This document shows, one piece after another, positions 1 to 64,000 of a stretch of 64,000 nt of DNA. Origin of the DNA: Candidatus Nitrosopumilus sp. (GTDB taxonomy: Archaea; Thermoproteota; Nitrososphaeria; Nitrososphaerales; Nitrosopumilaceae); assembly GCA_029263475.1 (NCBI GenBank), contig JAJCXK010000019.1, positions 1 to 64,000 on the forward strand, read 5' to 3'. The notes beneath the pieces are model-generated. The model was not told the DNA's origin. It worked only from the letters and a program-made list of their open reading frames with translations, and did no database searches. Within the stretch, counting starts at the first letter, position 1; the number at the start of each line of letters is the position of its first letter. The translations under genes were made by a program, and so were the position numbers.

Positions 1-205
1 GCTGATCATAGACTTGCTTCTTTTCAGGATCCGAAATAACCGCATAGGCTTCAGAAATTTCTTTGAAATGCTCGCCAGCTTCTGAGGACTGGTTGCGGTC
101 TGGATGAAATTTCAAGGCTAACTTTCTATACTGTTGCTTGATTTCGTCAGGCGAAGAAGTTTTTGAGACGCCTAAAACCTCGTAGTAATCACGTTTTGCA
201 GCCAT
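1..205 (-). CDS. dnaJ: DnaJ co-chaperone, N-terminal J domain (cut by window edge)
   Basis: Hsp40 co-chaperone that stimulates DnaK ATP hydrolysis in the cytoplasm. The gene begins at ATG 205 and runs leftward out of the window, so only about 68 residues are visible. They form a J domain starting [15 protein letters not shown], with the HPD tripeptide at residues 34-36 and the closing [11 protein letters not shown] stretch. It lies 49 bases downstream of dnaK on the same strand, as the last visible member of a grpE-dnaK-dnaJ order. Whether the Gly/Phe and zinc-finger regions follow cannot be seen. Confidence 0.95.
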
Positions 206-254
206 GAATCATTCCTATGTGATAATTACTGTATATACATGATTGAATTAAAAA

Positions 255-2090
255 TCAATTAGATTTAGTCTGATCAGAAGATGACCCATATGGTTGTCCT
301 TCTGCACCCGGTTGTCCTTCTGCACCCGGTGGAGGTGAAGCATTTTTGTAAAGTTCTGTTGTGACTTCGTTGACCAATGTTTGTAATGCTTCGAGTTTAG
401 GTTTCAATTCTTCAGGTTCCTTATCTAGAACTTCTCTGACTTCTTTAACGGCATCAGTAATTCTAATTCCCTGTTCTTGAGAGATCTTATCTTTGAGATC
501 ATGATTTACCAATTTTTCAGTTGTATAGATATAACTCTCTGCTTCATTCTTCAGATCAATTTTTTCTATCTTCTTTTTATCTTCGTCAGAAAATTTTTCT
601 GCGTCTTCTTTTAATTTTTCAATTTCTTCTTTTGATAATTTTGAAGAGGATTCAATAGTGATTTTTGCTTCTTTTTGAGTTCCAAGGTCTTTTGCTGTAA
701 CATTGATTATTCCATTGGCATCAATATCGAATTTTACTTCAATTTGAGGAATTCCTCTTGGAGCTGGAGGTAAATCTGTAAGATTAAAGCTTCCCAAGGA
801 CACATTGTCAGTTGCCATTGGACGTTCACCTTGAACAATATGAATTGTAACAGCCGTTTGATTATCAGCTGCCGTTGTGAAAACTTTACTTTTAGATGTT
901 GGAATGGTAGTATTTCTTTCAATTAATGGCTCTCTAACCCCACCCAGAGTTTCAATTCCCAGAGTTAAAGGAGTTACATCCAGTAATACTATATCACTAC
1001 TAACATCTCCAGCAATAATTCCTGCCTGAATTGCAGCTCCCATTGCTACCGCCTCCATTGGATCAACTCCTGATTCAGATTCCTGACCAACGATTTCACT
1101 TACAAATTTTTTAACTAAAGGAATTCTTGTTGGTCCACCAACCATCACGATTTTGTTAATATCAGAGTTTGAGAGTTTTGCATCTTCTAATGCCTTGAGT
1201 ATTGAAGGCTTACAACGCTCAACAATTGATCTAATCAAATCGTCCAATTTAGAACGAGTGATTCTTAATTCTAGGTTTTTAGCACCTGCAGAAGGATCAT
1301 GAGCAATGAAAGGTAAATTAACATCTGTTTCCATGACAGTAGACAATTCAATTTTTGCTTTTTCAGAAGCTTCTCTAATTCTCGTCATTGCAGTTGAATC
1401 TTGAGAAAGATCAACACCCTCTTTTTTCTTAAATTCATCTACAATGTAATCGATTAGAACTTTATCCATATCCGTACCACCTAACTGAGTATCACCTGAC
1501 GTACTAAGAACCTCAAAAACGCCACCGCCCATTTCCATTATTGTAACATCCAATGTTCCCCCACCAAAATCAAAGACAAGAATTTTCATGTCTTCTTTTG
1601 CCTTGTCTAATCCAAATGCCAAAGATGCAGCAGTTGGTTCATTAATTATTCTAACAACATCTAATCCCGCAATCGTTCCAGCATCTTTAGTAGCTTGACG
1701 TTGATTATCATCAAAATATGCAGGAACCGTAATTACTGCTTTTTGGACAGGTTCTCCAATGAAGGCCTCGGCATCTTTTTTAATTTTCTGAAGAATAAAC
1801 GACGAGATTTGCTGAGGTTTGTATTCTTTATCCAGAATTTTAAAGGTATGATCGGAGCCCATTTTTCTCTTAGCAGCAAAAATAGTCCTATCAGGATTTG
1901 TTACAGATTGTCTTCGCGCAGGTTCACCAACTAAAAGATCCCCATCTTTGGAAAATGCAACTACGGATGGAAACGCTTTTCCACCCACGGTAGCACCCTC
2001 AGCTGCAGGAATAATTGTGGGTTTTCCACCCATAACAACTGCAGCGGCAGAATTACTCGTTCCCAAATCAATTCCAATAATTTTAACCAT
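255..2090 (-). CDS. dnaK: Molecular chaperone DnaK (Hsp70)
   Basis: ATP-dependent Hsp70 that binds unfolded segments and works with GrpE and DnaJ. The 611-residue product has the normal family length. The N-terminal ATPase domain opens [19 protein letters not shown] and carries the phosphate motif [13 protein letters not shown] and the adenosine motif [15 protein letters not shown]. The substrate-binding domain follows, then a helical lid and a short low-complexity tail. The tail holds two copies of PGAEGQP-like repeats encoded by an 18-base direct repeat. grpE ends 9 bases upstream and dnaJ starts 49 bases downstream, so the three are probably co-transcribed. In archaea this system is generally regarded as acquired from bacteria. 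Confidence 0.98.
292..327. repeat. 18-base tandem repeat inside the dnaK 3' end
   Basis: The unit GGTTGTCCTTCTGCACCC occurs twice in direct tandem (292-309 and 310-327). On the minus strand it encodes a duplicated six-residue Gly/Pro/Ala/Glu/Gln unit in the disordered DnaK tail. The length is a multiple of three, so copy-number change would not disturb the frame. Confidence 0.9.
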
Positions 2091-2099
2091 ATTTTATCA

Positions 2100-2663
2100 T
2101 CATTCCGTCTTTGAAATCTCCACTAGTGTCGGTCTTATAACTCTCTCATGAGAAATATATCCCTTCCGAATCTCTTTTGTAATCGTATTATCATCCAGAT
2201 CAAGATCACTAATGATGGATATGGCCTCATGATAGTTTGGGTCAAAAATTTCCCCTAAGGCATCAATCGAAACAACGTTATATTTTTTCAACAAAGAATC
2301 CATATTTTTTAAAATTGAATCTAAACCTTCTGAGTTAATTTTACTTTCTGAAAAAACTTCTTTTGCTAGAACAAAATCATCATAGATTTTTAAAAAATCT
2401 AATACAAATTCATTAATCTTTGAATTAACACCATTTTGAATATCAGTTTGGGTTTTTCGATCAAGATTTTGAAAGTCTGCCAATACAAGTTTTAATTTTT
2501 CTTCATATTCAGAAGTTTTTTGTTTTTCTAAATCCAATAATTTTGACATACCTTCAACATCTGTTTCCAATAATTTAGATGTGTCTTCAGAAGAATCAGA
2601 TTTTATTTCGTTTTCAGATATCACATCAACTGAGACTTCATTCGAATCGGGTTCGCTTGACAA
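2100..2663 (-). CDS. grpE: Nucleotide exchange factor GrpE
   Basis: Exchanges ADP for ATP on DnaK. The 187-residue product has an acidic, low-complexity N-terminus (about residues 1-40), a long helix typical of GrpE dimers, and the family C-terminal beta region. That region is recognisable from DPNYHEAIS and the stretch around KGYISHERVIRPTLVEI. The only reasonable start is TTG at 2663, common in this genome. It lies 9 bases before dnaK and 22 bases after the Rossmann-protein gene on the same strand. Confidence 0.95.
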   Translation of the reverse strand: MSSEPDSNEVSVDVISENEIKSDSSEDTSKLLETDVEGMSKLLDLEKQKTSEYEEKLKLVLADFQNLDRKTQTDIQNGVNSKINEFVLDFLKIYDDFVLAKEVFSESKINSEGLDSILKNMDSLLKKYNVVSIDALGEIFDPNYHEAISIISDLDLDDNTITKEIRKGYISHERVIRPTLVEISKTE

Positions 2664-2685
2664 TTCAAATAAAATAATAGTTTAG

Positions 2686-3837
2686 CTAATTTATACCATT
2701 TTGAGTAATTTCACACAGAGGATTAGCTTTAACTACAATTAAATCAGAATCCTGTTTATTTTTTTCAATGTTATCAAAATCAGATTTGGAACATGCTACC
2801 ACAATTGTGGTTTTGTTACTATGGAACAGATCAAAATTAAGATCCTCGTAAGCTTCAACATCGCCAATGTAATCGCGTAATCGTGATGTTAGATTTTGAA
2901 GCATCTCGATTTTATCTCCACGCATTGCATATTGATCAAGTGTCCAAGATAATGCAATTTTGGTTCTACTTGCCTTTAGATCATTTTTCTTTAAAGTAGA
3001 ACGAATTTCATCAATTAATCGTTTAACGTATCCATCAATGCCTTTTACGCTTCCATTAATTAAATACATAAGGGAATTTGCACCTTCAAATGATGATCCT
3101 AAAGATCTTAGATCAAACAATCCACTGACCATGTTATCAAGAAATATTTTCTGAAAATCATCAGAGGAAAGATCTTTTTTTGTTACCTCATCTTGAGCGT
3201 ATTTACAAACTTCTAGAACACTACACAAACTAGAAAATCTAGAAAGTATATCAATAGCATGAAAATGTTCGGATGATGAAATAGCTACAAATTTTTTCTC
3301 TTTTTTACCTGTTGTAAGTAATTCAGACAGCGTGGAATCCTCCTTTCCGTTAAAAGAACCAATGATTTTTGGTTCTTCTTTAAGATCCTCAAGTGGATAA
3401 TAATAATAAGAAATGTGCTTTCCAGTTTGAAGACCTGTTACATGTTCTAATAATGAAATATTCTCATTATTTCCTCCAAAACCTGTTGGTAGAGTAAAAA
3501 TTACTGAACTGTTTTTTTTTAGCGATGTAACTGCATCTTTGAATTTGGAATGAATTTCAGTTTTAATGTCTTGACCTGTTTTTCTAATTCTCGGAGTAAA
3601 GAAAAGATACTGAGCTTTAGAAATTGCCACATTAATTGGCTCCATGGATAAGAGAGGCTCATCTTCTTTCAGAGAAGAAACATTGGGATATGTTTTAGCT
3701 ATTTCTGCTTTAAGTAAAATTGCAGACGGAGTTGACTCATCAATAATGTATACATCTGCACCTTTAATGACCATCTGAGATGCAATGGCATACCCTTCAG
3801 TACTCAGACCGTAAACCACAACTTTTGTTCCCCCCAT
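2686..3837 (-). CDS. Rossmann-fold protein distantly like UDP-sugar dehydrogenases
   Basis: The 383-residue protein begins with a dinucleotide-binding fold: VVVYGLSTEGYAIA at about residues 6-19, then an acidic residue ending strand 2 (VYIIDES). The layout resembles UDP-glucose/GDP-mannose dehydrogenases: an N-terminal Rossmann domain, a helical middle and an alpha/beta C-terminal domain. However, the HSTV-PGT and GGHC catalytic motifs of that family are missing, so enzymatic activity is doubtful. The start ATG GGG GGA is unambiguous. It lies 22 bases upstream of grpE and may be the first gene of the chaperone operon, although a functional link is not evident. Substrate unknown. Confidence 0.6.
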   Translation of the reverse strand: MGGTKVVVYGLSTEGYAIASQMVIKGADVYIIDESTPSAILLKAEIAKTYPNVSSLKEDEPLLSMEPINVAISKAQYLFFTPRIRKTGQDIKTEIHSKFKDAVTSLKKNSSVIFTLPTGFGGNNENISLLEHVTGLQTGKHISYYYYPLEDLKEEPKIIGSFNGKEDSTLSELLTTGKKEKKFVAISSSEHFHAIDILSRFSSLCSVLEVCKYAQDEVTKKDLSSDDFQKIFLDNMVSGLFDLRSLGSSFEGANSLMYLINGSVKGIDGYVKRLIDEIRSTLKKNDLKASRTKIALSWTLDQYAMRGDKIEMLQNLTSRLRDYIGDVEAYEDLNFDLFHSNKTTIVVACSKSDFDNIEKNKQDSDLIVVKANPLCEITQNGIN

Positions 3838-3891
3838 AATATTAGCAGTTAGTAATAGACTAAGAAAAACTTATTGAACTTGCAATAAATA

Positions 3892-4929
3892 ATGAATTAC
3901 TTGAAAATATGGATAGATATTCTCACACCAAAACAATTATTGTTTTCTGAATCAATTATTAAAAAACTAGATGGGAAATATGACATTTTGTGTACGTCAA
4001 GAGATTATGATGAAGTTTCAAAATTAGCAAAAATACGTAATTTTGACCTAATTTATGTCGGAAAACACGGAGGAGACAAGAGAGAAACCAAGCTTAAAGC
4101 CAGTATTGACAGAATGACAAAACTATCTAAAAAGATTAAAGCGTTTTCTCCTGATATGGTCATTAGTTTTTGTTCTCCCGAAGCTGCAAGAATTTCATTT
4201 GGATTAGGAATAAAACATACAGTATTTTCGGATTCTCCACATGCAGACTCAGTAATGAGATTAACCCTACCATTAATTCAAAAATTACTAATTCCTCACA
4301 ATATTCCAAAGAAAGAATTCTCCAAGTATGGAATTGCTGAAAAAAATATAATTCAGTATAAGGCAATTGATGCAGTAGTGACAATCCAAAGAAAAATAAA
4401 CGAAAAAATAGTACTACCCTTTAAAAATAAGAATAAAAAAAATATTTTGATAAGATTAGTTGAAGAAGAGGCATCATATACATCAAAATCAAATAAGAGC
4501 ATTTCAATAATTAAAAAAATTGTAAACGAACATGAAAATGAGAACATAGTGGTTTTAGGAAGATATGCAAATCAAATAAAAAATTTAAAAAAAATAATGG
4601 GTAGAAAAGTAAAGATAATAGAAATGTCATTTGACGGAAAACATTTGTTAAACAACACAGATGTCTTTATAGGATCTGGTGGAACTATGACAGCAGAATC
4701 TGCATTAATGGGAATTCCAACAATCTCATATAACGCAGTTCCAAATATAATCGAAGACTTTTTGGTCAAAAAGCAATTGATAAAAAGAGAAACAAACCCG
4801 AATAAAATTTCTAAACAGATTAGTGAAATTTTTGAGTCATCAAACAAAGAAAATCAAAAAAGAGCTAAAAAAATTATAAGTCAAATGGAAGATCCCATTC
4901 AAAAATTAATAAAAATAATTAATGAATAA
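3892..4929 (+). CDS. DUF354-like glycosyltransferase-fold protein
   Basis: This 345-residue protein looks like the archaeal DUF354 family, which shares the GT-B fold of MurG/WecB-type enzymes. The N-terminal half contains DILCTSRDYDEV and the typical FSDSPHAD-like segment. The C-terminal half has the nucleotide-sugar-type loop FIGSGGTMTAESALMGIPTI. A role in sugar transfer or epimerisation for surface glycans is inference from fold and neighbours: two dehydrogenase-like Rossmann proteins flank it. It starts at ATG 3892, divergent from the gene ending at 2686, with a 54-base spacer. An A/T-rich box (AAACTTATT) lies about 25 bases before the start, suggesting a nearly leaderless transcript. Confidence 0.7.
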   Translation: MNYLKIWIDILTPKQLLFSESIIKKLDGKYDILCTSRDYDEVSKLAKIRNFDLIYVGKHGGDKRETKLKASIDRMTKLSKKIKAFSPDMVISFCSPEAARISFGLGIKHTVFSDSPHADSVMRLTLPLIQKLLIPHNIPKKEFSKYGIAEKNIIQYKAIDAVVTIQRKINEKIVLPFKNKNKKNILIRLVEEEASYTSKSNKSISIIKKIVNEHENENIVVLGRYANQIKNLKKIMGRKVKIIEMSFDGKHLLNNTDVFIGSGGTMTAESALMGIPTISYNAVPNIIEDFLVKKQLIKRETNPNKISKQISEIFESSNKENQKRAKKIISQMEDPIQKLIKIINE

Positions 4930-4999
4930 TTTTAGATAAATTTCAAGAGTCAAATTAAAATAAAAAGTTCATTAAGGGAACCAAAGTGCTCGATTTAGC

Positions 5000-5072
5000 A
5001 GCCCGGTAGTGTAGCGGTCAAGCATAGAGGCCTTTGAAGCCTTTGACCCCAGTTCGAGTCTGGGCCGGGCTA
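5000..5072 (+). tRNA. tRNA-Gln (anticodon TTG)
   Basis: A full cloverleaf of 73 nt can be drawn. The acceptor stem AGCCCGG pairs with CCGGGCT, followed by discriminator A5072. The D stem is GTGT/GCAT, and the anticodon stem GAGGC/GCCTT has loop CTTTGAA, giving anticodon TTG. The T stem CCCAG/CTGGG carries loop TTCGAGT. No intron and no encoded CCA. Confidence 0.95.
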
Positions 5073-5139
5073 CTTTGTTTAAAAATGGATAAAATTTGTT
5101 ACATGAATATAGTATTGATTGTTTTTTGAGATCAGACAC

Positions 5140-5877
5140 ATGGTGGACATCATTTTAGGTATGGGAGAAGTAGGAGAAACAATATTCAAATTATTAACAG
5201 AAAGAAATTTTGATTGTATTGGAATAGATACAGATGTTTCAAGATGTAGAAACTATTCTAAAAAAAGTATTATTAGAAATACAGAATTTCTTCATGTTTG
5301 CATACCAGGAGAATTAAAAGATTTTGATGATATAATATCAAATTGGATTAATAAGGTGGAAGACATACAAGCTGTTGTAATTCATTCCACAGTAGAACCT
5401 GGAACAACAAAACAAATTCAGGAAAAATGTAAAATACCAATTTTATTTTCTCCAGTACGTGGAGTTCATAAAAGATTTATGAATGATATAAAGAAATATA
5501 CAAAATTTATTTCCTCAGATGATAAACAATTAGATCTTAAAATTAAAAAAGACTTAGAAAAAAGATTCGTGAAAATAGGTTGGATGTCAACAACAAAAAC
5601 TGCAGAATTTGCAAAGATATTAGTTGATACTACATACTACGGATGGTTAATCAATTATGCTCAAATCACAAAAATGATTTGTGAAGAAGAAAATATAGAT
5701 TTTGATGAAATGTGGAAATTTGCAGATGAAATTCATGAGAATTTAGGCAATAGACCAAAAATGTTTCCAGGTGTTATTGGAGGTCATTGTGTAATACCAA
5801 ATCTACATTTTGTGAAAAATGAAAATTTGAACTCAGTTAAAAAAATTAATGAGTTATATGAAAAATTTAAAAAATAA
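5140..5877 (+). CDS. Short UDP-sugar dehydrogenase-like protein (NAD and catalytic domains only)
   Basis: The 245-residue protein has an N-terminal Rossmann motif ILGMGEVGE (residues 5-13), the family motif HSTVEPGTT (82-90), a helical region with Lys159, and FPGVIGGHCVIPN. The last includes Cys217 at the position of the catalytic thiol of UDP-glucose/UDP-ManNAc dehydrogenases. The C-terminal UDP-binding domain of the roughly 430-residue family is absent. A TTG lies seven codons upstream in frame, but ATG 5140 sits directly before the Rossmann strand and is preferred. The gene follows tRNA-Gln by 67 bases. It is either a minimal dehydrogenase with a different substrate or a derived NAD-binding protein. 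Confidence 0.7.
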   Translation: MVDIILGMGEVGETIFKLLTERNFDCIGIDTDVSRCRNYSKKSIIRNTEFLHVCIPGELKDFDDIISNWINKVEDIQAVVIHSTVEPGTTKQIQEKCKIPILFSPVRGVHKRFMNDIKKYTKFISSDDKQLDLKIKKDLEKRFVKIGWMSTTKTAEFAKILVDTTYYGWLINYAQITKMICEEENIDFDEMWKFADEIHENLGNRPKMFPGVIGGHCVIPNLHFVKNENLNSVKKINELYEKFKK

Positions 5878-5886
5878 TTCTAATTT

Positions 5887-6648
5887 TTAAAAATCTAATT
5901 TTGTAAGAAGTCTTGACGCAATTATAAATAAGATTGATGCAACACCAACAAGCACCACCATTTCAATAATTACAAATTCAGTGATGGCTCCAAAAATTCC
6001 TGCTCGAATTACATCCACTAAATATGTGAGTGGATTTAGATAAAACACCGTACGCAAGGGTTCAGGCGCGCCATCTGCAGGATAAAAAGCCGTGCTAACA
6101 AATGCAAAGAAAAGAAATACAGTGTTAATAATTACATTGAATCCTTCGCTAGAACGTATTCTTGTAGATATAATTGATGCTAATGATCCAAATAATACTG
6201 AACCAGTAATTGCACCAAAAATAATTATGGGAATCGTTATGAATGAAAATTCTACAGATTCAAAAAATACGGGATATCCAACTACAGCTATTAAGGATGC
6301 ACTTACTAAGCCAATAATTCCTATAGTGCAAATATTACTGAGAATGTAATGACTTCGGGTAAACGGTCCAGACATAATTTGTTCAAACATACCATGCCGT
6401 CTATCATTCCAAATTAGTATGCCAGAAATGAGTGTACTATTCATAATGTTAAACCCAATCATGCCAGATGCCAAAAATGCAGGATAGTCAAGATCTTTGT
6501 TGCCAAATGGAACTTCTTGAATTAATGGCGCGTATGCAAAACCTGCAACAAAAATATAGATTAAAGGAAAAATGATTTGCCAAATTAAAAATCCAGGATT
6601 AAGAGAAATCGTTAGATTTCTATTTACAAGTCTAATTATCGGATGCAT
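5887..6648 (-). CDS. ABC-2 type transporter permease
   Basis: Integral membrane subunit of an ABC exporter. The 253-residue protein has about six hydrophobic segments and the ABC-2 hallmarks: a long first loop, the central segment GMFEQIMSGPFTRSHYIL, and the re-entrant-like region YPADGAPEPLRTVFYLNPLTYLVDVIR, typical of daunorubicin/NodJ-type permeases. It overlaps the 3' end of the upstream ATPase gene by 17 bases, so the two are co-translated. Substrate unknown; lipid, glycan or drug export are all possible. Confidence 0.92.
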   Translation of the reverse strand: MHPIIRLVNRNLTISLNPGFLIWQIIFPLIYIFVAGFAYAPLIQEVPFGNKDLDYPAFLASGMIGFNIMNSTLISGILIWNDRRHGMFEQIMSGPFTRSHYILSNICTIGIIGLVSASLIAVVGYPVFFESVEFSFITIPIIIFGAITGSVLFGSLASIISTRIRSSEGFNVIINTVFLFFAFVSTAFYPADGAPEPLRTVFYLNPLTYLVDVIRAGIFGAITEFVIIEMVVLVGVASILFIIASRLLTKLDF

Positions 6649-7570
6649 TTTCTCTCATCATATTAAGAAAGATCTCTTCAAGATTTGTTGGTACAGCCGA
6701 TAAATCTTCAATTTCAATACCATTTTCACTGAGTATTTTTAAAACTTTTAGCAACACCAATTCAGATTGTTCCGAATGAATTACAATATTTGTTCCAGTA
6801 TCAAAATTAATTTTACAACCCATGATTCCAAAGAGAAGAGAAGAGATTTCAGATTGTTTTTCTAATAAATGAATCTTTATTGTTTTTTCTTTTCCAAATC
6901 TATTCTTTAACGCATCAGGAGAATCAATGGTTACAATCTTTCCCTTATCAATAATGGCAATTTTATCACAAAGGTATTCAGCTTCAGATAGAATGTGAGT
7001 GGTGTAAAAAATGGTTAATCCCGTTTTAACTTTATTTTTTAAATAATCCAATAGTTTTCTTCTAACACTTGGATCTAATCCAACAGTGGGCTCATCTAAA
7101 AATAATAATTTCATATCATGCATAAATTCACGAGCAACTTGAACTCTTCTTCGTTGACCAATTGAGAGATCCTCATTTCTTTTTTTACGAATTTCAACTA
7201 AATCAAAATCTTTCAAAAGTTGTTCAGTTCTTTTTTTACGTTCAAATTTAGGAACATTCCACATCATTCCGTATTTGTCAAGGGATTTTTCAACAGATAA
7301 AGTGGGCTCATAACTTGGCTGCTGCAAGACAACACCAATTTTATCACGAATTTGAAGTGGATTCGCAACTGCATCTATACCTAAAATTGTGAGTGAGCCA
7401 CTAGAAGGTCGAATGAGAGTGGTCAAAAGTTTGATAGTAGTGGATTTTCCAGCTCCGTTTGGACCCAAAAATCCAAAAACACTTCCAGATTTTACCGATA
7501 ATACAATATCATCTACAGCTTGAACTGAACCATAAGATTTTGATAAATGGCTGACATCTATACAAGACAT
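6632..7570 (-). CDS. ABC transporter ATP-binding protein (DrrA-type)
   Basis: Nucleotide-binding subunit partnering the permease encoded immediately downstream. In 312 residues it shows Walker A GPNGAGKST (36-44), the Q-loop (VVLQQPSYEP), a signature LSIGQRRR in place of canonical LSGGQ, Walker B LLFLDEPTVGLDP, and the H-loop (TTHILSEAE). The final ~90 residues form the regulatory domain common in daunorubicin-resistance-type ATPases, ending LEEIFLNMM. ATG 7570 is the natural start. A 212-base A/T-rich spacer separates it from the divergent RPA-like gene and should hold both promoters. Confidence 0.94.
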   Translation of the reverse strand: MSCIDVSHLSKSYGSVQAVDDIVLSVKSGSVFGFLGPNGAGKSTTIKLLTTLIRPSSGSLTILGIDAVANPLQIRDKIGVVLQQPSYEPTLSVEKSLDKYGMMWNVPKFERKKRTEQLLKDFDLVEIRKKRNEDLSIGQRRRVQVAREFMHDMKLLFLDEPTVGLDPSVRRKLLDYLKNKVKTGLTIFYTTHILSEAEYLCDKIAIIDKGKIVTIDSPDALKNRFGKEKTIKIHLLEKQSEISSLLFGIMGCKINFDTGTNIVIHSEQSELVLLKVLKILSENGIEIEDLSAVPTNLEEIFLNMMRENASDN

Positions 7571-7782
7571 GATGAAACTGCGATCATCCTATTAATTTAG
7601 GTAATGAGATTATTTGATAGAATTTTTAAAAAAAATAAATTAATCGATACAAAATATGAAAGAATCTAAATGGACATTAATGGACAAATATAAATCGATG
7701 AAATATTGCGATCATTTTTTGAAGGAATGGGTATAACAAAGAATGAAATTTTTATTAATAGAATAGATTTATCAAAAACTAA

Positions 7783-9180
7783 TTGTCTGAATTCGAGAAT
7801 CTTATGAACAAATTACTTGAAGTAAAACCAGAATTGAACAAAGGTGATCTTGAAGAACAGATTAAACAAAAGAAAGAGAAAATAGGTGCAGGGTACCTGA
7901 CTGATCAAGGAGCTTTATTTTTAATTGCATCAGATTATGGAGTTACATTAACAGAATCATCAAAAGTTGAAATTGGCATAAAGGATCTATATGCAGGTGC
8001 AAAAGAAATTTCGCTAGAAACAAGAGTTTTGAATATATCACCTGCAAAACAATTTTCACGAAAAGATGGATCTCCATTTTATCTTAGGACAATGACTGTG
8101 TACGATATGGATTCTACAGCTAGTGTAAAGTTATGGGATGAAAAGGCAAATCTACCAGGAATTGAAAATCTAAAACCAGGAAATTTAATTAAAATAATAA
8201 AAGCGTATGTTAAATCAGATCTGGATGGTTCTCCAACAATCAATATTGGTTCCGGATCAAATATTGAAAATACAGATTCAGAAAGTGAAATTCCAACTAT
8301 TGATGCCATTACGAAAGATGTTAGTGAAATACAAGAAGGTCAAAAAGATTTGGTTGTTTCAGGAACAATTGACGGCATGATTAGTGGAATGGAATTTACA
8401 AATTCTCGCGGCATACCTGGAAAGGCACTAAGAATGAGACTAAAAGGCAAGGAAGACAGTGCCATGAGAGTAGTGCTATGGGGGAAAGATGAATTGGTGA
8501 TTCCAAATATGATTTCACAATCAGCCAAAGTGAGATTACTAGGGGTCAGGGTAAAATCAGGAAATCAAGGACTGGAAATTCATGGAAATGATGCTACGAT
8601 TATTGAAGTTGAGGGCGGTAAAGAAACGGAGCCTGTTATTACTAGAATTCTTTCCATATCACCAACTGAAAACGGTAAAAATCTCATTTTAGCAGTTGAC
8701 AGTAAAAAGAATTTATTCAACATTAGTGATTTTTCAAACTCCACTAGCATATGTGCTGAGGGAGATGTAATAGAATGCATGCCATCAAAAGTTTACGGAA
8801 ATTCAGTTACCTTGGATGAAAACTCTTTTGTAAGAAAATTAGATGATGATAAATCAATTCCTTCACTGTCACAACTTAGAACAAAGATCAATGAAATAAA
8901 AGCAGAACAGAATTATTGTATTGAAGCAATTGTTTTGAAGGTTCCTGAAAGACGCGAGGTTCAAACAAAATCAGGCGAATCCATAGCACTTTCAGAGATG
9001 TTCGTCGAAGATGATACAGGACAAATTTGGGTTAAAGGGTGGAGAAATCAGGCCAGAATAATTGACAAATGTGAATTAGGTGAAATTATTTCCATCACTG
9101 GACTCAATGGGAAATCAGGATTAGAAGGTAGAACAGAATTATTTGTTACTTCTTTTTCTAAAATTACAAAAAAGAATTAA
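7783..9180 (+). CDS. RPA-like single-stranded DNA-binding protein (multiple OB folds)
   Basis: A 465-residue replication protein A homologue that should coat single-stranded DNA during replication and repair. After a helical N-terminus (about residues 1-60) there are at least three OB-fold repeats. The first is evident from ARVLNISPAKQF-like segments followed by VKLWDEKANL. The second contains MRVVLWGKDELV. A third at the C-terminus contains GQIWVKGWRNQARII. No zinc-ribbon cysteine set is seen, unlike many euryarchaeal RPAs. The start is TTG 7783; no better in-frame start exists. The gene converges on the Lhr-like helicase gene with a 4-base overlap. Confidence 0.85.
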   Translation: MSEFENLMNKLLEVKPELNKGDLEEQIKQKKEKIGAGYLTDQGALFLIASDYGVTLTESSKVEIGIKDLYAGAKEISLETRVLNISPAKQFSRKDGSPFYLRTMTVYDMDSTASVKLWDEKANLPGIENLKPGNLIKIIKAYVKSDLDGSPTINIGSGSNIENTDSESEIPTIDAITKDVSEIQEGQKDLVVSGTIDGMISGMEFTNSRGIPGKALRMRLKGKEDSAMRVVLWGKDELVIPNMISQSAKVRLLGVRVKSGNQGLEIHGNDATIIEVEGGKETEPVITRILSISPTENGKNLILAVDSKKNLFNISDFSNSTSICAEGDVIECMPSKVYGNSVTLDENSFVRKLDDDKSIPSLSQLRTKINEIKAEQNYCIEAIVLKVPERREVQTKSGESIALSEMFVEDDTGQIWVKGWRNQARIIDKCELGEIISITGLNGKSGLEGRTELFVTSFSKITKKN

Positions 9181-9695
9181 GAGTCCCAAAAGCCTCGGGT
9201 TACAACATACTGTCTTTCTGCTTCATAGATTTGTTTGAACAGATGTTCTTCATCCATCATATTTCTCAAAATTCTGGCTGCAGTATCAGCTCCAACACCA
9301 TATCCAGACATTACAGTGATGTCAATTTTGCCAAAATTTTCAACTAATGATGCAACCTTCCAGGCACGATCAAACTTATGTTTTTCATCGGTAGACAATT
9401 TCTTACCATCGTGCTTTTTTCGAATAATTTTGGGTAAATCATAATCAGAATAATATGTTGCAGTTATTTGTCGTGCCTTACAATATGGACAAACAATCAA
9501 AGTTTTTACCTCAAATGTCTGAAATACACGTTCCCACATACCACAGCGTGCACAAATCAACCGATGTTTTGTTTTTTCTAATCGGGCTTTAACAAGATCG
9601 AGAATTCCTTTGTCAAGATTTGCAGGTGCAGAATAATATTTTGTAGTATGATCTAAAATTGGTTCTGCCAGTTTTGAAAATTGATCAACATCCAA
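9177..9695 (-). CDS. Lhr-like helicase, C-terminal zinc-binding fragment (third piece of a frameshifted gene)
   Basis: The 172 residues continue the helicase encoded upstream. In-frame coding continues above the nominal TTG start (reading HITWLDVDQF) back to the A-run at 9737-9742, where the previous piece goes out of frame. The fragment carries a four-cysteine zinc-ribbon pattern (CARC and CPYC, 21 residues apart) and the ending GADTAARILRNM plus AERQYVVTRGFWDS, as expected for the C-terminus of archaeal Lhr-type helicases. It is unlikely to be an independent gene. Restoring one A in the run would fuse it to the central piece. Confidence 0.75.
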   Translation of the reverse strand: MDVDQFSKLAEPILDHTTKYYSAPANLDKGILDLVKARLEKTKHRLICARCGMWERVFQTFEVKTLIVCPYCKARQITATYYSDYDLPKIIRKKHDGKKLSTDEKHKFDRAWKVASLVENFGKIDITVMSGYGVGADTAARILRNMMDEEHLFKQIYEAERQYVVTRGFWDS

Positions 9696-9730
9696 CCAAG
9701 TAATGTGAATTTCATCGTCTTTGATCTTTT

Positions 9731-10975
9731 TTAGAATTTTTTAGATCCTTGAAGATCATATTTGTCATGAAACAATTCACGCAGAGATTCATGAACTAAT
9801 GCAGTTTTCGAATATCGTTCATATAAAAATCTGGCAAATTTTCTTTCATATATTGCACCTCTACCAACTACTCCAAATTTTTTTGCAACACACCACGTTC
9901 TCCAATTAACATTATGAGTTCCAGTCAAAGACGTACTAACAATAGATTGTAAATCATAATCGTCCGTTAATACACTCATGAAAAGTTTTTCTGAAATTCT
10001 AGAACTTGAAGATAAGACAATCCTATAGCCATCAGAACGAGAATCAACAATAGAACCTAACATGGAAGAAAGCATGGAAGAAAGCGTTGTCGATATTGTA
10101 GAATTAATTTTTGTTCCAAAACACGAATGAATTACAATAGAACCTTGAGATCTGTTTGACTCAATTACAACATTATTTTCATCAGGAATTACATCAAAAT
10201 CCAATTTTTCAATTAATTTGTTGACTAGTGAAAATTTTCCATTCTTAACTTTATTACGAAAACTTCCCACTTTATATGCAGTTTTAAAGTCAATTGGAAT
10301 ATTTTCTCCCTCCCAATATGGTACAGTGATTCCACCTCCCCTGAATGGCTCAACATTTACACTGAATGATTTTTCATCAACATTTAGGATTCTCCATTGT
10401 GAGCCTTTTAACACAAAAATATTGCCTGAATCACCAAAATCACCTACAAATCTTTGATCTAAAGAACCAATAATTTTTTTTCCAACACTGTCAAAAACTT
10501 TGAATTTAAGAATATCAGGAATGGTTGAAAGATTCTCAAAATAATACTTGAATGAACGGCCTTTTTTCCAATAAGTCATTTTTGTTCTGTCAAAAAATAT
10601 CAGATAGTTAGAATCAAGTAAATCTAAAACATCTATTAGATCTTCAATTTTTAAATTTCGAAATGAATACGATTTTATTACTAATTTATATGCACGTACA
10701 ACTGAAATTTCGCCAATTTGCATCGACAATCCAACTAGATGATGTGCTAAAACATCAAGAGAGCCATCATGAATTTTTTGTTCTTCAATTGAACCCTCTC
10801 GAATTCGATCAAGTATTGCTTGGGCTTCAAATTCATCATCAGGATTATTGGTGATGATTAATCCCTGAGCTGATTCATCTCTGTTATGTCTACTTCTTCC
10901 TATTCTTTGAACAAATTTTGAGACTTGTCTAGGAGATCCGTAATGAATTACTAATTCAATTGCACCTATATCCAA
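9731..10975 (-). CDS. Lhr-like helicase, central fragment (second piece of a frameshifted gene)
   Basis: The 414 residues begin inside helicase motif V (SSLELGLDIGAIELVIHYG, when read upstream of the nominal start) and include motif VI QRIGRSRHNRDE. The Lhr-specific winged-helix and beta-barrel regions follow. The reading frame is open upstream of the nominal ATG 10975 to about 11133, through HHGSLSKEVREE and IVVCTSS, so the true piece is longer than the ATG implies. It ends at a stop just after six A residues (9737-9742); one extra A would read on into the zinc-binding fragment. With all three parts joined the protein would be about 913 residues, normal for the family. Confidence 0.8.
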   Translation of the reverse strand: MDIGAIELVIHYGSPRQVSKFVQRIGRSRHNRDESAQGLIITNNPDDEFEAQAILDRIREGSIEEQKIHDGSLDVLAHHLVGLSMQIGEISVVRAYKLVIKSYSFRNLKIEDLIDVLDLLDSNYLIFFDRTKMTYWKKGRSFKYYFENLSTIPDILKFKVFDSVGKKIIGSLDQRFVGDFGDSGNIFVLKGSQWRILNVDEKSFSVNVEPFRGGGITVPYWEGENIPIDFKTAYKVGSFRNKVKNGKFSLVNKLIEKLDFDVIPDENNVVIESNRSQGSIVIHSCFGTKINSTISTTLSSMLSSMLGSIVDSRSDGYRIVLSSSSRISEKLFMSVLTDDYDLQSIVSTSLTGTHNVNWRTWCVAKKFGVVGRGAIYERKFARFLYERYSKTALVHESLRELFHDKYDLQGSKKF

Positions 10976-11106
10976 TCCTAATTCTAGTGAAGATGTACAA
11001 ACTACAATACCACGTTTTCCTTCACGTAAAATTAATTCCGTTTCTTCCCTAACTTCTTTTGATAGAGAACCATGATGTAATTCAATTGGAATCGATGATT
11101 TCTGTT

Positions 11107-11916
11107 TTAATGTGGATGCCAGAAATTCCGCTTCCCCCTAGTATTAGTAAAAAGGAGAATAGGAGAGGTTAAATTTAATTCCAACACATGTTCAGAAATT
11201 TTCTCAACAACATCAGAAATTGTTCCTTCAACATATTTTATTTCTACATCATATTTTCTTACTGAGGTATCTCGAATAATCTGACATTTTCGTTTGGTAC
11301 CTACGACAAATTTTCCTACCTCAACAAAGTTTCCCACCGTAGCAGACAATCCTACTTTTGTGAGGGGATACATGGAGTTAATTTCCAATCTTTCAATACT
11401 CAGGGATAACTGAGATCCTCTCTCACTAGATAGTAATTCATGGACTTCATCGATCACTATCCACTCTAAATCAGATAATGCAGCAAGCATTTTGACCTGA
11501 GTTAAAAGAATCACCAGGGTTTCAGGGGTTGTAATCAAAATATCTGGAGGATTTTCAGTAATTTTTTTCCTATCTTTTTGACTAGTATCTCCATGACGAA
11601 TTGCAATTGACAATTCATTTTTGTGAGCATATTTTGTAATTCTTCGAAAAACATCACGATTTAGTGCCCTCAAAGGAGTTATGTAAAGAACTTGAATTTT
11701 TCCAGTTTTATTAGAATTTTTTAAAAGAGAAAAAATAGGTATAACTGAACATTCAGTTTTTCCAGAACCTGTTGGAGCAATAATAAGACAATCCTTTTTT
11801 TGTAAGATAATAGGTGAAGCTTTTTTCTGAATTTCAGTAAGTTTAGAAAATCCAAATTTTCCAAACAAGGATTCAAGAATTGAATTTGACTGTATCGTTT
11901 GGTTTTGATCTTTCAT
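11107..11916 (-). CDS. Lhr-like superfamily 2 helicase, N-terminal fragment (first piece of a frameshifted gene)
   Basis: This piece carries the first RecA-like domain of a DEAD/DEAH helicase: Q-motif region FGFSKLTEIQKKA, Walker A APTGSGKT (47-54), motif Ia TPLRALNRD, motif II DEVH (156-159) and motif III SAT (191-193). It then starts the second domain (ILLFTNTRG). There the frame is lost at a run of five G on the coding strand (11134-11138). The last residues KRNFWHPH are out of frame, whereas one extra G would give TRGEAEFLAST. The likely role is RNA/DNA unwinding in repair or RNA metabolism. Start ATG 11916. Confidence 0.82.
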   Translation of the reverse strand: MKDQNQTIQSNSILESLFGKFGFSKLTEIQKKASPIILQKKDCLIIAPTGSGKTECSVIPIFSLLKNSNKTGKIQVLYITPLRALNRDVFRRITKYAHKNELSIAIRHGDTSQKDRKKITENPPDILITTPETLVILLTQVKMLAALSDLEWIVIDEVHELLSSERGSQLSLSIERLEINSMYPLTKVGLSATVGNFVEVGKFVVGTKRKCQIIRDTSVRKYDVEIKYVEGTISDVVEKISEHVLELNLTSPILLFTNTRGKRNFWHPH

Positions 11917-12008
11917 AATACATTACACCTACCAATACAAGTGCAAATAAAGATAAGGTGATTTTGGTTTTGATATAAATTCATTCGATTAACAGATCTC
12001 AGATAAAC

Positions 12009-12668
12009 TCAATTGAATTCATCATAATCAGAAATTCCAATTTTACTAATTGTATAAGAAAAAGATTCTTTCTTTAATGCCCAGTAAATTTGGCCAGAAA
12101 ATTTTGATGAATTCTTAAAAAGATGTATTTTGATATGTGTGAAAGGATCAATTGCATTTTTCATATTTTCAAATTCTCTACCTTCAACATTTCTAACCAT
12201 ATTAGTGATAACAATGGGGATTTCTTTTGTAATTGCAAATTTTGACAATTCACGCATGTATTTCATAAACAAAGAATTTTTTTCAAAAATTGAATCGTCA
12301 TCTGGATACTCATAAGAAAACAAATCTGTGATATTATCAATTACAATTAAGGAAAAATCATTTTTTTCTAGATCTTTTAGTGATTTGATTTGTTCTGAAG
12401 TATTTGTAATTCTAGACACCATTATCTTTTCAAGTAAGTTAATAGATATTTTAGATTCTTTTTGAATTTCTAAAATTCGTTCAGGCCTAAACCCTCCAGT
12501 AGTGTCTAAATACAAAACATTACCGCCGGTTTTAATCGAATTTATTGATAATTGTAACAGTAACAGAGTTTTGCCAGTTCCATTCTCACCAAAAATATCT
12601 ACAATTACACCAGAAGGAATTCCTCCAGATAAAAAATCGTCTAATTTTTGTAAACCAGTATAGATCAT
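12009..12668 (-). CDS. RadB-like RecA-family ATPase
   Basis: A small RecA/KaiC-fold ATPase of about 219 residues from the preferred ATG 12668, where the text reads MIYTGLQKLDDFLSGGIPSG. An upstream TTG/ATG would add an odd hydrophobic stretch and is not favoured. Walker A is GENGTGKT, Walker B is FSLIVIDNI, and VLYLDTTGGFRPER matches the RadB/RadA strand-2 region. The N-terminal helix-hairpin-helix domain of RadA is absent, as in RadB paralogs that assist recombination. It lies close to the Lhr helicase and RPA genes, suggesting a repair neighbourhood. Confidence 0.8.
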   Translation of the reverse strand: MIYTGLQKLDDFLSGGIPSGVIVDIFGENGTGKTLLLLQLSINSIKTGGNVLYLDTTGGFRPERILEIQKESKISINLLEKIMVSRITNTSEQIKSLKDLEKNDFSLIVIDNITDLFSYEYPDDDSIFEKNSLFMKYMRELSKFAITKEIPIVITNMVRNVEGREFENMKNAIDPFTHIKIHLFKNSSKFSGQIYWALKKESFSYTISKIGISDYDEFN

Positions 12669-12776
12669 TTGTACAATTATTAGAAATAGGAGAAAAAATT
12701 TAAGGAATTTCAATATTCACTAACTAGGTAAGGCTTTTATTCTAGAGAACAAAGTTGCAACACAAGTGAACAATTA

Positions 12777-13022
12777 GTGTCCCAACCAAGTAGCGCAAAA
12801 CGACCTCTAACAACTCTTCAAAAAAGTACCAAGAAGAAAGTTACTGTAAGACTGAAAAACGAAGTAGAGTATAAAGGAAAAATGGATAATGTTGATTCAT
12901 ACATGAATTTGATCATGACTGATGCAGAAGAGCGTCATGATGGTAAAACAATTGCAAATTACGGCAGAGTAATTGTAAGAGGCAATAATGTACTATTCAT
13001 CAAGCTAGAAAACGAACTCTAG
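12777..13022 (+). CDS. LSm/Sm-like archaeal RNA-binding protein (SmAP)
   Basis: An 81-residue Sm-fold protein that should form heptameric rings binding U-rich RNA. Sm1 is visible as [26 protein letters not shown], with the conserved Asp and Asn, and Sm2 as [14 protein letters not shown]. The start is GTG 12777, giving a serine- and lysine-rich N-terminal extension. metK follows after 16 bases, so the two are likely one transcript. Confidence 0.92.
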
Positions 13023-13038
13023 ACAAGAAAGTGGTTTT

Positions 13039-14205
13039 ATGGCCAGTAATTTTCTATTTACATCTGAATCAGTAACTGAAGGTCATCCCGACAAGATTTG
13101 TGACAATATTTCAGATGCATTCTTGGACGAATATCTTAGACAGGATCCTAATTCAAGAGTTGCAGTTGAAACAATGGTTACCACAGATTTTGTCGTGGTA
13201 TCAGGAGAAGTAACATCAAAGGCAATTTTTGATAAAAAGGCCCAAGAAGAATTAGTTAGAAAAACGATTAGAGAGATAGGTTATGATAATAAAGATTTGA
13301 TGTTTGATTGTGACAGCTGTGAAGTTGATTTAAGACTTCATTCTCAAAGCCCAGATATCAGTCAAGGAGTAACTGCAACTGGAGAGAAAGAGCAAGGTGC
13401 CGGAGATCAAGGTTTGATGTTTGGCTATGCAACAAATGAAACAAAAGAATTGATGCCCATGCCAATTTTACTAGCACACAAACTTATTCAGAAATTATCA
13501 CAAGTAAGAAGAGATCAATCTTTGTCATGGGTTAGACCAGATGGCAAATCACAAGTATCTGTTAGATATGAAGACAACAAGCCTGTAAAGATAGAAACTG
13601 TGGTCATATCTACACAACATTCACCAGAAATTTCTCAGGAGGAAATTTCAAGAGAGATTATTGATAAAGTGATTAAACCAGTATTAGGAAATCTTTGGAA
13701 TGATGACATAAAGATACACACCAATCCCACTGGCAAATTTGTGATTGGTGGCCCACATGGGGATGCAGGATTAACTGGAAGGAAAATTATTGTCGATAGT
13801 TATGGAGGATTTGGCAGACATGGAGGGGGGGCTTTTTCAGGAAAGGATCCATCCAAAGTAGACAGATCAGCGTGCTACATGTGTAGATATATTGCAAAAA
13901 ATCTAGTTGCTGCAGGATTAGCTGATAGATGTGAGGTTCAACTTGCTTATGCAATTGGAGTAGCAGAGCCAGTATCACTTTATGTAAATACATTTGAAAC
14001 AAACAAAATTCCTGAGAACCAAATCGAAGAGTTAGTTAAAAAGAACTTTGACATGAAGCCGTCAGGAATAATTTTACAACTTGAATTAAAGAAACCGATC
14101 TACAAAAAAACCGCAGCATACGGTCATTTTGGAAGAAATGAACCAGAATTTACTTGGGAAAAAACAAATAAATCTGAAGTGTTAAAGCAATCTGCCGGAT
14201 TGTAG
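13039..14205 (+). CDS. metK: S-adenosylmethionine synthetase, bacterial/eukaryal type
   Basis: Makes AdoMet from methionine and ATP. The 388-residue protein carries the classical family motifs: [16 protein letters not shown] at the N-terminus, [12 protein letters not shown] in the middle, and [11 protein letters not shown] followed by the glycine-rich [16 protein letters not shown] loop. This is the bacterial/eukaryal form, not the divergent form of most Euryarchaeota and Crenarchaeota. It follows the LSm gene closely. AdoMet is the methyl donor for the cobalamin methyltransferases in this window. The last 24 bases overlap the 3' end of the convergent gene. The run of seven G at about 13825 is intact in frame. 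Confidence 0.97.
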
Positions 14206-15051
14206 CATTTCCAATACAGATTGAAATTTTATTTTTGATAGTTTAGCCAGTCTTTCATGATTTCCTTTAAAATTGCCAATCAGTATATTCAGATCGTCTA
14301 TTCCAAAATTAGATTTTGAATTGGTTATTGCACTGTGATAGGCATGCTCAAGATTGATTTTTCTAATTTTGACTGTGGTTCCTTTAGAAAAAAGTTTAAC
14401 ATATTTTTCAAAAGTTACATAGTCAGGCCCAACAAGATCAATGATTTTATTATTAAATTTCAGTTGAGAAACAGATTCAAGAATGACTTTTACAACATCA
14501 GACACATGTATTGGTTGAATTGAGTATGATCCAGAACCTGGAATGATAATTTCTCTAGATTTTATTTGATTTTTCAGATTTTTTGAAAATAAATCACCGC
14601 TTCCAACAATATATGAAGGCCTGAAAACCGTAAAATTCAAACCAGAGTTAATAATTTGTCTTTCTGCCTTATATTTTGAAATAAAGTAGCCTAATGATGT
14701 GTTTCTTGAAACACCCAAACCACTTAAAAAAATAATTTTTTTAATTCTGGATGTTTTACTTAAATTTACAATACGTTTTGTCAAATTGGTATTTATCATA
14801 TCATAATCTACATTTACAGATTGTTTTCCTATTCCAACAAGATGAATTAACGCATCAGCATTTTGTATTATTTTAAGAATATTTTTTTGTTCATAATTAC
14901 TTGTGATGATTTTGGTTTCGCATTTAAAAATTTTAAAATCATTTCTAGATATTGAAATCAATTCGATGTTTTCTTCAGATAAATATCTTCGAAGATGTTT
15001 TGCAATGAAACCATTTGCTCCCGTAACAACAATCTTGAGAGATTTACACAT
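14182..15051 (-). CDS. NAD(P)-binding epimerase/NDUFA9-like SDR protein
   Basis: Extended short-chain dehydrogenase/atypical SDR of 289 residues. The nucleotide-binding motif is [12 protein letters not shown] (about 9-20), then [10 protein letters not shown] and [16 protein letters not shown]. The usual YxxxK is replaced by YFISKYKAE, which keeps a YxxxK pattern shifted to YFISK. The C-terminal part ([19 protein letters not shown] and the VSDVVKVIL region) resembles NDUFA9/NmrA-like proteins. A complex I-associated or nucleotide-sugar role is possible; substrate unknown. It converges on metK with overlapping 3' ends. Confidence 0.8.
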
Positions 15052-15145
15052 GATATAACCAAATTCATTTTAATTTTAAATCTATTTGAACAAACTCCAA
15101 AAATAATGAAATAAGAGTTAATACCATAAAACGAATACAATTGAC

Positions 15146-16234
15146 GTGGAAGAGGAAAAGAGGAAATTACGAACAGGTTACACTACGGGAAGTTCTGCCA
15201 CTGCAGCATCAAAAGCTGCATTGTTATCAATTATTGATCAGAAAAAAATTGAAAATGTAGATATTTTATTACCAAAAAGATCATATGTTCAAATTCCAAT
15301 ATATTCATGTAAATTTGAATCGGACAAAGCAGTTTGTTCAGTGATTAAAAATGGAGGGGATGATCCGGACGTTACTCACGGGGCAGAAATCATTACGGAA
15401 CTTTCGTTTACTGATAAAAAAAATGAGATCGAGATCGAGGGAGGCGAAGGAGTAGGTATAGTTACCAAACCAGGATTAGGATTGGAAATTAACAAGCCTG
15501 CAATAAATCCGGTTCCTAAAAAAATGATTATTGAAAATATAAGAGAAACAGGAAAAGAAATTCTTTCAGAAAAAGGAATCAGGGTAGTTATTTCGGTTCC
15601 CAAAGGAAAAGAATTGGGACCTAAAACAGATAATCCAAGATTAGGAATTGTAAACGGCATTTCAATCTTGGGTACAAGTGGAATTGTAATTCCGTTTTCA
15701 ACAGCAGCATATGCAGCATCAATTAGACAAAATTTGGACGTAGCCATTGCAGCAGGCAATCATAAGGTAGTACTTACAACTGGTGGAAGAAGTGAGGATT
15801 TTGCAAAGAAAATGGTAGACTTGCCTGATCATTGTTTTGTACAAATAGGTGATTTTTCGGGGTATGCAATTCAGCAATGCGGTAGAAAAGATATCAATAG
15901 AGCGTATGTTGTAGGTTTCATAGGAAAGCTAGCAAAGATGGCAGCAGGAGTTAAACAAACTCATGTTAAAGGATCTAAAGTAGACATGAGCTTTCTAGCA
16001 GAATTAGCTCTGAAGTGCAATGCCAATGAAAATATTATCCAACAAATAAAAAAAGCAAATACGGCAAGACATGTTTCAGAAATTATTCAAAAAAATAAGA
16101 TCGATGGATTTTTTGACTTGATCTGTAATGAGACGCATAAACATATGAGGAAGCATTCTGAGGAAAAAGTTCCAGTTGATGTGATATTGTTTGATTTTGA
16201 AGGAAATATTTTGGCAAGGAAATCAGAACAGTAA
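15146..16234 (+). CDS. cbiD: Cobalt-precorrin-5B C1-methyltransferase CbiD
   Basis: Acts in the anaerobic (cobalt-early) corrin pathway, methylating C1 of cobalt-precorrin-5B with AdoMet. The 362-residue product starts at GTG 15146 and immediately shows the family signature RTGYTTGSSATAASKAA. Further signals are GGDDPDVTHGAEI, GVGIVTKPGLGLEI and TGGRSEDFAKK. It is the first of four closely spaced genes (cbiD, cbiG, cbiX, cbiC) on the plus strand. About 30 bases separate it from cbiG. Confidence 0.96.
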   Translation: MEEEKRKLRTGYTTGSSATAASKAALLSIIDQKKIENVDILLPKRSYVQIPIYSCKFESDKAVCSVIKNGGDDPDVTHGAEIITELSFTDKKNEIEIEGGEGVGIVTKPGLGLEINKPAINPVPKKMIIENIRETGKEILSEKGIRVVISVPKGKELGPKTDNPRLGIVNGISILGTSGIVIPFSTAAYAASIRQNLDVAIAAGNHKVVLTTGGRSEDFAKKMVDLPDHCFVQIGDFSGYAIQQCGRKDINRAYVVGFIGKLAKMAAGVKQTHVKGSKVDMSFLAELALKCNANENIIQQIKKANTARHVSEIIQKNKIDGFFDLICNETHKHMRKHSEEKVPVDVILFDFEGNILARKSEQ

Positions 16235-16265
16235 GGTATTTTATTAAAGTTGAAAGATTTTGACT

Positions 16266-17315
16266 ATGGAAAAAACTTCAGTTCTTGCCATTACCAAGAA
16301 TGGGATAAACATTGGAGAAAGCCTAAAAAAACTATTTCCAGATTGGGAAGTATTTGCCCCTTCAAAACTAACAACTGAGACCACAGGCATCACATGGTAT
16401 TCTAATCCCACAACAGAGAAAATTATTGACCTTTTTAAAAGTAATAATGCATTAGTCTGTATTTTTTCACTGGGAGCAGTTATTAGATTAATCGCTCCAT
16501 ATTTGAAAGATAAAAAAACAGATCCTGCCATTATTGTTATAGATGACAAAACGAATTTTGTAATCAGCGTTCTATCTGGACATATAGGAGGAGCCAATGA
16601 GCTTACCAAAGAAATTGCAGAGAAACTAGAAGCTTTACCTGTTATTACAACTGCAGCTGATGTAAATAAAACAATTGCAGTTGACATTGTAGGAAGAGAA
16701 TTCAATTGGAAGATAGATGATGACTCCACTGTGACAAAAATTAGTGCATATATGGTAAACGAAGAATCGATAGGCATATTTCAAGATGCAGGAGAAAAGA
16801 ATTGGTGTAAAAAATTGCCAAAGAATGTTTCAGCATATCAAAATATCAATGATCTGGAAAAATCAAATTCCAAGGCATGTCTTATAATTTCTGACAAGAT
16901 TTTTGACGAATTATCCAAGGAGTCAGTAATATATCGTCCCCCAAGTTTGGTGATTGGAATTGGGTTACATTGGGATACTACCAAAGAAACCATAAAAGAA
17001 GGCATTTACACATGTTTGAAAAAATTCAGACTTAGTCCAAAGTCAATTGCAAAATTAGTATCAATAAAGAAACCAGAAGATGTCCAAGGATTGATAGACC
17101 TTGGAAAAGAAATGGAAATTCCAGTAGAGTATGTAAATAGAGAAGATTTAGCTGAGATTTCTGCTCCAAATCCTTCTGAGACAGTAAAGGCATTAGAAGG
17201 AACTGCAAGTGTCTCGGAAGCTGCAGCCATTAAAGTGTCAGAAGGTCAATTAATAGTCGAAAAGCAAAAATTCCCACCGAATTTGACAATAGCCATAGCG
17301 AGGATTATGAATTGA
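16266..17315 (+). CDS. cbiG: Cobalt-precorrin-5A hydrolase CbiG
   Basis: Opens the delta-lactone ring of cobalt-precorrin-5A, releasing acetaldehyde. About 349 residues from ATG 16266; a TTG two codons earlier is also in frame. The N-terminal domain carries FSLGAVIRLIAPYL and the highly typical VLSGHIGGANELTKEIA. The C-terminal CbiG domain shows VIGIGLHWDTTKETI, followed by SVSEAAAIKVS. It ends 4 bases inside the start of cbiX, an overlap consistent with translational coupling. Confidence 0.95.
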   Translation: MEKTSVLAITKNGINIGESLKKLFPDWEVFAPSKLTTETTGITWYSNPTTEKIIDLFKSNNALVCIFSLGAVIRLIAPYLKDKKTDPAIIVIDDKTNFVISVLSGHIGGANELTKEIAEKLEALPVITTAADVNKTIAVDIVGREFNWKIDDDSTVTKISAYMVNEESIGIFQDAGEKNWCKKLPKNVSAYQNINDLEKSNSKACLIISDKIFDELSKESVIYRPPSLVIGIGLHWDTTKETIKEGIYTCLKKFRLSPKSIAKLVSIKKPEDVQGLIDLGKEMEIPVEYVNREDLAEISAPNPSETVKALEGTASVSEAAAIKVSEGQLIVEKQKFPPNLTIAIARIMN

Positions 17316-18064
17316 AGCGAGGATTATTACTAATTGACAGGGGAAGTAGAGAAAGAGAAGCATCCGAAGAATTAGATGTGATTTGTCAAGGGATTAAGGC
17401 AAAAGGTGACTATGTTTTCACAGATTTTTGCTTTCTAGAGGTGGAACCACCATACATTGAAGATGGAATTCCTAAATGTCTAAAACAAGATATTGATTCT
17501 CTAACCATAGTTCCTTACTTTTTGTACCCTGGAAAAAAAGTAAAAAATGCGGTTACGGATGTAATGAAATTCCAAAAAGATACCAAAGTAAAATTTGTAG
17601 TTACAAAACAAATGAGCATGCATAAAACATTGGTAGAAGTTGTTGAAAACAGAATCTCCACCACACTTAAAGAAAATCAAGTCACACTCTCAAATAACGA
17701 AGTAGACGTAATGATTATTGGGCATGGCAGTAAAGATCCTAATGCGCAAAGATCTTTAGATTACATTGTAAATGAATTAACAGATTCGTACAGAAATGTT
17801 AGTAGATGTTGGTTAGAAATAGAACAACCAGATATTTTTGAAGGAATTAAAAAATGTGAAAAAGACAATCCCAAAGTATTGATAATTGTATTTTATTTTC
17901 TTCATGAAGGCGCACATGTTAAAACTGATATTAATAATGACTTGATACCTGCGCTTGAAAAATCTATCATAGAAAAAGCATTCATTACAAAACATATTGG
18001 AACAGATCAAAAAATGATAGATCTGATTCTAGAACGAGCAAAAGAGGTAGAAGATGCAAACTAA
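17312..18064 (+). CDS. cbiX: Sirohydrochlorin cobaltochelatase CbiX (two-domain form)
   Basis: Inserts cobalt into sirohydrochlorin at the start of the anaerobic branch. The 250 residues contain two CbiX repeats. The first has DRGSRE (9-14) and FLYPGKKVKNAV; the second has IIGHGSKDPNA around His138 and FLHEGAHVKTDI. Only the second half keeps both histidine positions expected to handle the metal, so the first half is probably structural. Start TTG 17312 overlaps cbiG by 4 bases, and cbiC overlaps its end by 11 bases. Confidence 0.93.
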   Translation: MKRGLLLIDRGSREREASEELDVICQGIKAKGDYVFTDFCFLEVEPPYIEDGIPKCLKQDIDSLTIVPYFLYPGKKVKNAVTDVMKFQKDTKVKFVVTKQMSMHKTLVEVVENRISTTLKENQVTLSNNEVDVMIIGHGSKDPNAQRSLDYIVNELTDSYRNVSRCWLEIEQPDIFEGIKKCEKDNPKVLIIVFYFLHEGAHVKTDINNDLIPALEKSIIEKAFITKHIGTDQKMIDLILERAKEVEDAN

Positions 18065-18695
18065 GAAAGGCCAATCAATTGAAGATGCAAGTATGCAGAT
18101 GATTGAAGATGAAATAGGTTCGCATAATTTTAGTGAAAAAGAATGGCCAATTGTCAGAAGGATTATTCATTCAACAGCAGATTTTGATTTTGCAGATAAA
18201 AATAAATTAATTTTTCACAAGGATGCAATTGCTAGTGGCATGAATGCCTTGAAAAATGGTTGTAGCATAGTGGTTGATGTTAATGGAGTGATTGGAGGAA
18301 TGAACAAACAAAATCCTAAAGATTTTGGAAATAACATAATTTGTAATATTTCTAAACCAGAAATCATGGAACTGGCAAAAAAAGAAGGTAAAACCCGTTC
18401 CCAGGTATCCATGAGAGCAGCAATTGCAGATATTGATGGCGGGGTAGTAGCAATAGGAAATGCCCCTACAGCACTTCAGGAAGTAATTCAGATGATCAAA
18501 GAGGGTATTGTAAAACCTGCCCTAATTATCGGAATTCCAGTAGGTTTCATCTGTGCCGCAGAATCAAAAGAAGAATTATCAAGGTTGGAAGGAGCTCCAT
18601 TCATCACAAACTTGGGTAGAAAAGGAGGAAGTTCTTCAGTATCTGCCACAATTAATGCGATTTTTAAACTAATTAGAGCAGAATCATCGTCTTGA
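18054..18695 (+). CDS. cbiC: Cobalt-precorrin-8 methylmutase CbiC
   Basis: Moves a methyl group from C11 to C12 to form cobyrinate. The 213-residue protein has the invariant RIIHSTADFDFA with the catalytic His, then NALKNGCSIVVDVNGV, IGNAPTALQEV and IIGIPVGFICAAESKEEL. It overlaps cbiX by 11 bases and its 3' end overlaps the convergent cbiA by 12 bases. Confidence 0.96.
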   Translation: MQTKKGQSIEDASMQMIEDEIGSHNFSEKEWPIVRRIIHSTADFDFADKNKLIFHKDAIASGMNALKNGCSIVVDVNGVIGGMNKQNPKDFGNNIICNISKPEIMELAKKEGKTRSQVSMRAAIADIDGGVVAIGNAPTALQEVIQMIKEGIVKPALIIGIPVGFICAAESKEELSRLEGAPFITNLGRKGGSSSVSATINAIFKLIRAESSS

Positions 18696-20039
18696 AAATT
18701 TTACACAGTTTTTGACAAAAATTTCTGCATAGTTTGAGCTGTCAAAATAGAGATGACCGTATGATGCCAATGTATTATTTTGAATTAGTCCATCCCGATG
18801 TTTTTTAATCCCTTCGCCTATTTCTAAGAGATAGGCAAATTTTGAATCTGATGAGACAGATTCCAAATGCGAGTAATGAAACTCATGTCCTTGAAAATTA
18901 TGTGATTTATCAGACATTGAATTTTTTGAAATAATCTTACCTTTTGTATAGTTTAGTCTCATTTTTGGGGTCATTTTAGTTTCAGCATCAAACAGACCAA
19001 TCATTTTGTATTTTTTATTCTCAGACAGAATAGATTTTGTCAGATACATTAGGCCACCGCATTCAGCATAAATCGGAAGATCATCTTCAGATAAATTCTT
19101 GATGGATTTTTTCATTTGTTGGTTTTTTGCAAGAGACTTGCCTAAAATTTCTGGAAAGCCTCCACCTATGTAAAGCCCATCGCAACTTGGAATTTTTTTA
19201 TCTTTAACTGGACTAAAAAATTTTAGGTCTGCACCTTCACGACGTAATGCTTCCAAATTATCTTGATAATAGAAATTAAATGAAGTATCAAGTGCAACCG
19301 CAATAGTAGTTTTTGTTTTTTTATGTCCAGGTTTTGATTTTTTAGTTAGATCAATCGAATTTTTGGCAATTTTAATTATTTTCTTAATATCTATAAATTC
19401 TGAAATTATTTTTGAAGTTTTTTCTATTTGTGATTTGAGAATCTTATTCTCCAATGTTGAAATTAATCCAAGATGTCTTGATGGCATATTTAATAAAGAA
19501 TTTTTTGGGATAACGCCGATTATAGGAATTTTAGTTTTTTTTAATGCACTCCTACACAATAATTCATGTTTATTACTGCCTATTTTGTTCAGAATAATTC
19601 CAATAATACGAGAATTTCTGTGAAATTTTAAGAATCCCAGTGCAGTTGCGGCAATAGAACGAGAAGTTTTACTAGCATCCAAAACCAACAATGTGGGAGA
19701 TTTAGTCAGCGATGCCACATGGTGAGTGCTCGCATAGTTTGAATCACCACCAAATCCATCATAATATCCCATAACACCTTCAATTACAGATATGTCTGAT
19801 TTGGAATTTGAGATGAAGCTAGTCAAAAGTTGGTTCTCGCCCATCAACCAAGCATCCAAGTTGTATGTTTCATGTTTTGAAATACTTGAAAGATATCCAG
19901 GATCAATGTAGTCAGGTCCAACCTTAAATGGTTGAACAGAAAAACCATGTTTTTGCAAAGCATAAATGATTGAACATGTAACTGATGTCTTTCCGACTCC
20001 ACTGGTAGCACCTGCTATTACGACTCTAGGAATTTTCAA
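18684..20039 (-). CDS. cbiA: Cobyrinate a,c-diamide synthase CbiA
   Basis: Amidates the a and c side chains of cobyrinate using glutamine and ATP. In 451 residues the N-terminal dethiobiotin-synthetase-like domain has the P-loop GATSGVGKTS (about 9-18), VGPDYIDPGYLS and SVIEGVMGYYDG. The C-terminal class I glutamine amidotransferase domain has AECGGLMYL with the nucleophilic Cys and GHEFHYSHLE. It lies convergent to cbiC and divergent from cobA, whose start is 88 bases away. Confidence 0.95.
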   Translation of the reverse strand: MKIPRVVIAGATSGVGKTSVTCSIIYALQKHGFSVQPFKVGPDYIDPGYLSSISKHETYNLDAWLMGENQLLTSFISNSKSDISVIEGVMGYYDGFGGDSNYASTHHVASLTKSPTLLVLDASKTSRSIAATALGFLKFHRNSRIIGIILNKIGSNKHELLCRSALKKTKIPIIGVIPKNSLLNMPSRHLGLISTLENKILKSQIEKTSKIISEFIDIKKIIKIAKNSIDLTKKSKPGHKKTKTTIAVALDTSFNFYYQDNLEALRREGADLKFFSPVKDKKIPSCDGLYIGGGFPEILGKSLAKNQQMKKSIKNLSEDDLPIYAECGGLMYLTKSILSENKKYKMIGLFDAETKMTPKMRLNYTKGKIISKNSMSDKSHNFQGHEFHYSHLESVSSDSKFAYLLEIGEGIKKHRDGLIQNNTLASYGHLYFDSSNYAEIFVKNCVKFSRR

Positions 20040-20127
20040 TGTCCATCACTAGAATTATTTTTTATTTAAATTGATAGATTTTGGATTGAAACTCAATGTT
20101 TTTACTAAGATTCGTAAGATGTAGTTT

Positions 20128-20661
20128 GTGGAAAAAGATGGTCTAACAATTGTTTATACAGGCAAGGGAAAAGGCAAAACAACAGCTGCTTTAGGAATCG
20201 CATTACGCGCAACAGGTTATCAAAAGAAAACTTGCATGATTCAATTCATCAAAGGTTCATGGCATTATGGTGAAATGGATTCATCAAAAAGACTTGAACC
20301 GGAATTTGAGATGATTGCAGTAGGCAAGGGATTTGTAGGAATTATGGATGATAAAAGTCCAAAAGAAGATCATGAGAAAATTGCCAAAGAGGCAGTTAGA
20401 ATTAGTAATGAAAAAATTCAATCTGGTGACTATGATATTGTAATTTTAGACGAGATAAATTATGCTGTAAATCTCAAATTGATTTCAGTAAATGACGTTC
20501 TAGACATAATTAGATCAAAACCCAAAGGAGTAGATCTAATTCTAACAGGTAATTATGCCAAAGAAGATGTCATCGAGGCATCTGATCTGGTTACTGAAAT
20601 GAGGGAAATAAAGCATCCATTTCAGAAAGGGATTAAAGCAAAAAAAGGAATTGATTTCTAA
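20128..20661 (+). CDS. cobA: Corrinoid adenosyltransferase CobA/BtuR type
   Basis: Transfers the 5'-deoxyadenosyl group from ATP to cob(I)alamin or to cobyrinate intermediates. The 177-residue protein opens with the family P-loop VYTGKGKGKTTAALGIALRATG and has MIQFIKGSWHYGE, VILDEINYAV and LILTGNYAKED. Start GTG 20128. It completes the local set for making adenosylcobyrinate a,c-diamide and is followed 40 bases later by the aIF2 alpha gene. Confidence 0.95.
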   Translation: MEKDGLTIVYTGKGKGKTTAALGIALRATGYQKKTCMIQFIKGSWHYGEMDSSKRLEPEFEMIAVGKGFVGIMDDKSPKEDHEKIAKEAVRISNEKIQSGDYDIVILDEINYAVNLKLISVNDVLDIIRSKPKGVDLILTGNYAKEDVIEASDLVTEMREIKHPFQKGIKAKKGIDF

Positions 20662-20701
20662 CCAGCAACATTAATTTACGCATGAAGAAGTTTTAGAAGA
20701 A

Positions 20702-21499
20702 ATGTCTACTGAGATTCAAGAAATGCCCGAACAAGGTGAAATTGTTCTTGCAACAGTAACCAAAGTAATGGATCATGGAGCCTATGTAACATTAGACGAA
20801 TATGACGAGATTCAGGGGTTTTTGCACGTTTCTGAGATCGCCCCGGGTTGGATCAGATCAATAAACAGATTTGTTAGAGACGGAGAGAAGAAAGTCCTTC
20901 TTGTAAAAAAAGTGAATTCTCAAAGAGGAGACATAGATCTTTCATTGAAACAAGTTTCAAAAGATCAGAAAAAGCAAAAGCTAAAAGAAGTTAAGAAATT
21001 TGAAAAAGGTAAAACAATGTTACAGAACGTACAAGATAAAGCAAAATTAACAGATGAAGAAATCGAAAAACTTGAAGACAGCATATATTCAAAGTTTGAT
21101 TCAGTCTATGACGCATTCATATCTATTGGAAGAAATGGGATAGATTCAGTAAAGGAATTAAAACTTGCAAAAAAAACCGCAACCGTAATTGAAGATATTT
21201 GCTCTAAAATTAAACTCCCATCAGTTGAAATTAGAGGAATAATGGAAATTACTAACAATAAATCTGACGGAGTTGAAATAATAAAGAAGGCACTACTCGA
21301 TGTCATAAAAAAAGATTCAACTATTGATATTACTTATCTTGGAGCCCCAAAGTATCGAATGTCAATTACTTCAGAAGATTTCAAATCTGCAGAAAAATTA
21401 TTGAAACCCATAATAGAAGAGATTGAGACCAGTATAGTAAAGAAAAAAGGTTCATTCAAATTTACTAGAGAAGATTCAAAGAAAACAAGAGAAAATTAA
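20702..21499 (+). CDS. Translation initiation factor aIF2, alpha subunit
   Basis: Part of the heterotrimeric factor that brings initiator tRNA to the small ribosomal subunit. The 265-residue protein has an N-terminal S1 domain (GEIVLATVTKVMDHGAYVTL through FLHVSEIAPGWIRSI), a helical middle domain, and a C-terminal alpha/beta domain with VEIIKKALLDVI. Nop10 starts one base after its stop; the gamma subunit is on the opposite strand 1 kb further on. Confidence 0.96.
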   Translation: MSTEIQEMPEQGEIVLATVTKVMDHGAYVTLDEYDEIQGFLHVSEIAPGWIRSINRFVRDGEKKVLLVKKVNSQRGDIDLSLKQVSKDQKKQKLKEVKKFEKGKTMLQNVQDKAKLTDEEIEKLEDSIYSKFDSVYDAFISIGRNGIDSVKELKLAKKTATVIEDICSKIKLPSVEIRGIMEITNNKSDGVEIIKKALLDVIKKDSTIDITYLGAPKYRMSITSEDFKSAEKLLKPIIEEIETSIVKKKGSFKFTREDSKKTREN

Positions 21500-21500
21500 G

Positions 21501-21662
21501 ATGAGATTTTTGTTAAGAAAGTGTACAAAGTGCAATCATTATACATTGAAAACAAAGTGTACAAAGTGCAATAAAGACACCATTTCAGCACATCCTGCCA
21601 AATTTTCACCAGATGACAAATACATGAGATATAGGTTAGCTGAAAGATATTCTCAAGAATAG
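21501..21662 (+). CDS. Ribosome biogenesis protein Nop10
   Basis: A 53-residue H/ACA ribonucleoprotein subunit that binds the pseudouridine synthase Cbf5. It shows the zinc-ribbon cysteines KCTKC and KCTKC spaced by about ten residues, then the conserved AHPAKFSPDDKYMRYR. Start ATG 21501 is one base after the aIF2 alpha stop, an aIF2 alpha-nop10 order seen widely in archaea. The presence of Nop10 implies H/ACA guide RNAs in this genome. Confidence 0.93.
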   Translation: MRFLLRKCTKCNHYTLKTKCTKCNKDTISAHPAKFSPDDKYMRYRLAERYSQE

Positions 21663-21664
21663 AA

Positions 21665-22120
21665 TCAAGGAGAGTATCTTCCTTTAAGACAGGTTTCAGC
21701 AATAATATGATTTTTCATGTCTTTTTCTACTTGGTTTTTCGTTGAACCTTTGGCAGAATCTAGTTTCACATCTAATGCATAGAGTCTGAAGATGTAGGTA
21801 TGCTCTTTGTCAGGAGGAGCAGGTCCACCATATCCGATTTCCTCAAAATCAGTTTCACCTTCAATACAACTAGCAGGTATTGAATTTTCTTTTAACTCAG
21901 TAGTTTTAGGATCAATATTCCACAAAACCCAATGTACCCAGACTTTTCCAACAGCATCTACAGCATCAGGATCATCCATGATTAGAGCTAATGACATTGT
22001 ATTTTTGGGAACATGATTGATCTTTAGTGGAGGACTAGAGTTTCCATTTTTATAACCAAATTTTTTGGGAATGATTTCATCATTGTCAAATGCTTGACTT
22101 TCTAATGAAAAAATACTCAT
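21665..22120 (-). CDS. PEBP family protein (YbhB/YbcL-like)
   Basis: The 151-residue phosphatidylethanolamine-binding-protein-like product has the family core LALIMDDPDAVDAVGKVWVHWVLWNI, then the segment GYGGPAPPDKEHTYIFRLYAL, which matches the anion-binding pocket (GPAPP..H.Y.F.LYALD). Archaeal members have no settled function. It is convergent with nop10 (2 bases apart) and lies 36 bases downstream of the PIN-domain gene on the same strand. Confidence 0.92.
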   Translation of the reverse strand: MSIFSLESQAFDNDEIIPKKFGYKNGNSSPPLKINHVPKNTMSLALIMDDPDAVDAVGKVWVHWVLWNIDPKTTELKENSIPASCIEGETDFEEIGYGGPAPPDKEHTYIFRLYALDVKLDSAKGSTKNQVEKDMKNHIIAETCLKGRYSP

Positions 22121-22156
22121 CAGTTTTCTAATGAAAAAACTTAATGTTAAATTTTA

Positions 22157-22525
22157 CTAAGATTCTAAAACTATCCTATTTCCCGAAAAAGACATTACAG
22201 AACTTCCATATTGTTTTATCTGTTTTTTTAATTCTTTATCCATTGTAGCAATTATGGCATTATTTTTTGAGACATATTCAAGTAATTCTTTATCAGCAAA
22301 TGTACCTAAAATTGGAATCACTTTAAATTTTCTAATATAATTAAGAGTTGATTGTATATCGTTACTTTTTTTAGGATTTTTCATTAATTTAGATAGTTCG
22401 TTTTGAACAACTTGTGGCACGACAAAAGTAACTTGACCAATTTCGACATCTAGATTGTCAAGATTTTTGATTCTTCTAGTTGCTAGATGAATAAGAAAAT
22501 TTGTATCGCAAATTACGTCAACCAA
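22157..22525 (-). CDS. PIN-domain endonuclease, Fcf1/Utp23-like
   Basis: A 122-residue PIN domain with acidic residues at the expected places: VICDTNFLIH near the N-terminus, a Glu in VQNELSKLM, and IATMDKEL in the middle. Stand-alone PIN proteins coupled to aIF2 gamma in archaea are usually proposed to act in rRNA processing rather than as VapC toxins, and no antitoxin partner is seen here. Start TTG 22525 overlaps the aIF2 gamma stop by 8 bases. Confidence 0.85.
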   Translation of the reverse strand: MVDVICDTNFLIHLATRRIKNLDNLDVEIGQVTFVVPQVVQNELSKLMKNPKKSNDIQSTLNYIRKFKVIPILGTFADKELLEYVSKNNAIIATMDKELKKQIKQYGSSVMSFSGNRIVLES

Positions 22526-23780
22526 TTATTCCTGCACCAATAAGTCTCCATCTTTCAGCTATTCTTCTACTAAGGGCAACATTTCCACCTTCAAAGATAC
22601 ATGCTGGTCTCCTTAATTCAATCTCAATATTTTCTGACTTTACTTTAGTTACTTTTCCCAATACAGGAGCAGTACCAATGTTCAATCGAAGCAATTCTCC
22701 GGATTGAATTGGTTGTACTTTAATATCTTCAGTAGCCCCAACTGCTGAATCAAATAAACTTACTTCTAATTTTAGCATAATGGAATTATCAGGAAGTGTG
22801 CCAGGTTTGCCAATTACTGAGCCGATGAAAGAATCACTTCTCGTCATCGAAGGATCTAACTTTGTTCCAATTGCAACAAGACCACCAGGTTTTACGGAAT
22901 CAACAATTCCGGCAGCGGTACCCAACGAAGTAATTTCAGTCAATAATGGTTCGTATAATTTTTTCTTTTCATTCAATATACCAGGTTTGATCTCAATTTC
23001 ATCTCCAATATTGAAAACTCCTTGAGTAAGACTTCCTCCAATCACACCGCCTTTGATATCTTTTAATTTTATTCCAGGTTTATTGACATCAAAAGAGCGT
23101 AAAACGTGCATCACCGTATCTGCTTTTTCATCTCTTTCAGGAGTTTTGATTGTAGATTCAATAGCACCAATCAATGCATCAACGTTTAATCCAGATTGCG
23201 CAGAAATTGGAATTATAGGTGCTTTTGCAGCATGTGTTCCTTTAACAAATTTTGTAATATCTTGATAATTTGCAAGAGCTTCTTCATAAGAAAGTAAATC
23301 TATCTTATTTTGAAGTATAACGATTTGTTGGATTCCAAGAGTTTGAAGAGCTAAGAGATGCTCTTTCGTTTGTGGTTTAGGAACCGTCTCATTCGCGGCA
23401 GCTAGTAATAATGCACCATCCATTAATGCAGAACCCGAAAGCATGTTTGCCATTAAACTTTCGTGTCCAGGACTATCCACAAAACTAACAACTCTAGATA
23501 ACTCACTTTCTTTTTCACAATTATTACATTTTGGAGTTGTAGAATATCCTAAAGGTTCTTCACAATTTTTACATTTGTAAAATGCTGCATCAGAATAACC
23601 AACACGAATCGTAATGCCACGTTTTAATTCTTGACTATGAACACTTGTCCACGAACCCGTTAAGGCTTGGATAAGGGTAGTTTTACCATGATCTACATGA
23701 CCCGCAGTACCAATGTTTACACATGGTTGATAACCATATTTTTTAATGTACCAATCTGGAAGAGTATCTCTCCAATGCAT
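22518..23780 (-). CDS. Translation initiation factor aIF2, gamma subunit
   Basis: The GTPase core of aIF2. The 420-residue protein has the P-loop GHVDHGKT (27-34), switch II DSPGHESLM, NKID, a zinc knuckle of C70, C73, C85 and C88, and the EF-Tu-like domains II and III. ATG 23780 starts MHWRDTLPDWYIKKYG, a short extension before the G domain. It sits between S6e upstream and the PIN gene downstream on the same strand. Confidence 0.97.
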   Translation of the reverse strand: MHWRDTLPDWYIKKYGYQPCVNIGTAGHVDHGKTTLIQALTGSWTSVHSQELKRGITIRVGYSDAAFYKCKNCEEPLGYSTTPKCNNCEKESELSRVVSFVDSPGHESLMANMLSGSALMDGALLLAAANETVPKPQTKEHLLALQTLGIQQIVILQNKIDLLSYEEALANYQDITKFVKGTHAAKAPIIPISAQSGLNVDALIGAIESTIKTPERDEKADTVMHVLRSFDVNKPGIKLKDIKGGVIGGSLTQGVFNIGDEIEIKPGILNEKKKLYEPLLTEITSLGTAAGIVDSVKPGGLVAIGTKLDPSMTRSDSFIGSVIGKPGTLPDNSIMLKLEVSLFDSAVGATEDIKVQPIQSGELLRLNIGTAPVLGKVTKVKSENIEIELRRPACIFEGGNVALSRRIAERWRLIGAGIIG

Positions 23781-23830
23781 GAGTCAAAATACAGAATCGG
23801 CATATGTTAAGCTATTCTTTTTTTCGTTAG

Positions 23831-24220
23831 CTATTCTTTTTTAGCTTCAGTTTTTTCTTCTGCAGGTACTTCTACAGGTAACTCGCCGTCAAATTTACAA
23901 TTTAATTGATAAATTTCTTCAGACACAGTATTTCCACGCATTAGCTTTCTTTTTCTTTGTCCGTATTCTGCATCTTGCAAACCAACGCCTTTAACTAAAA
24001 GTACTCTTTTTCTTGCGGCACCATGAACATCAGATCTCATAGGAACACCAGATTTGTCACTTCCACCAGTGAGTTTTAATTTTCCAGTTAACCCAGCTAT
24101 TGATGCATCAGTTTCATTACCTATCTGTAATCCTAAGAATGGATTTGCATCACTATCCTTGAGCTCTTTTGAAATTGACTTTCCCTTAATGTCAGAGATT
24201 GTAAGTTTGAAGTTTGCCAA
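23831..24220 (-). CDS. Ribosomal protein S6e
   Basis: Small-subunit ribosomal protein, 129 residues. Typical archaeal/eukaryal S6e text is visible: FKLTISDIKGKSISKEL at the start, then GLTGKLKLTGGSDKSGVPMRSDV and KRKLMRGNTVSEEIYQLN. A short Lys/Glu-rich tail ends the protein. Start is TTG 24220. It precedes aIF2 gamma by 50 bases. Confidence 0.95.
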   Translation of the reverse strand: MANFKLTISDIKGKSISKELKDSDANPFLGLQIGNETDASIAGLTGKLKLTGGSDKSGVPMRSDVHGAARKRVLLVKGVGLQDAEYGQRKRKLMRGNTVSEEIYQLNCKFDGELPVEVPAEEKTEAKKE

Positions 24221-24297
24221 TTAGTTCAAAAAAAAGTTGAACGACTAATTAACCTTTGTACATTATTTTTAAATCAAGATCAACACAGATAGGCATT

Positions 24298-24417
24298 ATG
24301 GAAGAAATCAGATGTCCAAGATGCGATAACAAGATGGTGGATATGCAAGCATGTCATATGTTTTGCCCTAACTGTGGAGCTCATCTGGATTGCTCAGATA
24401 AAGGAAATTATTGGTAG
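24298..24417 (+). CDS. Zinc-ribbon microprotein (39 residues)
   Basis: ATG 24298 to TAG 24417 encodes 39 residues with two CxxC pairs (CPRC and CPNC) and a further Cys/His set (QACHMFC), ending DCSDKGNYW. The spacing is that of a zinc ribbon. It reads as a coherent coding unit with an A/T-rich promoter-like stretch (TTTTTAAAT) some 25 bases upstream. Its stop abuts the stop of the convergent zinc-ribbon gene. Function unknown. Confidence 0.7.
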   Translation: MEEIRCPRCDNKMVDMQACHMFCPNCGAHLDCSDKGNYW

Positions 24418-24591
24418 TTAGATTCCTGGTCTGTCCGGAATATAATCAGACGACATATTGATTGCATGATCTTTCATAATTTCAATATACGTTTTATAAT
24501 CAGCTTCAAAATTACAATGAGGGCATTTTACACTAGTAATATCATCATCCAATTTTGCAACTCTTTCACATTCAGGACATCTTGCATCCAT
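24418..24591 (-). CDS. Small zinc-ribbon protein
   Basis: About 57 residues from ATG 24591 (a TTG five codons upstream is also in frame). The sequence MDARCPECERVAKL and VKCPHCNFEADYKTYIEIM gives a clear CxxC...CxxC zinc ribbon, followed by a short acidic tail. Resembles the small archaeal zinc-ribbon proteins found near translation genes; no precise function is known. Convergent with the 39-residue zinc-ribbon microprotein and close to tRNA-Gly. Confidence 0.8.
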   Translation of the reverse strand: MDARCPECERVAKLDDDITSVKCPHCNFEADYKTYIEIMKDHAINMSSDYIPDRPGI

Positions 24592-24643
24592 ACCTAAGTT
24601 CAACAATTAAGATATTTAATCATAGATAATGAGTTTGTTATAG

Positions 24644-24717
24644 GCGGAGTTAGTTTAGTCTGGTATGACGTCAGCTTCCCAAGCTGAAGGTCGCGGGTTC
24701 AAATCCCGCACTCCGCA
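24644..24717 (+). tRNA. tRNA-Gly (anticodon CCC)
   Basis: 74 nt. The acceptor GCGGAGT pairs fully with ACTCCGC, with discriminator A24717. The anticodon stem TCAGC/GCTGA encloses loop TTCCCAA, giving anticodon CCC. The T stem GCGGG/CCCGC has loop TTCAAAT. No intron and no CCA encoded. It ends two bases before the stop codon of the opposing C39/TPR gene. Confidence 0.95.
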
Positions 24718-24719
24718 TA

Positions 24720-25682
24720 TCATAATTCTCTGATTGCTTGTTCTATTATACCTCGATCAGGAGCTTTTGAATAGTATTTTAGATAATTTTTAAGATCATC
24801 TTTCGCATCAGAGTTTTTATTTTGTTTTTCTCTAAGGTAAGCACGATTTTTGTAAATTTTTGCAGATCTTTTTGGATCTATTTCAATCGCCTTTGAATAG
24901 CAATCATCAGCCTTCTCAAATTGATTTGTTTTAAGATAGAAATTACCCAAGCCGTTAAAGCTCAAAAATGATCTATTGTTGATTTCTATACATTTTTCAT
25001 AATACTTGACACACTCAGGATAATTTTGCGCATTCATTGCTGCACCTAGTAAATTCAAAGCCGTTGAATTATTCGCATCCAGATCAACAGCTTGTTTCAA
25101 TGATTCAAGTACCTCAGGATAATTTTTTAAAATATTTTGTTTCTCAGAAACAAAACACAGTAAATTTGAATTGTGATTAGAATCGTTTTCAAGTTCAATC
25201 GAAGACAGGGTTTCAAGGGGGGCTAAAACAATCAATAATCTTCCTTCTTCTGACCATTCCTTTTCAAATATTCCTTGAGGTATCGCTCCTTCTTGTTGTT
25301 CACCTTCTTGATTGCCTTTTTGAATATAATGAAGGATGGTTTTTTCTTCATTATTATAACCAGTAATTACAGAAGCGTGTTGTGTAATTTCAGGGATTCC
25401 CGGAAGGATTACAATTGGAGGAATTCCCAAATCAATGATTTTTTTTAATTCAGTTAAAGATGAATGAACAATTTTACACGTTAGGCCATGTCTTTCTGCA
25501 GACTCTATCCCTTCAATCAAAACACTCCCATCAAATCCAGAATACTTTTTTGCCGACTCTATTGCTTCATCCATAGACAACTCAACATTCCAATACTTTG
25601 ATACTACGTTAATTGGCAATGGAAGACAAATATTTTCTTCTTCAACAAGTGGTAAAAGTAATTCATGATTTTCTTCATCCAT
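24720..25682 (-). CDS. C39-like cysteine peptidase domain fused to TPR repeats
   Basis: The 320-residue protein has an N-terminal papain-like C39_2-type domain: ENICLPLPINVVSKYWN with Cys19, ELSMDEAIESAKKYSG, and the His-containing ITQHASVITGYN (His102). After a linker, tetratricopeptide repeats follow from about residue 190: ESLKQAVDLDANNSTALNLLGAA, KYYEKCIEINNRSFLSFNGL and CYSKAIEIDPKRSAKIYKNRA. No signal peptide or membrane segment is seen, so it is probably cytoplasmic. It could be a protease or a scaffold; the cysteine/histidine pair is compatible with activity. Confidence 0.8.
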   Translation of the reverse strand: MDEENHELLLPLVEEENICLPLPINVVSKYWNVELSMDEAIESAKKYSGFDGSVLIEGIESAERHGLTCKIVHSSLTELKKIIDLGIPPIVILPGIPEITQHASVITGYNNEEKTILHYIQKGNQEGEQQEGAIPQGIFEKEWSEEGRLLIVLAPLETLSSIELENDSNHNSNLLCFVSEKQNILKNYPEVLESLKQAVDLDANNSTALNLLGAAMNAQNYPECVKYYEKCIEINNRSFLSFNGLGNFYLKTNQFEKADDCYSKAIEIDPKRSAKIYKNRAYLREKQNKNSDAKDDLKNYLKYYSKAPDRGIIEQAIREL

Positions 25683-25716
25683 AAAATAAAGAAACTTTGA
25701 GAGTTATTAAAATCAA

Positions 25717-26259
25717 TCAGAGCAAACAGAATTTTTCAATTAAATTATTCCCATCCGGACTCATTTCAGGGTGAAATTGCGTTCCAAAAATTGATTTTTT
25801 TTCATATTGAATAATTTCGTATTTACAGTTCTTAGAGTCAGCAAGATGTATCAAAACACTTGGAAGTTTAGATATCTCAAAAGCATGACTCTCAAACACA
25901 TCCAAAGAATCATTGCAAATCAAATTCTCTTTGAGCGTTTGGATTGATTCAGTACCCTTTTGAACATATGAAGTCTTTCTAATCGTACCTCCCAAAGTTA
26001 GAGCTAAAATTTCGGCACCATAGCAAATTCCAAGTAATTTGGCATTATTTTTGACACAGTGTTTAACAATTTTGGAATTGATTTCATTAATCTTTTTTTC
26101 ATTTTTTCTCCTTCCAGAAAGAATGAAAGAATTGAAATTTGCAAGTAAGTTTAGATCGATAGATTGAGGATCTTGTTTTTCAAACAAAACTCCCCTTTTA
26201 CCTAAAAAATCGGTTAGTTGTTTTGTATAGATGGAACCGTTATCAACAACTAGTAACAA
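25717..26259 (-). CDS. Class I glutamine amidotransferase domain protein
   Basis: A 180-residue stand-alone GATase. The triad is visible: LLGICYGAE with Cys79, and FHPEMSPDG with His163 and Glu165. It resembles the glutaminase subunits of anthranilate/ADC or GMP synthases, but no synthase partner is adjacent, so its acceptor is unknown. The start is TTG 26259, which touches the UPF0182 stop (26260). It may be co-transcribed with UPF0182 upstream and the C39/TPR gene downstream. Confidence 0.85.
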   Translation of the reverse strand: MLLVVDNGSIYTKQLTDFLGKRGVLFEKQDPQSIDLNLLANFNSFILSGRRKNEKKINEINSKIVKHCVKNNAKLLGICYGAEILALTLGGTIRKTSYVQKGTESIQTLKENLICNDSLDVFESHAFEISKLPSVLIHLADSKNCKYEIIQYEKKSIFGTQFHPEMSPDGNNLIEKFCLL

Positions 26260-29118
26260 CTAGTTGCCTACCTCAATTGATACGTAATGCATCTCAGAAA
26301 GTCCATCCTTTACAAATACGGTTCCAATGTTGAGATTGGTTTCCTCTTGCCACATGAAGACCCTGTCACTACGGGGCTTTACAAAGTCATCAATGAACTC
26401 TGATAGGAACTCTTCCGCATCCACACGATCATTTTCAGTAAAGAAGAACAATTGCCCTTCATTAAATGACAGTGGAATCTGAATGGATGTCGGCTCAGAT
26501 ACAGAGATACCATTTTCTTCAAATACGGACTTGATGATATTGATTCTATCACTCTTAACTAGTTCAACATAATCATCATCTGCAGTGGTTGTAGTTGATG
26601 CTACCCCAGAAACTTTCTTCAGGTATTTTTCAAACGCTTCTTCTTGTGTTGCACCCAATCCGACAAAATATTCTCCATTAAATGCTGCTCCCACCGCAGC
26701 TATAGTTCCCAATTGAGCAACCACTCCTCCTGCACCTGCAGTATAAACTGGAATAAAGTAGACATCGTGATCACCTACACGATACAGAATATTATCACCT
26801 ATTCTTGGATTTCTCAAAAGTGTCTTTAGTTGAGCAAACTCAGGATCTCGATCAAGTGCTTCTCTAACCGCAGTAGGTCCGATCAATTTGGTTGTAGAAT
26901 TTAATGGAACCTCATAAAATTGCAAATGTCCCAGACTGTCAAGATCATTTTCAACCACCATGTATCCAGCAAGATTTCGTCCTTCAGATCCTTTTAATTC
27001 CAATGAAAGTAATCCCAAGAATTCTGTTTGCTCAAAACCAGGTGGTTTCGCTTCAACATAATAGGTGTCAAGACCGCGAGGAATTTCATAAAACTCATTA
27101 GCTTGGATAAAGGTCTCAACATCAGTTACGTGGTATATATTATACATCTCAGTTTTCCAGTTGAATAGTTCAACAGGATATCTCATCTGTTCTTCTAACC
27201 AAGATGGTATGGGCTGAAATTGTTCAGAATATTGACTAGCAAACATTTCTGAAAAGAAATCATCTCCAGTCTTTAGTAATTGAATATCGCCATTGTAAGA
27301 ATCAACAAGTGCATAGCCTACTAAACGTAAATATGGATTTCCCACAGACCACGGAACATCTCGTGTATCAAATCCAACAATTAACGGAATTAGCCAATAG
27401 GAATTCTTTCCATCAGTAACAGGTAATGAATCCAATTCCTTTCCGAATAGATCATAGTGAAAATACGGATATAGTATTTCCATTCTATCATGAATATCTT
27501 TGTATCTCATTACGTGAACTGATTCAGATGGATATGAAAGTAGGAAATTTGGCTCAAATATCCAGCTCAATGGTGGTGGAACATCCAATCCACCTAAACC
27601 AGAATAGGAGACCCCTCCAAGCTCTGTACTGTTTTCATTGTCTCTAGAAGTTGGATAGCCAGACCAAGTTGTTTCAAATAATCCACCTTCACCGTAGTAG
27701 ATTTCTCGTTGTTTAAAAAATTCACCGCTGTCAACAATTTGGCCATCAGTTGCTTCCAGAGTAAGAAATCCATTTGGAACGTGAGTATAGACAAGATGTT
27801 CATTATACCACTGATTATCAAGGCTTACAGATGTAGGCAAAATAGGCTTCATTGATGCAGTCCAATACAATGTATTGTTAAATCTGAGAATATCATTGTC
27901 CTCAAAGTCAACATATGGAATAAGTCCAATCTCTGGTTTTAATTTGGCTAAGGCTGCATCCCAATCCCAAATTCGAATTACATCAAGGACGTCATTGTTT
28001 TGCTTTACATAGTTATTGATATTATTTGAAGAAACAGATGTTAGCTGAACATCATGAATATTTTCTTGAACATCATTTAATTCGCCCAGATAACGATTCA
28101 CTCCTATTTGTTGAGCATCATACGGTCCCGAGTATTCAAGTTTCAGTGAATTAGCAGTACTATCATTGACAGATACAACTCCCGCAACAGCAATTGCAAT
28201 TGCGATAATTGTTAGAATTCTGATGTATACGTCTCTCTTAAACATATGAGTCAATACACGTGCTCGTATTCTATCGACTATGGAAAATGCGATTAATGCA
28301 AAGCCTATGACAAGTGTGCCACCAATCACATATCTTGTATTGTAATCAATTTGATCTGTAAAAAATAGATTAAATCCAACCCAAAGAATTCCGATACCGA
28401 TTATTCCTTCAATAGTTGACACATAATTTAGATATCGAGGTTTTCCTTCACTTGAGTCTTTTAAAAAAGAAGTAATTACGTTGATTATTCTATGTATTCC
28501 CACATACAAAATTAAACGCAATCCGATGGCTGCAAGTAATGGCGGAATCAAAATTAGTAAAGCGGGAATCATTGGTACAACGTTGTCAAATGCATAGTTT
28601 GGGTCTGTTTCAGGAGTTACAAAAGGCAGAGAGAATAATGATGGTAAGTTTTCAATTCCCAAAGTATTTCCATCGATAAATGATGTTGCAGCAAATCCAA
28701 ACATAATATTTACAAAGAACGCTCCAAAAAGCAGTATCTTCGTGATTTGCCAAAGAACAAATTGAGGAGACGTTAACTTGTGGTCTCTAAAACTTTGTAT
28801 GTTTGCAGAAATTGGTTGTTGCCCACCGCTTGAAATATACCCAATTCCAGAACTGATGGCATACCAAAAAATTGAAGATCTTTCCTTAATATTCACGCGA
28901 ACAAGAGCGATGGCAGAGAGAATTATGGTAGATACAAGTGAATAATAGAGAGGTTTGGTAAACTGGTCACCAAACTCGGTAAAGTTCATGGATAAAATGA
29001 CTGCCTGATTTCCAACCATGGAAAAGATTACTATCCCAATTACTGCAATAATGCCCAATCTGATGAATTTTCCAGCATCAGCAGGCGGAGCTTGCTTATC
29101 AGTAGAGGCACTATACAA
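26260..29118 (-). CDS. UPF0182 (COG1615) large membrane protein
   Basis: A 952-residue protein of a conserved but uncharacterised family found in actinobacteria, cyanobacteria and some archaea. About seven transmembrane segments lie in the first third, including IRLGIIAVIGIVIFSMVG and ILTIIAIAIAVAGVVSV. A large extracytoplasmic part follows with typical family phrases such as PYVDFEDNDILRFNNTLYWTAS and PYFHYDLFGKELDSLPVTDGK. The start is TTG 29118. No catalytic motif is apparent. Confidence 0.92.
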   Translation of the reverse strand: MYSASTDKQAPPADAGKFIRLGIIAVIGIVIFSMVGNQAVILSMNFTEFGDQFTKPLYYSLVSTIILSAIALVRVNIKERSSIFWYAISSGIGYISSGGQQPISANIQSFRDHKLTSPQFVLWQITKILLFGAFFVNIMFGFAATSFIDGNTLGIENLPSLFSLPFVTPETDPNYAFDNVVPMIPALLILIPPLLAAIGLRLILYVGIHRIINVITSFLKDSSEGKPRYLNYVSTIEGIIGIGILWVGFNLFFTDQIDYNTRYVIGGTLVIGFALIAFSIVDRIRARVLTHMFKRDVYIRILTIIAIAIAVAGVVSVNDSTANSLKLEYSGPYDAQQIGVNRYLGELNDVQENIHDVQLTSVSSNNINNYVKQNNDVLDVIRIWDWDAALAKLKPEIGLIPYVDFEDNDILRFNNTLYWTASMKPILPTSVSLDNQWYNEHLVYTHVPNGFLTLEATDGQIVDSGEFFKQREIYYGEGGLFETTWSGYPTSRDNENSTELGGVSYSGLGGLDVPPPLSWIFEPNFLLSYPSESVHVMRYKDIHDRMEILYPYFHYDLFGKELDSLPVTDGKNSYWLIPLIVGFDTRDVPWSVGNPYLRLVGYALVDSYNGDIQLLKTGDDFFSEMFASQYSEQFQPIPSWLEEQMRYPVELFNWKTEMYNIYHVTDVETFIQANEFYEIPRGLDTYYVEAKPPGFEQTEFLGLLSLELKGSEGRNLAGYMVVENDLDSLGHLQFYEVPLNSTTKLIGPTAVREALDRDPEFAQLKTLLRNPRIGDNILYRVGDHDVYFIPVYTAGAGGVVAQLGTIAAVGAAFNGEYFVGLGATQEEAFEKYLKKVSGVASTTTTADDDYVELVKSDRINIIKSVFEENGISVSEPTSIQIPLSFNEGQLFFFTENDRVDAEEFLSEFIDDFVKPRSDRVFMWQEETNLNIGTVFVKDGLSEMHYVSIEVGN

Positions 29119-29164
29119 AACAAATTTTGTTTAGATTTGGTAAATTAATGTCTTACCAGCAAAA

Positions 29165-30310
29165 TTAAGCAATTCTAGCTAGTTTTTTGCAAATCATGTA
29201 AACTGCAGCAAATGTGGGAATTGTGATTTTTTCATCATTGTAAGGACCAAATTTTTTATTTTTTAACTTAAATTCTACTGGACAATTTGCAAGAATTTCT
29301 ACAGAGTCATCACTTAGAAAAGATGCTTCAACATACGGATCAAATTTTTCCAAATTATCGCACTGAATTTTTACAAGCCCACTTTTACTGTTTATTGAAC
29401 CAGGTAATCTAAATATTCTATGAATATCCATAGTGACGTTCGGATCTATTTTTACTCCAATGTTTTCTGAAACAGTGGTTAATAGATCTTGGAATGTAGA
29501 AGAGATATTTTTATCTTTTAGAATTTTAGATATTTCTTTAGAACGTTTAGTTTTTGAACCAAATGCTTTTACTGCAAATCTTCCTCTCCATCCTTTTTCA
29601 TCCAAATTTGGAAAAATTGAAGAAGCAGGTTTAGATTTATTCAATCCTAATGTTTCTGGGTTTATTCCTTTAAACAAAATATAATCCACAAGCTCAGATC
29701 TTTCTCTAGATCCAAGATGTTGAAATTGTGAATTATACACATAAACATGAAATCCTTCATTACCAGAAAAGTAAACATGAATATTTTCTTTAGATATTCC
29801 TAAATCGTGCATAAAAATATCTTTTAATTTTTCTACTTCAGTTTTTGATGAATTAATACAGATTTTACAAGGTAATGATTTTTTTTCTAATTTTGATGTA
29901 TTGCATTTTGAACATTGTAAAGCATTTTTTGATACATTATTACATTCATTACAAACTAATACTGTATGGTTTTCTCTACAGGGTAAATTAAGATCTTTAG
30001 CATCAATGTCAAAAATTAGATCTGCTTCTTTCCAATCTTTTTCATTCATTGGTAAATTAGGAAATGTGTAGTATGCATTAGAACAATAAACATCAGATGG
30101 AGCATTTTGTATTAATAATAAACGTAATTCATTCTCATTCTTTATTTGTAAATGACGAATCATTCCTGGATTAAATTTTTGATAACCAAATTCTCGTTCA
30201 AATGAACGCTCAGGTATTTTGATTGAACTAAAATGATCAAAATAATATTTCTTGAATGAATTTTCCAAAAATCTTATATTAGATTCTAACATTAGTTCTC
30301 TTCTTTCCAA
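29165..30310 (-). CDS. priS: DNA primase small (catalytic) subunit
   Basis: Synthesises RNA primers in archaeal replication. In 381 residues the catalytic acidic pair is D101/D103 in ADLIFDIDAKDLN. A cysteine cluster (CNEC, CSKC and CKIC) marks the zinc knuckle, and later motifs are VYFSGNEGFHVYVYNS and HRIFRLPGSINSKSGL. ATG 30310 overlaps the end of priL by 32 bases; an in-frame ATG at 30292 is a possible shorter start. The overlap indicates coupled synthesis of the two subunits. Confidence 0.96.
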   Translation of the reverse strand: MERRELMLESNIRFLENSFKKYYFDHFSSIKIPERSFEREFGYQKFNPGMIRHLQIKNENELRLLLIQNAPSDVYCSNAYYTFPNLPMNEKDWKEADLIFDIDAKDLNLPCRENHTVLVCNECNNVSKNALQCSKCNTSKLEKKSLPCKICINSSKTEVEKLKDIFMHDLGISKENIHVYFSGNEGFHVYVYNSQFQHLGSRERSELVDYILFKGINPETLGLNKSKPASSIFPNLDEKGWRGRFAVKAFGSKTKRSKEISKILKDKNISSTFQDLLTTVSENIGVKIDPNVTMDIHRIFRLPGSINSKSGLVKIQCDNLEKFDPYVEASFLSDDSVEILANCPVEFKLKNKKFGPYNDEKITIPTFAAVYMICKKLARIA

Positions 30311-31319
30311 ATTGTAATGGGTTTATGATATTATCGCATTCAGAAGTTGCAAAACATAGACTTTGTATTTTTAATTTTTCACAAGATGGACAAGAATATT
30401 TTGTGGAGCTACCTGAAATTCCTGCCAAATGATTTAATTGGTAAAGTGTAACACGTGAATTATAATCGGGAGCATTTTTGAACAATGGTGCTATTTGTTG
30501 AACTGATTGTCCTTTAGATAGAAGGAAAGTTGCTAACATGAATCTTCCAGAATGTGGTAAATTTTCACCTTTTTCAAGGATTTCAATTGCATGTTTGATA
30601 CAGGGAGGATATTCACCAGTAGTTATGGTGTAAGTTGGTGTAAGATCTTTAGAGATAGTAATCAATTCATCCACTATTCCTTCAAGTCCAGGTATCATAG
30701 ATGGCTTGGGAGCGTTAATTATTTTTGAATTAATATAATTACCAAGTTCTTTACGAATTAATCTAACTGTTTTGTCAGGATTAAGAAACACTTTACCATT
30801 TTCAACATGTCTATTGATTAATTTCCATTCTCGTTCATGAAAAGTAATTGAATGTTTTACGTAATCAGATACAGACATTACAAAAAAATCATTATCCTTA
30901 GTAACTTCAATTTGAAATAATTCATAAATAATTCTAGTGGCTAAATCAATTTTTGAATTATCTGATGCATTCCCAAGATCTGTTTTAAGATAACTTTCTG
31001 CTCTTCTTGCCTCTGCCAACGCAAATCGTTTTACTAGAGTAGACATACCAGTTAATTTTATTAAAACAATTGCTAAAAGAAATGAAAAAACTTCTAATTC
31101 AAGTACATTGTCTTTTGATGCTTGTCCATCAACGATATTAGATTTGTAAACCAATCCTTTTGCTGCAACTTTAATTCTATGTAGGGCTTTATCGACTGCC
31201 AATTTTAAAACAGGATCCGTACCAAAATCAACTAAGGAAAATCCCTTATCTTTCAAATATTCACCGGCATCAGTTAAAAAAGGATATTTTGCTTTTTCAT
31301 CATTTCCCAAAGCAATCAT
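30279..31319 (-). CDS. priL: DNA primase large subunit
   Basis: Non-catalytic primase subunit carrying the Fe-S domain. Of the 346 residues, the N-terminal two-thirds are helical. The C-terminal domain has the cluster-binding cysteines in YPPCIKHAIEIL, YSCPSC and LCFATSEC, together with HSGRFMLATFLL and YNSRVTLYQLNHLAG typical of PriL. Upstream of and overlapping priS. The ATG 31319 start is clear. Confidence 0.94.
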   Translation of the reverse strand: MIALGNDEKAKYPFLTDAGEYLKDKGFSLVDFGTDPVLKLAVDKALHRIKVAAKGLVYKSNIVDGQASKDNVLELEVFSFLLAIVLIKLTGMSTLVKRFALAEARRAESYLKTDLGNASDNSKIDLATRIIYELFQIEVTKDNDFFVMSVSDYVKHSITFHEREWKLINRHVENGKVFLNPDKTVRLIRKELGNYINSKIINAPKPSMIPGLEGIVDELITISKDLTPTYTITTGEYPPCIKHAIEILEKGENLPHSGRFMLATFLLSKGQSVQQIAPLFKNAPDYNSRVTLYQLNHLAGISGSSTKYSCPSCEKLKIQSLCFATSECDNIINPLQFGKKRTNVRI

Positions 31320-31404
31320 ACTAAAGATTTACTTGATTTACATAAAAATCTGGTTTTTTTAGATTTTGACTCTGATTTAAATTATGTTTGGAGAAAACCA
31401 ATGC

Positions 31405-32244
31405 ATGCAAATCGGATGCCACGTCTCAATTTCCGGATCAATTGACAAATCAGTGGATAATGCAGTTGAAAGAGAGTGCTCAGCATTTCAAATATTTACC
31501 AGAAATCCTAGAGGATGGCATGCCAAGGAATTGACCAAGGATGATATTGATAATTTTAAATCAAAACTGAAATCAAGTAAAATTGACAGATTAGCCATAT
31601 GCGCACATATGCCATATTTGCCAAATCTAGCAACTCCAAAAGATGATGGGTTTGAGAAATCTGTCAAAACTTTGGTCGACGAAGTCGAAAGGTGTGCACA
31701 GTTAGGAATTCCATATCTAGTAACACATCTAGGTAGTCATTTAGGAACAGGTGAAGAAGCTGGAATCAAAAAACTGGTAAAAGGATTAACCGAGGCAGGA
31801 AAAACTAAGAACGACGTTATGATATTATTAGAAAATACAGCAGGTCAAAAAAATTCAGTTGGTTCCAATTTTGAACAATTAGGGGAGATTTTCAAGCAGT
31901 TGAAGCCTGCAAAAAAATTTGGCGTTTGCCTAGATACTTGTCATGCATTTGTAGCAGGATATGATTTGAAAACTAAAGAGAATGTGAAGAAAACTTTTGC
32001 AGAATTTGATCAGCATGTTGGACTAGACCACTTGAAAATTCTACATCTTAATGATGCAAGAGGCGAACTTGGTTGTAATCTTGACAGACACTATCATTTA
32101 GGATTAGGCGGAATAGGAGTAGAAGGAATCAGTTCAGTCGTAAAGTTTGCCAATAAAAAAAATATTCCCATAATTTTAGAGACTCCAATTGATGATGACA
32201 GAGATGACTTTGAAAACGTAAGAGTTGCAAAGGGATTTGCGTAG
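31405..32244 (+). CDS. nfo: Endonuclease IV (apurinic/apyrimidinic endonuclease)
   Basis: Cleaves DNA 5' of abasic sites in base-excision repair. About 279 residues from ATG 31405, where the family start IGCHVSISGSIDKS begins; an in-frame ATG seven codons earlier adds a short unlikely leader. TIM-barrel zinc ligands are seen in AICAHMPYL, VTHLGSHLG, MILLENTAG, GVCLDTCHAFVAGYD, HLNDARG, DRHYHLGLGGIG and IILETP. It is divergent from priL, with an 85-base spacer, and GlyRS follows 28 bases later. Confidence 0.96.
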   Translation: MQIGCHVSISGSIDKSVDNAVERECSAFQIFTRNPRGWHAKELTKDDIDNFKSKLKSSKIDRLAICAHMPYLPNLATPKDDGFEKSVKTLVDEVERCAQLGIPYLVTHLGSHLGTGEEAGIKKLVKGLTEAGKTKNDVMILLENTAGQKNSVGSNFEQLGEIFKQLKPAKKFGVCLDTCHAFVAGYDLKTKENVKKTFAEFDQHVGLDHLKILHLNDARGELGCNLDRHYHLGLGGIGVEGISSVVKFANKKNIPIILETPIDDDRDDFENVRVAKGFA

Positions 32245-32272
32245 AAATTTATTTCAGGGATGAACAGATAGC

Positions 32273-33733
32273 ATGTTGGACTACGAAGCGGTGATGAAAC
32301 TAGCACTTGAGCGTGGGTTTTATTTTCCAAGCTGTGAGGTTTATGCAGATGCACAGGCAGGGTTTTGGGAATATGGTCCATCAGGAGTTAGCTTGAAAAA
32401 TAAATTTTTAGAGTTGTGGAGAAGAGAACTCATTCGAAGGGATGGAATGCTTGAAATTGATGGCTCTCAAATAATGTCAAAATCAGTTTTTGAGGCATCT
32501 GGACATTTGGGAAATTTTGCAGATCCAATAATAAAATGTACAAAATGTAATGCAACATACAGAGCAGATAGAACAATTGCGGAACTTACACAAATTGAAA
32601 TTCCAGAAAGTGCAGATTTGGAAGAATTTGATAATGCAATTTCACAAAATAACATCAAGTGTCCAAAGTGTAAGGGGGATTTTGATAAAACAAAAAATTT
32701 CAACATGATGTTCAAGGTAGGAATCGGTCCTGAAGAAGAAGAAGCATATCTACGACCTGAGACGTGCCAATCAATTTTCGTAGATTTTCCCAGGCTATAC
32801 AAGACCATGAGAGGCAAGCTACCATTAGGAATAGCACAAGTAGGAAAAAGTTTTAGAAATGAGATAGCCCCACGGCAAAGCCTGCTTCGCCTAAGGGAAT
32901 TCTACCAAGCGGAAATTGAAGTATTTTGCAATCCATCAAAACTCAACGAAATGGAAAAATTCTCAGAAATTCAGAATGTGGTAATTAGGATTCAAACAGA
33001 TGCAGAAGCTGTCTCAATGACATGCAAGGAAGCAGTACAGTCAGGAATCATTCCAAACAAGTTTGTGGCACATTACTTGGGAATTTTGACTGAGTTTTAT
33101 GAGAAAACCGGAATTGATATTACAAAAAGTAGATTTAGGAAACTTGGCGACAAAGAAAAGGCATTCTATGCAGAGGTTGCTTTTGATTTCGAGGTTGAAA
33201 CCACAATAGGCTGGCTAGAATTGGTTGCATGTAATTACAGATCTGATTATGATTTATCCAATCACGCAAAAAAGAGCAAGCAAAAATTTGAGATAATGGA
33301 TGGTGATGAAAAAGTTTTACCACACGTATTTGAAATTTCAATGGGAATAGACAGAAGTCTATACACCATTTTAGAACACAGTTTAAAGGATGACAAAGAG
33401 CATGAAAGAATGGTTTTGTCTTTAAAGCCATATCTGGCACCGATGCATGTTGGAATCCTATCTCTGGTGAAAAAAGACGGCCTTAAAGAAAAGACAGATG
33501 AGATTTACTTGGGAATTAAAAGAAAATGCGATGCATTCTTAGATCATTCGGGTGCAATAGGAAGAAGATATAGAAGACTGGATGAAATTGGCGCCCCATT
33601 CGCTGTGACCGTTGATCATCAAACTTTAGAAGATGAGACTGTGACTATTAGGAAAAGAGACTCGATGGAACAAAATAGGATTAAGATTTCCGAATTAGAT
33701 TCAATAGTAATTGATTCAATTGCATATCCATAG
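32273..33733 (+). CDS. glyS: Glycyl-tRNA synthetase (class II, archaeal/eukaryal alpha2 type)
   Basis: Charges tRNA-Gly. The 486-residue protein begins MLDYEAVMKLALERGFYFPS. It contains a zinc-type insertion (KCTKCNATY and KCPKCKGDF), motif 2 GKSFRNEIAPRQSLLRLREF, motif 3 in FEISMGIDRSLYTIL, and the C-terminal anticodon-binding domain with LVKKDGLKEKTDEIY and RDSMEQNRIKI. The window also holds a tRNA-Gly gene. A 304-base A/T-rich spacer follows. Confidence 0.97.
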   Translation: MLDYEAVMKLALERGFYFPSCEVYADAQAGFWEYGPSGVSLKNKFLELWRRELIRRDGMLEIDGSQIMSKSVFEASGHLGNFADPIIKCTKCNATYRADRTIAELTQIEIPESADLEEFDNAISQNNIKCPKCKGDFDKTKNFNMMFKVGIGPEEEEAYLRPETCQSIFVDFPRLYKTMRGKLPLGIAQVGKSFRNEIAPRQSLLRLREFYQAEIEVFCNPSKLNEMEKFSEIQNVVIRIQTDAEAVSMTCKEAVQSGIIPNKFVAHYLGILTEFYEKTGIDITKSRFRKLGDKEKAFYAEVAFDFEVETTIGWLELVACNYRSDYDLSNHAKKSKQKFEIMDGDEKVLPHVFEISMGIDRSLYTILEHSLKDDKEHERMVLSLKPYLAPMHVGILSLVKKDGLKEKTDEIYLGIKRKCDAFLDHSGAIGRRYRRLDEIGAPFAVTVDHQTLEDETVTIRKRDSMEQNRIKISELDSIVIDSIAYP

Positions 33734-34037
33734 TTTAGATAGAGAAATTTTAGAAATGAATCATAGGACGGCATCTTTTATTGGTCTTAAGAAAAATATT
33801 TGAAAATAAATCAATTTCCATGTAAAGAGAATAGGATGACAAAGCAAGATTAGACAAGTTTAACTTTTAATTTTGTCATGTCATTAATTATATTTTTACA
33901 AATATTGATATAAATCAAAAAGCAATGTTTTGTTGTAAACAAAACATTAGAAATTATCAACAAATTATGTAAAAATATTACTAAAAGATCATAGAATTCT
34001 TCAAAAGTATAATAACACTAATTCTGAGTAAACCAAC
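33734..34037. other. Intergenic region, A/T-rich, with an inverted repeat
   Basis: No coding region or tRNA is visible between the GlyRS stop and the GT2 start. It contains a perfect 11-base inverted repeat (listed separately). A 27-base stretch at 33796-33822 matches 50340-50366 at 24 positions. The last 60 bases, before ATG 34038, hold A/T-rich promoter-like sequence. Confidence 0.6.
33924..33948. promoter_or_regulatory. Perfect 11-base inverted repeat, possible operator
   Basis: The arm AATGTTTTGTT, spacer GTA and arm AACAAAACATT form an exact dyad about 90 bases upstream of the GT2/GtrA gene. It is not followed by a T-run on the plus strand, so a binding site is more likely than a terminator, though an RNA hairpin is possible. 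Confidence 0.45.
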
Positions 34038-35204
34038 ATGAATGCAGAAGCTTTGGACAACAAAACTCAAGTTTCAATTATCATTCCAACTTATAATGAA
34101 TCTCAAAATATTGTAAAAATACTACATACCATTTCTAAATATGTACCAAAAAATATTTCCACGGAAGCAATTGTGGTTGATGACAATTCGCCTGACGGTA
34201 CAGGTAAAATTGTCGAAGAGTATCTTAAAGATTTCAAAAAAGTTGCAGGTTACACAATAAACATTATTCATAGAAAAGCCAAGGACGGACTTTCTTCTGC
34301 AATATTAAACGGAATACAAAATGCAAAAGGAGAAACCATAGTTGTAATGGATTCAGATTTTTCTCACCCTCCTCAGATCATACCAAAAATGATTGAAGCG
34401 TTTAAACAATATCAATGCGATCTGGTTGTCGCTTCAAGATACATTACAGAGGGAAAGATAGAGGGTTGGACAACAAAACGAAAACTAATGAGTAAAGTTG
34501 CAATCATGATTGCAAAAAGAGGACTAGGCGTTAAAATTAAAGATCCAATGTCTGGATTCTTTGCTTTTAAGAAGAATATCATATCGGGTTTAAATTTTGA
34601 CGCGTTAGGTTACAAGTTTCTTTTAGAGATTCTTGTTAAAACAAATGGAATCAGCATAAAGGAAATTCCATATACTTTTGAGAATAGGCAGTTTGGTTCA
34701 AGCAAACTTGACAACTCCATAATTATTGACTATGTTAAATCTGTCTGGAAATTATATAAGAGTAAAAATATTGCAACATCGAACGAAAAACGCGGGTCAA
34801 TTCATTTTATTTCAAAAGCTGCAAGATTCTTTACAGTTGGCGCATCTGGATTTATCGTAAATTATGTGATTTCAATGCTTTTTACATCAGGCTTAACAGA
34901 ATTATGGTACCTCCACGCGAACATATTTGGAATAATCGCTTCGATATCAACCAACTTTATCTTGAACAAGATTTGGACATTTGAAGACAGGGATTTATCC
35001 CGAAAGAAGACACTGTCTCAGTTTGGGAAGTTTGGTTTGTTTAGCTCACTAGGCGCATTGATTCAATTAGGAATGGTATTCTGGTTAGTGGATTCTCACA
35101 ATATCGCATATCCATTTGCCTTGATTTCAGCAATTGGCACTGCAGCTTTTAGTAATTTTATCTTAAACAAAAAACTGACTTTCAAAGAAAAGCTTTGGAA
35201 ATAA
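34038..35204 (+). CDS. Dolichol-phosphate mannosyltransferase-like GT2 fused to a GtrA membrane domain
   Basis: The 388-residue protein transfers a sugar from a nucleotide sugar to a polyprenyl phosphate. The GT2 domain (about 1-235) shows SIIIPTYNESQNI, VVDDNSPDGTGKI, VVMDSDFSHPP and MSGFFAFKK. The C-terminal 130 residues are a GtrA-type domain with about four membrane segments (FFTVGASGFIVNYVISMLF through FNKL-like ending LNKKLTF). The product presumably feeds N-glycosylation of surface proteins. It is downstream of a 304-base regulatory-looking spacer and convergent with the first CdvB paralog. Confidence 0.93.
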   Translation: MNAEALDNKTQVSIIIPTYNESQNIVKILHTISKYVPKNISTEAIVVDDNSPDGTGKIVEEYLKDFKKVAGYTINIIHRKAKDGLSSAILNGIQNAKGETIVVMDSDFSHPPQIIPKMIEAFKQYQCDLVVASRYITEGKIEGWTTKRKLMSKVAIMIAKRGLGVKIKDPMSGFFAFKKNIISGLNFDALGYKFLLEILVKTNGISIKEIPYTFENRQFGSSKLDNSIIIDYVKSVWKLYKSKNIATSNEKRGSIHFISKAARFFTVGASGFIVNYVISMLFTSGLTELWYLHANIFGIIASISTNFILNKIWTFEDRDLSRKKTLSQFGKFGLFSSLGALIQLGMVFWLVDSHNIAYPFALISAIGTAAFSNFILNKKLTFKEKLWK

Positions 35205-35258
35205 GATAAATTTTAAAAAAAATTAAAACAAAAAGAATGAACTAATCGTCTAATCAGT

Positions 35259-35909
35259 CTACTCAAAAGTGGAAGTAGAGGATTGTGACGAAAGTCCAGT
35301 TGAGGATGGTACAGATGGGAATTTATCTCCTATCTGTTGCTCAGCTACTGCAGATGCTTCCTGAAGAATCTTATCGGTTTCTTCACTTGAAGTATCAGAC
35401 TCCATGCTAAATGAGTCTCCTGCAAGAGAATCCATCATGAGTCCATTAAGTGTCTGGGTCATACTGTTCAATTCTGAATCAGCATCTGGCATGAATTTTC
35501 CAAGCGATGACTTCAATCCCTTCATTGTAGACATTGCTGGTCCAATTGCTACCATAGCATCACCAAGATCATGAATAGTTGTCAGTCTTAGTTGGACTTG
35601 TTCTAATGACATTCTTGCATTGCCGAGCATCTTTGTAACTTTACGAATTTCAGCTAATTCGTTGGACAAAACTCTACTTGTGCTAGTATCATGTTGCTGC
35701 ATTGCAGTCACGACTCTCTGAAAGAGTTGCGCATCTCTTTCGTGCAATTTACCTAACATAGAATCCGTTTTTGAGATTTGGACTTGTAGTTGGTTTACTG
35801 CGGTTGAAATTCGTGGTTTTAATGCACCTTGAGGCTTTACTGCTTCACGGAGTTTGCCAGTTACGCTTTGGGTCTCTTGACGAGCCCAAGTCTTATCGAA
35901 GTTTGGCAT
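35259..35909 (-). CDS. ESCRT-III-like cell division protein, CdvB paralog
   Basis: The 216-residue Snf7/ESCRT-III-fold protein is predicted to assemble filaments at the division site. A basic N-terminal region (VTGKLREAVKPQGALKPRI) is followed by long helices (LQVQISKTDSMLGKLHERDAQLFQRVV, then SNELAEIRKVTKMLGNARMSLEQVQLRL). A Ser/Met-rich linker leads to the C-terminal motif LQEASAVAEQQIGDKFPSVPS. It closely resembles the protein at 59644-60285. Thaumarchaeota are known to carry several CdvB paralogs beside CdvA and CdvC; neither of those is in this window. No C-terminal winged-helix domain is present. Confidence 0.9.
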   Translation of the reverse strand: MPNFDKTWARQETQSVTGKLREAVKPQGALKPRISTAVNQLQVQISKTDSMLGKLHERDAQLFQRVVTAMQQHDTSTSRVLSNELAEIRKVTKMLGNARMSLEQVQLRLTTIHDLGDAMVAIGPAMSTMKGLKSSLGKFMPDADSELNSMTQTLNGLMMDSLAGDSFSMESDTSSEETDKILQEASAVAEQQIGDKFPSVPSSTGLSSQSSTSTFE

Positions 35910-36011
35910 GATGATAATTTAGAAATTTAGTCTTAATTGACGGTGTGTATTTAGATCAACTTTAGAGTAAATTTAGCTAACAAACATTACTCTTCATCTT
36001 AAACATCATTT

Positions 36012-36775
36012 ATGGCTAAAATCATGGTTTTTGATTCAGGACTAGGCTCATTGTCAATAATTCAAGCCATTCAAAAGATATCAAAATCAGAAATCATCTA
36101 TTTTGCAGATCAAGAGAATTTTCCATATGGAGAGAAATCCCAGGCTCAATTATCTAAAATAATTCAAAAATCAATCAAAGTTTTGCATGAGAAATTTAAT
36201 CCAAACATCACGTGGTTGCATCAAACACACCAAGCATAATGCTGAATTTAGCGACAAAAAAAATTATCTATGTAAAGCCGCCTCTGAGAGAGGCTCAAAA
36301 GAAATCCAAAACGAAACAAGTGGGAATACTAGCAACCAAAAGTGCAATTAACAATAAAGATTTGGATCTATACATCAAACAAAATAATTTTCCAAAGAAA
36401 ATCAATGTTTTCAAAATAAATGGATCAGATCTTGTAGAGCTGGTAGAATCTGGTAAATTTCATTCAAATAAAAAATATTCTAGAAAGACAATTAAGAGAA
36501 TTCTTGATCAGGAATTGTTTGAGAACAATATAGATACCATATTATTATCCAGTACACATTTGCCATTTTTGAGATCATTGTTAGAAAAGGAATATCCAAA
36601 AGTTAGATTCATAGATCCTGCAGATAAAATTGCAAAAAAAGTTCTCTTAAAAGTTAATGATGATCAGAAAAAAAGAAATTCATTGAAAATTTTTGCATCA
36701 GGAAATATTATGACATTTCAGAGAAAATTGGAACATGTAGGAATTAAAAACAAAGTTAATTCTTTGTCAATTTAG
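36012..36775 (+). pseudogene. MurI/Asp-Glu racemase-like protein, frameshifted
   Basis: Two overlapping frames together make one roughly 254-residue racemase-fold protein. The first (36012-36239) has MVFDSGLGSLSII and IIYFADQENFPYG, as in glutamate racemases. The second (from about 36209 to 36775) reads VVASNTPSIML, VGILATKSAI and ILLSSTHLPFLRSLL. The junction lies near 36207-36212, where one missing base breaks the frame; one extra base would give NITVVASNTPS. At both positions where MurI has its catalytic Cys (ACNT and GCTH) this protein has Ser (ASNT and SSTH), so even repaired it should not be a standard racemase. It could be a decayed gene, a sequence error, or a Ser-based relative. The 3' end overlaps cbiF by 20 bases. 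Confidence 0.75.
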
Positions 36776-37526
36776 CTTTTCTATAACCATGACTGAATTC
36801 TTTATCATATAATTTAGAATATTCATACGTTTCAGGATCTATTACATCACTAATTATTACAATTGCAGTTCTTGTAATTTTTTCTTCTTTGATTTTTTTT
36901 GCTATATCACCTAATGTTCCTTTAATTATTTTTTGATCTTTCCAACTTGCCCTATATACAACTGCCACGGGAGTAGATTTCTTGTATCCTCCTGCAATTG
37001 CTTCAGTAACCAAATTAGAAATTAATTGAATACTAAGATAAAATATCAATGTTGCCTTGTGTTTTGCAAGTTCAGAAATCTTTTCACGTTTTGGTACCTT
37101 TGTTCTTGATTCTGCTCTAGTAACAATTATTGTCTGAGTGACTCCAGGAAGTGTGAGTTGCATTCCTAGTGCAGCAGCTGAAGCTAAAAATGCAGTGACT
37201 CCAGGAACAACAGTAGATTTAATTCCTTTTTTCTCGAGATTGTCAATCTGTTCTTTGATTGCACCATAAATAGAAGGGTCTCCATCATGCAATCTCACGA
37301 CAAGTCTGTCTTTTTTTGCATTCTTGTATAATAAATCAAAAATTTCTTCTCTTACTAATTTTGCGGCATCATGTAATTTTCCTTTCTTACAAAGTTTCAA
37401 AATTGGTTCAGGTATCAAAGACCCAGAATACACAACAATGTCGGCTTTCTGAATTAGTTTTTTAGCTTTTACTGTAATCAGATCAGGATCTCCAGGTCCG
37501 CATCCTACAAAAAATACATCAGACAC
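36756..37526 (-). CDS. cbiF: Cobalt-precorrin-4 C11-methyltransferase CbiF
   Basis: Methylates C11 with AdoMet. The 256-residue tetrapyrrole methylase has VFFVGCGPGDPDLITVKA, VVYSGSLIPEPIL (the CbiF/CobM-specific loop), VRLHDGDPSIYGAI and the VVPGVTAFLASAAALG motif. It overlaps the downstream end of cbiL by 8 bases, in an operon cbiT-cbiL-cbiF. Confidence 0.94.
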   Translation of the reverse strand: MSDVFFVGCGPGDPDLITVKAKKLIQKADIVVYSGSLIPEPILKLCKKGKLHDAAKLVREEIFDLLYKNAKKDRLVVRLHDGDPSIYGAIKEQIDNLEKKGIKSTVVPGVTAFLASAAALGMQLTLPGVTQTIIVTRAESRTKVPKREKISELAKHKATLIFYLSIQLISNLVTEAIAGGYKKSTPVAVVYRASWKDQKIIKGTLGDIAKKIKEEKITRTAIVIISDVIDPETYEYSKLYDKEFSHGYRKAKLTKN

Positions 37527-38241
37527 GTTTTACCACCAAAATTGAAAAATATTTTGTAGTCAATGATGAATCATTTACTTCTCCCAAAGTCATTTTTCTA
37601 ATAATTTCATTTTCCGTTCCAAGATCTTGCCCTATGGCAAAAATTGAATCATCTGGAAAACCAGACTCTTTTAGAACCTTAATGACTTGATCAAAATAAT
37701 GTCCGTCTTTAAGAAATATCATAGATTCAGAATGTTTTGCAATTTCTTTAACACTTGATAAATCGTAACATGATGGAATGATGGCAACCTTTTCTGCACC
37801 CTCCGCAATACTTACACCAACTTTAGATGCAAAAGTAAACATGGATACAATTCCCGGAATTACATCAATGTCCATTTCAGGATAGTTTTCTTTTAGATCT
37901 TTATGCATATAGATCCAAGTACTATACAAAAAGGGGTCACCCACTGTAAGATAAACAACGTTTTTCCCTGTCAATACTGTTTCAGCCATTATTTTGGCAT
38001 TTTTTTTCCAAGTGGCTTCAAGAACATCTTTATCTTTTGTCATTGGAAAAATTAGTTTTATAATTTCTTGATTTTTAGACTGGTCGATTATCGGTGAAAC
38101 CACTGTAAAAGCAATGCTTGGTCTATTTTCATTAGAAGCTGGACACATTATGATGTCTGCGTTCTGAATTGCCCGTACAGCCTTGACTGTAAGTAAATCA
38201 ACATCTCCGGGACCCACGCCTATTCCAATTAATCCAACCAT
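37519..38241 (-). CDS. cbiL: Cobalt-precorrin-2 C20-methyltransferase CbiL
   Basis: First methylation of the corrin-specific branch. The 240-residue methylase has LIGIGVGPGDVDLLTVKAV, IIMCPASNENRPSIA, VVYLTVGDPFLYSTWIYM and IDVIPGIVSMFTFASKVG, all typical of CobI/CbiL. It lies 36 bases downstream of cbiT. Confidence 0.94.
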   Translation of the reverse strand: MVGLIGIGVGPGDVDLLTVKAVRAIQNADIIMCPASNENRPSIAFTVVSPIIDQSKNQEIIKLIFPMTKDKDVLEATWKKNAKIMAETVLTGKNVVYLTVGDPFLYSTWIYMHKDLKENYPEMDIDVIPGIVSMFTFASKVGVSIAEGAEKVAIIPSCYDLSSVKEIAKHSESMIFLKDGHYFDQVIKVLKESGFPDDSIFAIGQDLGTENEIIRKMTLGEVNDSSLTTKYFSILVVKRV

Positions 38242-38277
38242 GAAAAGAATGGTTTTCTCCCTAATTAAAAATCTAGA

Positions 38278-38868
38278 TTAGATTTTTGTGGCAGAAATAA
38301 TGGTCACAGGATTCCTTGCAAGCATCATGGTTCCTGTAGTAGTCTTTCTACTCTTAGAGATCGTTACTTGAGTGATATCAACAGACTCAAACTGTAGTTT
38401 ATGCAGTATTTGTAATACAGAATAAAGCGTTTCAATCAGTATCATTCCAATCACAATTCTACCTCCAGACTTTAGTTTGTCTTGAGATAATTCCACTATT
38501 TCTTTAGTGTCTCCTCCAGTACCACCGATGAAAATAGTATCAGCTTCTTCAAGATCTAAGATTTTTTCTTTAGCATTTCCATGAATTGTAGAAATATTTG
38601 ATACTCCAAACTTTTTCATATTCTTTTTTGTTAAATCTATAGCATTTTTGTCATAATCAACTGCCAATACCTTACCAGACGATCCAATTTGAAGTGCAGC
38701 CTCAACAGAAATGGAACCGCTGCCGCATCCTATATCATAAACAATCTGACCAGATTTTAATCTAGCCTTACTGATTTGAATTACTCTCACTTCTTCTTTG
38801 GTTATTGGAACTTTTTCAACTCGCTCAAAATATTCATCAGGAATACCGGGTGTTTTAAATTTCCACAT
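38278..38868 (-). CDS. cbiT: Cobalt-precorrin-7 C15-methyltransferase (decarboxylating) CbiT
   Basis: A 196-residue class I methyltransferase that methylates C15 and drives decarboxylation of the C12 acetate. The N-terminus PGIPDEYFERVEKVPITKEEVR is diagnostic of CbiT. The AdoMet site follows: VYDIGCGSGSISVEAAL, VLAVDYDKNAIDLTKKN and the motif TIFIGGTGGDTKEIV. Its CbiE partner is not in the window. Confidence 0.94.
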   Translation of the reverse strand: MWKFKTPGIPDEYFERVEKVPITKEEVRVIQISKARLKSGQIVYDIGCGSGSISVEAALQIGSSGKVLAVDYDKNAIDLTKKNMKKFGVSNISTIHGNAKEKILDLEEADTIFIGGTGGDTKEIVELSQDKLKSGGRIVIGMILIETLYSVLQILHKLQFESVDITQVTISKSRKTTTGTMMLARNPVTIISATKI

Positions 38869-38898
38869 TCGCTTTCACCATTTATTTCAGTATCTAAA

Positions 38899-39363
38899 CT
38901 AGAGGTTTATTCCGCTACCGGCACTTCCCAAATGAGTTAGTGTATAGCTTACAATCCATGAGAACAAATACAAAAAGACATAGCTGCCAATTGCCTGCGT
39001 AACAACTTTTTTTCTATCAGAAGAAGGTAATTGCATTTTCATTGATTTGGCAACTATCACTGTAGCAAAAAAGATACCAATCATAAATCCAATCGAAGCC
39101 CATCTTCTCTCTTCACCTTCAATATCTTCAAAAATGAAAGTTGCAGCAATACCTGCAATTATAGCTAAAGTAACACGTATCCAAAACAACTGATTTAGTT
39201 TTCTATCTTTCTCGCTTTTTTCAGCTACGCTGACGGATGGCTCAATCGGGGTTTCTGGAACAGGTTCAGATTTTTCTGTTTGAGGAACATCTTCTACTGA
39301 TTCATTTTTTGAGTCATTAGAATCAGCTGTAGGTTCAGATTTTTTCTTTTTGAATTTTGCCAA
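38899..39363 (-). CDS. Small membrane protein with charged N-terminus
   Basis: 154 residues. The first 60 are highly charged and low in complexity (Lys/Glu/Ser/Pro). They are followed by three hydrophobic segments: FWIRVTLAIIAGIAATFIF, WASIGFMIGIFFATVIVA and AIGSYVFLYLFSWIVSYTL. The start is TTG 39363. It lies 30 bases upstream of cbiT on the same strand. No recognised family can be named with confidence; an EMC6-like three-helix fold is a speculative alternative. Confidence 0.7.
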   Translation of the reverse strand: MAKFKKKKSEPTADSNDSKNESVEDVPQTEKSEPVPETPIEPSVSVAEKSEKDRKLNQLFWIRVTLAIIAGIAATFIFEDIEGEERRWASIGFMIGIFFATVIVAKSMKMQLPSSDRKKVVTQAIGSYVFLYLFSWIVSYTLTHLGSAGSGINL

Positions 39364-39460
39364 GTAAATTACTAGCGTGTCTCAAGCAAACCATGTTTAA
39401 TATCTTTGGTCAAATTTTGAGCATATGAAAGCAAGAGTATAATTTTAGACAAAAAATACG

Positions 39461-41413
39461 ATGGATATGACTCTAGCAGGGATAGAATTACGATATTTAG
39501 TGGATAAAATTTCAGAACAAGTTCAGGATTACTATATCAGCAACATTTATGGAATTACAAAAGACAGCATTCTATTCAAACTTCATCATACTGAAAAAAG
39601 TGATCTCTTCATGATGATTTCAACATCTGGTGTGTGGTTGACCGCAGTAAAAATTGATCAACTTGAACCAAACAGATTATTGAAAAGATTGCGAAGTGAT
39701 CTTCTCAGGCTAAAACTAAAGAAAATAGAGCAAATTGGTGCAGAAAGAATTGCATATTTTACTTTTGAAGGATTTGGAAAAGAGTTTATTCTGGTCGGAG
39801 AATTCTTTGGAGATGGAAATATTTTACTTTGCAACAACGAGATGAAAATTCTTGCATTACAGCATTCAATAGAAGTCAGACACAGAAAACTAAGTGTTGG
39901 ATTAGAATATGCACAACCTCCAGAAAGCGGACTTGATATTTTTAACATTAAAGAATCAGATCTAAATGAATTAAAAACAACAGATTTGGTTTCAGCTAAA
40001 TGGCTTGGACGAAATTTGGGTTTGCCAAAAAAATATGTCGAGGCAGTTTTTGAAATTGCAAATGTCAATCCAAAAAAGATCGGAAATTTATTGACAGATG
40101 ATGAGATTGGAATAATACTAGAAACGGTAAAGAAAATTGTTTCAGACGTTACATCAGGAAACCATGAAGCAGTAATAGTTAGAAATGAAAGAATTGAAGT
40201 TCTTCCAGTAAAATTAGGGAAATTAGAAGGAGAGGTAACACCTGCTAGCAGTTTCATAGAAGGATTAGATACAGTTTTCACAGAAAATATAATAGAAAAT
40301 GGGAAATTAGTTCAATCAAGTGGTTCTGATAAGAAAATAAAACAACTAGAAATCCAAATTTCTGAACAACAAAAAGCAATTGAAACGGTAAAAGAAAAAT
40401 CAAAAAATATTACGAGTGTTGCAAATTCCTTGTTTGAGATGATTTCAAATGGAATAATATCAATAGAAAATGATTCTGCACAGAAAATTTTGGCGGCTCA
40501 TAATGCAAAACTAATCAATGAAAAAGGAATTTCATTAATTGTTATTCAGGATGAAAAGATTAAAGTAAACACAAAATCTGCCCTTCAATCAATTGCATCA
40601 GTATTATTCAATGAGGCAAAGAAACAATCTGGAGCGATTGGTTCAATTCAATCAATTAAAGAAAAGACAGAAAAAAAATTGGAAAAGTTTTTGAGCAAAA
40701 CGGAATCCGAGAAAGATTTGATCGTAGTATCAGAAATTAGAAAAAAGAGTTGGTACGAAAGATATAGATGGTTTTTCACTACTGACGGCATACTTGCAAT
40801 CGGAGGAAGAGATGCCGCATCAAATTCGGCCATAGTTAGAAAGCATTTAGTTAAAAATGATAGAGTTTTTCATGGTGATATTTTTGGATCACCATTTTTT
40901 ATTCTAAAAGAAGGAGAAAACGCGCCGGATTCCAGTATGAATGAAGTTGCACACGCCACCGTTTGTTTTAGTCGTGCATGGAGAGAAGGACTGTACGGGG
41001 TAAGTGCTTTTTGGGTCAATCCAGAACAAGTAAAAAAATCTGCACCTAGCGGGGAATTTCTTCCAAAGGGTTCATTCACAATCGAGGGACAGCGAAATTT
41101 TATAAAATCTGAAACTCTTCGTTTAGCTGTAGGAATCATGCCACAGGATGAGGATTATGTTTTAACATGTGGCCCACCAGAACCAATAAAGAAAAATTCC
41201 ATATGTTATGCAATAATTGAACCACATGGATTAGAAATGGTAGATGCTGCTAAAAAAATAAGAATAGAATTTTTAAAAATGCATGAAAACATTGCAAAAA
41301 AAATACATATTGATGATTTTGTTCGTGCATTACCAGCTGGAAAAAGTCAGATCATAGAAACAGGACAAGGAAATTTACAAAAAGAAAATATTATTGATAA
41401 TGAATTTGACTAG
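39461..41413 (+). CDS. NFACT-family ribosome quality-control protein (RqcH/Rqc2-like)
   Basis: The 650-residue protein belongs to the NFACT family, which binds stalled 60S/50S subunits and recruits alanyl-tRNA. The NFACT-N (FbpA-like) domain begins MTLAGIELRYLVDKI. It contains LIKLH-like LFKLHHTEKSDL and the helix-hairpin-helix region LPKKYVEAVFEIANV. A coiled coil spans about residues 290-320. The NFACT-R domain includes WYERYRWFFTTDGILAIGGRDAASNSAIVRKHL. Convergent with the AcnX small-subunit gene (23-base overlap). Confidence 0.93.
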   Translation: MDMTLAGIELRYLVDKISEQVQDYYISNIYGITKDSILFKLHHTEKSDLFMMISTSGVWLTAVKIDQLEPNRLLKRLRSDLLRLKLKKIEQIGAERIAYFTFEGFGKEFILVGEFFGDGNILLCNNEMKILALQHSIEVRHRKLSVGLEYAQPPESGLDIFNIKESDLNELKTTDLVSAKWLGRNLGLPKKYVEAVFEIANVNPKKIGNLLTDDEIGIILETVKKIVSDVTSGNHEAVIVRNERIEVLPVKLGKLEGEVTPASSFIEGLDTVFTENIIENGKLVQSSGSDKKIKQLEIQISEQQKAIETVKEKSKNITSVANSLFEMISNGIISIENDSAQKILAAHNAKLINEKGISLIVIQDEKIKVNTKSALQSIASVLFNEAKKQSGAIGSIQSIKEKTEKKLEKFLSKTESEKDLIVVSEIRKKSWYERYRWFFTTDGILAIGGRDAASNSAIVRKHLVKNDRVFHGDIFGSPFFILKEGENAPDSSMNEVAHATVCFSRAWREGLYGVSAFWVNPEQVKKSAPSGEFLPKGSFTIEGQRNFIKSETLRLAVGIMPQDEDYVLTCGPPEPIKKNSICYAIIEPHGLEMVDAAKKIRIEFLKMHENIAKKIHIDDFVRALPAGKSQIIETGQGNLQKENIIDNEFD

Positions 41414-41780
41414 ACGAATCAGTATCAAATGATATCTTCATGCCATTTTTGATAGATGTAAATTCTTCTTCACTGATTATAATTAGCGGAATGTTTGCTA
41501 ATGCACATCCAGTAGCCACCGTAAGATCTGCTTTTTTACAAATCATTGCAAATGGTGCCACATTATTTGATTTTATTGAATAAATTGTATACGCTCCAAC
41601 ACTACTTCCTATTCCAGAAGGAAATAGAAGAATTGTATCTTTGACTGGTTTTTCAAAAAGATCATGATTCTTATCGCTGATAATCCCAGTTTTTTTGTTT
41701 ACAGTTCCTAAGAAATTAATCGAATCCTCAGACTTTAAAACAGTTCCTTCTACTTTTCCTGAAACTAGAACTTTTTTCAT
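41391..41780 (-). CDS. Aconitase X small (swivel) subunit, DUF126
   Basis: A 129-residue protein with the swivel fold that completes the active site of aconitase X. Typical features are the N-terminal VSGKVEGTVLKSEDSINFLG, LFPSGIGSSVGAYTIYSI, and IPLIIISEEEFTSIKNG. It overlaps the large-subunit gene by 4 bases. In archaea the two subunits form phosphomevalonate dehydratase of the modified mevalonate pathway. Confidence 0.92.
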   Translation of the reverse strand: MKKVLVSGKVEGTVLKSEDSINFLGTVNKKTGIISDKNHDLFEKPVKDTILLFPSGIGSSVGAYTIYSIKSNNVAPFAMICKKADLTVATGCALANIPLIIISEEEFTSIKNGMKISFDTDSSSQIHYQ

Positions 41781-42934
41781 CTTGTCTCATCTTCAACTAT
41801 TTGAGATAGTGACTTTAAATTGACATCTACGCCGTTGGAATTTTTAAGATAAAACGCACCCTTGATACTGTTGGTAGTAACCGAATCCACATCATTTTTA
41901 CTTATCAAGGGAGATAAACATGTACAACAATCAGAAAGAATTTCACATCCAGCACGCTCAAGTTCATTTGTGTAGCCAATTTTTCTTGCCTGTTCTTTTA
42001 CTGTTCTTGGTAAAAATACCATGCATCTTTTTTGAAAAGAACGTCCCTTTAATTTCCCTGCAAGATCAGATATCTCATCTAATCCTAACTGAGGACTACC
42101 AAGCGTGATTAAATCGCCTTTCTCAGCAGTATTTAGTTCATCATGAATGTTTTGCATCTCTTTTTCATCAAAATCTATCTTTTCACAATCAGAATCACCA
42201 TCTCCAAAAATAAACTTGGCACAAGTTCCTGATGTTCCCATTCCGCCACACATTGCTTTGGTTTGTCTTTTGTCCATCTCTCCAAGTCCAGAAATGTTTA
42301 CAGAAGTATCCCCAATTTTTCCAGCAAAAAATCCAAGCATTCCATACGTTAGCTCATTTGGATTATTTACATTCATTCTAATTGTGATATTTGGTTTATC
42401 CTCTTTTCTTAGTGAAGAGTAAGGACTTTTTCCGATAATTGCACTGGCAAGTGCACTAAACGCACTCTCCTTGTTTGTTTTTAGATTGTCAAATGAGTTT
42501 GCATGGATTGCTGCATTACTTTCTGCAAATGCAACTTGGGTTCCATCTTTTGGAATATCATATATCTCATAAGGAATACATGAAAAAGAAGGAGTAACCC
42601 CCATTGTCTCATATGAGTTTCTAATAGACAGTTGTTTTGAGATAAAGTTTTCATCTAAGCCGTAGTTTGAAACATTATCAATATCAAACCCCATTGGATT
42701 AAGAGTGGTTTTTACTTTGACTCGAGCATCTTTACTAATACTAGATAGAAATTCTTCTCCCGCATCACCAATTGTGTTATAATTCACACCGGAAAGATGA
42801 GCCCATTCTATTGGTATCAATTTTTCAGCATCAGTTGCCTCACCTGTTGCAACTAAAATTCTATATGCCATCTGCATGATTTCTCCTTGTTCGCCTTTCA
42901 AGGCAGATTCTTCATCTCTAGTTAATTCCAACAA
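41777..42934 (-). CDS. Aconitase X catalytic subunit (DUF521), phosphomevalonate dehydratase
   Basis: 385 residues with the family start LTRDEESALKGEQGEIMQMAYRIL, then IEWAHLSGVNYNTIGDAG, MKSYPCSIPYEI-like FSCIPYEIYDIP, and C-terminal Cys-rich TLGSPQLGLDEI and ILSDCCTCLSPL, which would bind the Fe-S cluster. The archaeal form dehydrates 5-phosphomevalonate toward isoprenoid lipids. The start is TTG 42934. Divergent from nth, with a 52-base spacer. Confidence 0.93.
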   Translation of the reverse strand: MLELTRDEESALKGEQGEIMQMAYRILVATGEATDAEKLIPIEWAHLSGVNYNTIGDAGEEFLSSISKDARVKVKTTLNPMGFDIDNVSNYGLDENFISKQLSIRNSYETMGVTPSFSCIPYEIYDIPKDGTQVAFAESNAAIHANSFDNLKTNKESAFSALASAIIGKSPYSSLRKEDKPNITIRMNVNNPNELTYGMLGFFAGKIGDTSVNISGLGEMDKRQTKAMCGGMGTSGTCAKFIFGDGDSDCEKIDFDEKEMQNIHDELNTAEKGDLITLGSPQLGLDEISDLAGKLKGRSFQKRCMVFLPRTVKEQARKIGYTNELERAGCEILSDCCTCLSPLISKNDVDSVTTNSIKGAFYLKNSNGVDVNLKSLSQIVEDETR

Positions 42935-42986
42935 AACTATTTTGTTATTACAGTTATAATACTTGTAGGTAGTTTTTCGTTAAGAA

Positions 42987-43637
42987 ATGGAAAAAATTAT
43001 TTCAGGAATGACAAAGACGATGAATTCAGTAAAACCGCCAAGAATGACTGCATTACGAGAACTCCATGAGGCTGAAACTGGACCATTTAGTATTTTGATT
43101 GGAACCATACTTTCTGCAAGAACTAAGGATGAAGCAACGGCTAAGGCAGTCAGAGAATTATTCTCTAAATATAAAAATCCCGAAGAATTGGCCAATGCAA
43201 AATTAAAGGACATAGAAAAAATAATTAAATCAATTGGATTCTTTCATGTAAAATCAAAAAGAATTATTGAAGTTGCAAACATCATCCATACAAAGTACAA
43301 AGATAAGGTTCCAGATGACTTAGATACTCTAGTGCAACTGCCAGGGGTCGGAAGAAAAACAGCTAATTGTGTTCTTGTATATGCATTTGAAAAACCCGCC
43401 ATTCCTGTGGATATACACGTCCATCGAATCTCAAACAGATTAGGATTGGTCGATACAAAAAATCCCGAAGAGACAGAACAGGAATTAATGAAGAAAATTG
43501 AAAAGAAATACTGGATTGACATTAATGATACTTTTGTAATGTATGGACAGAATATTTGTAAACCAATTTCTCCAATGTGTGACGTATGTCAGATAAAAAA
43601 TAGTTGTAAATTTTTCAAAACTAAGAACGCTTCGTGA
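42987..43637 (+). CDS. nth: Endonuclease III (DNA glycosylase/AP lyase)
   Basis: Excises oxidised pyrimidines. In 216 residues the helix-hairpin-helix LPGVGRKTAN contains catalytic Lys124, and the catalytic Asp142 is in VDIHVHRISNRLGL. The C-terminal [4Fe-4S] ligands are C191, C198, C201 and C207 with the standard C-X6-C-X2-C-X5-C spacing. Convergent with the surface-protein gene (17-base overlap). Confidence 0.96.
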   Translation: MEKIISGMTKTMNSVKPPRMTALRELHEAETGPFSILIGTILSARTKDEATAKAVRELFSKYKNPEELANAKLKDIEKIIKSIGFFHVKSKRIIEVANIIHTKYKDKVPDDLDTLVQLPGVGRKTANCVLVYAFEKPAIPVDIHVHRISNRLGLVDTKNPEETEQELMKKIEKKYWIDINDTFVMYGQNICKPISPMCDVCQIKNSCKFFKTKNAS

Positions 43638-44289
43638 TTAGAAGTAATACGATAACAATTGATCCAACTCCGGCTGCCATGTAAAATGGAAACAATGCAA
43701 ACGTATTCTTTGCAGGATCACCGGATAGAAACTCTACTATCATACTTCCGGAATTTATTGCAGGTGGATCAGTAGAACCCTGCTTGCCATGAACAGAATA
43801 CGAATTTATTGCAAATTGACCAATGTCCAGATTGGTAACTACAATTCTGGCCCCATTATTTACAGTTAGTCCCGCTCTATCAGTGTAAGAAATGATAGAC
43901 TTTGCCTCAGGATACCATCCTCGATCTAAATCTCTATGAACTACAATGTATCCCTCTTTCGGAGTCTGAACAGCAACCCAAAATTTGTTATCAGGTTTTG
44001 GCCCCATTCCAATTTCAATAAATTCTTCAGACGTTTGCTCATCATACAGTCTCAGAACAGCATTTCCTTCAGGATTTGCATAAAGAAGGTTGTTATCGAT
44101 GGTCACTTGCCAGCTTACAGCATGCACATCATGTAGAAGAACCGTTGGTGCATCTCGTAATACTACATTGAATTCATCAGAAAGAATTTCTAATGTATCA
44201 ATGATTAGCGACGGATTCTTTGCATCTTGAGCAAATGCAGGAAATATAAAAAATCCGGTCAGTAAAATAATTGCAAGAACATACTTCAC
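43621..44289 (-). CDS. Predicted surface protein with signal peptide and C-terminal membrane anchor
   Basis: 222 residues: a signal peptide (MKYVLAIILLTGFFIFPAFAQ), a beta-rich extracytoplasmic domain, and a final transmembrane segment (FYMAAGVGSIVIVLLLITKRS). This architecture matches many archaeal surface proteins. No family motif is recognised. It lies 30 bases downstream of sat on the same strand and could be part of that transcript. Confidence 0.75.
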   Translation of the reverse strand: MKYVLAIILLTGFFIFPAFAQDAKNPSLIIDTLEILSDEFNVVLRDAPTVLLHDVHAVSWQVTIDNNLLYANPEGNAVLRLYDEQTSEEFIEIGMGPKPDNKFWVAVQTPKEGYIVVHRDLDRGWYPEAKSIISYTDRAGLTVNNGARIVVTNLDIGQFAINSYSVHGKQGSTDPPAINSGSMIVEFLSGDPAKNTFALFPFYMAAGVGSIVIVLLLITKRS

Positions 44290-44319
44290 ATGCTAGATCA
44301 AATCTGATTGAATAAAAAT

Positions 44320-45462
44320 CTAATCAACAAAAGGTTTTGGATGAGCCAGAATTATTTTTGCCACTTCAGGTCTAAGAATAAATTCGGAAGGTGGCTGACC
44401 ATTTTGGATCATTTCCCTAAGTGCAGTTCCACTGATTTGTTCTTTGACATCATTGTCATGCGGACAAGCTTTCGGGGTTGTGTAGGTAAGACATTTTTTG
44501 CAGTAAAAGAACGGCGGGAAAAATACAGGAGAAATTTCTAACTCAGGATAGTCATCAAAGATTTTTTGTGCAGCGAATGGATCATAAAATTTTCCAACTC
44601 CTGCATGATCTCTTCCAATTATGATATGCGTACAACCATAATTTTGCCTCATGATCGCATGATGTATAGCTTCTTTGGGACCAGCATATTTCATTTCAGT
44701 ATGCAAAGTTCCAAGTCTACATCTATTTTCTGGATAGTATAATTTTATCATAGTCTCATAACATTGGACAATTACTTCATCTACAAAATCACCAGATTTT
44801 TTCTTTCCAATAATTGGATTTACAAATACTCCATCACGTGTTGTAATGGATGTTTTCTGCAACATCTCATGCGCTACATGTGGAGGATTTCTTGTTTGAA
44901 ATGCACAAATTGTCTTCCAACCTGCTTGTGCAAAAGCCTCTCTTGTCTGAATTGGAGTTAATCTGTTTTTTCGAATTTCAGTGTCACCAGGTCTTTGAAT
45001 ATAATCGATCTTTCCGCTTACGAGATGATCCTTCATGGACATAGTTTTTGAAACGCCCGGATGAGACAAATCATTAGTTCCATAGATTCCTTGTACGGTC
45101 TTTTCTTTATCAAAAGAGTATGTTTCCTCAACGTGTAATACTGCGATTCCAGTACCGTCGGGGTTTTGCAACAATACGTCTCCTGCTTCTTTCATTTTTG
45201 AAGCAGTTTGTTCATCAACATCAAGTACAATTGGAATTGTCCAAGCTAGATTATTTGTCAATCTTCCTTGAGATACAACACTTTCAAAGTCTTTTTGGCC
45301 TAAAAATCCCTCTAAGGGACTGAAAATTCCATCTGCTATATTTTCTACATCATTTGCAAGATCTTCACTAATTGTAATTGATAACAATCCAGTTGGATCA
45401 ACTTTCAAAACTCTGTTAACTAGAATTCCACCATGTGGTTTAATCGAATCATTTTCTGTCAT
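44320..45462 (-). CDS. sat: Sulfate adenylyltransferase (ATP sulfurylase)
   Basis: Activates sulfate to APS. The 380-residue protein has the PUA-like N-terminal domain and the nucleotidylyltransferase motifs [12 protein letters not shown] and [15 protein letters not shown]. It ends with [18 protein letters not shown], whose cysteines suggest a small zinc site as in bacterial/archaeal Sat. cysH lies 10 bases upstream on the same strand, giving a cysH-sat operon for sulfate assimilation. Confidence 0.96.
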
Positions 45463-45472
45463 AATGAATTAC

Positions 45473-46192
45473 TTATTCATGATGGTCTATATGAAGGCCA
45501 CACTCTTTGTTACCTCCTTGTTCCCACCACCATCTTCCTGCACGAATATCTTCTCCTGGCTTTATTGCTCTAGTACAAGGTTCACATCCAATACTTGGAT
45601 AGCCTTTGTCAAGAAGACTGTTGTACGGCAAATTATTTTTCTTGATATATTCCTGAATTTGATTCCAGGTCCAATCCACAATCGGATTGATTTTTAGAAT
45701 TCCACCATGTCCAGCATCTAACTGAAAAATTGTAACATTTTCTCGATTTTTTGTTTGATCACGTCTTAACCCAGTAATCCAACCGTCAAGGGTACTTAGA
45801 ATTTGGTTCATTGGATTTACCTTGCGAATTTCACAACAAAGTTTTCTATTATCAACACTGTCGTAGAAAAGATTCATTCCTTTTTCTTTTACCATGTCTT
45901 CCACTTCTTTAGTATCAGGAAATAGAACTTCAATTGAGATATCGTATTTTTTTCTAACAATATCTATAATATCATAGGTTTCTTGTGGTAGTCTACCTGT
46001 ATCAAGAGTAAAAAACCTAAATTTTGGATTAATTTTTAACATGATATCCATTACTACCGCATCTTCAGCACCAAAGCTCGATGCCTTCGCCACTTTGGGA
46101 TGAAGATTATAAGAGACCCATTCTAATGCTTCTTCAGTAGTTTGAATTTTTGAATTGAGATCATCTACTTGTTTTTGTGTAAATCTCATCAC
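45473..46192 (-). CDS. cysH: APS/PAPS reductase CysH, Fe-S (APS-type)
   Basis: Reduces activated sulfate to sulfite. In 239 residues the nucleotide loop is SSFGAEDAVVMD, and the cysteine set C119-C120, C203 and C206 coordinates the [4Fe-4S] cluster that marks enzymes using APS. C231 in KECGLH is the catalytic thiol. The GTG at 46192 precedes an ATG at 46189 that may be the true start. Divergent from the ThiI-like gene with an 83-base promoter region. Confidence 0.94.
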   Translation of the reverse strand: MMRFTQKQVDDLNSKIQTTEEALEWVSYNLHPKVAKASSFGAEDAVVMDIMLKINPKFRFFTLDTGRLPQETYDIIDIVRKKYDISIEVLFPDTKEVEDMVKEKGMNLFYDSVDNRKLCCEIRKVNPMNQILSTLDGWITGLRRDQTKNRENVTIFQLDAGHGGILKINPIVDWTWNQIQEYIKKNNLPYNSLLDKGYPSIGCEPCTRAIKPGEDIRAGRWWWEQGGNKECGLHIDHHE

Positions 46193-46275
46193 GTTTTTAG
46201 TTAAAATATTTGTTTTATATTGATTACCTGAAATTTATCCTAAATTATAAACAAGTATAATTCAGAATAAAAAAT

Positions 46276-47388
46276 ATGAATGAAATATCCTATGTTGTTG
46301 TTTTTCCAACAATATTTTCAAAGAATAAAATTCAACAACTTGTTTCAAATATCAAAAAAATTCTAAAGATAAAAAATCAACAATTTAGATCAGTTAAACG
46401 AGACGGCGATGTGATTTTGGTCGATGCAAATGATCCTGTATTTGCATCTTCTGCAATTAATTTACTTTTTGGAATTGAAAAGATTGCAATTGCAAGACAG
46501 GTAAAAAATGCTTTTCAAGATATTGTTTCTGAAATTACCTCTATTGGTGGCAATTTACTGTTAAAAGGAGAAAAATTTTTGGTAAAAGTAGAAGGGACAT
46601 CAAAGGGATTTGTCACCAAGGACATTGAGATTGCGACAACGTCAAATATCATAGAAAAAAAATCAAATCTAGGAGCACATCCAGGAACTGATGAAAAGTT
46701 TGACAAGTTGTTGTACACGTATTTAACAAAAAATTATGCATACATCTGTATTTTTTTAGATGAAGGGAATGGAGGAATTCCATATGAATTACAAAGTCAG
46801 GAAACCATTTGCGCGATATATGATGAAATTTCTGCAATTTCTTGTTATGAGACAATAAAACAGGGTTACGACGTAAAAATAATAGTCTGTTATCGACAAA
46901 CATCCGAATTGATGAATCTTGCCAAAATGATTAATCAAATAATTCCAAGACTGTTGCAAGAAAATGTTGAATTGGAATTTTTACATCTAAAAATTAGTTC
47001 CAATGGCATCAAAAATTATTTAATCTATACAAATTCAATATTAGAGGCTTTAACACGATATGAAAACAGTCGAGTGTCACTAGCAATATCTTCGCTGATC
47101 TTTTCTACAAATTTTATTGATAACTCAATACAAAAGGTATTTGGAAAAAAGAAAATTCCCATATTGCCACTATCTGGAATTGATGCCAATTTATTTGAAG
47201 ATGCAAAAGAGATCGGATTGGAAAGAAATATCAATAAAATAAAAAAAATGATCGCAATTTCTTCAAATGAAGTTCCTGCTTTTTCAAAAAAGGATGTAGA
47301 ACAAGCCATCAAATCAAAGACAAAAATCGCTATTCAAGTAGGGCCCAATAATGTTCATGATATCTTGGATTCATTGGACAATCATTGA
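46276..47388 (+). CDS. ThiI-like THUMP protein with degenerate PP-loop
   Basis: The 370-residue protein has the ThiI layout: an N-terminal ferredoxin-like and THUMP region (FRSVKRDGDVILVDANDP through EKFLVKVEGTSKGF), then an adenylation-type domain. The ATP-pyrophosphatase motif SGGIDSP is replaced by GNGGIPYEL at residues 164-172, with extra residues before the following helix, so ATP use as in ThiI is doubtful. THUMP suggests tRNA binding. The neighbours are sulfur assimilation genes (cysH, sat), which fits a thiolation context by position only. Confidence 0.72.
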   Translation: MNEISYVVVFPTIFSKNKIQQLVSNIKKILKIKNQQFRSVKRDGDVILVDANDPVFASSAINLLFGIEKIAIARQVKNAFQDIVSEITSIGGNLLLKGEKFLVKVEGTSKGFVTKDIEIATTSNIIEKKSNLGAHPGTDEKFDKLLYTYLTKNYAYICIFLDEGNGGIPYELQSQETICAIYDEISAISCYETIKQGYDVKIIVCYRQTSELMNLAKMINQIIPRLLQENVELEFLHLKISSNGIKNYLIYTNSILEALTRYENSRVSLAISSLIFSTNFIDNSIQKVFGKKKIPILPLSGIDANLFEDAKEIGLERNINKIKKMIAISSNEVPAFSKKDVEQAIKSKTKIAIQVGPNNVHDILDSLDNH

Positions 47389-47418
47389 GAATTTAAACGG
47401 CAAATTTGGTTTCATTTT

Positions 47419-48654
47419 GTGCTCAAAATAGGAGAATTCATCTATCCATGGGGAAGTGGTCATTATTCACGAATGATGAGGTTGAATGAAGCCTTGGGGG
47501 ATCATATCAAGGATAAATTTGAGGTTCATTTTTCCAGTAAGGATCATGTATATGAAAAACTACTAAAAAAATTTCCTGATCAAAAAGAAAGAATCCATGA
47601 AATTTTGATGCCAACACCGATTGATGGCAAATTTGGTCCAAGTGTTTCAATGTCACTGATGAACATATTATTGCCAGTTTCAAATAATCCACCACTAATT
47701 AAACAAATTGTGAGTTATTTGAGAGAAGAAAGAAAGCTGTATGACAATGAGAAATTTGATCTAGTAATCAATGATGGGGATATGGGTTCAAATATTCTAG
47801 CAAATAATCGTAATGTTCCAAGCTTGTTTGTAACAAATCAATTTAGGCCAAAATTATACAATTCGAGATCATATCTTTATCCGTCATTAATTTTTGTAGC
47901 AAAACAAATTGCCAAAGCATCAAAAATTCTTGTTGCAGATTCACCCCCACCATATACAATGTGTGAATATAATCTTAATTTTACAGAAGAAGTAAAGGAA
48001 AAAATAACTTATGTTGGACACTTTACTAATAGTAAACGGATTAAAAATGAAGAGAGTTCTGATCTTGAAAAATTAGTTAAAGACAATGAATTTGGATACT
48101 GGATGCGAACTGGAAATAAATCTACAAACGACGGTACAGGCCAAAGATATGAAGAAGTATTTCATCAACATGAAATGAAGGAAGAAAAAAGAATTGTTTC
48201 ACATGCAAGAAATGATTCCAACATAGATTCAGTATTGGGGAAAGATGGGGAAAGATATTCTATATCAGAAGCATTTGATAAAAAAATTGATTGGATGCAA
48301 ATTGACGTGGGTTATCTGTCAGAACAAGAAAAGGATGTGATTCTAGATTTATGTAAATACGCAGTAGTCAATGGTTCTCATACAGTAATGGGTGAAATTA
48401 TGGGTGGAAAATCAAAACCAATCATAGGCATTCCCATTTATGATGAACATACAAACAACATCAAATGGGCAGAAGAAAAGAATCTGGGTGTACTAGCAAT
48501 TAAAACAAGTCAGGTAACGTACGGCATATCCAGAATCAAAGAAAATTATGATAGTTTTAAAGATAATTTGAATGAATTTTCAAGGAACTTTGTTCCAAAT
48601 GGAGCAGAAAATTCTGCAAAGATTGCAGCTTTGTCCATAGAGGAAAAGAAATAA
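47419..48654 (+). CDS. GT-B fold glycosyltransferase-like protein
   Basis: 411 residues beginning LKIGEFIYPWGSGHYSRMMRLNEAL, reminiscent of the glycine loop of MurG/UDP-glycosyltransferases. VINDGDMGSNILANNRNVPSLF and the C-terminal VVNGSHTVMGEIMGGKSKPI match the acceptor- and donor-side elements of that fold. The middle part is unusually polar. Its substrate is unknown. Start GTG 47419, 30 bases after the ThiI-like gene, so the two may be co-transcribed. Confidence 0.7.
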   Translation: MLKIGEFIYPWGSGHYSRMMRLNEALGDHIKDKFEVHFSSKDHVYEKLLKKFPDQKERIHEILMPTPIDGKFGPSVSMSLMNILLPVSNNPPLIKQIVSYLREERKLYDNEKFDLVINDGDMGSNILANNRNVPSLFVTNQFRPKLYNSRSYLYPSLIFVAKQIAKASKILVADSPPPYTMCEYNLNFTEEVKEKITYVGHFTNSKRIKNEESSDLEKLVKDNEFGYWMRTGNKSTNDGTGQRYEEVFHQHEMKEEKRIVSHARNDSNIDSVLGKDGERYSISEAFDKKIDWMQIDVGYLSEQEKDVILDLCKYAVVNGSHTVMGEIMGGKSKPIIGIPIYDEHTNNIKWAEEKNLGVLAIKTSQVTYGISRIKENYDSFKDNLNEFSRNFVPNGAENSAKIAALSIEEKK

Positions 48655-48683
48655 TAGATAATTTTGATGATTATGCCTCATCT

Positions 48684-48743
48684 GGCACGCGGGATTTCGA
48701 TGGGCGAACGGACCGCAAGGGATGATGAAAAAATCCGCGTGTC
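48684..48743 (+). ncRNA. Candidate structured RNA in a GC-rich island
   Basis: Between the glycosyltransferase gene and the zinc-ribbon gene the sequence becomes distinctly GC-rich against an A/T-rich genome. Positions 48684-48697 (GGCACGCGGGATTT) pair with 48731-48743 over about 13 base pairs with one bulged G and one G-U. The enclosed loop contains a box C-like ATGATGA. Strand is assumed from the flanking genes. No known RNA family could be assigned; the transcript may extend to about 48785. Confidence 0.4.
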
Positions 48744-48806
48744 GGATAATATCGATCAGCTTGGAATGTGGGAACGCTTTTATGGAAAAATTAAGTCAGA
48801 TTATCA

Positions 48807-49118
48807 GTGCCTAACTGTCCTGAGTGTACTTCACGAGAGAAAAAGAAAATTCAAGCTAAATATGAAGAAGATACCCCAGAAGAGAACAGAGGCAGAGACG
48901 ATTTATTCAAGTTGTTTGATGAAATTGAAATTCCCATGAAGATGGATACATCAACAAAAAATTTTATTTGTAAAAAATGCGGACTATACGCAACGAGAGA
49001 ACAGATATCAGATATCAGATACAAGTTAAATCAAAGAGAAAGAACCCGTGATGATAAGCATGATGACTATCTTGAGTGGTGGTCAAAAAGTAAAAAAGAT
49101 AAAAATCTAGATGCCTAG
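48807..49118 (+). CDS. Zinc-ribbon protein, unknown function
   Basis: 103 residues from GTG 48807. CPEC at the N-terminus and CKKC at about residue 56 form a split zinc ribbon separated by a charged region. The C-terminal third is strongly basic/acidic (REQISDIRYKLNQRERTRDD). Resembles archaeal proteins with a TFS/RPB9-like ribbon, but the match is too weak to name. The next gene overlaps or follows within 20 bases, suggesting an operon. Confidence 0.75.
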   Translation: MPNCPECTSREKKKIQAKYEEDTPEENRGRDDLFKLFDEIEIPMKMDTSTKNFICKKCGLYATREQISDIRYKLNQRERTRDDKHDDYLEWWSKSKKDKNLDA

Positions 49119-49131
49119 GAGAAATTTAACA

Positions 49132-49524
49132 ATGGTAAAAAAGAAAGATGACATTCCAGACTGGGTTACTGACGAAATTCAAAATGCCAAATTTAAGAAA
49201 CCTCAAGAAATAAAAAAATCAGGATATATTCTCGAATTTTATTATGAAGACAATAAGATTGACGTACAACTGTATGATGCAGTAGAAGATGGACGACACA
49301 TTGTAACAATGGATGTAGTGGGGGGGGAAATCAAGATTGATGATTTATTGAAAGGAGAAGTGTATGAGTTTGTCTTTGACCAACATAAAGCACCAATAAG
49401 CAAAAAAGTATCAGAGTTTTTGGAAAAGGAAAAGGAAATAGAGATGAAAGCAATATATCAATTTGATTTGAAATCTTTAGAACTGATAGACGTAAGTTCT
49501 AATGATGATGATACAGAAGAATAG
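49132..49524 (+). CDS. Uncharacterised conserved small protein
   Basis: About 130 residues from ATG 49132 (MVKKKDDIPDWVTDEIQNA); an in-frame start at 49111 would overlap the upstream stop. The protein is rich in charged residues with predicted beta strands (GYILEFYYEDNKIDVQLYDAV) and an acidic end. A run of eight G at 49320-49327 encodes Gly-Gly and is in frame. No family is recognised. Confidence 0.7.
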   Translation: MVKKKDDIPDWVTDEIQNAKFKKPQEIKKSGYILEFYYEDNKIDVQLYDAVEDGRHIVTMDVVGGEIKIDDLLKGEVYEFVFDQHKAPISKKVSEFLEKEKEIEMKAIYQFDLKSLELIDVSSNDDDTEE

Positions 49525-49526
49525 AA

Positions 49527-50327
49527 TTAGTCCTTTTTGATAGCGTCCAATTGTTTCTTGAAAGACTTTCCCAATATGGGATTAATAAAATAGGGAAATG
49601 TATTTTTCACCCATACTGCACCCCTGACAACAGACGGAACTATAATTTCTAACCTTGAGGAATTTGCCGCTTTTAGGATTGTTTTTGCTACAGTCTTGGA
49701 ACTAAGTGAGGCAGGAGAAAATTTTGGCATTTTTTCAAATGAAGGGTGTTCAAGGAAATTTGTTTGAACCATAATTGGACTGACAACAGTAATACCAATT
49801 CCAGTACCTTTTAGCTCATGTTTCAAACCCTCAGAAAATCCCAACATTGCAAATTTTGATGCGCAGTAAGAAGCAATTCCAGGCAAACCAAAGCTTGCCG
49901 CAACGGATGCAACATTAACTATGTGACCAGACTTATTCTTCAGCATAGATGGAAGAAAATTTTTTGTACAGTAGATCATTCCAAAATAATTTGTATCCAT
50001 TTGGGATTCAATTTCATCAATAGTAAGATCAGATACGGAACCATATATTGCAAAACCAGCATTGTTTACCAAAATGTCTACGGAGCCAAACTTTTCTAGA
50101 ACTGTTTTTGACATTTCTTTGACTTGATCTCTTTTGGAAACGTCACATTGACATACTAGTATTGATGTATTGAATTTTTTTAATTCATGTGCAGTTTGTT
50201 CAAGTTTGTCCTTTTTTCTTGCAACCAAAACTATGTTTGCTCCTAGTTTTGCAAATTCTATTGCAGTATCTTTACCAATTCCGGATGACGCACCAGTGAT
50301 GAGAACAACTTGATTTTTAAAATCCAC
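49527..50327 (-). CDS. Short-chain dehydrogenase/reductase
   Basis: Classical SDR of 266 residues: cofactor motif TGASSGIGKD, NNAGFAIYG, active-site Ser in VASVAASFG, and YCASK. Basic residues after strand 2 (VARKKDKL) favour NADP. The C-terminal segment (SVVRGAVWVKNTFPYFINPIL) resembles membrane-associated acyl/ketoreductases of the DltE/YqjQ type. The start is GTG 50327. Substrate unknown. Confidence 0.9.
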   Translation of the reverse strand: MDFKNQVVLITGASSGIGKDTAIEFAKLGANIVLVARKKDKLEQTAHELKKFNTSILVCQCDVSKRDQVKEMSKTVLEKFGSVDILVNNAGFAIYGSVSDLTIDEIESQMDTNYFGMIYCTKNFLPSMLKNKSGHIVNVASVAASFGLPGIASYCASKFAMLGFSEGLKHELKGTGIGITVVSPIMVQTNFLEHPSFEKMPKFSPASLSSKTVAKTILKAANSSRLEIIVPSVVRGAVWVKNTFPYFINPILGKSFKKQLDAIKKD

Positions 50328-50491
50328 AAATCAAAAAAAGTATTTGAAAATAAAGCAGTTTCCATGATAATTTTTATCACATAGGTAAAAGATTTAGGTG
50401 TGAATTAATCATTTTTATAAAAAATAATTCAAAAGAGTTTAAAGGAAATATCAAGTGTTAGACAAATACTGGACATATTTTTCTGTAATTT

Positions 50492-51508
50492 CTATGAAGA
50501 TGAAGGTTTAGAAATTTTACTCAGGGCCAGTTTCACTAAAAGCAGCCAGGTAATCACTATTGGAACATAGTATGTTGCGATTCTCCAACCAATAACAGCA
50601 TCCCAGGCAACAATTCCCTCAGAGATTTCAAAAGCAAAGGGATCTAAGTTGTTAAGATACGCAATAATTCCAAATTCTGCCAAACCCGAACCGCCTATCG
50701 TAATTGGCAGATTTCCAATTGCATTTGCACCCATCACCGCCATGATCGAATCAAATGCACTAATCATAAATCCTGTCCCCATCGCAATAATCATGAATGA
50801 AATTCCATAAAATGCCCAAGACGCCAACGAAAACAAAAATGAAACTATGAATATTTTTTTGGATTCAGATGTCTTTAGATTCTCTCTGCTCATAGTACAA
50901 ACTTCTTCCATCCATGTGTTTGTTTGACCAATCACTTTGACACCTTTTTCTTTTCCAAATCTTTTTACAAGATTTTCCAATGCCTTTGGAACTTGGAATG
51001 CATGTTTAGAGGAAAGAAAGAACATCACCATCCACAGAGATGTAATCGTAATGCTAGTGGCTAAAATGACGGCTGCAACTATGTATGCACCACTTAGCAA
51101 TGCAATGACTCCTGCCATAATAGACAGTAAACCAGCAGCAAATACCTCAGTTACAATATCCATTATTGCAATCCATGCGGCTTTTGCAGGTTTGACTCCC
51201 TTTTTGTGCAAATAATAAATTACAACAAACTCCGCCCCGATAAACATCGGAGTAGTAAACTTGATAAATTCGCTACCTACCCGGACACCAACCAGTTTAA
51301 AAAATGAGTCAAAACTTCCAAGATATTTTCTTGTTATATATGCAAATTTGATTCCCTGAAGACCCAATTTGATCATCATCGCAACTATTGCACCTACAAA
51401 TGGAAATAACCCAATTGCCAAAACATCTTCTATTTTAATATCAAATTGAATAGCAATTACAAAGATAGGAATCAATGTGACAGGAATAGCGACGAGTCTC
51501 CAGTTCAT
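50492..51508 (-). CDS. Flippase-like membrane protein (LPG synthase TM/UPF0104 family)
   Basis: 338 residues with about eight hydrophobic segments, the pattern of the lysylphosphatidylglycerol synthase transmembrane (YbhN/AglD-associated) family. The conserved end IGNLPITIGGSGLAEFGIIAYL is a family hallmark, matching the PxxxGGxGxxE signature. Such proteins often accompany glycosyltransferases and may move lipid-linked sugars; that role is inferred only. The 285-base spacer before the GPN GTPase shows no other gene. Confidence 0.85.
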   Translation of the reverse strand: MNWRLVAIPVTLIPIFVIAIQFDIKIEDVLAIGLFPFVGAIVAMMIKLGLQGIKFAYITRKYLGSFDSFFKLVGVRVGSEFIKFTTPMFIGAEFVVIYYLHKKGVKPAKAAWIAIMDIVTEVFAAGLLSIMAGVIALLSGAYIVAAVILATSITITSLWMVMFFLSSKHAFQVPKALENLVKRFGKEKGVKVIGQTNTWMEEVCTMSRENLKTSESKKIFIVSFLFSLASWAFYGISFMIIAMGTGFMISAFDSIMAVMGANAIGNLPITIGGSGLAEFGIIAYLNNLDPFAFEISEGIVAWDAVIGWRIATYYVPIVITWLLLVKLALSKISKPSSS

Positions 51509-51793
51509 TTGATGGATTTTTTATGGAATCAAATATGAAAGTTGAGTAAATTTTCAGTCATCAGAAAATCAATTCCCAAAATCAGACATAAAATTGGAAT
51601 TAATCTAAGAATTCATGCGGATTTTGAAATAGGTTTGGTTTCTTTAAAAAAACACCTAATACTTTAGATCCAAAAAGATTCTATCGTTAATCATTTTATC
51701 ATCAGGTTTTTGATGTGAATTTGATTTTCTCTGTAATTATAATGTTAAAACAAGCTAGTTTGAAATATAAGCAAATGGGAAATAATAGACGGA

Positions 51794-52552
51794 TTGAAGA
51801 CAGTTTTTGTTTCTGGTACTGCAGGTTCTGGTAAATCATTACTTTCGTCAAAGCTGCAAGATTATTATTCAAAAAATGGTGCGTTTGCAGCAATTTTGAA
51901 TTTGGATCCGGGTGTAGAAAATATGCCATATACATGCGATGTGGACGTCAGAGATCACGTAGACTATGTATCAATCATGCAGCAGTATGAACTTGGTCCA
52001 AACGGCGCCATGGTAATGGCAAATGATTTGATCGCATCAAAAATTGGCGATATTCAAGATCAGGTAGACCAAGTTAATCCAGATTATCTAATTGTAGATA
52101 CACCAGGCCAAATTGAATTATTTGCATATCGTTCTAGTGGACGTTTCATAGTGGATAACATATCATCAGATGAAAAAACGAATGTTTTTCTTTTTGACGG
52201 ATCTCTGATCACCTCACCAGTAAACTTTGTTTCAATTGCACTTCTTGCCACGTCAATCAGATTACGTTTGAATTTACCGACGATTAATGTTCTAACAAAA
52301 ACAGACCTTCTTGGAGATAAGATGGAAGATATTCTTCAATGGTCAACGAATTTGAAAACATTAGAAAATGCTGTAAGCAAGGAAACAGATGGGGACACGT
52401 ATTCGTTAACTACAAATATTTTACGAGGTTTGGATATGGGTGGATTTGCACAGGGATTAATCCCAATATCGAATGTTTCCGGAGAAGGCTTTCTAAATCT
52501 TGAAGGTGCTTTAAGCAGAGTTCTTAATTTGGGTGAAGAGGTAGAAAATTAA
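51794..52552 (+). CDS. GPN-loop GTPase
   Basis: 252 residues with P-loop GTAGSGKSLL (about 7-16), the defining Gly-Pro-Asn motif in YELGPNGAMVMAN, G3 VDTPGQIELF, and the G4-type NVLTKTDLLGD. Eukaryal relatives assemble RNA polymerase II; archaeal members are dimeric GTPases of unsettled role. The start is TTG 51794. It ends directly against the ThrB start. Confidence 0.94.
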   Translation: MKTVFVSGTAGSGKSLLSSKLQDYYSKNGAFAAILNLDPGVENMPYTCDVDVRDHVDYVSIMQQYELGPNGAMVMANDLIASKIGDIQDQVDQVNPDYLIVDTPGQIELFAYRSSGRFIVDNISSDEKTNVFLFDGSLITSPVNFVSIALLATSIRLRLNLPTINVLTKTDLLGDKMEDILQWSTNLKTLENAVSKETDGDTYSLTTNILRGLDMGGFAQGLIPISNVSGEGFLNLEGALSRVLNLGEEVEN

Positions 52553-53467
52553 TTGGCATCAAAGATTACAATCAAAGCACCATCGTCTACGGCAAATTTG
52601 GGTCCTGGATTTGACGTTTTCGGACTAGCAATTGATGCATTCTATGACACAATCACGCTAACCAAAATAAAAAAAGGAATAATAATAATTACAAATGACA
52701 AGATTCCTACAAATCCTCAAAACAATACTGCAGGACTAGTTATAAAGAATATGAAAAAAAAATTCAAAATTAAGGACGGAATTGAAATCAAAATAAAAAA
52801 AGGAATTCCTGCAGGATTTGGAATGGGTAGTAGTGCAGCATCAGCGGCAGCAACTGCGGTGGCATTTGACAAATTATTTGAATTAAAACTTGATGAGAAT
52901 ACTTTAGTAGAATTTGCAGGATCTGGAGAAAAAGCTAGTGCAGGAACAATTCATTATGACAACGTTGCAGCTTCTGTTTTAGGAGGTTTTGTTATTGTAA
53001 AAACAGATCCTTTGAATGTGATTAGAATAGACCCGCCAACAAATCTTAGAATGTGTATTGCAGTTCCAAAAATTGATGTGCCAAAAAAGAAAACCAAGGT
53101 ATCCAGAGGAGTAATTCCAAAAAAGATCAAGTTAGCGGATAGTATCTTGAATCTTTCAAATGCTGCAACAATCGTATCTGGATTTATGAAAAAGGATACC
53201 AAAATGATTGGGAATTCGATTAAAGACGTAATAATTGAACCTGCCAGACAACATATGATTCCAGGATTTATAAAAGTCAAAGAAAATGCTATTAGAGCGG
53301 GAGCATTGGGTGTTACAATAAGCGGAGCCGGACCTTCTGTGATTGCATTTTCAGAAAGTTCAGCTGATTTGAAAAAGATCAGCTTAGCAATGTCAAGAGG
53401 ATTTGCGGATGCGAATACAAAATGTCAAACAATCATTTGCAAACCTAGCAAAGGTGCCAGCAAATAG
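52553..53467 (+). CDS. thrB: Homoserine kinase (GHMP family)
   Basis: Phosphorylates homoserine for threonine synthesis. The 304-residue protein starts ITIKAPSSTANLGPGFDVFGLA. The ATP loop is IPAGFGMGSSAASAAAT, then LGGFVIVKTDP, and the C-terminal GVTISGAGPSVIAFS. Start TTG 52553 immediately follows the GPN GTPase stop, so the genes are co-transcribed. Confidence 0.94.
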   Translation: MASKITIKAPSSTANLGPGFDVFGLAIDAFYDTITLTKIKKGIIIITNDKIPTNPQNNTAGLVIKNMKKKFKIKDGIEIKIKKGIPAGFGMGSSAASAAATAVAFDKLFELKLDENTLVEFAGSGEKASAGTIHYDNVAASVLGGFVIVKTDPLNVIRIDPPTNLRMCIAVPKIDVPKKKTKVSRGVIPKKIKLADSILNLSNAATIVSGFMKKDTKMIGNSIKDVIIEPARQHMIPGFIKVKENAIRAGALGVTISGAGPSVIAFSESSADLKKISLAMSRGFADANTKCQTIICKPSKGASK

Positions 53468-53484
53468 GAAAAAGTATTGATGAA

Positions 53485-54162
53485 ATGATGAAAAAAGCAG
53501 TCATTGTTTTTAGTGGAGGTATTGACTCTGTTTGTGCAGTTTCATACTTAAAATCAAAATATGATTTGTACGGCATTACGTTTTCATATGGACAAAAGGG
53601 AAATATGGAAATATCTGCGGCAAAATCTTTTGCAAAAAAGCTTGGATTAAAACAGCACAAAATTATCGACATTGGATTTATGAAAGATTTGTATGGCGAT
53701 TCCAATGTTTTGACAAGTGCAAAAAGGAAGATTCCAACAGAATTCGAGTATTCAATTGTTGTCCCCATTAGAAATGCAGTATTTTTATCGATAGCATCAG
53801 CATGGGCTTTCACACTAAATGCTTCATTAGTTGTGTATGGTGCCCATACGGGTGATCAACACTATCCTGATTGTAGACCAATATTTGCAAAGAAATTGGA
53901 ATCGGCATTCAATCAAGGAGAAATTGACGGAATCAATTTAAAATTACGAAAAAATATTGAGATTTGGTCTCCATACCGTGAAGGTCTATCAAAAAAGGAT
54001 TTGTTAAAAAAAGGAATCAAAAGCTTAGGAGACTCTATTTTTAAAACATGGAGTTGCTATTCAAATAAAAAATATCACTGCGGAATTTGTGAATCTTGTA
54101 ACAATAGAAAAATTGCGTTTGAAAAAGCTGGGATCAAAGATAAAACAAAGTATCTGAAATAA
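53485..54162 (+). CDS. queC: 7-cyano-7-deazaguanine synthase QueC
   Basis: Converts 7-carboxy-7-deazaguanine to preQ0, the precursor of archaeosine in tRNA. The 225 residues have the PP-loop VFSGGIDSVCAVSYL, GAHTGDQHYPDCRPIF, and zinc ligands in CYSNKKYHCGICESC. It starts ATG 53485, with a second ATG directly after. FolE and QueE are encoded nearby on the opposite strand. Confidence 0.95.
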   Translation: MMKKAVIVFSGGIDSVCAVSYLKSKYDLYGITFSYGQKGNMEISAAKSFAKKLGLKQHKIIDIGFMKDLYGDSNVLTSAKRKIPTEFEYSIVVPIRNAVFLSIASAWAFTLNASLVVYGAHTGDQHYPDCRPIFAKKLESAFNQGEIDGINLKLRKNIEIWSPYREGLSKKDLLKKGIKSLGDSIFKTWSCYSNKKYHCGICESCNNRKIAFEKAGIKDKTKYLK

Positions 54163-54164
54163 AC

Positions 54165-54413
54165 TTAGTAACCGTTTCTAAGAAACTTTGTTAGAATAAT
54201 ACGTCTAAGTCCAACATACCAAATCAGGAAACCAACTCCCATAATCCCTATAAAAATATAGTTTGAAACCTCCGGAGAAATTTCTTCAATAGAATTGGTA
54301 ATCTGCCTAGATATCAGCAAGGAAATAGCAATAACCATTACACATTCTATCGCATACCATATCCAATGCGGAAATGATTCCTTTGGAATGTGAATATTTG
54401 GATGTACTCCCAT
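54165..54413 (-). CDS. Small two-helix membrane protein
   Basis: 82 residues with two hydrophobic segments (IWYAIECVMVIAISLLI and YIFIGIMGVGFLIWYVGL) separated by a short acidic loop. The ending is basic (RRIILTKFLRNGY), suggesting the C-terminus faces the cytoplasm. No recognised family. Between queC and folE, on folE's strand. Confidence 0.65.
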   Translation of the reverse strand: MGVHPNIHIPKESFPHWIWYAIECVMVIAISLLISRQITNSIEEISPEVSNYIFIGIMGVGFLIWYVGLRRIILTKFLRNGY

Positions 54414-54455
54414 GACAATACTGGAAAAAATGGATTATTTAATTTTTCAATTGTT

Positions 54456-55013
54456 CTAAAAAGACAAGTCTGAAGAGGATTTTCTAATCAACGACATTAT
54501 GCCTGCTTTTTCCTCCTTATTCTCATAGATTCCTCTAAATGCGGATGAAGAAAGTGTTGCATCATTTTTGACACCACGCATTTTCATACAAAGATGTTCG
54601 GCATCGGCTAAAACCACAACTCCCTTTACTCCTTGAGAGTGTAATTCATCAGCAATATTTTTCGTTAGTCGTTCTTGAATTTGAAGTCTTTTTGAATATT
54701 TTTCTACAAGCCTAACAAGTTTTGAAATTCCAAAGACTCTTCCATTTGGAGAATAAGCAATGTGTATTTTTCCAAAAAATGGCAACATATGATGTTCACA
54801 CATTGAATAGAATTGGATATTACGAGCAATGACTACATCAGAATCTTCTGAAAATTGTACCGATAATTGAGAATCAGAGTCGTATCCTCCAAAGATTTCT
54901 TTATACATATTTGCAATTCTTTCAGGTGTTTCTCGCAATCCTTCACGGGTAGGATCTTCTCCAACCTCAATGATCAATTCTCTAACGAGTTTTTTTACAC
55001 GCTCCTCATCCAT
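54456..55013 (-). CDS. folE: GTP cyclohydrolase I, type IA
   Basis: Makes dihydroneopterin triphosphate, here most likely feeding archaeosine (and possibly pterin) synthesis. The 185-residue protein shows TREGLRETPERIANMYKEIF, the zinc motif MCEHHMLPFFGK, GISKLVRLVEKYSKRLQIQERLT and EHLCMKMRGV. Type I FolE is less common in archaea than the MptA form. Next gene on this strand upstream is queE. Confidence 0.96.
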   Translation of the reverse strand: MDEERVKKLVRELIIEVGEDPTREGLRETPERIANMYKEIFGGYDSDSQLSVQFSEDSDVVIARNIQFYSMCEHHMLPFFGKIHIAYSPNGRVFGISKLVRLVEKYSKRLQIQERLTKNIADELHSQGVKGVVVLADAEHLCMKMRGVKNDATLSSSAFRGIYENKEEKAGIMSLIRKSSSDLSF

Positions 55014-55077
55014 TTTATATTCTCACAGAATTTTTCCAGTATTTGAACCTAATCAGATTTTTGAGCAGGTATCAATA

Positions 55078-55791
55078 TTATGGAGCCCCAATGAATTTGT
55101 GTAACTGAGGGACAACCTTAACACCAACATAGTAGGGATAAACTAAATCGTAGAGACTCAACAAAAGTTCTAACGATGGTTCGGAAATACCGTAAGTTGG
55201 TTGAATGATAAATCCATCAATATCATCTTTAGAGATAATGGTGAAAATTGCCTTTACTAATTTTTCAAATTCAGTTGGTTGAGTTTTTGAACTAACTACA
55301 ATTTTGATGTATGTTGTCTTCTTTGATTTTACAGATGATTCAAGGCATTTCATAGTATGGCCAATGAATTTTTTATATTGCTGTAAATCTACAAAGTCAG
55401 AGTCTTTCGTTTTAAATTCAATTTTAGCAATATCAATAAATGGTAAAACATGATTGAACCTATCAATATCAAAACATGATGATTCAAGATATGTAAGGAT
55501 GTTTTTAGATTGAATGTGTTTTGCAAGCAATGCTACTGCTTCATGTTGAATTAAGGGATCACCCCCGGTAAAATTCACTTTATAGGTTTGATTTTTTAAA
55601 TTGGAATCCATTAGACGGTTTGCATCTTCAATTGAATATTCTGTACCAGAATCCAACGGAAGCGATTCTTTGGTATCACAGTAAAAACAAGTAAAAGGAC
55701 ATCCTGCCAGTCTTACGAAGAGAGTTTTAGTGCCATATAGAATTCCTTCACCTTCAATTGATGTAAATATTTCAAATAATCTTACTTTCAA
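55078..55791 (-). CDS. queE: 7-carboxy-7-deazaguanine synthase QueE (radical SAM)
   Basis: Radical SAM enzyme forming CDG from 6-carboxytetrahydropterin. 237 residues; the cluster motif CPFTCFYC keeps the CxxxCxxC spacing. It opens RLFEIFTSIEGEGILYGTKTLFVR, then has NFTGGDPLIQ and IDIAKIEFKTKDSD. The start is TTG 55791. With QueC and FolE nearby, only the QueD (6-carboxytetrahydropterin synthase) step is not encoded in the window. Confidence 0.95.
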   Translation of the reverse strand: MKVRLFEIFTSIEGEGILYGTKTLFVRLAGCPFTCFYCDTKESLPLDSGTEYSIEDANRLMDSNLKNQTYKVNFTGGDPLIQHEAVALLAKHIQSKNILTYLESSCFDIDRFNHVLPFIDIAKIEFKTKDSDFVDLQQYKKFIGHTMKCLESSVKSKKTTYIKIVVSSKTQPTEFEKLVKAIFTIISKDDIDGFIIQPTYGISEPSLELLLSLYDLVYPYYVGVKVVPQLHKFIGAP

Positions 55792-55832
55792 GTAATAATA
55801 GTAGTTTTTTTCATTATTTATTCAGTAGGCTT

Positions 55833-56027
55833 CTAATGCATAATGGGTTCTTTTGAATAAAACAATCCAGCGATAAAAAATATCACTCCCAATATTCCAA
55901 TGGTACTTCCCACTAGTTCTACCTGATTTTGTAAATCTCCTCCCATTGGAGCCCATAACCATGCCATTAAAGCCCCAACCATAATCATTGGAATACCCAC
56001 TGCTACAGTTATTGCTTTAGATGCCAT
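55833..56027 (-). CDS. Small membrane protein, two helices
   Basis: 64 residues from ATG 56027 (a TTG two codons upstream is also possible). Two membrane segments: AITVAVGIPMIMVGALMAWLW and VGSTIGILGVIFFIAGLFY. Unknown function; close downstream of the secreted coiled-coil gene and possibly in the same operon. Confidence 0.65.
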   Translation of the reverse strand: MASKAITVAVGIPMIMVGALMAWLWAPMGGDLQNQVELVGSTIGILGVIFFIAGLFYSKEPIMH

Positions 56028-56063
56028 GTTCAAATTTCTTAGAAAATGTATATGAAGCTTATG

Positions 56064-56873
56064 TTATTCCACGGTTGATATTTTCATTATTTTCATTATT
56101 TTATTCAATTCTCCAAATTTTTCCTTTGCAGCAGGAATATTATCTTCAGAGATCAAGGCTTCAATCTCTGCAACTAGAGAAATGGCAATTGCAAACTCAG
56201 GAATACTTGTATCTAATGATGGATCATTCAGCATTTTTTGAATTTTTTCTAGCTGTTTTAAAGCAAATACAGTAATTCTATCAGATGCAGAACCGGATGA
56301 ATGTTCACGAATTTTCTGATTCTTTATATGAACAAGAGATTCTAGTTGGTGAAGAGTTTCAATAGCCTCGTCCATCGTATCTGAATCAATTTGTTGACGT
56401 GCTAGAGCAAATAATCGTTCAATTTCAGAAAAATCAATTCCTGTATTATGTTTTTGAGATATTGATTTTAAACTCTGGAAATATTTGTGTAATCTATTAA
56501 GTTCACTATTTAGATCTCTATCAGAAGATGTAGTCAGTTTTGCTTTAGATACAGGCTCGGATATGACACTGGTAATTTGCCTAAATGATTTCATCGCAAT
56601 AAGAAAATCTTCTTTTGCTTGTTCTACATCATTGGGCAGAGAACTTTTCAGTGATTCTACCGCTGCATGTCCTTTCTCATACAGTGTTTGTATATCAGAA
56701 GGTACGGAATCACCATAAGAATTTTCTAATTGGTTTAAGATTTCTGTGTCTGCTTGTGTGGCAATACGTAATAGAACATTAGAATTATTTTGTGCATATA
56801 CATCACTAACTAATGATGTTGACGCCGTTCCGAAAATTAATACAAACATTGTAAATAATGCTAATGTTTTCAT
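56064..56873 (-). CDS. Secreted helical/coiled-coil protein
   Basis: 269 residues. A signal peptide (MKTLALFTMFVLIFGTASTSLV...YAQ) is followed by a nearly all-helical body rich in Gln, Glu and Ser, with heptad-like patterns (LEIRYA-type repeats such as SELNRLHKYFQSLKSI and ALIS-type ends). No family motif. ATG 56873 overlaps the upstream membrane winged-helix gene by 4 bases, so it is translationally coupled to it. Likely binds or lines the cell exterior; a periplasmic-space-like partner of the sensor is inferred. Confidence 0.75.
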   Translation of the reverse strand: MKTLALFTMFVLIFGTASTSLVSDVYAQNNSNVLLRIATQADTEILNQLENSYGDSVPSDIQTLYEKGHAAVESLKSSLPNDVEQAKEDFLIAMKSFRQITSVISEPVSKAKLTTSSDRDLNSELNRLHKYFQSLKSISQKHNTGIDFSEIERLFALARQQIDSDTMDEAIETLHQLESLVHIKNQKIREHSSGSASDRITVFALKQLEKIQKMLNDPSLDTSIPEFAIAISLVAEIEALISEDNIPAAKEKFGELNKIMKIMKISTVE

Positions 56874-57904
56874 TCTTCTTCCTCTATGTCCTTTCGTATC
56901 TTTACTAGGTTTTGCAAGTCTTTCTTTTCAATTTCTATAATGCCGTTTCGTTCTAATCTCTTTACTGCACGCCACATGGTAGTTCTTGGTTGTAAGAATT
57001 TTTTACGCAAATCGCTTTCAAGAACTTGTCCTCCATTATTAGAAATAAACCTCACTATCTCTTTATCATCTTCACGAAGATCTGGTTTTATTTTGAAAAT
57101 GGCTTCAGTGTCAACGGCTTCAGTGTCAACGGCTTCAATTTTTTGCATTGTTTGTTGATTATGAACTGGTATGACGGTTTTTCGTTTTATACGAATGATT
57201 GCCACCACTCCTACAATTGCAGTTACTGTAATTCCACCAATAATTGAATATGTGAAATAATTAGACTGAGGTACAGGATCAACTGAAATTATGGGATCAG
57301 GAATAATTGACGCTGCACCAAAAAGATAATTTATTTCAGCCTCGCCAGAAGATAGGGTTAATTGGTTTTGATCACGAATTATTTCCATATTAATTGGAAG
57401 GTTTGTCATACCAACTATTGCAGAATTTTTTGGTAAGAATAATGTAAAATCAGAGGGAGCATCTAAAGAGAATGTCCAAACCCGACCTTGTTTGGATACC
57501 AAGTCATGAATATCATATTCTACGATAATAACAGATGACCCAAAAGTTTCGATTAAGGCAAAATTACCTAAGACATCAGTAGTGAGTAAAAATCCATTTT
57601 CATTTACAACGACAAGGTTATCGATGGTACTTCCAAACAGATCAAGCTCAAAATCAGCAGTAAGTGGATCTACATCAATTTCTGCAGAAACGTGGGTAGA
57701 TCCATCTGGATATATTATTAGATCTAGGGCCCTAGGAGAACTGAATGAGGACTGAATTGGCACGACAGCTGCTACAATAATCAAACTAGCTACCAAAAGA
57801 GGTATTTTGGCCATTGTATCAGGGATAGCTTCAGTCCTTACAAAAAGCATTCCATCTTCTCGAAGAGACTCTTTTCCATACATTGACATGATTTCAGGGT
57901 TCAT
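56870..57904 (-). CDS. Membrane protein with extracytoplasmic domain and cytoplasmic winged-helix domain
   Basis: 344 residues from ATG 57904; an in-frame ATG at 57814 would start directly at the hydrophobic segment AKIPLLVASLIIVAAVV and may be the real start. After this segment comes a beta-rich outside domain (about 60-215), then a membrane segment YFTYSIIGGITVTAIVGVVAIIRIKRK. A linker with tandem EAVDT repeats leads to a winged-helix domain (EIVRFISNNGGQVLESDLRK and TTMWRAVKRLERNGIIEIEKK). The architecture suggests a one-component sensor that binds DNA from the membrane. It lies 4 bases after the soluble regulator gene. Confidence 0.8.
   Translation of the reverse strand: MNPEIMSMYGKESLREDGMLFVRTEAIPDTMAKIPLLVASLIIVAAVVPIQSSFSSPRALDLIIYPDGSTHVSAEIDVDPLTADFELDLFGSTIDNLVVVNENGFLLTTDVLGNFALIETFGSSVIIVEYDIHDLVSKQGRVWTFSLDAPSDFTLFLPKNSAIVGMTNLPINMEIIRDQNQLTLSSGEAEINYLFGAASIIPDPIISVDPVPQSNYFTYSIIGGITVTAIVGVVAIIRIKRKTVIPVHNQQTMQKIEAVDTEAVDTEAIFKIKPDLREDDKEIVRFISNNGGQVLESDLRKKFLQPRTTMWRAVKRLERNGIIEIEKKDLQNLVKIRKDIEEEE
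57101..57137. repeat. 15-base tandem repeat in the sensor linker
   Basis: GGCTTCAGTGTCAAC occurs twice (57101-57115, 57116-57130) with a partial third unit to 57137. On the minus strand it encodes repeated EAVDT in the linker between the membrane segment and the winged helix. In-frame units let linker length vary without breaking the protein. Confidence 0.88.
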
Positions 57905-57908
57905 TTAC

Positions 57909-58196
57909 TCAATACCTTAGATTCATGCTTTCTACAAGTCCCTGAAATCTTTTGAATTCCTGAAAGAACAAAATTCCTTTTTCGGTAATCAAAAAGACTC
58001 TATTCCTGTCATTTTTGATGGATTCGACTAAGCCAGCTTCTACCAGTTTCTCACACTTGTCTAGTACTGCATAGTGAGATAGGTTGGCTTTGCGAGAGAT
58101 TGCAGATATGATGACTCCACCACGACCGCCATCAGCAGTAACGTCTAAGATATCACCCATTATGCCCATTTCGGACCTGTATTGTTGTTTTGACAT
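57909..58196 (-). CDS. Winged-helix transcriptional regulator
   Basis: 95 residues from ATG 58196 (MSKQQYRSEMGIMGDIL); a longer in-frame reading to 58232 lies within the promoter. It has a DNA-binding winged helix: ISAISRKANLSHYAVLDKCEKLVEAGLVES, followed by a wing and FLITEKGILFFQEF, typical of small archaeal MarR/PadR-like or ArsR-like regulators. It starts a tight operon with the membrane winged-helix protein and the secreted helical protein. Operator-like GGAACG motifs sit just upstream of its start, so autoregulation is plausible. Confidence 0.85.
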   Translation of the reverse strand: MSKQQYRSEMGIMGDILDVTADGGRGGVIISAISRKANLSHYAVLDKCEKLVEAGLVESIKNDRNRVFLITEKGILFFQEFKRFQGLVESMNLRY

Positions 58197-58225
58197 GCTA
58201 TAGTGTATAACAATGTAGTTTATGA

Positions 58226-58275
58226 GGAACATTTTGAAACTTTATAGCGGAACGCATAGCGGAACAGGTCGTTCC
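58226..58275. promoter_or_regulatory. Operator-like cluster near the regulator promoter
   Basis: GGAAC occurs at 58226-58230, 58249-58253 and 58261-58265, with CGTTCC at 58270-58275. ATAGCGGAAC is repeated exactly at 58244-58253 and 58256-58265, a spacing of about one helical turn. The elements flank the regulator's TATA box, as an autoregulatory operator would. Confidence 0.6.
58241..58246 (-). promoter_or_regulatory. TATA box of the regulator operon
   Basis: On the minus strand the sequence reads CTATAAAG about 45 bases before ATG 58196. The predicted start of transcription is about 58218. Confidence 0.6.
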
Positions 58276-58449
58276 ATCAAAAAAATACCTCGTTTTTGAT
58301 GGTTTTAGAATGTTAGAGAAAATTAAAGAGAATAGTACCTGAAAAAGAATTTTAAAATAATTCATTTTTCTAAAAAAATCCTCTATTGACACGTTTTGTC
58401 CAAAATGGGTAAATTTCCTTAATTTGTTGTCAATTTTGACAAAATTTAG

Positions 58450-58457
58450 TATATAAA
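58450..58457 (+). promoter_or_regulatory. TATA box of the secreted-protein gene
   Basis: A perfect archaeal TATA box TATATAAA, 54 bases before ATG 58511, predicting a transcription start near 58482 and a leader of about 29 bases. Confidence 0.7.
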
Positions 58458-58482
58458 GAACAGGACGATTCCTATCCGTTCC
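58458..58482. promoter_or_regulatory. Operator-like element near the secreted-protein promoter
   Basis: GAACAGGACGATTCC (58458-58472) closely matches GAACAGGTCGTTCC at 58262-58275, and CGTTCC recurs at 58477-58482. The element lies between the TATA box and the predicted transcription start, where a bound protein would block RNA polymerase. Confidence 0.6.
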
Positions 58483-58510
58483 TAATCTATTATATTGGCA
58501 ATATCTTCAC

Positions 58511-59071
58511 ATGGTAAAATCTCAGATTAGAATGATTGGAGTGACGATGATACTCCTGATGCTCGGGGCTTCACCAATATCTGTAATCTATTCATTTGCT
58601 GAAAATGAGAAGAAACAGGAAGAAAAGAGAGAACTTAGAGTAATTCTTACAGAAAAAGTAGTTAATGGAAAATTAGAAGTCCGTCAATATACCCTTCCTG
58701 AAGAGGTCTCAGAAGGAGATCTGAAAAGAATGCTATCATTTGATGGCCAGTTATCATGGGCATACGTAAACTACAAGATGTATCAGTCAGGAATTGTCCT
58801 ATTTGATGGAAAAGCTTCAAAAATTGGTGAAAACCTATGGGGAATTTCGATTGAGGATGATTCCAATGTGAATTTAAGCTTCAAAATAGTGTTTTCTGGA
58901 AAAATGGGGGAAACAAATGAAGAAAATGAATTTGTAATTTCATTTATGAATTCCGTAATGAAAAATCCTGAAACTGTTCAAAATATCAGACTACTACAAA
59001 TTGGGGAATCTGTAATGAATCCAGAAAAAATAAATGGTTTAAATCAAGAATTCAGAAATTTACATCGGTGA
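58511..59071 (+). CDS. Secreted protein of unknown function, probable regulon member
   Basis: 186 residues with a signal peptide (IRMIGVTMILLMLGASPISVIYSFA) and a mixed alpha/beta mature part beginning ENEKKQEEKRELRVIL. The phrase QYTLPEEVSEGDLKRML is followed by hydrophobic strands (IVLFDGKASKIGENLWGISI). No family recognised. It is divergent from the winged-helix operon and carries the same operator-like motif, suggesting shared control. Confidence 0.75.
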   Translation: MVKSQIRMIGVTMILLMLGASPISVIYSFAENEKKQEEKRELRVILTEKVVNGKLEVRQYTLPEEVSEGDLKRMLSFDGQLSWAYVNYKMYQSGIVLFDGKASKIGENLWGISIEDDSNVNLSFKIVFSGKMGETNEENEFVISFMNSVMKNPETVQNIRLLQIGESVMNPEKINGLNQEFRNLHR

Positions 59072-59171
59072 GATATCACCATTTTTCTTTCATTGACTAA
59101 AAATCATTCACAAGGTCAGCTTTGAGATGCAATGTATCTTTTTATTCCCATTTTGAAAAGAAAATTAGAAA

Positions 59172-59633
59172 ATGTTTGATAAAAATAAAAATCAAGAGGG
59201 TGGCGAGATGGTAGAAGAAAGAAATCAAGAAGATACAGAAAAAAGAACCATTTCAGAATCATCCAATCAAATTGGAATTGGTGAATTGATGGGGAAACGG
59301 GCAAAATTGGAAGAGGCCATAGATTATGTTGGTTTAATGATTAAAAATCTAAAAGACAAGAGAACATTACTTGAGAAAGATGTTGAAGAGGAAGCAGTTG
59401 ACATTAAAAATTTGAAAGAAAAGCTTCAAAAAGTCAGTGAATACATAGATGAAGAAAATCGAGGAATTGAAGAACTTGCCAATAAACGAAAGCAAGTGGA
59501 AAGCGAGGCAGACGAAGTAGGTTCAATTATCAACAACTTAAGAGAGAAACTTTCTGGGGTTGATAGAGTTATAGATGAAGAAGGCAGCAAAGTCAGAAAA
59601 ATAAAAGAATCTAGAGAGACCTTAAACGAGTAG
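59172..59633 (+). CDS. Coiled-coil protein beside the CdvB paralog
   Basis: Up to 153 residues, almost entirely charged helix with strong heptad character (LEKDVEEEAVDIKNLKEKLQ, NKRKQVESEADEVGSIINNL). A purine-rich GAGGGTGG precedes ATG 59208, which may be the real start (141 residues); ATG 59172 gives the longer form. No signal peptide. Convergent with the second CdvB paralog 10 bases away. Function unknown. Confidence 0.7.
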   Translation: MFDKNKNQEGGEMVEERNQEDTEKRTISESSNQIGIGELMGKRAKLEEAIDYVGLMIKNLKDKRTLLEKDVEEEAVDIKNLKEKLQKVSEYIDEENRGIEELANKRKQVESEADEVGSIINNLREKLSGVDRVIDEEGSKVRKIKESRETLNE

Positions 59634-59643
59634 AATTTTAGAA

Positions 59644-60285
59644 TTAAAGGAATTTGGCGGTTGTTGCTTGTTCACCATCTGAAGGAACAGAAGGAAACAT
59701 TTGACCTGCAGAACTTTCAGCAACAGCGGCAGCCTCTTTCAAGATACTTTCAGACTCTGAATTGGTTGTCTCGTTTATTCCAAACGCTGCATCTCCAGAG
59801 AAACTCTCTGTCATGAAACCACCAAGCATATCAGCCATTTGACCAATTTCCTGCTCTGCCCCAGGCATAATTTTTCCTAGTGATGACTTTAGATTTCTCA
59901 TTAGCCCCATGGTTGGCATTATTGCCACCACAGTATCTCCAAGATCACTGCATGTAGTTAATCGTAACTCAATTTGCTCTAATGATATTCTAGCACTACT
60001 CAAAATTTTTGAAACTTTTCTTACTTCAGCTAATTCATTTCCAAGAACTTTACTGGTTTGAATGTCATGTTTTTGGGTTGCATCAACAATTCTTTGGAAT
60101 AACTTAGCATCACGCTCTTGTAAACTCAAAAGCATAGTGTCTAATTTTTTAATTTGTAATTGTAACTTTTTAATCCCTTCATTTACCCTTGGCTTCAAAG
60201 CACCTTTAGGCTTAATTGTATCATTAATTTTTTCAGCAATACCAGGTTGTGGTTGTTTTGACCACTTTGTAGACAAACTAGGCAT
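59644..60285 (-). CDS. ESCRT-III-like cell division protein, second CdvB paralog
   Basis: 213 residues closely similar to the protein at 35259-35909 along its whole length: PKGALKPRV, LQLQIKKLDTMLLSLQERDAKLFQRIV, GNELAEVRKVSKILSSARISLEQIELRL, and the C-terminal ILKEAAAVAESSAGQMFPSVPS. A basic N-terminus suits membrane binding. Presumably forms part of the division machinery or a related membrane-remodelling filament. It is followed upstream by a 639-base gene-free region that must hold its promoter. Confidence 0.9.
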   Translation of the reverse strand: MPSLSTKWSKQPQPGIAEKINDTIKPKGALKPRVNEGIKKLQLQIKKLDTMLLSLQERDAKLFQRIVDATQKHDIQTSKVLGNELAEVRKVSKILSSARISLEQIELRLTTCSDLGDTVVAIMPTMGLMRNLKSSLGKIMPGAEQEIGQMADMLGGFMTESFSGDAAFGINETTNSESESILKEAAAVAESSAGQMFPSVPSDGEQATTAKFL

Positions 60286-60924
60286 GAATTCAATTTTAGA
60301 ATACGTACTTAATTTCGAGTGTAAAAAATGGTTTACATTGCATTAAAAATTACTAACAAGAACTAACACGTAAAATTTCCACATTTAAAACATCTTGAAT
60401 TTTTATGAAATATGGCATAGTAAACAATTTAAGAATTTTGCAATAATAATTCTAATTATACAGTATGATCAACTGTTTTAACAAAAAATACAGAAAATAG
60501 TATGTAAAGCACAATTATTTTTTGTTTAGAATCAAAACTTTCTCTAACCAATAAAATTTTAAAAAATTAAATATTTATGCATAATGAGTTTTTTTTTGTA
60601 CATTAATTCTCTTTATACTAATTTTATTTTTGAGAAACCATAATTATATTTCATGTAATCCACTACAGGCAGAGTTATAATTCAAAAGTTTGATCTAGTC
60701 ATATTACAAGAATTAAAAAATTCAAATCAAAAAGATCATTTGCATATTAAAGAATAGTTTTTTTATGATTTACATATACAGAAAAAATATTATGTTGAAA
60801 GCAATTATTCATTACGCATAAAAATTATTTTTCTTATTAATGAGTAAAATGCATAAACTATTCTCAAATGTTTTTCTATTTTACTTTGAATCTATTTTTA
60901 TAACAGAATTTTGTACTTATTTTA
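60286..60924. other. Long A/T-rich gene-free region
   Basis: No coding region longer than a few dozen codons, tRNA or GC-rich island is visible. A 6-base inverted repeat TGTAAA...TTTACA (60320-60325 and 60332-60337) lies about 35 bases upstream of the CdvB paralog. At the right end TTTATAA (60897-60903) is a TATA box for the next gene. The remainder appears to be low-complexity A/T sequence. Confidence 0.65.
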
Positions 60925-61356
60925 TTGAATAAGAAAGTGGTATTAATTCCGATAGTTTTTATTTTAGCAATTATTTTAGCAAGTTTTTTATCTGATGAAA
61001 CTAACAATGAAAATAATACTTTATTTCATGTAACACTTGCAGATCCCAATCTTTACGTAGATGGAGTATATTCTGAAGTTTTTTCTATTGACAAAGGCGA
61101 ATATTTTTTTACATTTGTACCAAATGGAAGTAGTCCAGAAGTTTTGTCAATTTCATTAAACGGAGATGAATTTTATTTTTCTGAAAACTATAATCTAATA
61201 GGAATTCCACATCAAACTGGAATTTCCGAATATTTCACATGGAAATATGATGGACAAAAAAATATTCTAATCACTGAAATGCAAGAAGTGTCAATTATGA
61301 TTGATCCGAATGGAAAAACCATAGGTTCGGTATCCGTCTATATTCTAGAAAATTAA
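60925..61356 (+). CDS. Small membrane-anchored surface protein
   Basis: 143 residues from TTG 60925. A hydrophobic N-terminus (VVLIPIVFILAIILASFL) acts as signal anchor, followed by a beta-rich domain with a Gly/Asp-rich surface (NLYVDGVYSEVFSIDKGEYFFTF). A TATA box about 25 bases before the start codon implies a leaderless transcript, which supports the TTG start. No family recognised. Similar anchored beta domains are common in Nitrosopumilus-type genomes. Confidence 0.72.
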   Translation: MNKKVVLIPIVFILAIILASFLSDETNNENNTLFHVTLADPNLYVDGVYSEVFSIDKGEYFFTFVPNGSSPEVLSISLNGDEFYFSENYNLIGIPHQTGISEYFTWKYDGQKNILITEMQEVSIMIDPNGKTIGSVSVYILEN

Positions 61357-61359
61357 AAG

Positions 61360-61451
61360 GCGTAGACCCCTGAATTGCAGAACACAGAGATTTCCTCTCT
61401 TGGTCAGAGCGTTGAACGCCTGATTGCCTTTTTCGTTCTGCGGGGCTACGC
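61360..61451 (+). ncRNA. Candidate three-way-junction RNA
   Basis: A GC-rich 92-base island closes with GCGTAG (61360-61365) paired to CTACGC (61446-61451), CCCC to GGGG, and GCAGAAC (61377-61383) to GTTCTGC (61435-61441). Inside are two hairpins: AGAGA/TCTCT (61386-61400), and GGTCAG/GCG with loop TTGAA closing on CGC/CTGA/CC (61402-61428). The 3' side of the outer stem is continuous while the 5' side has bulges, as in natural RNAs. No tRNA, 5S, SRP or RNase P signature was found. Strand is assumed from the flanking genes. Confidence 0.5.
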
Positions 61452-61458
61452 AAACCTA

Positions 61459-61483
61459 GTCGATAGAGATTATATCTTTCGAC
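61459..61483 (+). other. Hairpin after the candidate RNA
   Basis: GTCGA at 61459-61463 pairs with TCGAC at 61479-61483, with partial pairing inside. It may be part of the same transcript or a 3' end signal; there is no strong T-run after it. Confidence 0.35.
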
Positions 61484-61620
61484 ATTAAATATGATATGAA
61501 CTTTAACTATTTAAAAATTTAAATAAAATTTTATATAAAAAATGGTTTTTAATTATAAAAATTCATATCTGTTCATTTGTTTGATGGATCTATAAATTAC
61601 GAATTTTTAACTGAAAACTA

Positions 61621-62364
61621 GTGAAGTTATCAGGAAAAGTTGCACTAGTAACGGGTGGGAGTAGAGGAATAGGATTTGCAACTGCAAAGATATTATCAGA
61701 AAATGGAGCAACGGTAATTATTACTGCAAAAAATAAGGAAAGACTAGATAAAGCAATTGCAGAGATTCCCGATTCGTCAGGAATTGCAGCTGATATTAGA
61801 AAAAGTAGTGATGTAAAAAACGTAGTAAGTAAAATAATTGAAAAATTTGGCAGGATAGATATTCTTGTTAACAATGCGGGAATGTTTCCAAAGATTAAGC
61901 AATTGCATGAAATTGACGAAGATGAATGGAATGAAGTTTTAGATGTGAATCTTTCAGGACAATTTAGATTTACAAAGGAGGCAATACCTCACTTACAAAA
62001 AACATCAGGTTCAATAATTAATATCTCATCAGATGCGGGAATAAAGGCATATCAAGGATTTAATGCAGATGCATATTCTGCATCAAAAGCTGCATTAATT
62101 TTGTTAACAAAATGTTGGGCACTGGAATATTCAAAAGATAAGATTAGAGTCAACTGTATTTGTCCCGGTGTAGTTGACACGGATATGACAAAGCCATTTT
62201 TGAAGACTAAAAAAGATAAAGATTTCATGGATAAGGAGCATCCAATAGGTAGAATTGGTCAGCCAGAGGAAATAGGGAAAGCAGTGTTGTACTTTGCATC
62301 AGATGATGCATCTTGGACAACAGGTGCAATACTTACGGTAGATGGAGGAGAATCTATCAAATGA
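61621..62364 (+). CDS. Short-chain dehydrogenase, FabG-like
   Basis: 247 residues of classical SDR: TGGSRGIGFA, NNAGMFPKI, active-site region NISSDAGIKAYQGFNADAYSASK, and the FabG-like end ASWTTGAILTVDGG. Start GTG 61621; a TATAAAT box about 25 bases upstream suggests a leaderless transcript. Could reduce 3-oxoacyl or other carbonyl substrates; archaeal fatty acid roles are unclear. Confidence 0.92.
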   Translation: MKLSGKVALVTGGSRGIGFATAKILSENGATVIITAKNKERLDKAIAEIPDSSGIAADIRKSSDVKNVVSKIIEKFGRIDILVNNAGMFPKIKQLHEIDEDEWNEVLDVNLSGQFRFTKEAIPHLQKTSGSIINISSDAGIKAYQGFNADAYSASKAALILLTKCWALEYSKDKIRVNCICPGVVDTDMTKPFLKTKKDKDFMDKEHPIGRIGQPEEIGKAVLYFASDDASWTTGAILTVDGGESIK

Positions 62365-62404
62365 ATTCACATGAAATTAATACAACTGCAGAGTGTCTAA
62401 AACA

Positions 62405-62611
62405 ATGAAAGACAGGAAAGCGAAAGCTAAATTGATAATACTTTTAGGAGTTATTTGGGTAATCATTAGTTTACCATTGCCATGGATAGTTAACAATCCG
62501 GCAGTTTCAGAATCACAATTTAATACTGTACTTGGCATCATAGGAATTTTAACAATTCCCTTTATCGTTTTAGGAGTTGTCTGGACACTTAAGCCAGAAC
62601 TCACAACCTAG
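62405..62611 (+). CDS. Small two-helix membrane protein
   Basis: 68 residues from ATG 62405 (an in-frame GTG at 62393 gives 72). Two hydrophobic segments: LIILLGVIWVIISLPLPWIV and VLGIIGILTIPFIVLGVVWTL. Between an SDR and the CysQ-like gene with short spacing, likely in the same transcript. Unknown. Confidence 0.65.
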   Translation: MKDRKAKAKLIILLGVIWVIISLPLPWIVNNPAVSESQFNTVLGIIGILTIPFIVLGVVWTLKPELTT

Positions 62612-62621
62612 GTAATTGTAA

Positions 62622-63437
62622 TTGCAAGAAATTCCCATTTCTGAGAAAATTCCGGAATTAGATATCGCAATAGAGGCTGCAAAAAAAGCAGGAAATGCAA
62701 TTCTAGAGATATACCACGAGAATTATAAAACATCCACAAAAGATGATGATTCTCCAATTACGGATGCAGATCTAAAGAGTAATGAAATTATCAAAAAAAT
62801 TCTCGCACAAACCAAACATGCAATTCTATCTGAAGAGGATGAGGATGATCTAAGTCGCTTATCAAAAGAAACCATTTGGATTGTAGATCCACTTGACGGA
62901 ACTTCTGATTTTATTGATAAAACTGGCGAATTCACAGTGATGATTTCTTTAATTAAAAATAAGAAACCAATTCTTGGAGTAATTGGTTGGCCAACCGAGG
63001 AAACATTATTTGTTGCACAAAAAGGAAGTGGTGCATTCAAATATTCAAATAATGAATGGAGAAAAATATCCGTAACCGAAATTTCGGAAGTTTCTAAATG
63101 CAGAACGGTTGGATCAAGACATCATCTATCAGACAAAGAAAAGTCATTTATTAAAAAATTGGGAATTGATGATTTTACAAGCATTGGAAGTTCATTAAAA
63201 GTTGGAAAAATTAGCTCAGGAGAAGCTGAAGCATACATCACAACAACAAACAAAATGAAGGAGTGGGATTCAGCTGCATCATATTGTATTATTTTAGAGG
63301 CAGGAGGAAAAATGACAGATATGTCTGGAAATGACTTGACATACAACAACAAAGATGTGTACCATCAAAACGGAATTTTAGTTACAAACGGATTGGTTCA
63401 CAACAAGATAGTAGAAGAATTCAAAAAATTAGAGTAG
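62622..63437 (+). CDS. Inositol-monophosphatase-family protein, CysQ-like
   Basis: 271 residues with the family metal motifs: SPITDADLKSNEII, DPLDGTSDFI and WDSAASYCIILEAGG. The arrangement is that of CysQ, a 3'-phosphoadenosine 5'-phosphate phosphatase that removes the by-product of PAPS metabolism. The next gene is cysC, which supports this. The start is TTG 62622. It converges on cysC with a 9-base overlap. Substrate could also be inositol phosphates. Confidence 0.85.
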   Translation: MQEIPISEKIPELDIAIEAAKKAGNAILEIYHENYKTSTKDDDSPITDADLKSNEIIKKILAQTKHAILSEEDEDDLSRLSKETIWIVDPLDGTSDFIDKTGEFTVMISLIKNKKPILGVIGWPTEETLFVAQKGSGAFKYSNNEWRKISVTEISEVSKCRTVGSRHHLSDKEKSFIKKLGIDDFTSIGSSLKVGKISSGEAEAYITTTNKMKEWDSAASYCIILEAGGKMTDMSGNDLTYNNKDVYHQNGILVTNGLVHNKIVEEFKKLE

Positions 63438-63944
63438 GTTTCTTCCTTTAAGAAAGTCCTTTACTTTGTTTGCACTGTCTGAAAGTGATTCATGTTCGGT
63501 GTCAATTACCAAATCTGCTTTTTCCGGAGCTTCATAAGGATCATCAATTCCTGTAAACCCTTTGATTTCTCCTTTTCTAGCCTTGGCATACATGCCTTTG
63601 ACATCTCTTTCTTCGCATTTTTCTAAAGAACATTGCACATAACATTCTGCAAACTGATCACCTGCACTGATAATCTCCCTGGCACTTTGCCTATTTTCAG
63701 CATATGGAGACACAAGAGATACCACGCTAGGAACACCATGAGTTAACAAGAGTTTTGCCAAATGGGCAACTTTTTTGTTATGTTCATCACGACCCGCTTT
63801 CGAAAAATCTTTTGGTGAAAACCATTCTCTTAGCTCATCACCATCAAGCATGGCCAGATTTGGAATATCTTTTTGCAAATCTTTTACGATGGTAGTCTTT
63901 CCTGAACAAGGAAGACCAGTCATCCAAAGAATGAAAGGTTTCAT
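63429..63944 (-). CDS. cysC: Adenylylsulfate kinase CysC
   Basis: Phosphorylates APS to PAPS. About 171 residues from ATG 63944, where KPFILWMTGLPCSGKTTIV gives the P-loop (GLPCSGKTT rather than GLSGSGKS); an upstream in-frame start at 63968 is less likely. Later motifs are LAMLDGDELREWF, RDEHNKKVAHLAKLL, VSLVSPYAENRQSAR and FTGIDDPYEAPEKADLVID. Together with the CysQ-like gene it points to use of PAPS in addition to the APS-type CysH. Confidence 0.93.
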   Translation of the reverse strand: MKPFILWMTGLPCSGKTTIVKDLQKDIPNLAMLDGDELREWFSPKDFSKAGRDEHNKKVAHLAKLLLTHGVPSVVSLVSPYAENRQSAREIISAGDQFAECYVQCSLEKCEERDVKGMYAKARKGEIKGFTGIDDPYEAPEKADLVIDTEHESLSDSANKVKDFLKGRNLL

Positions 63945-64000
63945 GAACAAAATATCAAGATAACCCATAAAGAGCTTACGTTAATTTTTAGCCCAAGGTT

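Follow-up and report, generated by a model that had tools for sequence, protein, structure and literature searches.

Three genes of the archaeon Candidatus Nitrosopumilus sp., encoding a soluble winged-helix protein, a membrane protein with a predicted winged helix of its own and a predicted secreted helical protein, form a tightly packed operon that is conserved across the Nitrosopumilaceae. In the joint reading that we favour, with a probability of roughly 0.6, the core of this system would be a membrane-tethered one-component regulator that works with a co-transcribed partner outside the cell and with a soluble winged-helix protein that regulates its own operon. The operon lies in the window, the whole 64,000-nucleotide stretch of DNA that was analysed (positions 1 to 64,000 of contig JAJCXK010000019.1, assembly GCA_029263475.1). 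All four open reading frames named in a preliminary description, three in the operon and one divergent from it, were found where that description had placed them (Table 1), and the packing of about 4 bases that it reported consists of a 4-bp gap between the soluble and membrane genes and a 4-bp overlap of the membrane gene stop with the ATG of the helical gene. The start of the soluble protein at 58196 (MSKQQYRS) is backed by conservation. Note that the assembly of the window is listed with 8% contamination; the same locus is present in clean genomes.

Table 1. Genes and putative regulatory elements of the locus (positions in the window).
Feature	Position	Strand	Basis and remarks
Soluble winged-helix gene (HTH_45, 95 aa)	57909..58196	-	Operon gene 1; Pfam, 36.4 bits
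Membrane winged-helix gene (344 aa)	56870..57904	-	Operon gene 2; AlphaFold2 model, Foldseek, hydropathy, DUF7343 matches of homologues
Helical gene, predicted secreted (269 aa)	56064..56873	-	Operon gene 3; hydrophobic, signal-like N-terminus (hydropathy); homologous partners in other families
Divergent gene, putatively secreted (186 aa)	58511..59071	+	Optional, likely output; present in 36/80 loci
Candidate TATA element CATAAACT	58217..58224	-	About 22-27 bp before the soluble gene ATG; assigned from position and conservation
GTTCC/GTTTC half-site array, likely operator beside the operon promoter	58226..58275 (half-sites 58226-58230, 58236-58240, 58249-58253, 58261-58265; inverted half-site 58271-58275)	-	Conserved in 74 upstream regions and in other genera
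TATA box followed directly by GAAC/ATTCC/GTTCC half-sites, likely promoter and operator of the divergent gene	58450..58482	+	Conserved in 35 sequences

The membrane protein was modelled with AlphaFold2 from 36 sequences. From the N-terminus, the model has a hydrophobic helix (residues 30-47), an outside beta-sandwich (57-195, pLDDT mostly >90), a transmembrane helix (217-239, with the hydropathy peak at 221-239), a disordered linker of low confidence and a winged helix at the C-terminus (about 266-336, pLDDT mostly >90). The prediction agrees with the preliminary description, which had proposed an outside domain and a C-terminal winged helix; whether the C-terminal domain folds in this way had been singled out for checking, and it is predicted to do so. 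The positive stretch RIKRK, which follows the transmembrane helix, is consistent with a cytoplasmic location of the winged helix. This domain is the best conserved part of the protein (79% in the genus, 42% in the order), and the region of its recognition helix keeps the pattern P-[RK]-T-[TS]-x-W-R throughout the order; the ectodomain comes second (68% and 29%), while the linkers vary freely. A Foldseek search with the ectodomain returned the N-terminal beta domain of M1 aminopeptidases and Ost1/ribophorin I (E 2e-6 to 5e-4), a resemblance of predicted fold that implies no activity. The membrane protein was found in 146 of 200 genomes of the class, spread over 38 of 56 genera. At L065:5383-6279, and at similar places in most genomes of the genus, a 298-aa protein is encoded that has a C-terminal anchor (VPEF...) and a distant version of the ectodomain but lacks the winged helix.

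Among known families, DUF7343 (PF24034) comes closest to the winged helix: it is matched by 27 of the 36 membrane protein homologues (best 3.8e-7), and relatives in G038 and G039 pass its cut-off, whereas the window protein itself stays below it (15.2 vs 27.6 bits). Sub-threshold matches to MarR_2, HTH_24 and DUF7343 occur in most homologues. The soluble protein passes the Pfam cut-off of HTH_45 (PF14947; 36.4 vs 25.5 bits), which bears out its earlier description as a soluble winged-helix regulator. It is thus akin to HTH_45/Sso10a-type winged-helix proteins, but it falls below the NCBIfam cut-off for the Sso10a chromatin protein (NF053610; 33.7 vs 60 bits) and is encoded next to a membrane regulator in an operon that has a conserved putative operator; its score against ArnR (NF041016) was 19.3 bits, below the required 400. 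The membrane, helical and divergent proteins of the window gave no family above cut-off in Pfam or NCBIfam.

In ToxR-ToxS and TcpP-TcpH, a regulator is accompanied by a co-transcribed extracytoplasmic partner, and the membrane protein, with its co-transcribed and putatively extracytoplasmic neighbour, resembles these pairs. Such transmembrane transcription regulators, which include ToxR, CadC and TcpP, are defined by a predicted transmembrane region and a DNA-binding domain (PMC10269533). At least one transmembrane region and a DNA-binding domain are both predicted in the membrane protein, so that as modelled it fits this definition. It differs from those regulators in its C-terminal, archaeal DUF7343-like winged helix and beta-sandwich ectodomain, and in the additional soluble winged-helix gene of the same operon, with a putative operator of its own. 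ArnR and ArnR1 of Sulfolobus are likewise archaeal membrane-bound one-component regulators, as is predicted here, with inverted repeats as promoter elements (GC-containing, with a 5-bp spacer); they carry an N-terminal HTH, a HAMP domain, a sensor domain and two C-terminal transmembrane segments (PMC6396743). The domain order of the membrane protein is the reverse and a secreted partner is present; an identity with ArnR was rejected because the HTH is C-terminal in the AlphaFold2 model. CsmR of Haloferax has been reported in Nitrosopumilaceae too, but the module was not filed under it because its authors assign CsmR to Lrp/AsnC (PMC13286277). Our literature search found no paper on these genes and no description of this gene combination. 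The earlier statement that no named family covers the combination can be kept for the combination within the literature searched, but not for its parts, which are of known kinds (HTH_45, and transmembrane transcription regulators with a DUF7343-like winged helix).

Genome searches within the genus gave identities of 86-98% for the soluble protein in most genomes, 44-81% for the membrane protein and 32-81% for the more variable helical protein; the divergent protein was detected in 19 of 61 genomes. We then compared 80 named loci from Nitrosopumilus, Nitrosarchaeum, Marine Group I and others. The soluble gene adjoins the membrane gene in 78 of them, the remaining two being cut by a contig end, and the helical gene is present in 68-71, according to the query used. 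Inside the genus this gene order is weak evidence, because the whole region is syntenic, flanked by QueE/FolE/QueC at one end and at the opposite end by a coiled-coil gene together with a CdvB paralogue. More telling is the spacing in 19 further Nitrosopumilaceae loci, mostly from other genera: the gap between the soluble and membrane genes is 2-4 bp in 15 and 46-86 bp in 3 (in L198, one of the 19, the soluble gene was taken from the DNA and not from the ORF list), and the membrane and helical genes mostly overlap by 4 bp. The claim that gene order is conserved in relatives thus holds both within the genus and for further genera of the family. The divergent gene is present in only 36 of the 80 loci and is therefore not a core part, so that the four-gene module first proposed is reduced to a conserved three-gene operon with an optional neighbour, and not one fixed unit.

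The operon genes also go missing together. In seven genomes of the genus without an orthologous membrane gene, several of them incomplete, matches to the soluble protein were distant (about 36% or less) or lacking and the helical gene was not found. Four genomes without the membrane gene retain a 66-aa gene and QueE, with no module between these and the neighbours examined. The 66-aa protein, which has two hydrophobic stretches and is encoded directly downstream of the operon (55833-56033), shows 64-94% conservation and persists in genomes that have lost the module. On the other flank, the coiled-coil gene (59172-59633; product predicted cytoplasmic) lies tail-to-tail with the CdvB (ESCRT-III) paralogue (59644-60285), presumably of the Nmar_0029 group (PMC3684127), in nearly all loci of the genus; the region upstream of the coiled-coil gene is conserved and has no GTTCC sites.

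Upstream of the operon, 74 aligned regions share the block TGAAAC-N4/5-GTTCCGCTTTGCGTTCCGCTATGAAGTTTCAAAATGTTCCTCATAAAC, which ends about 20 nt 5' of the ATG. GTTCC/GGAAC averages 2.35 copies per 115 bp in these promoters, compared with 0.14 in dinucleotide shuffles, and 173 of the 174 copies have the same orientation. The position of the candidate TATA element would fit a leaderless transcript. Other genera retain the block, among them GC-rich L198 and those whose soluble protein is 70-80% identical; it is more degenerate at about 60% identity (L194, L206 and L207), where the first inverted pair is kept. Outside the Nitrosopumilaceae, 20 membrane genes with no adjoining soluble gene were examined, and 15 of them have no GTTCC/GGAAC in the upstream region. 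The sites mostly track the soluble HTH_45 protein rather than the membrane protein, from which we infer that the soluble protein is their putative binder. L186 alone among the 20 has more than one GTTCC/GGAAC, including a clean GGAAC-N4-GTTCC palindrome about 110 bp upstream of position 4984, and no soluble winged-helix gene adjoins it.

The motif that the preliminary description saw in both the operon and the divergent promoter is real, being conserved in the 74 operon promoters and in 35 sequences of the divergent promoter, where TATATAAGGAACAGGATGATTCCTCGCCGTTCCTAATCTAT is retained. The distal upstream region has no GTTCC/GGAAC in 31 of the 39 loci without an alignable divergent gene. Because loci without the divergent gene mostly lack GTTCC-type sites as well, the comparison supports its co-regulation with the operon, as had been suggested, and the divergent secreted protein is likely an output. 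Its structure prediction reached a pLDDT of 33, too low for a fold to be assigned. In G010 (L060:7560-7964), stop codons interrupt the pseudogene-like homologue of this gene, while the operon beside it is intact. In pattern searches for the TATA-plus-half-site arrangement (12 genomes) and for palindromes (14 genomes), no promoter site recurred beyond this locus, the former being recurrent here only. Among 20 other matches inspected, 19 lie inside genes and one overlaps a gene end; the non-recurrent single matches were only partly inspected. Recurrent palindromes such as TGGAACATTTAGTTCCA were rejected as operators because they sit inside coding genes. Within the patterns searched, the regulon looks local.

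The membrane gene has a helical neighbour in other families of the class too. A putatively secreted helical-repeat gene follows it on the same strand in L046, L047, L050, L051, L053, L055 and L057, with a paralogue in L203, and in L183 and L185 a match lies upstream. In hhalign, the genus helical family aligned with seven partners from other families at 97.4% probability (E 1.5e-11, 224 columns), compared with 0.1% for a conserved coiled-coil family as control. A profile from the genus helical sequences alone matched 24 of 672 neighbourhood ORFs at E <1; all 24 adjoin a membrane gene and 7 of them lie outside the Nitrosopumilaceae (L050 marginally, E 0.018). In several families, no helical partner was found next to the membrane gene among the neighbourhood ORFs examined, and in some lineages an unrelated, putatively secreted 116-aa protein occupies the helical slot. 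L049, L050, L051 and L054 carry fused helical repeats between the ectodomain and the transmembrane helix. The similarity of these repeats is moderate to the secreted partners (59%, E 9e-5) and weak to the genus helical protein (3%), suggestive of kinship with the secreted helical protein and too weak for us to accept them as proven homologues. In L053 (3076-4680) and L055 (5649-7271), the helical partner carries a C-terminal matrixin-type (M10) metalloprotease domain.

In the favoured reading, the outside beta-sandwich and the secreted helical protein, through a contact that we infer, would read some state of the cell surface, which the single transmembrane helix would relay to the cytoplasmic winged helix. 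In the Nitrosopumilaceae, the soluble HTH_45 protein would have been added at the head of the operon, binding the GTTCC array beside its own promoter and so regulating itself. It would also bind the half-sites of the divergent gene, most likely as a repressor, since these sit just downstream of the TATA box. The membrane protein may tune this regulation by binding and releasing the soluble protein, or may act on DNA itself. We favour this reading because of the tight operon spacing throughout the family, the predicted fold, the conserved array, the sites that track the divergent gene, the helical partner that is homologous and adjacent in other families, and the joint absence of the genes. It is weakened by the L186 palindrome, which without an adjoining soluble gene would fit binding by the membrane protein, and by the wide synteny in the genus, the 116-aa protein in the helical slot and the families without an adjacent partner. 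From the original envelope-signal interpretation, the gene order, the winged helix and the co-regulation of the divergent gene survive; the fixed four-gene module does not, and the action of both winged-helix proteins on shared sites is not supported.

That last idea deserves a fuller hearing: both winged-helix proteins could bind the same GTTCC array, competing or as mixed dimers, with the membrane protein holding the locus at the membrane. At least four half-sites in one promoter leave room for more than one dimer, and the L186 palindrome would fit it. However, most membrane genes outside the family have no such sites upstream, despite the order-wide conservation of the recognition helix, and we consider shared binding unlikely. 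Alternatively, a surface signal could trigger cleavage of the membrane protein by a site-2 (M50) protease, the freed winged helix then acting on DNA elsewhere. The disordered linker between the transmembrane helix and the winged helix is compatible with such cleavage, as are the metalloprotease domain joined to the helical partners of L053 and L055 and an M50 protease with a PDZ domain that is the convergent neighbour of the membrane gene in L048 (4193-5407). M50 proteases occur in 25 of 25 genomes searched, but they are universal, being found in 14 of 14 control genomes as well; none is encoded in this operon, and L048 is a single Pfam-checked case, which makes regulated proteolysis very improbable in our view.

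The array might also serve a simple autoregulated soluble repressor that is merely syntenic with an unrelated membrane protein. The synteny of the whole region in the genus and the membrane genes of other families without a soluble gene would be expected under this explanation; the gaps of 2-4 bp and overlaps of 4 bp retained in most Nitrosopumilaceae genera, the joint absence of the genes and the helical partner that adjoins the membrane gene in several further families speak against it, and we regard it as quite unlikely.

The recurrence of the tie between membrane regulator and secreted helical protein, seen in several of the class's families, hints at an archaeal design of wider reach. Tentatively, and with considerable doubt, one could imagine a class-wide system of surface sensing that pairs a membrane-tethered winged helix with a secreted co-sensor of helical repeats, which may be a separate protein, be fused to the regulator or carry a metalloprotease, a dedicated soluble relay and its operator being present throughout the Nitrosopumilaceae: an archaeal counterpart of ToxR-ToxS with a relay. 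The Nitrosopumilaceae are among the most abundant archaea of the ocean. The three-gene unit is a compact candidate for surface-to-DNA signalling whose likely operator is already located, and in marine ammonia-oxidizing archaea it looks like an unstudied route by which a signal could pass directly from the cell surface to a gene.
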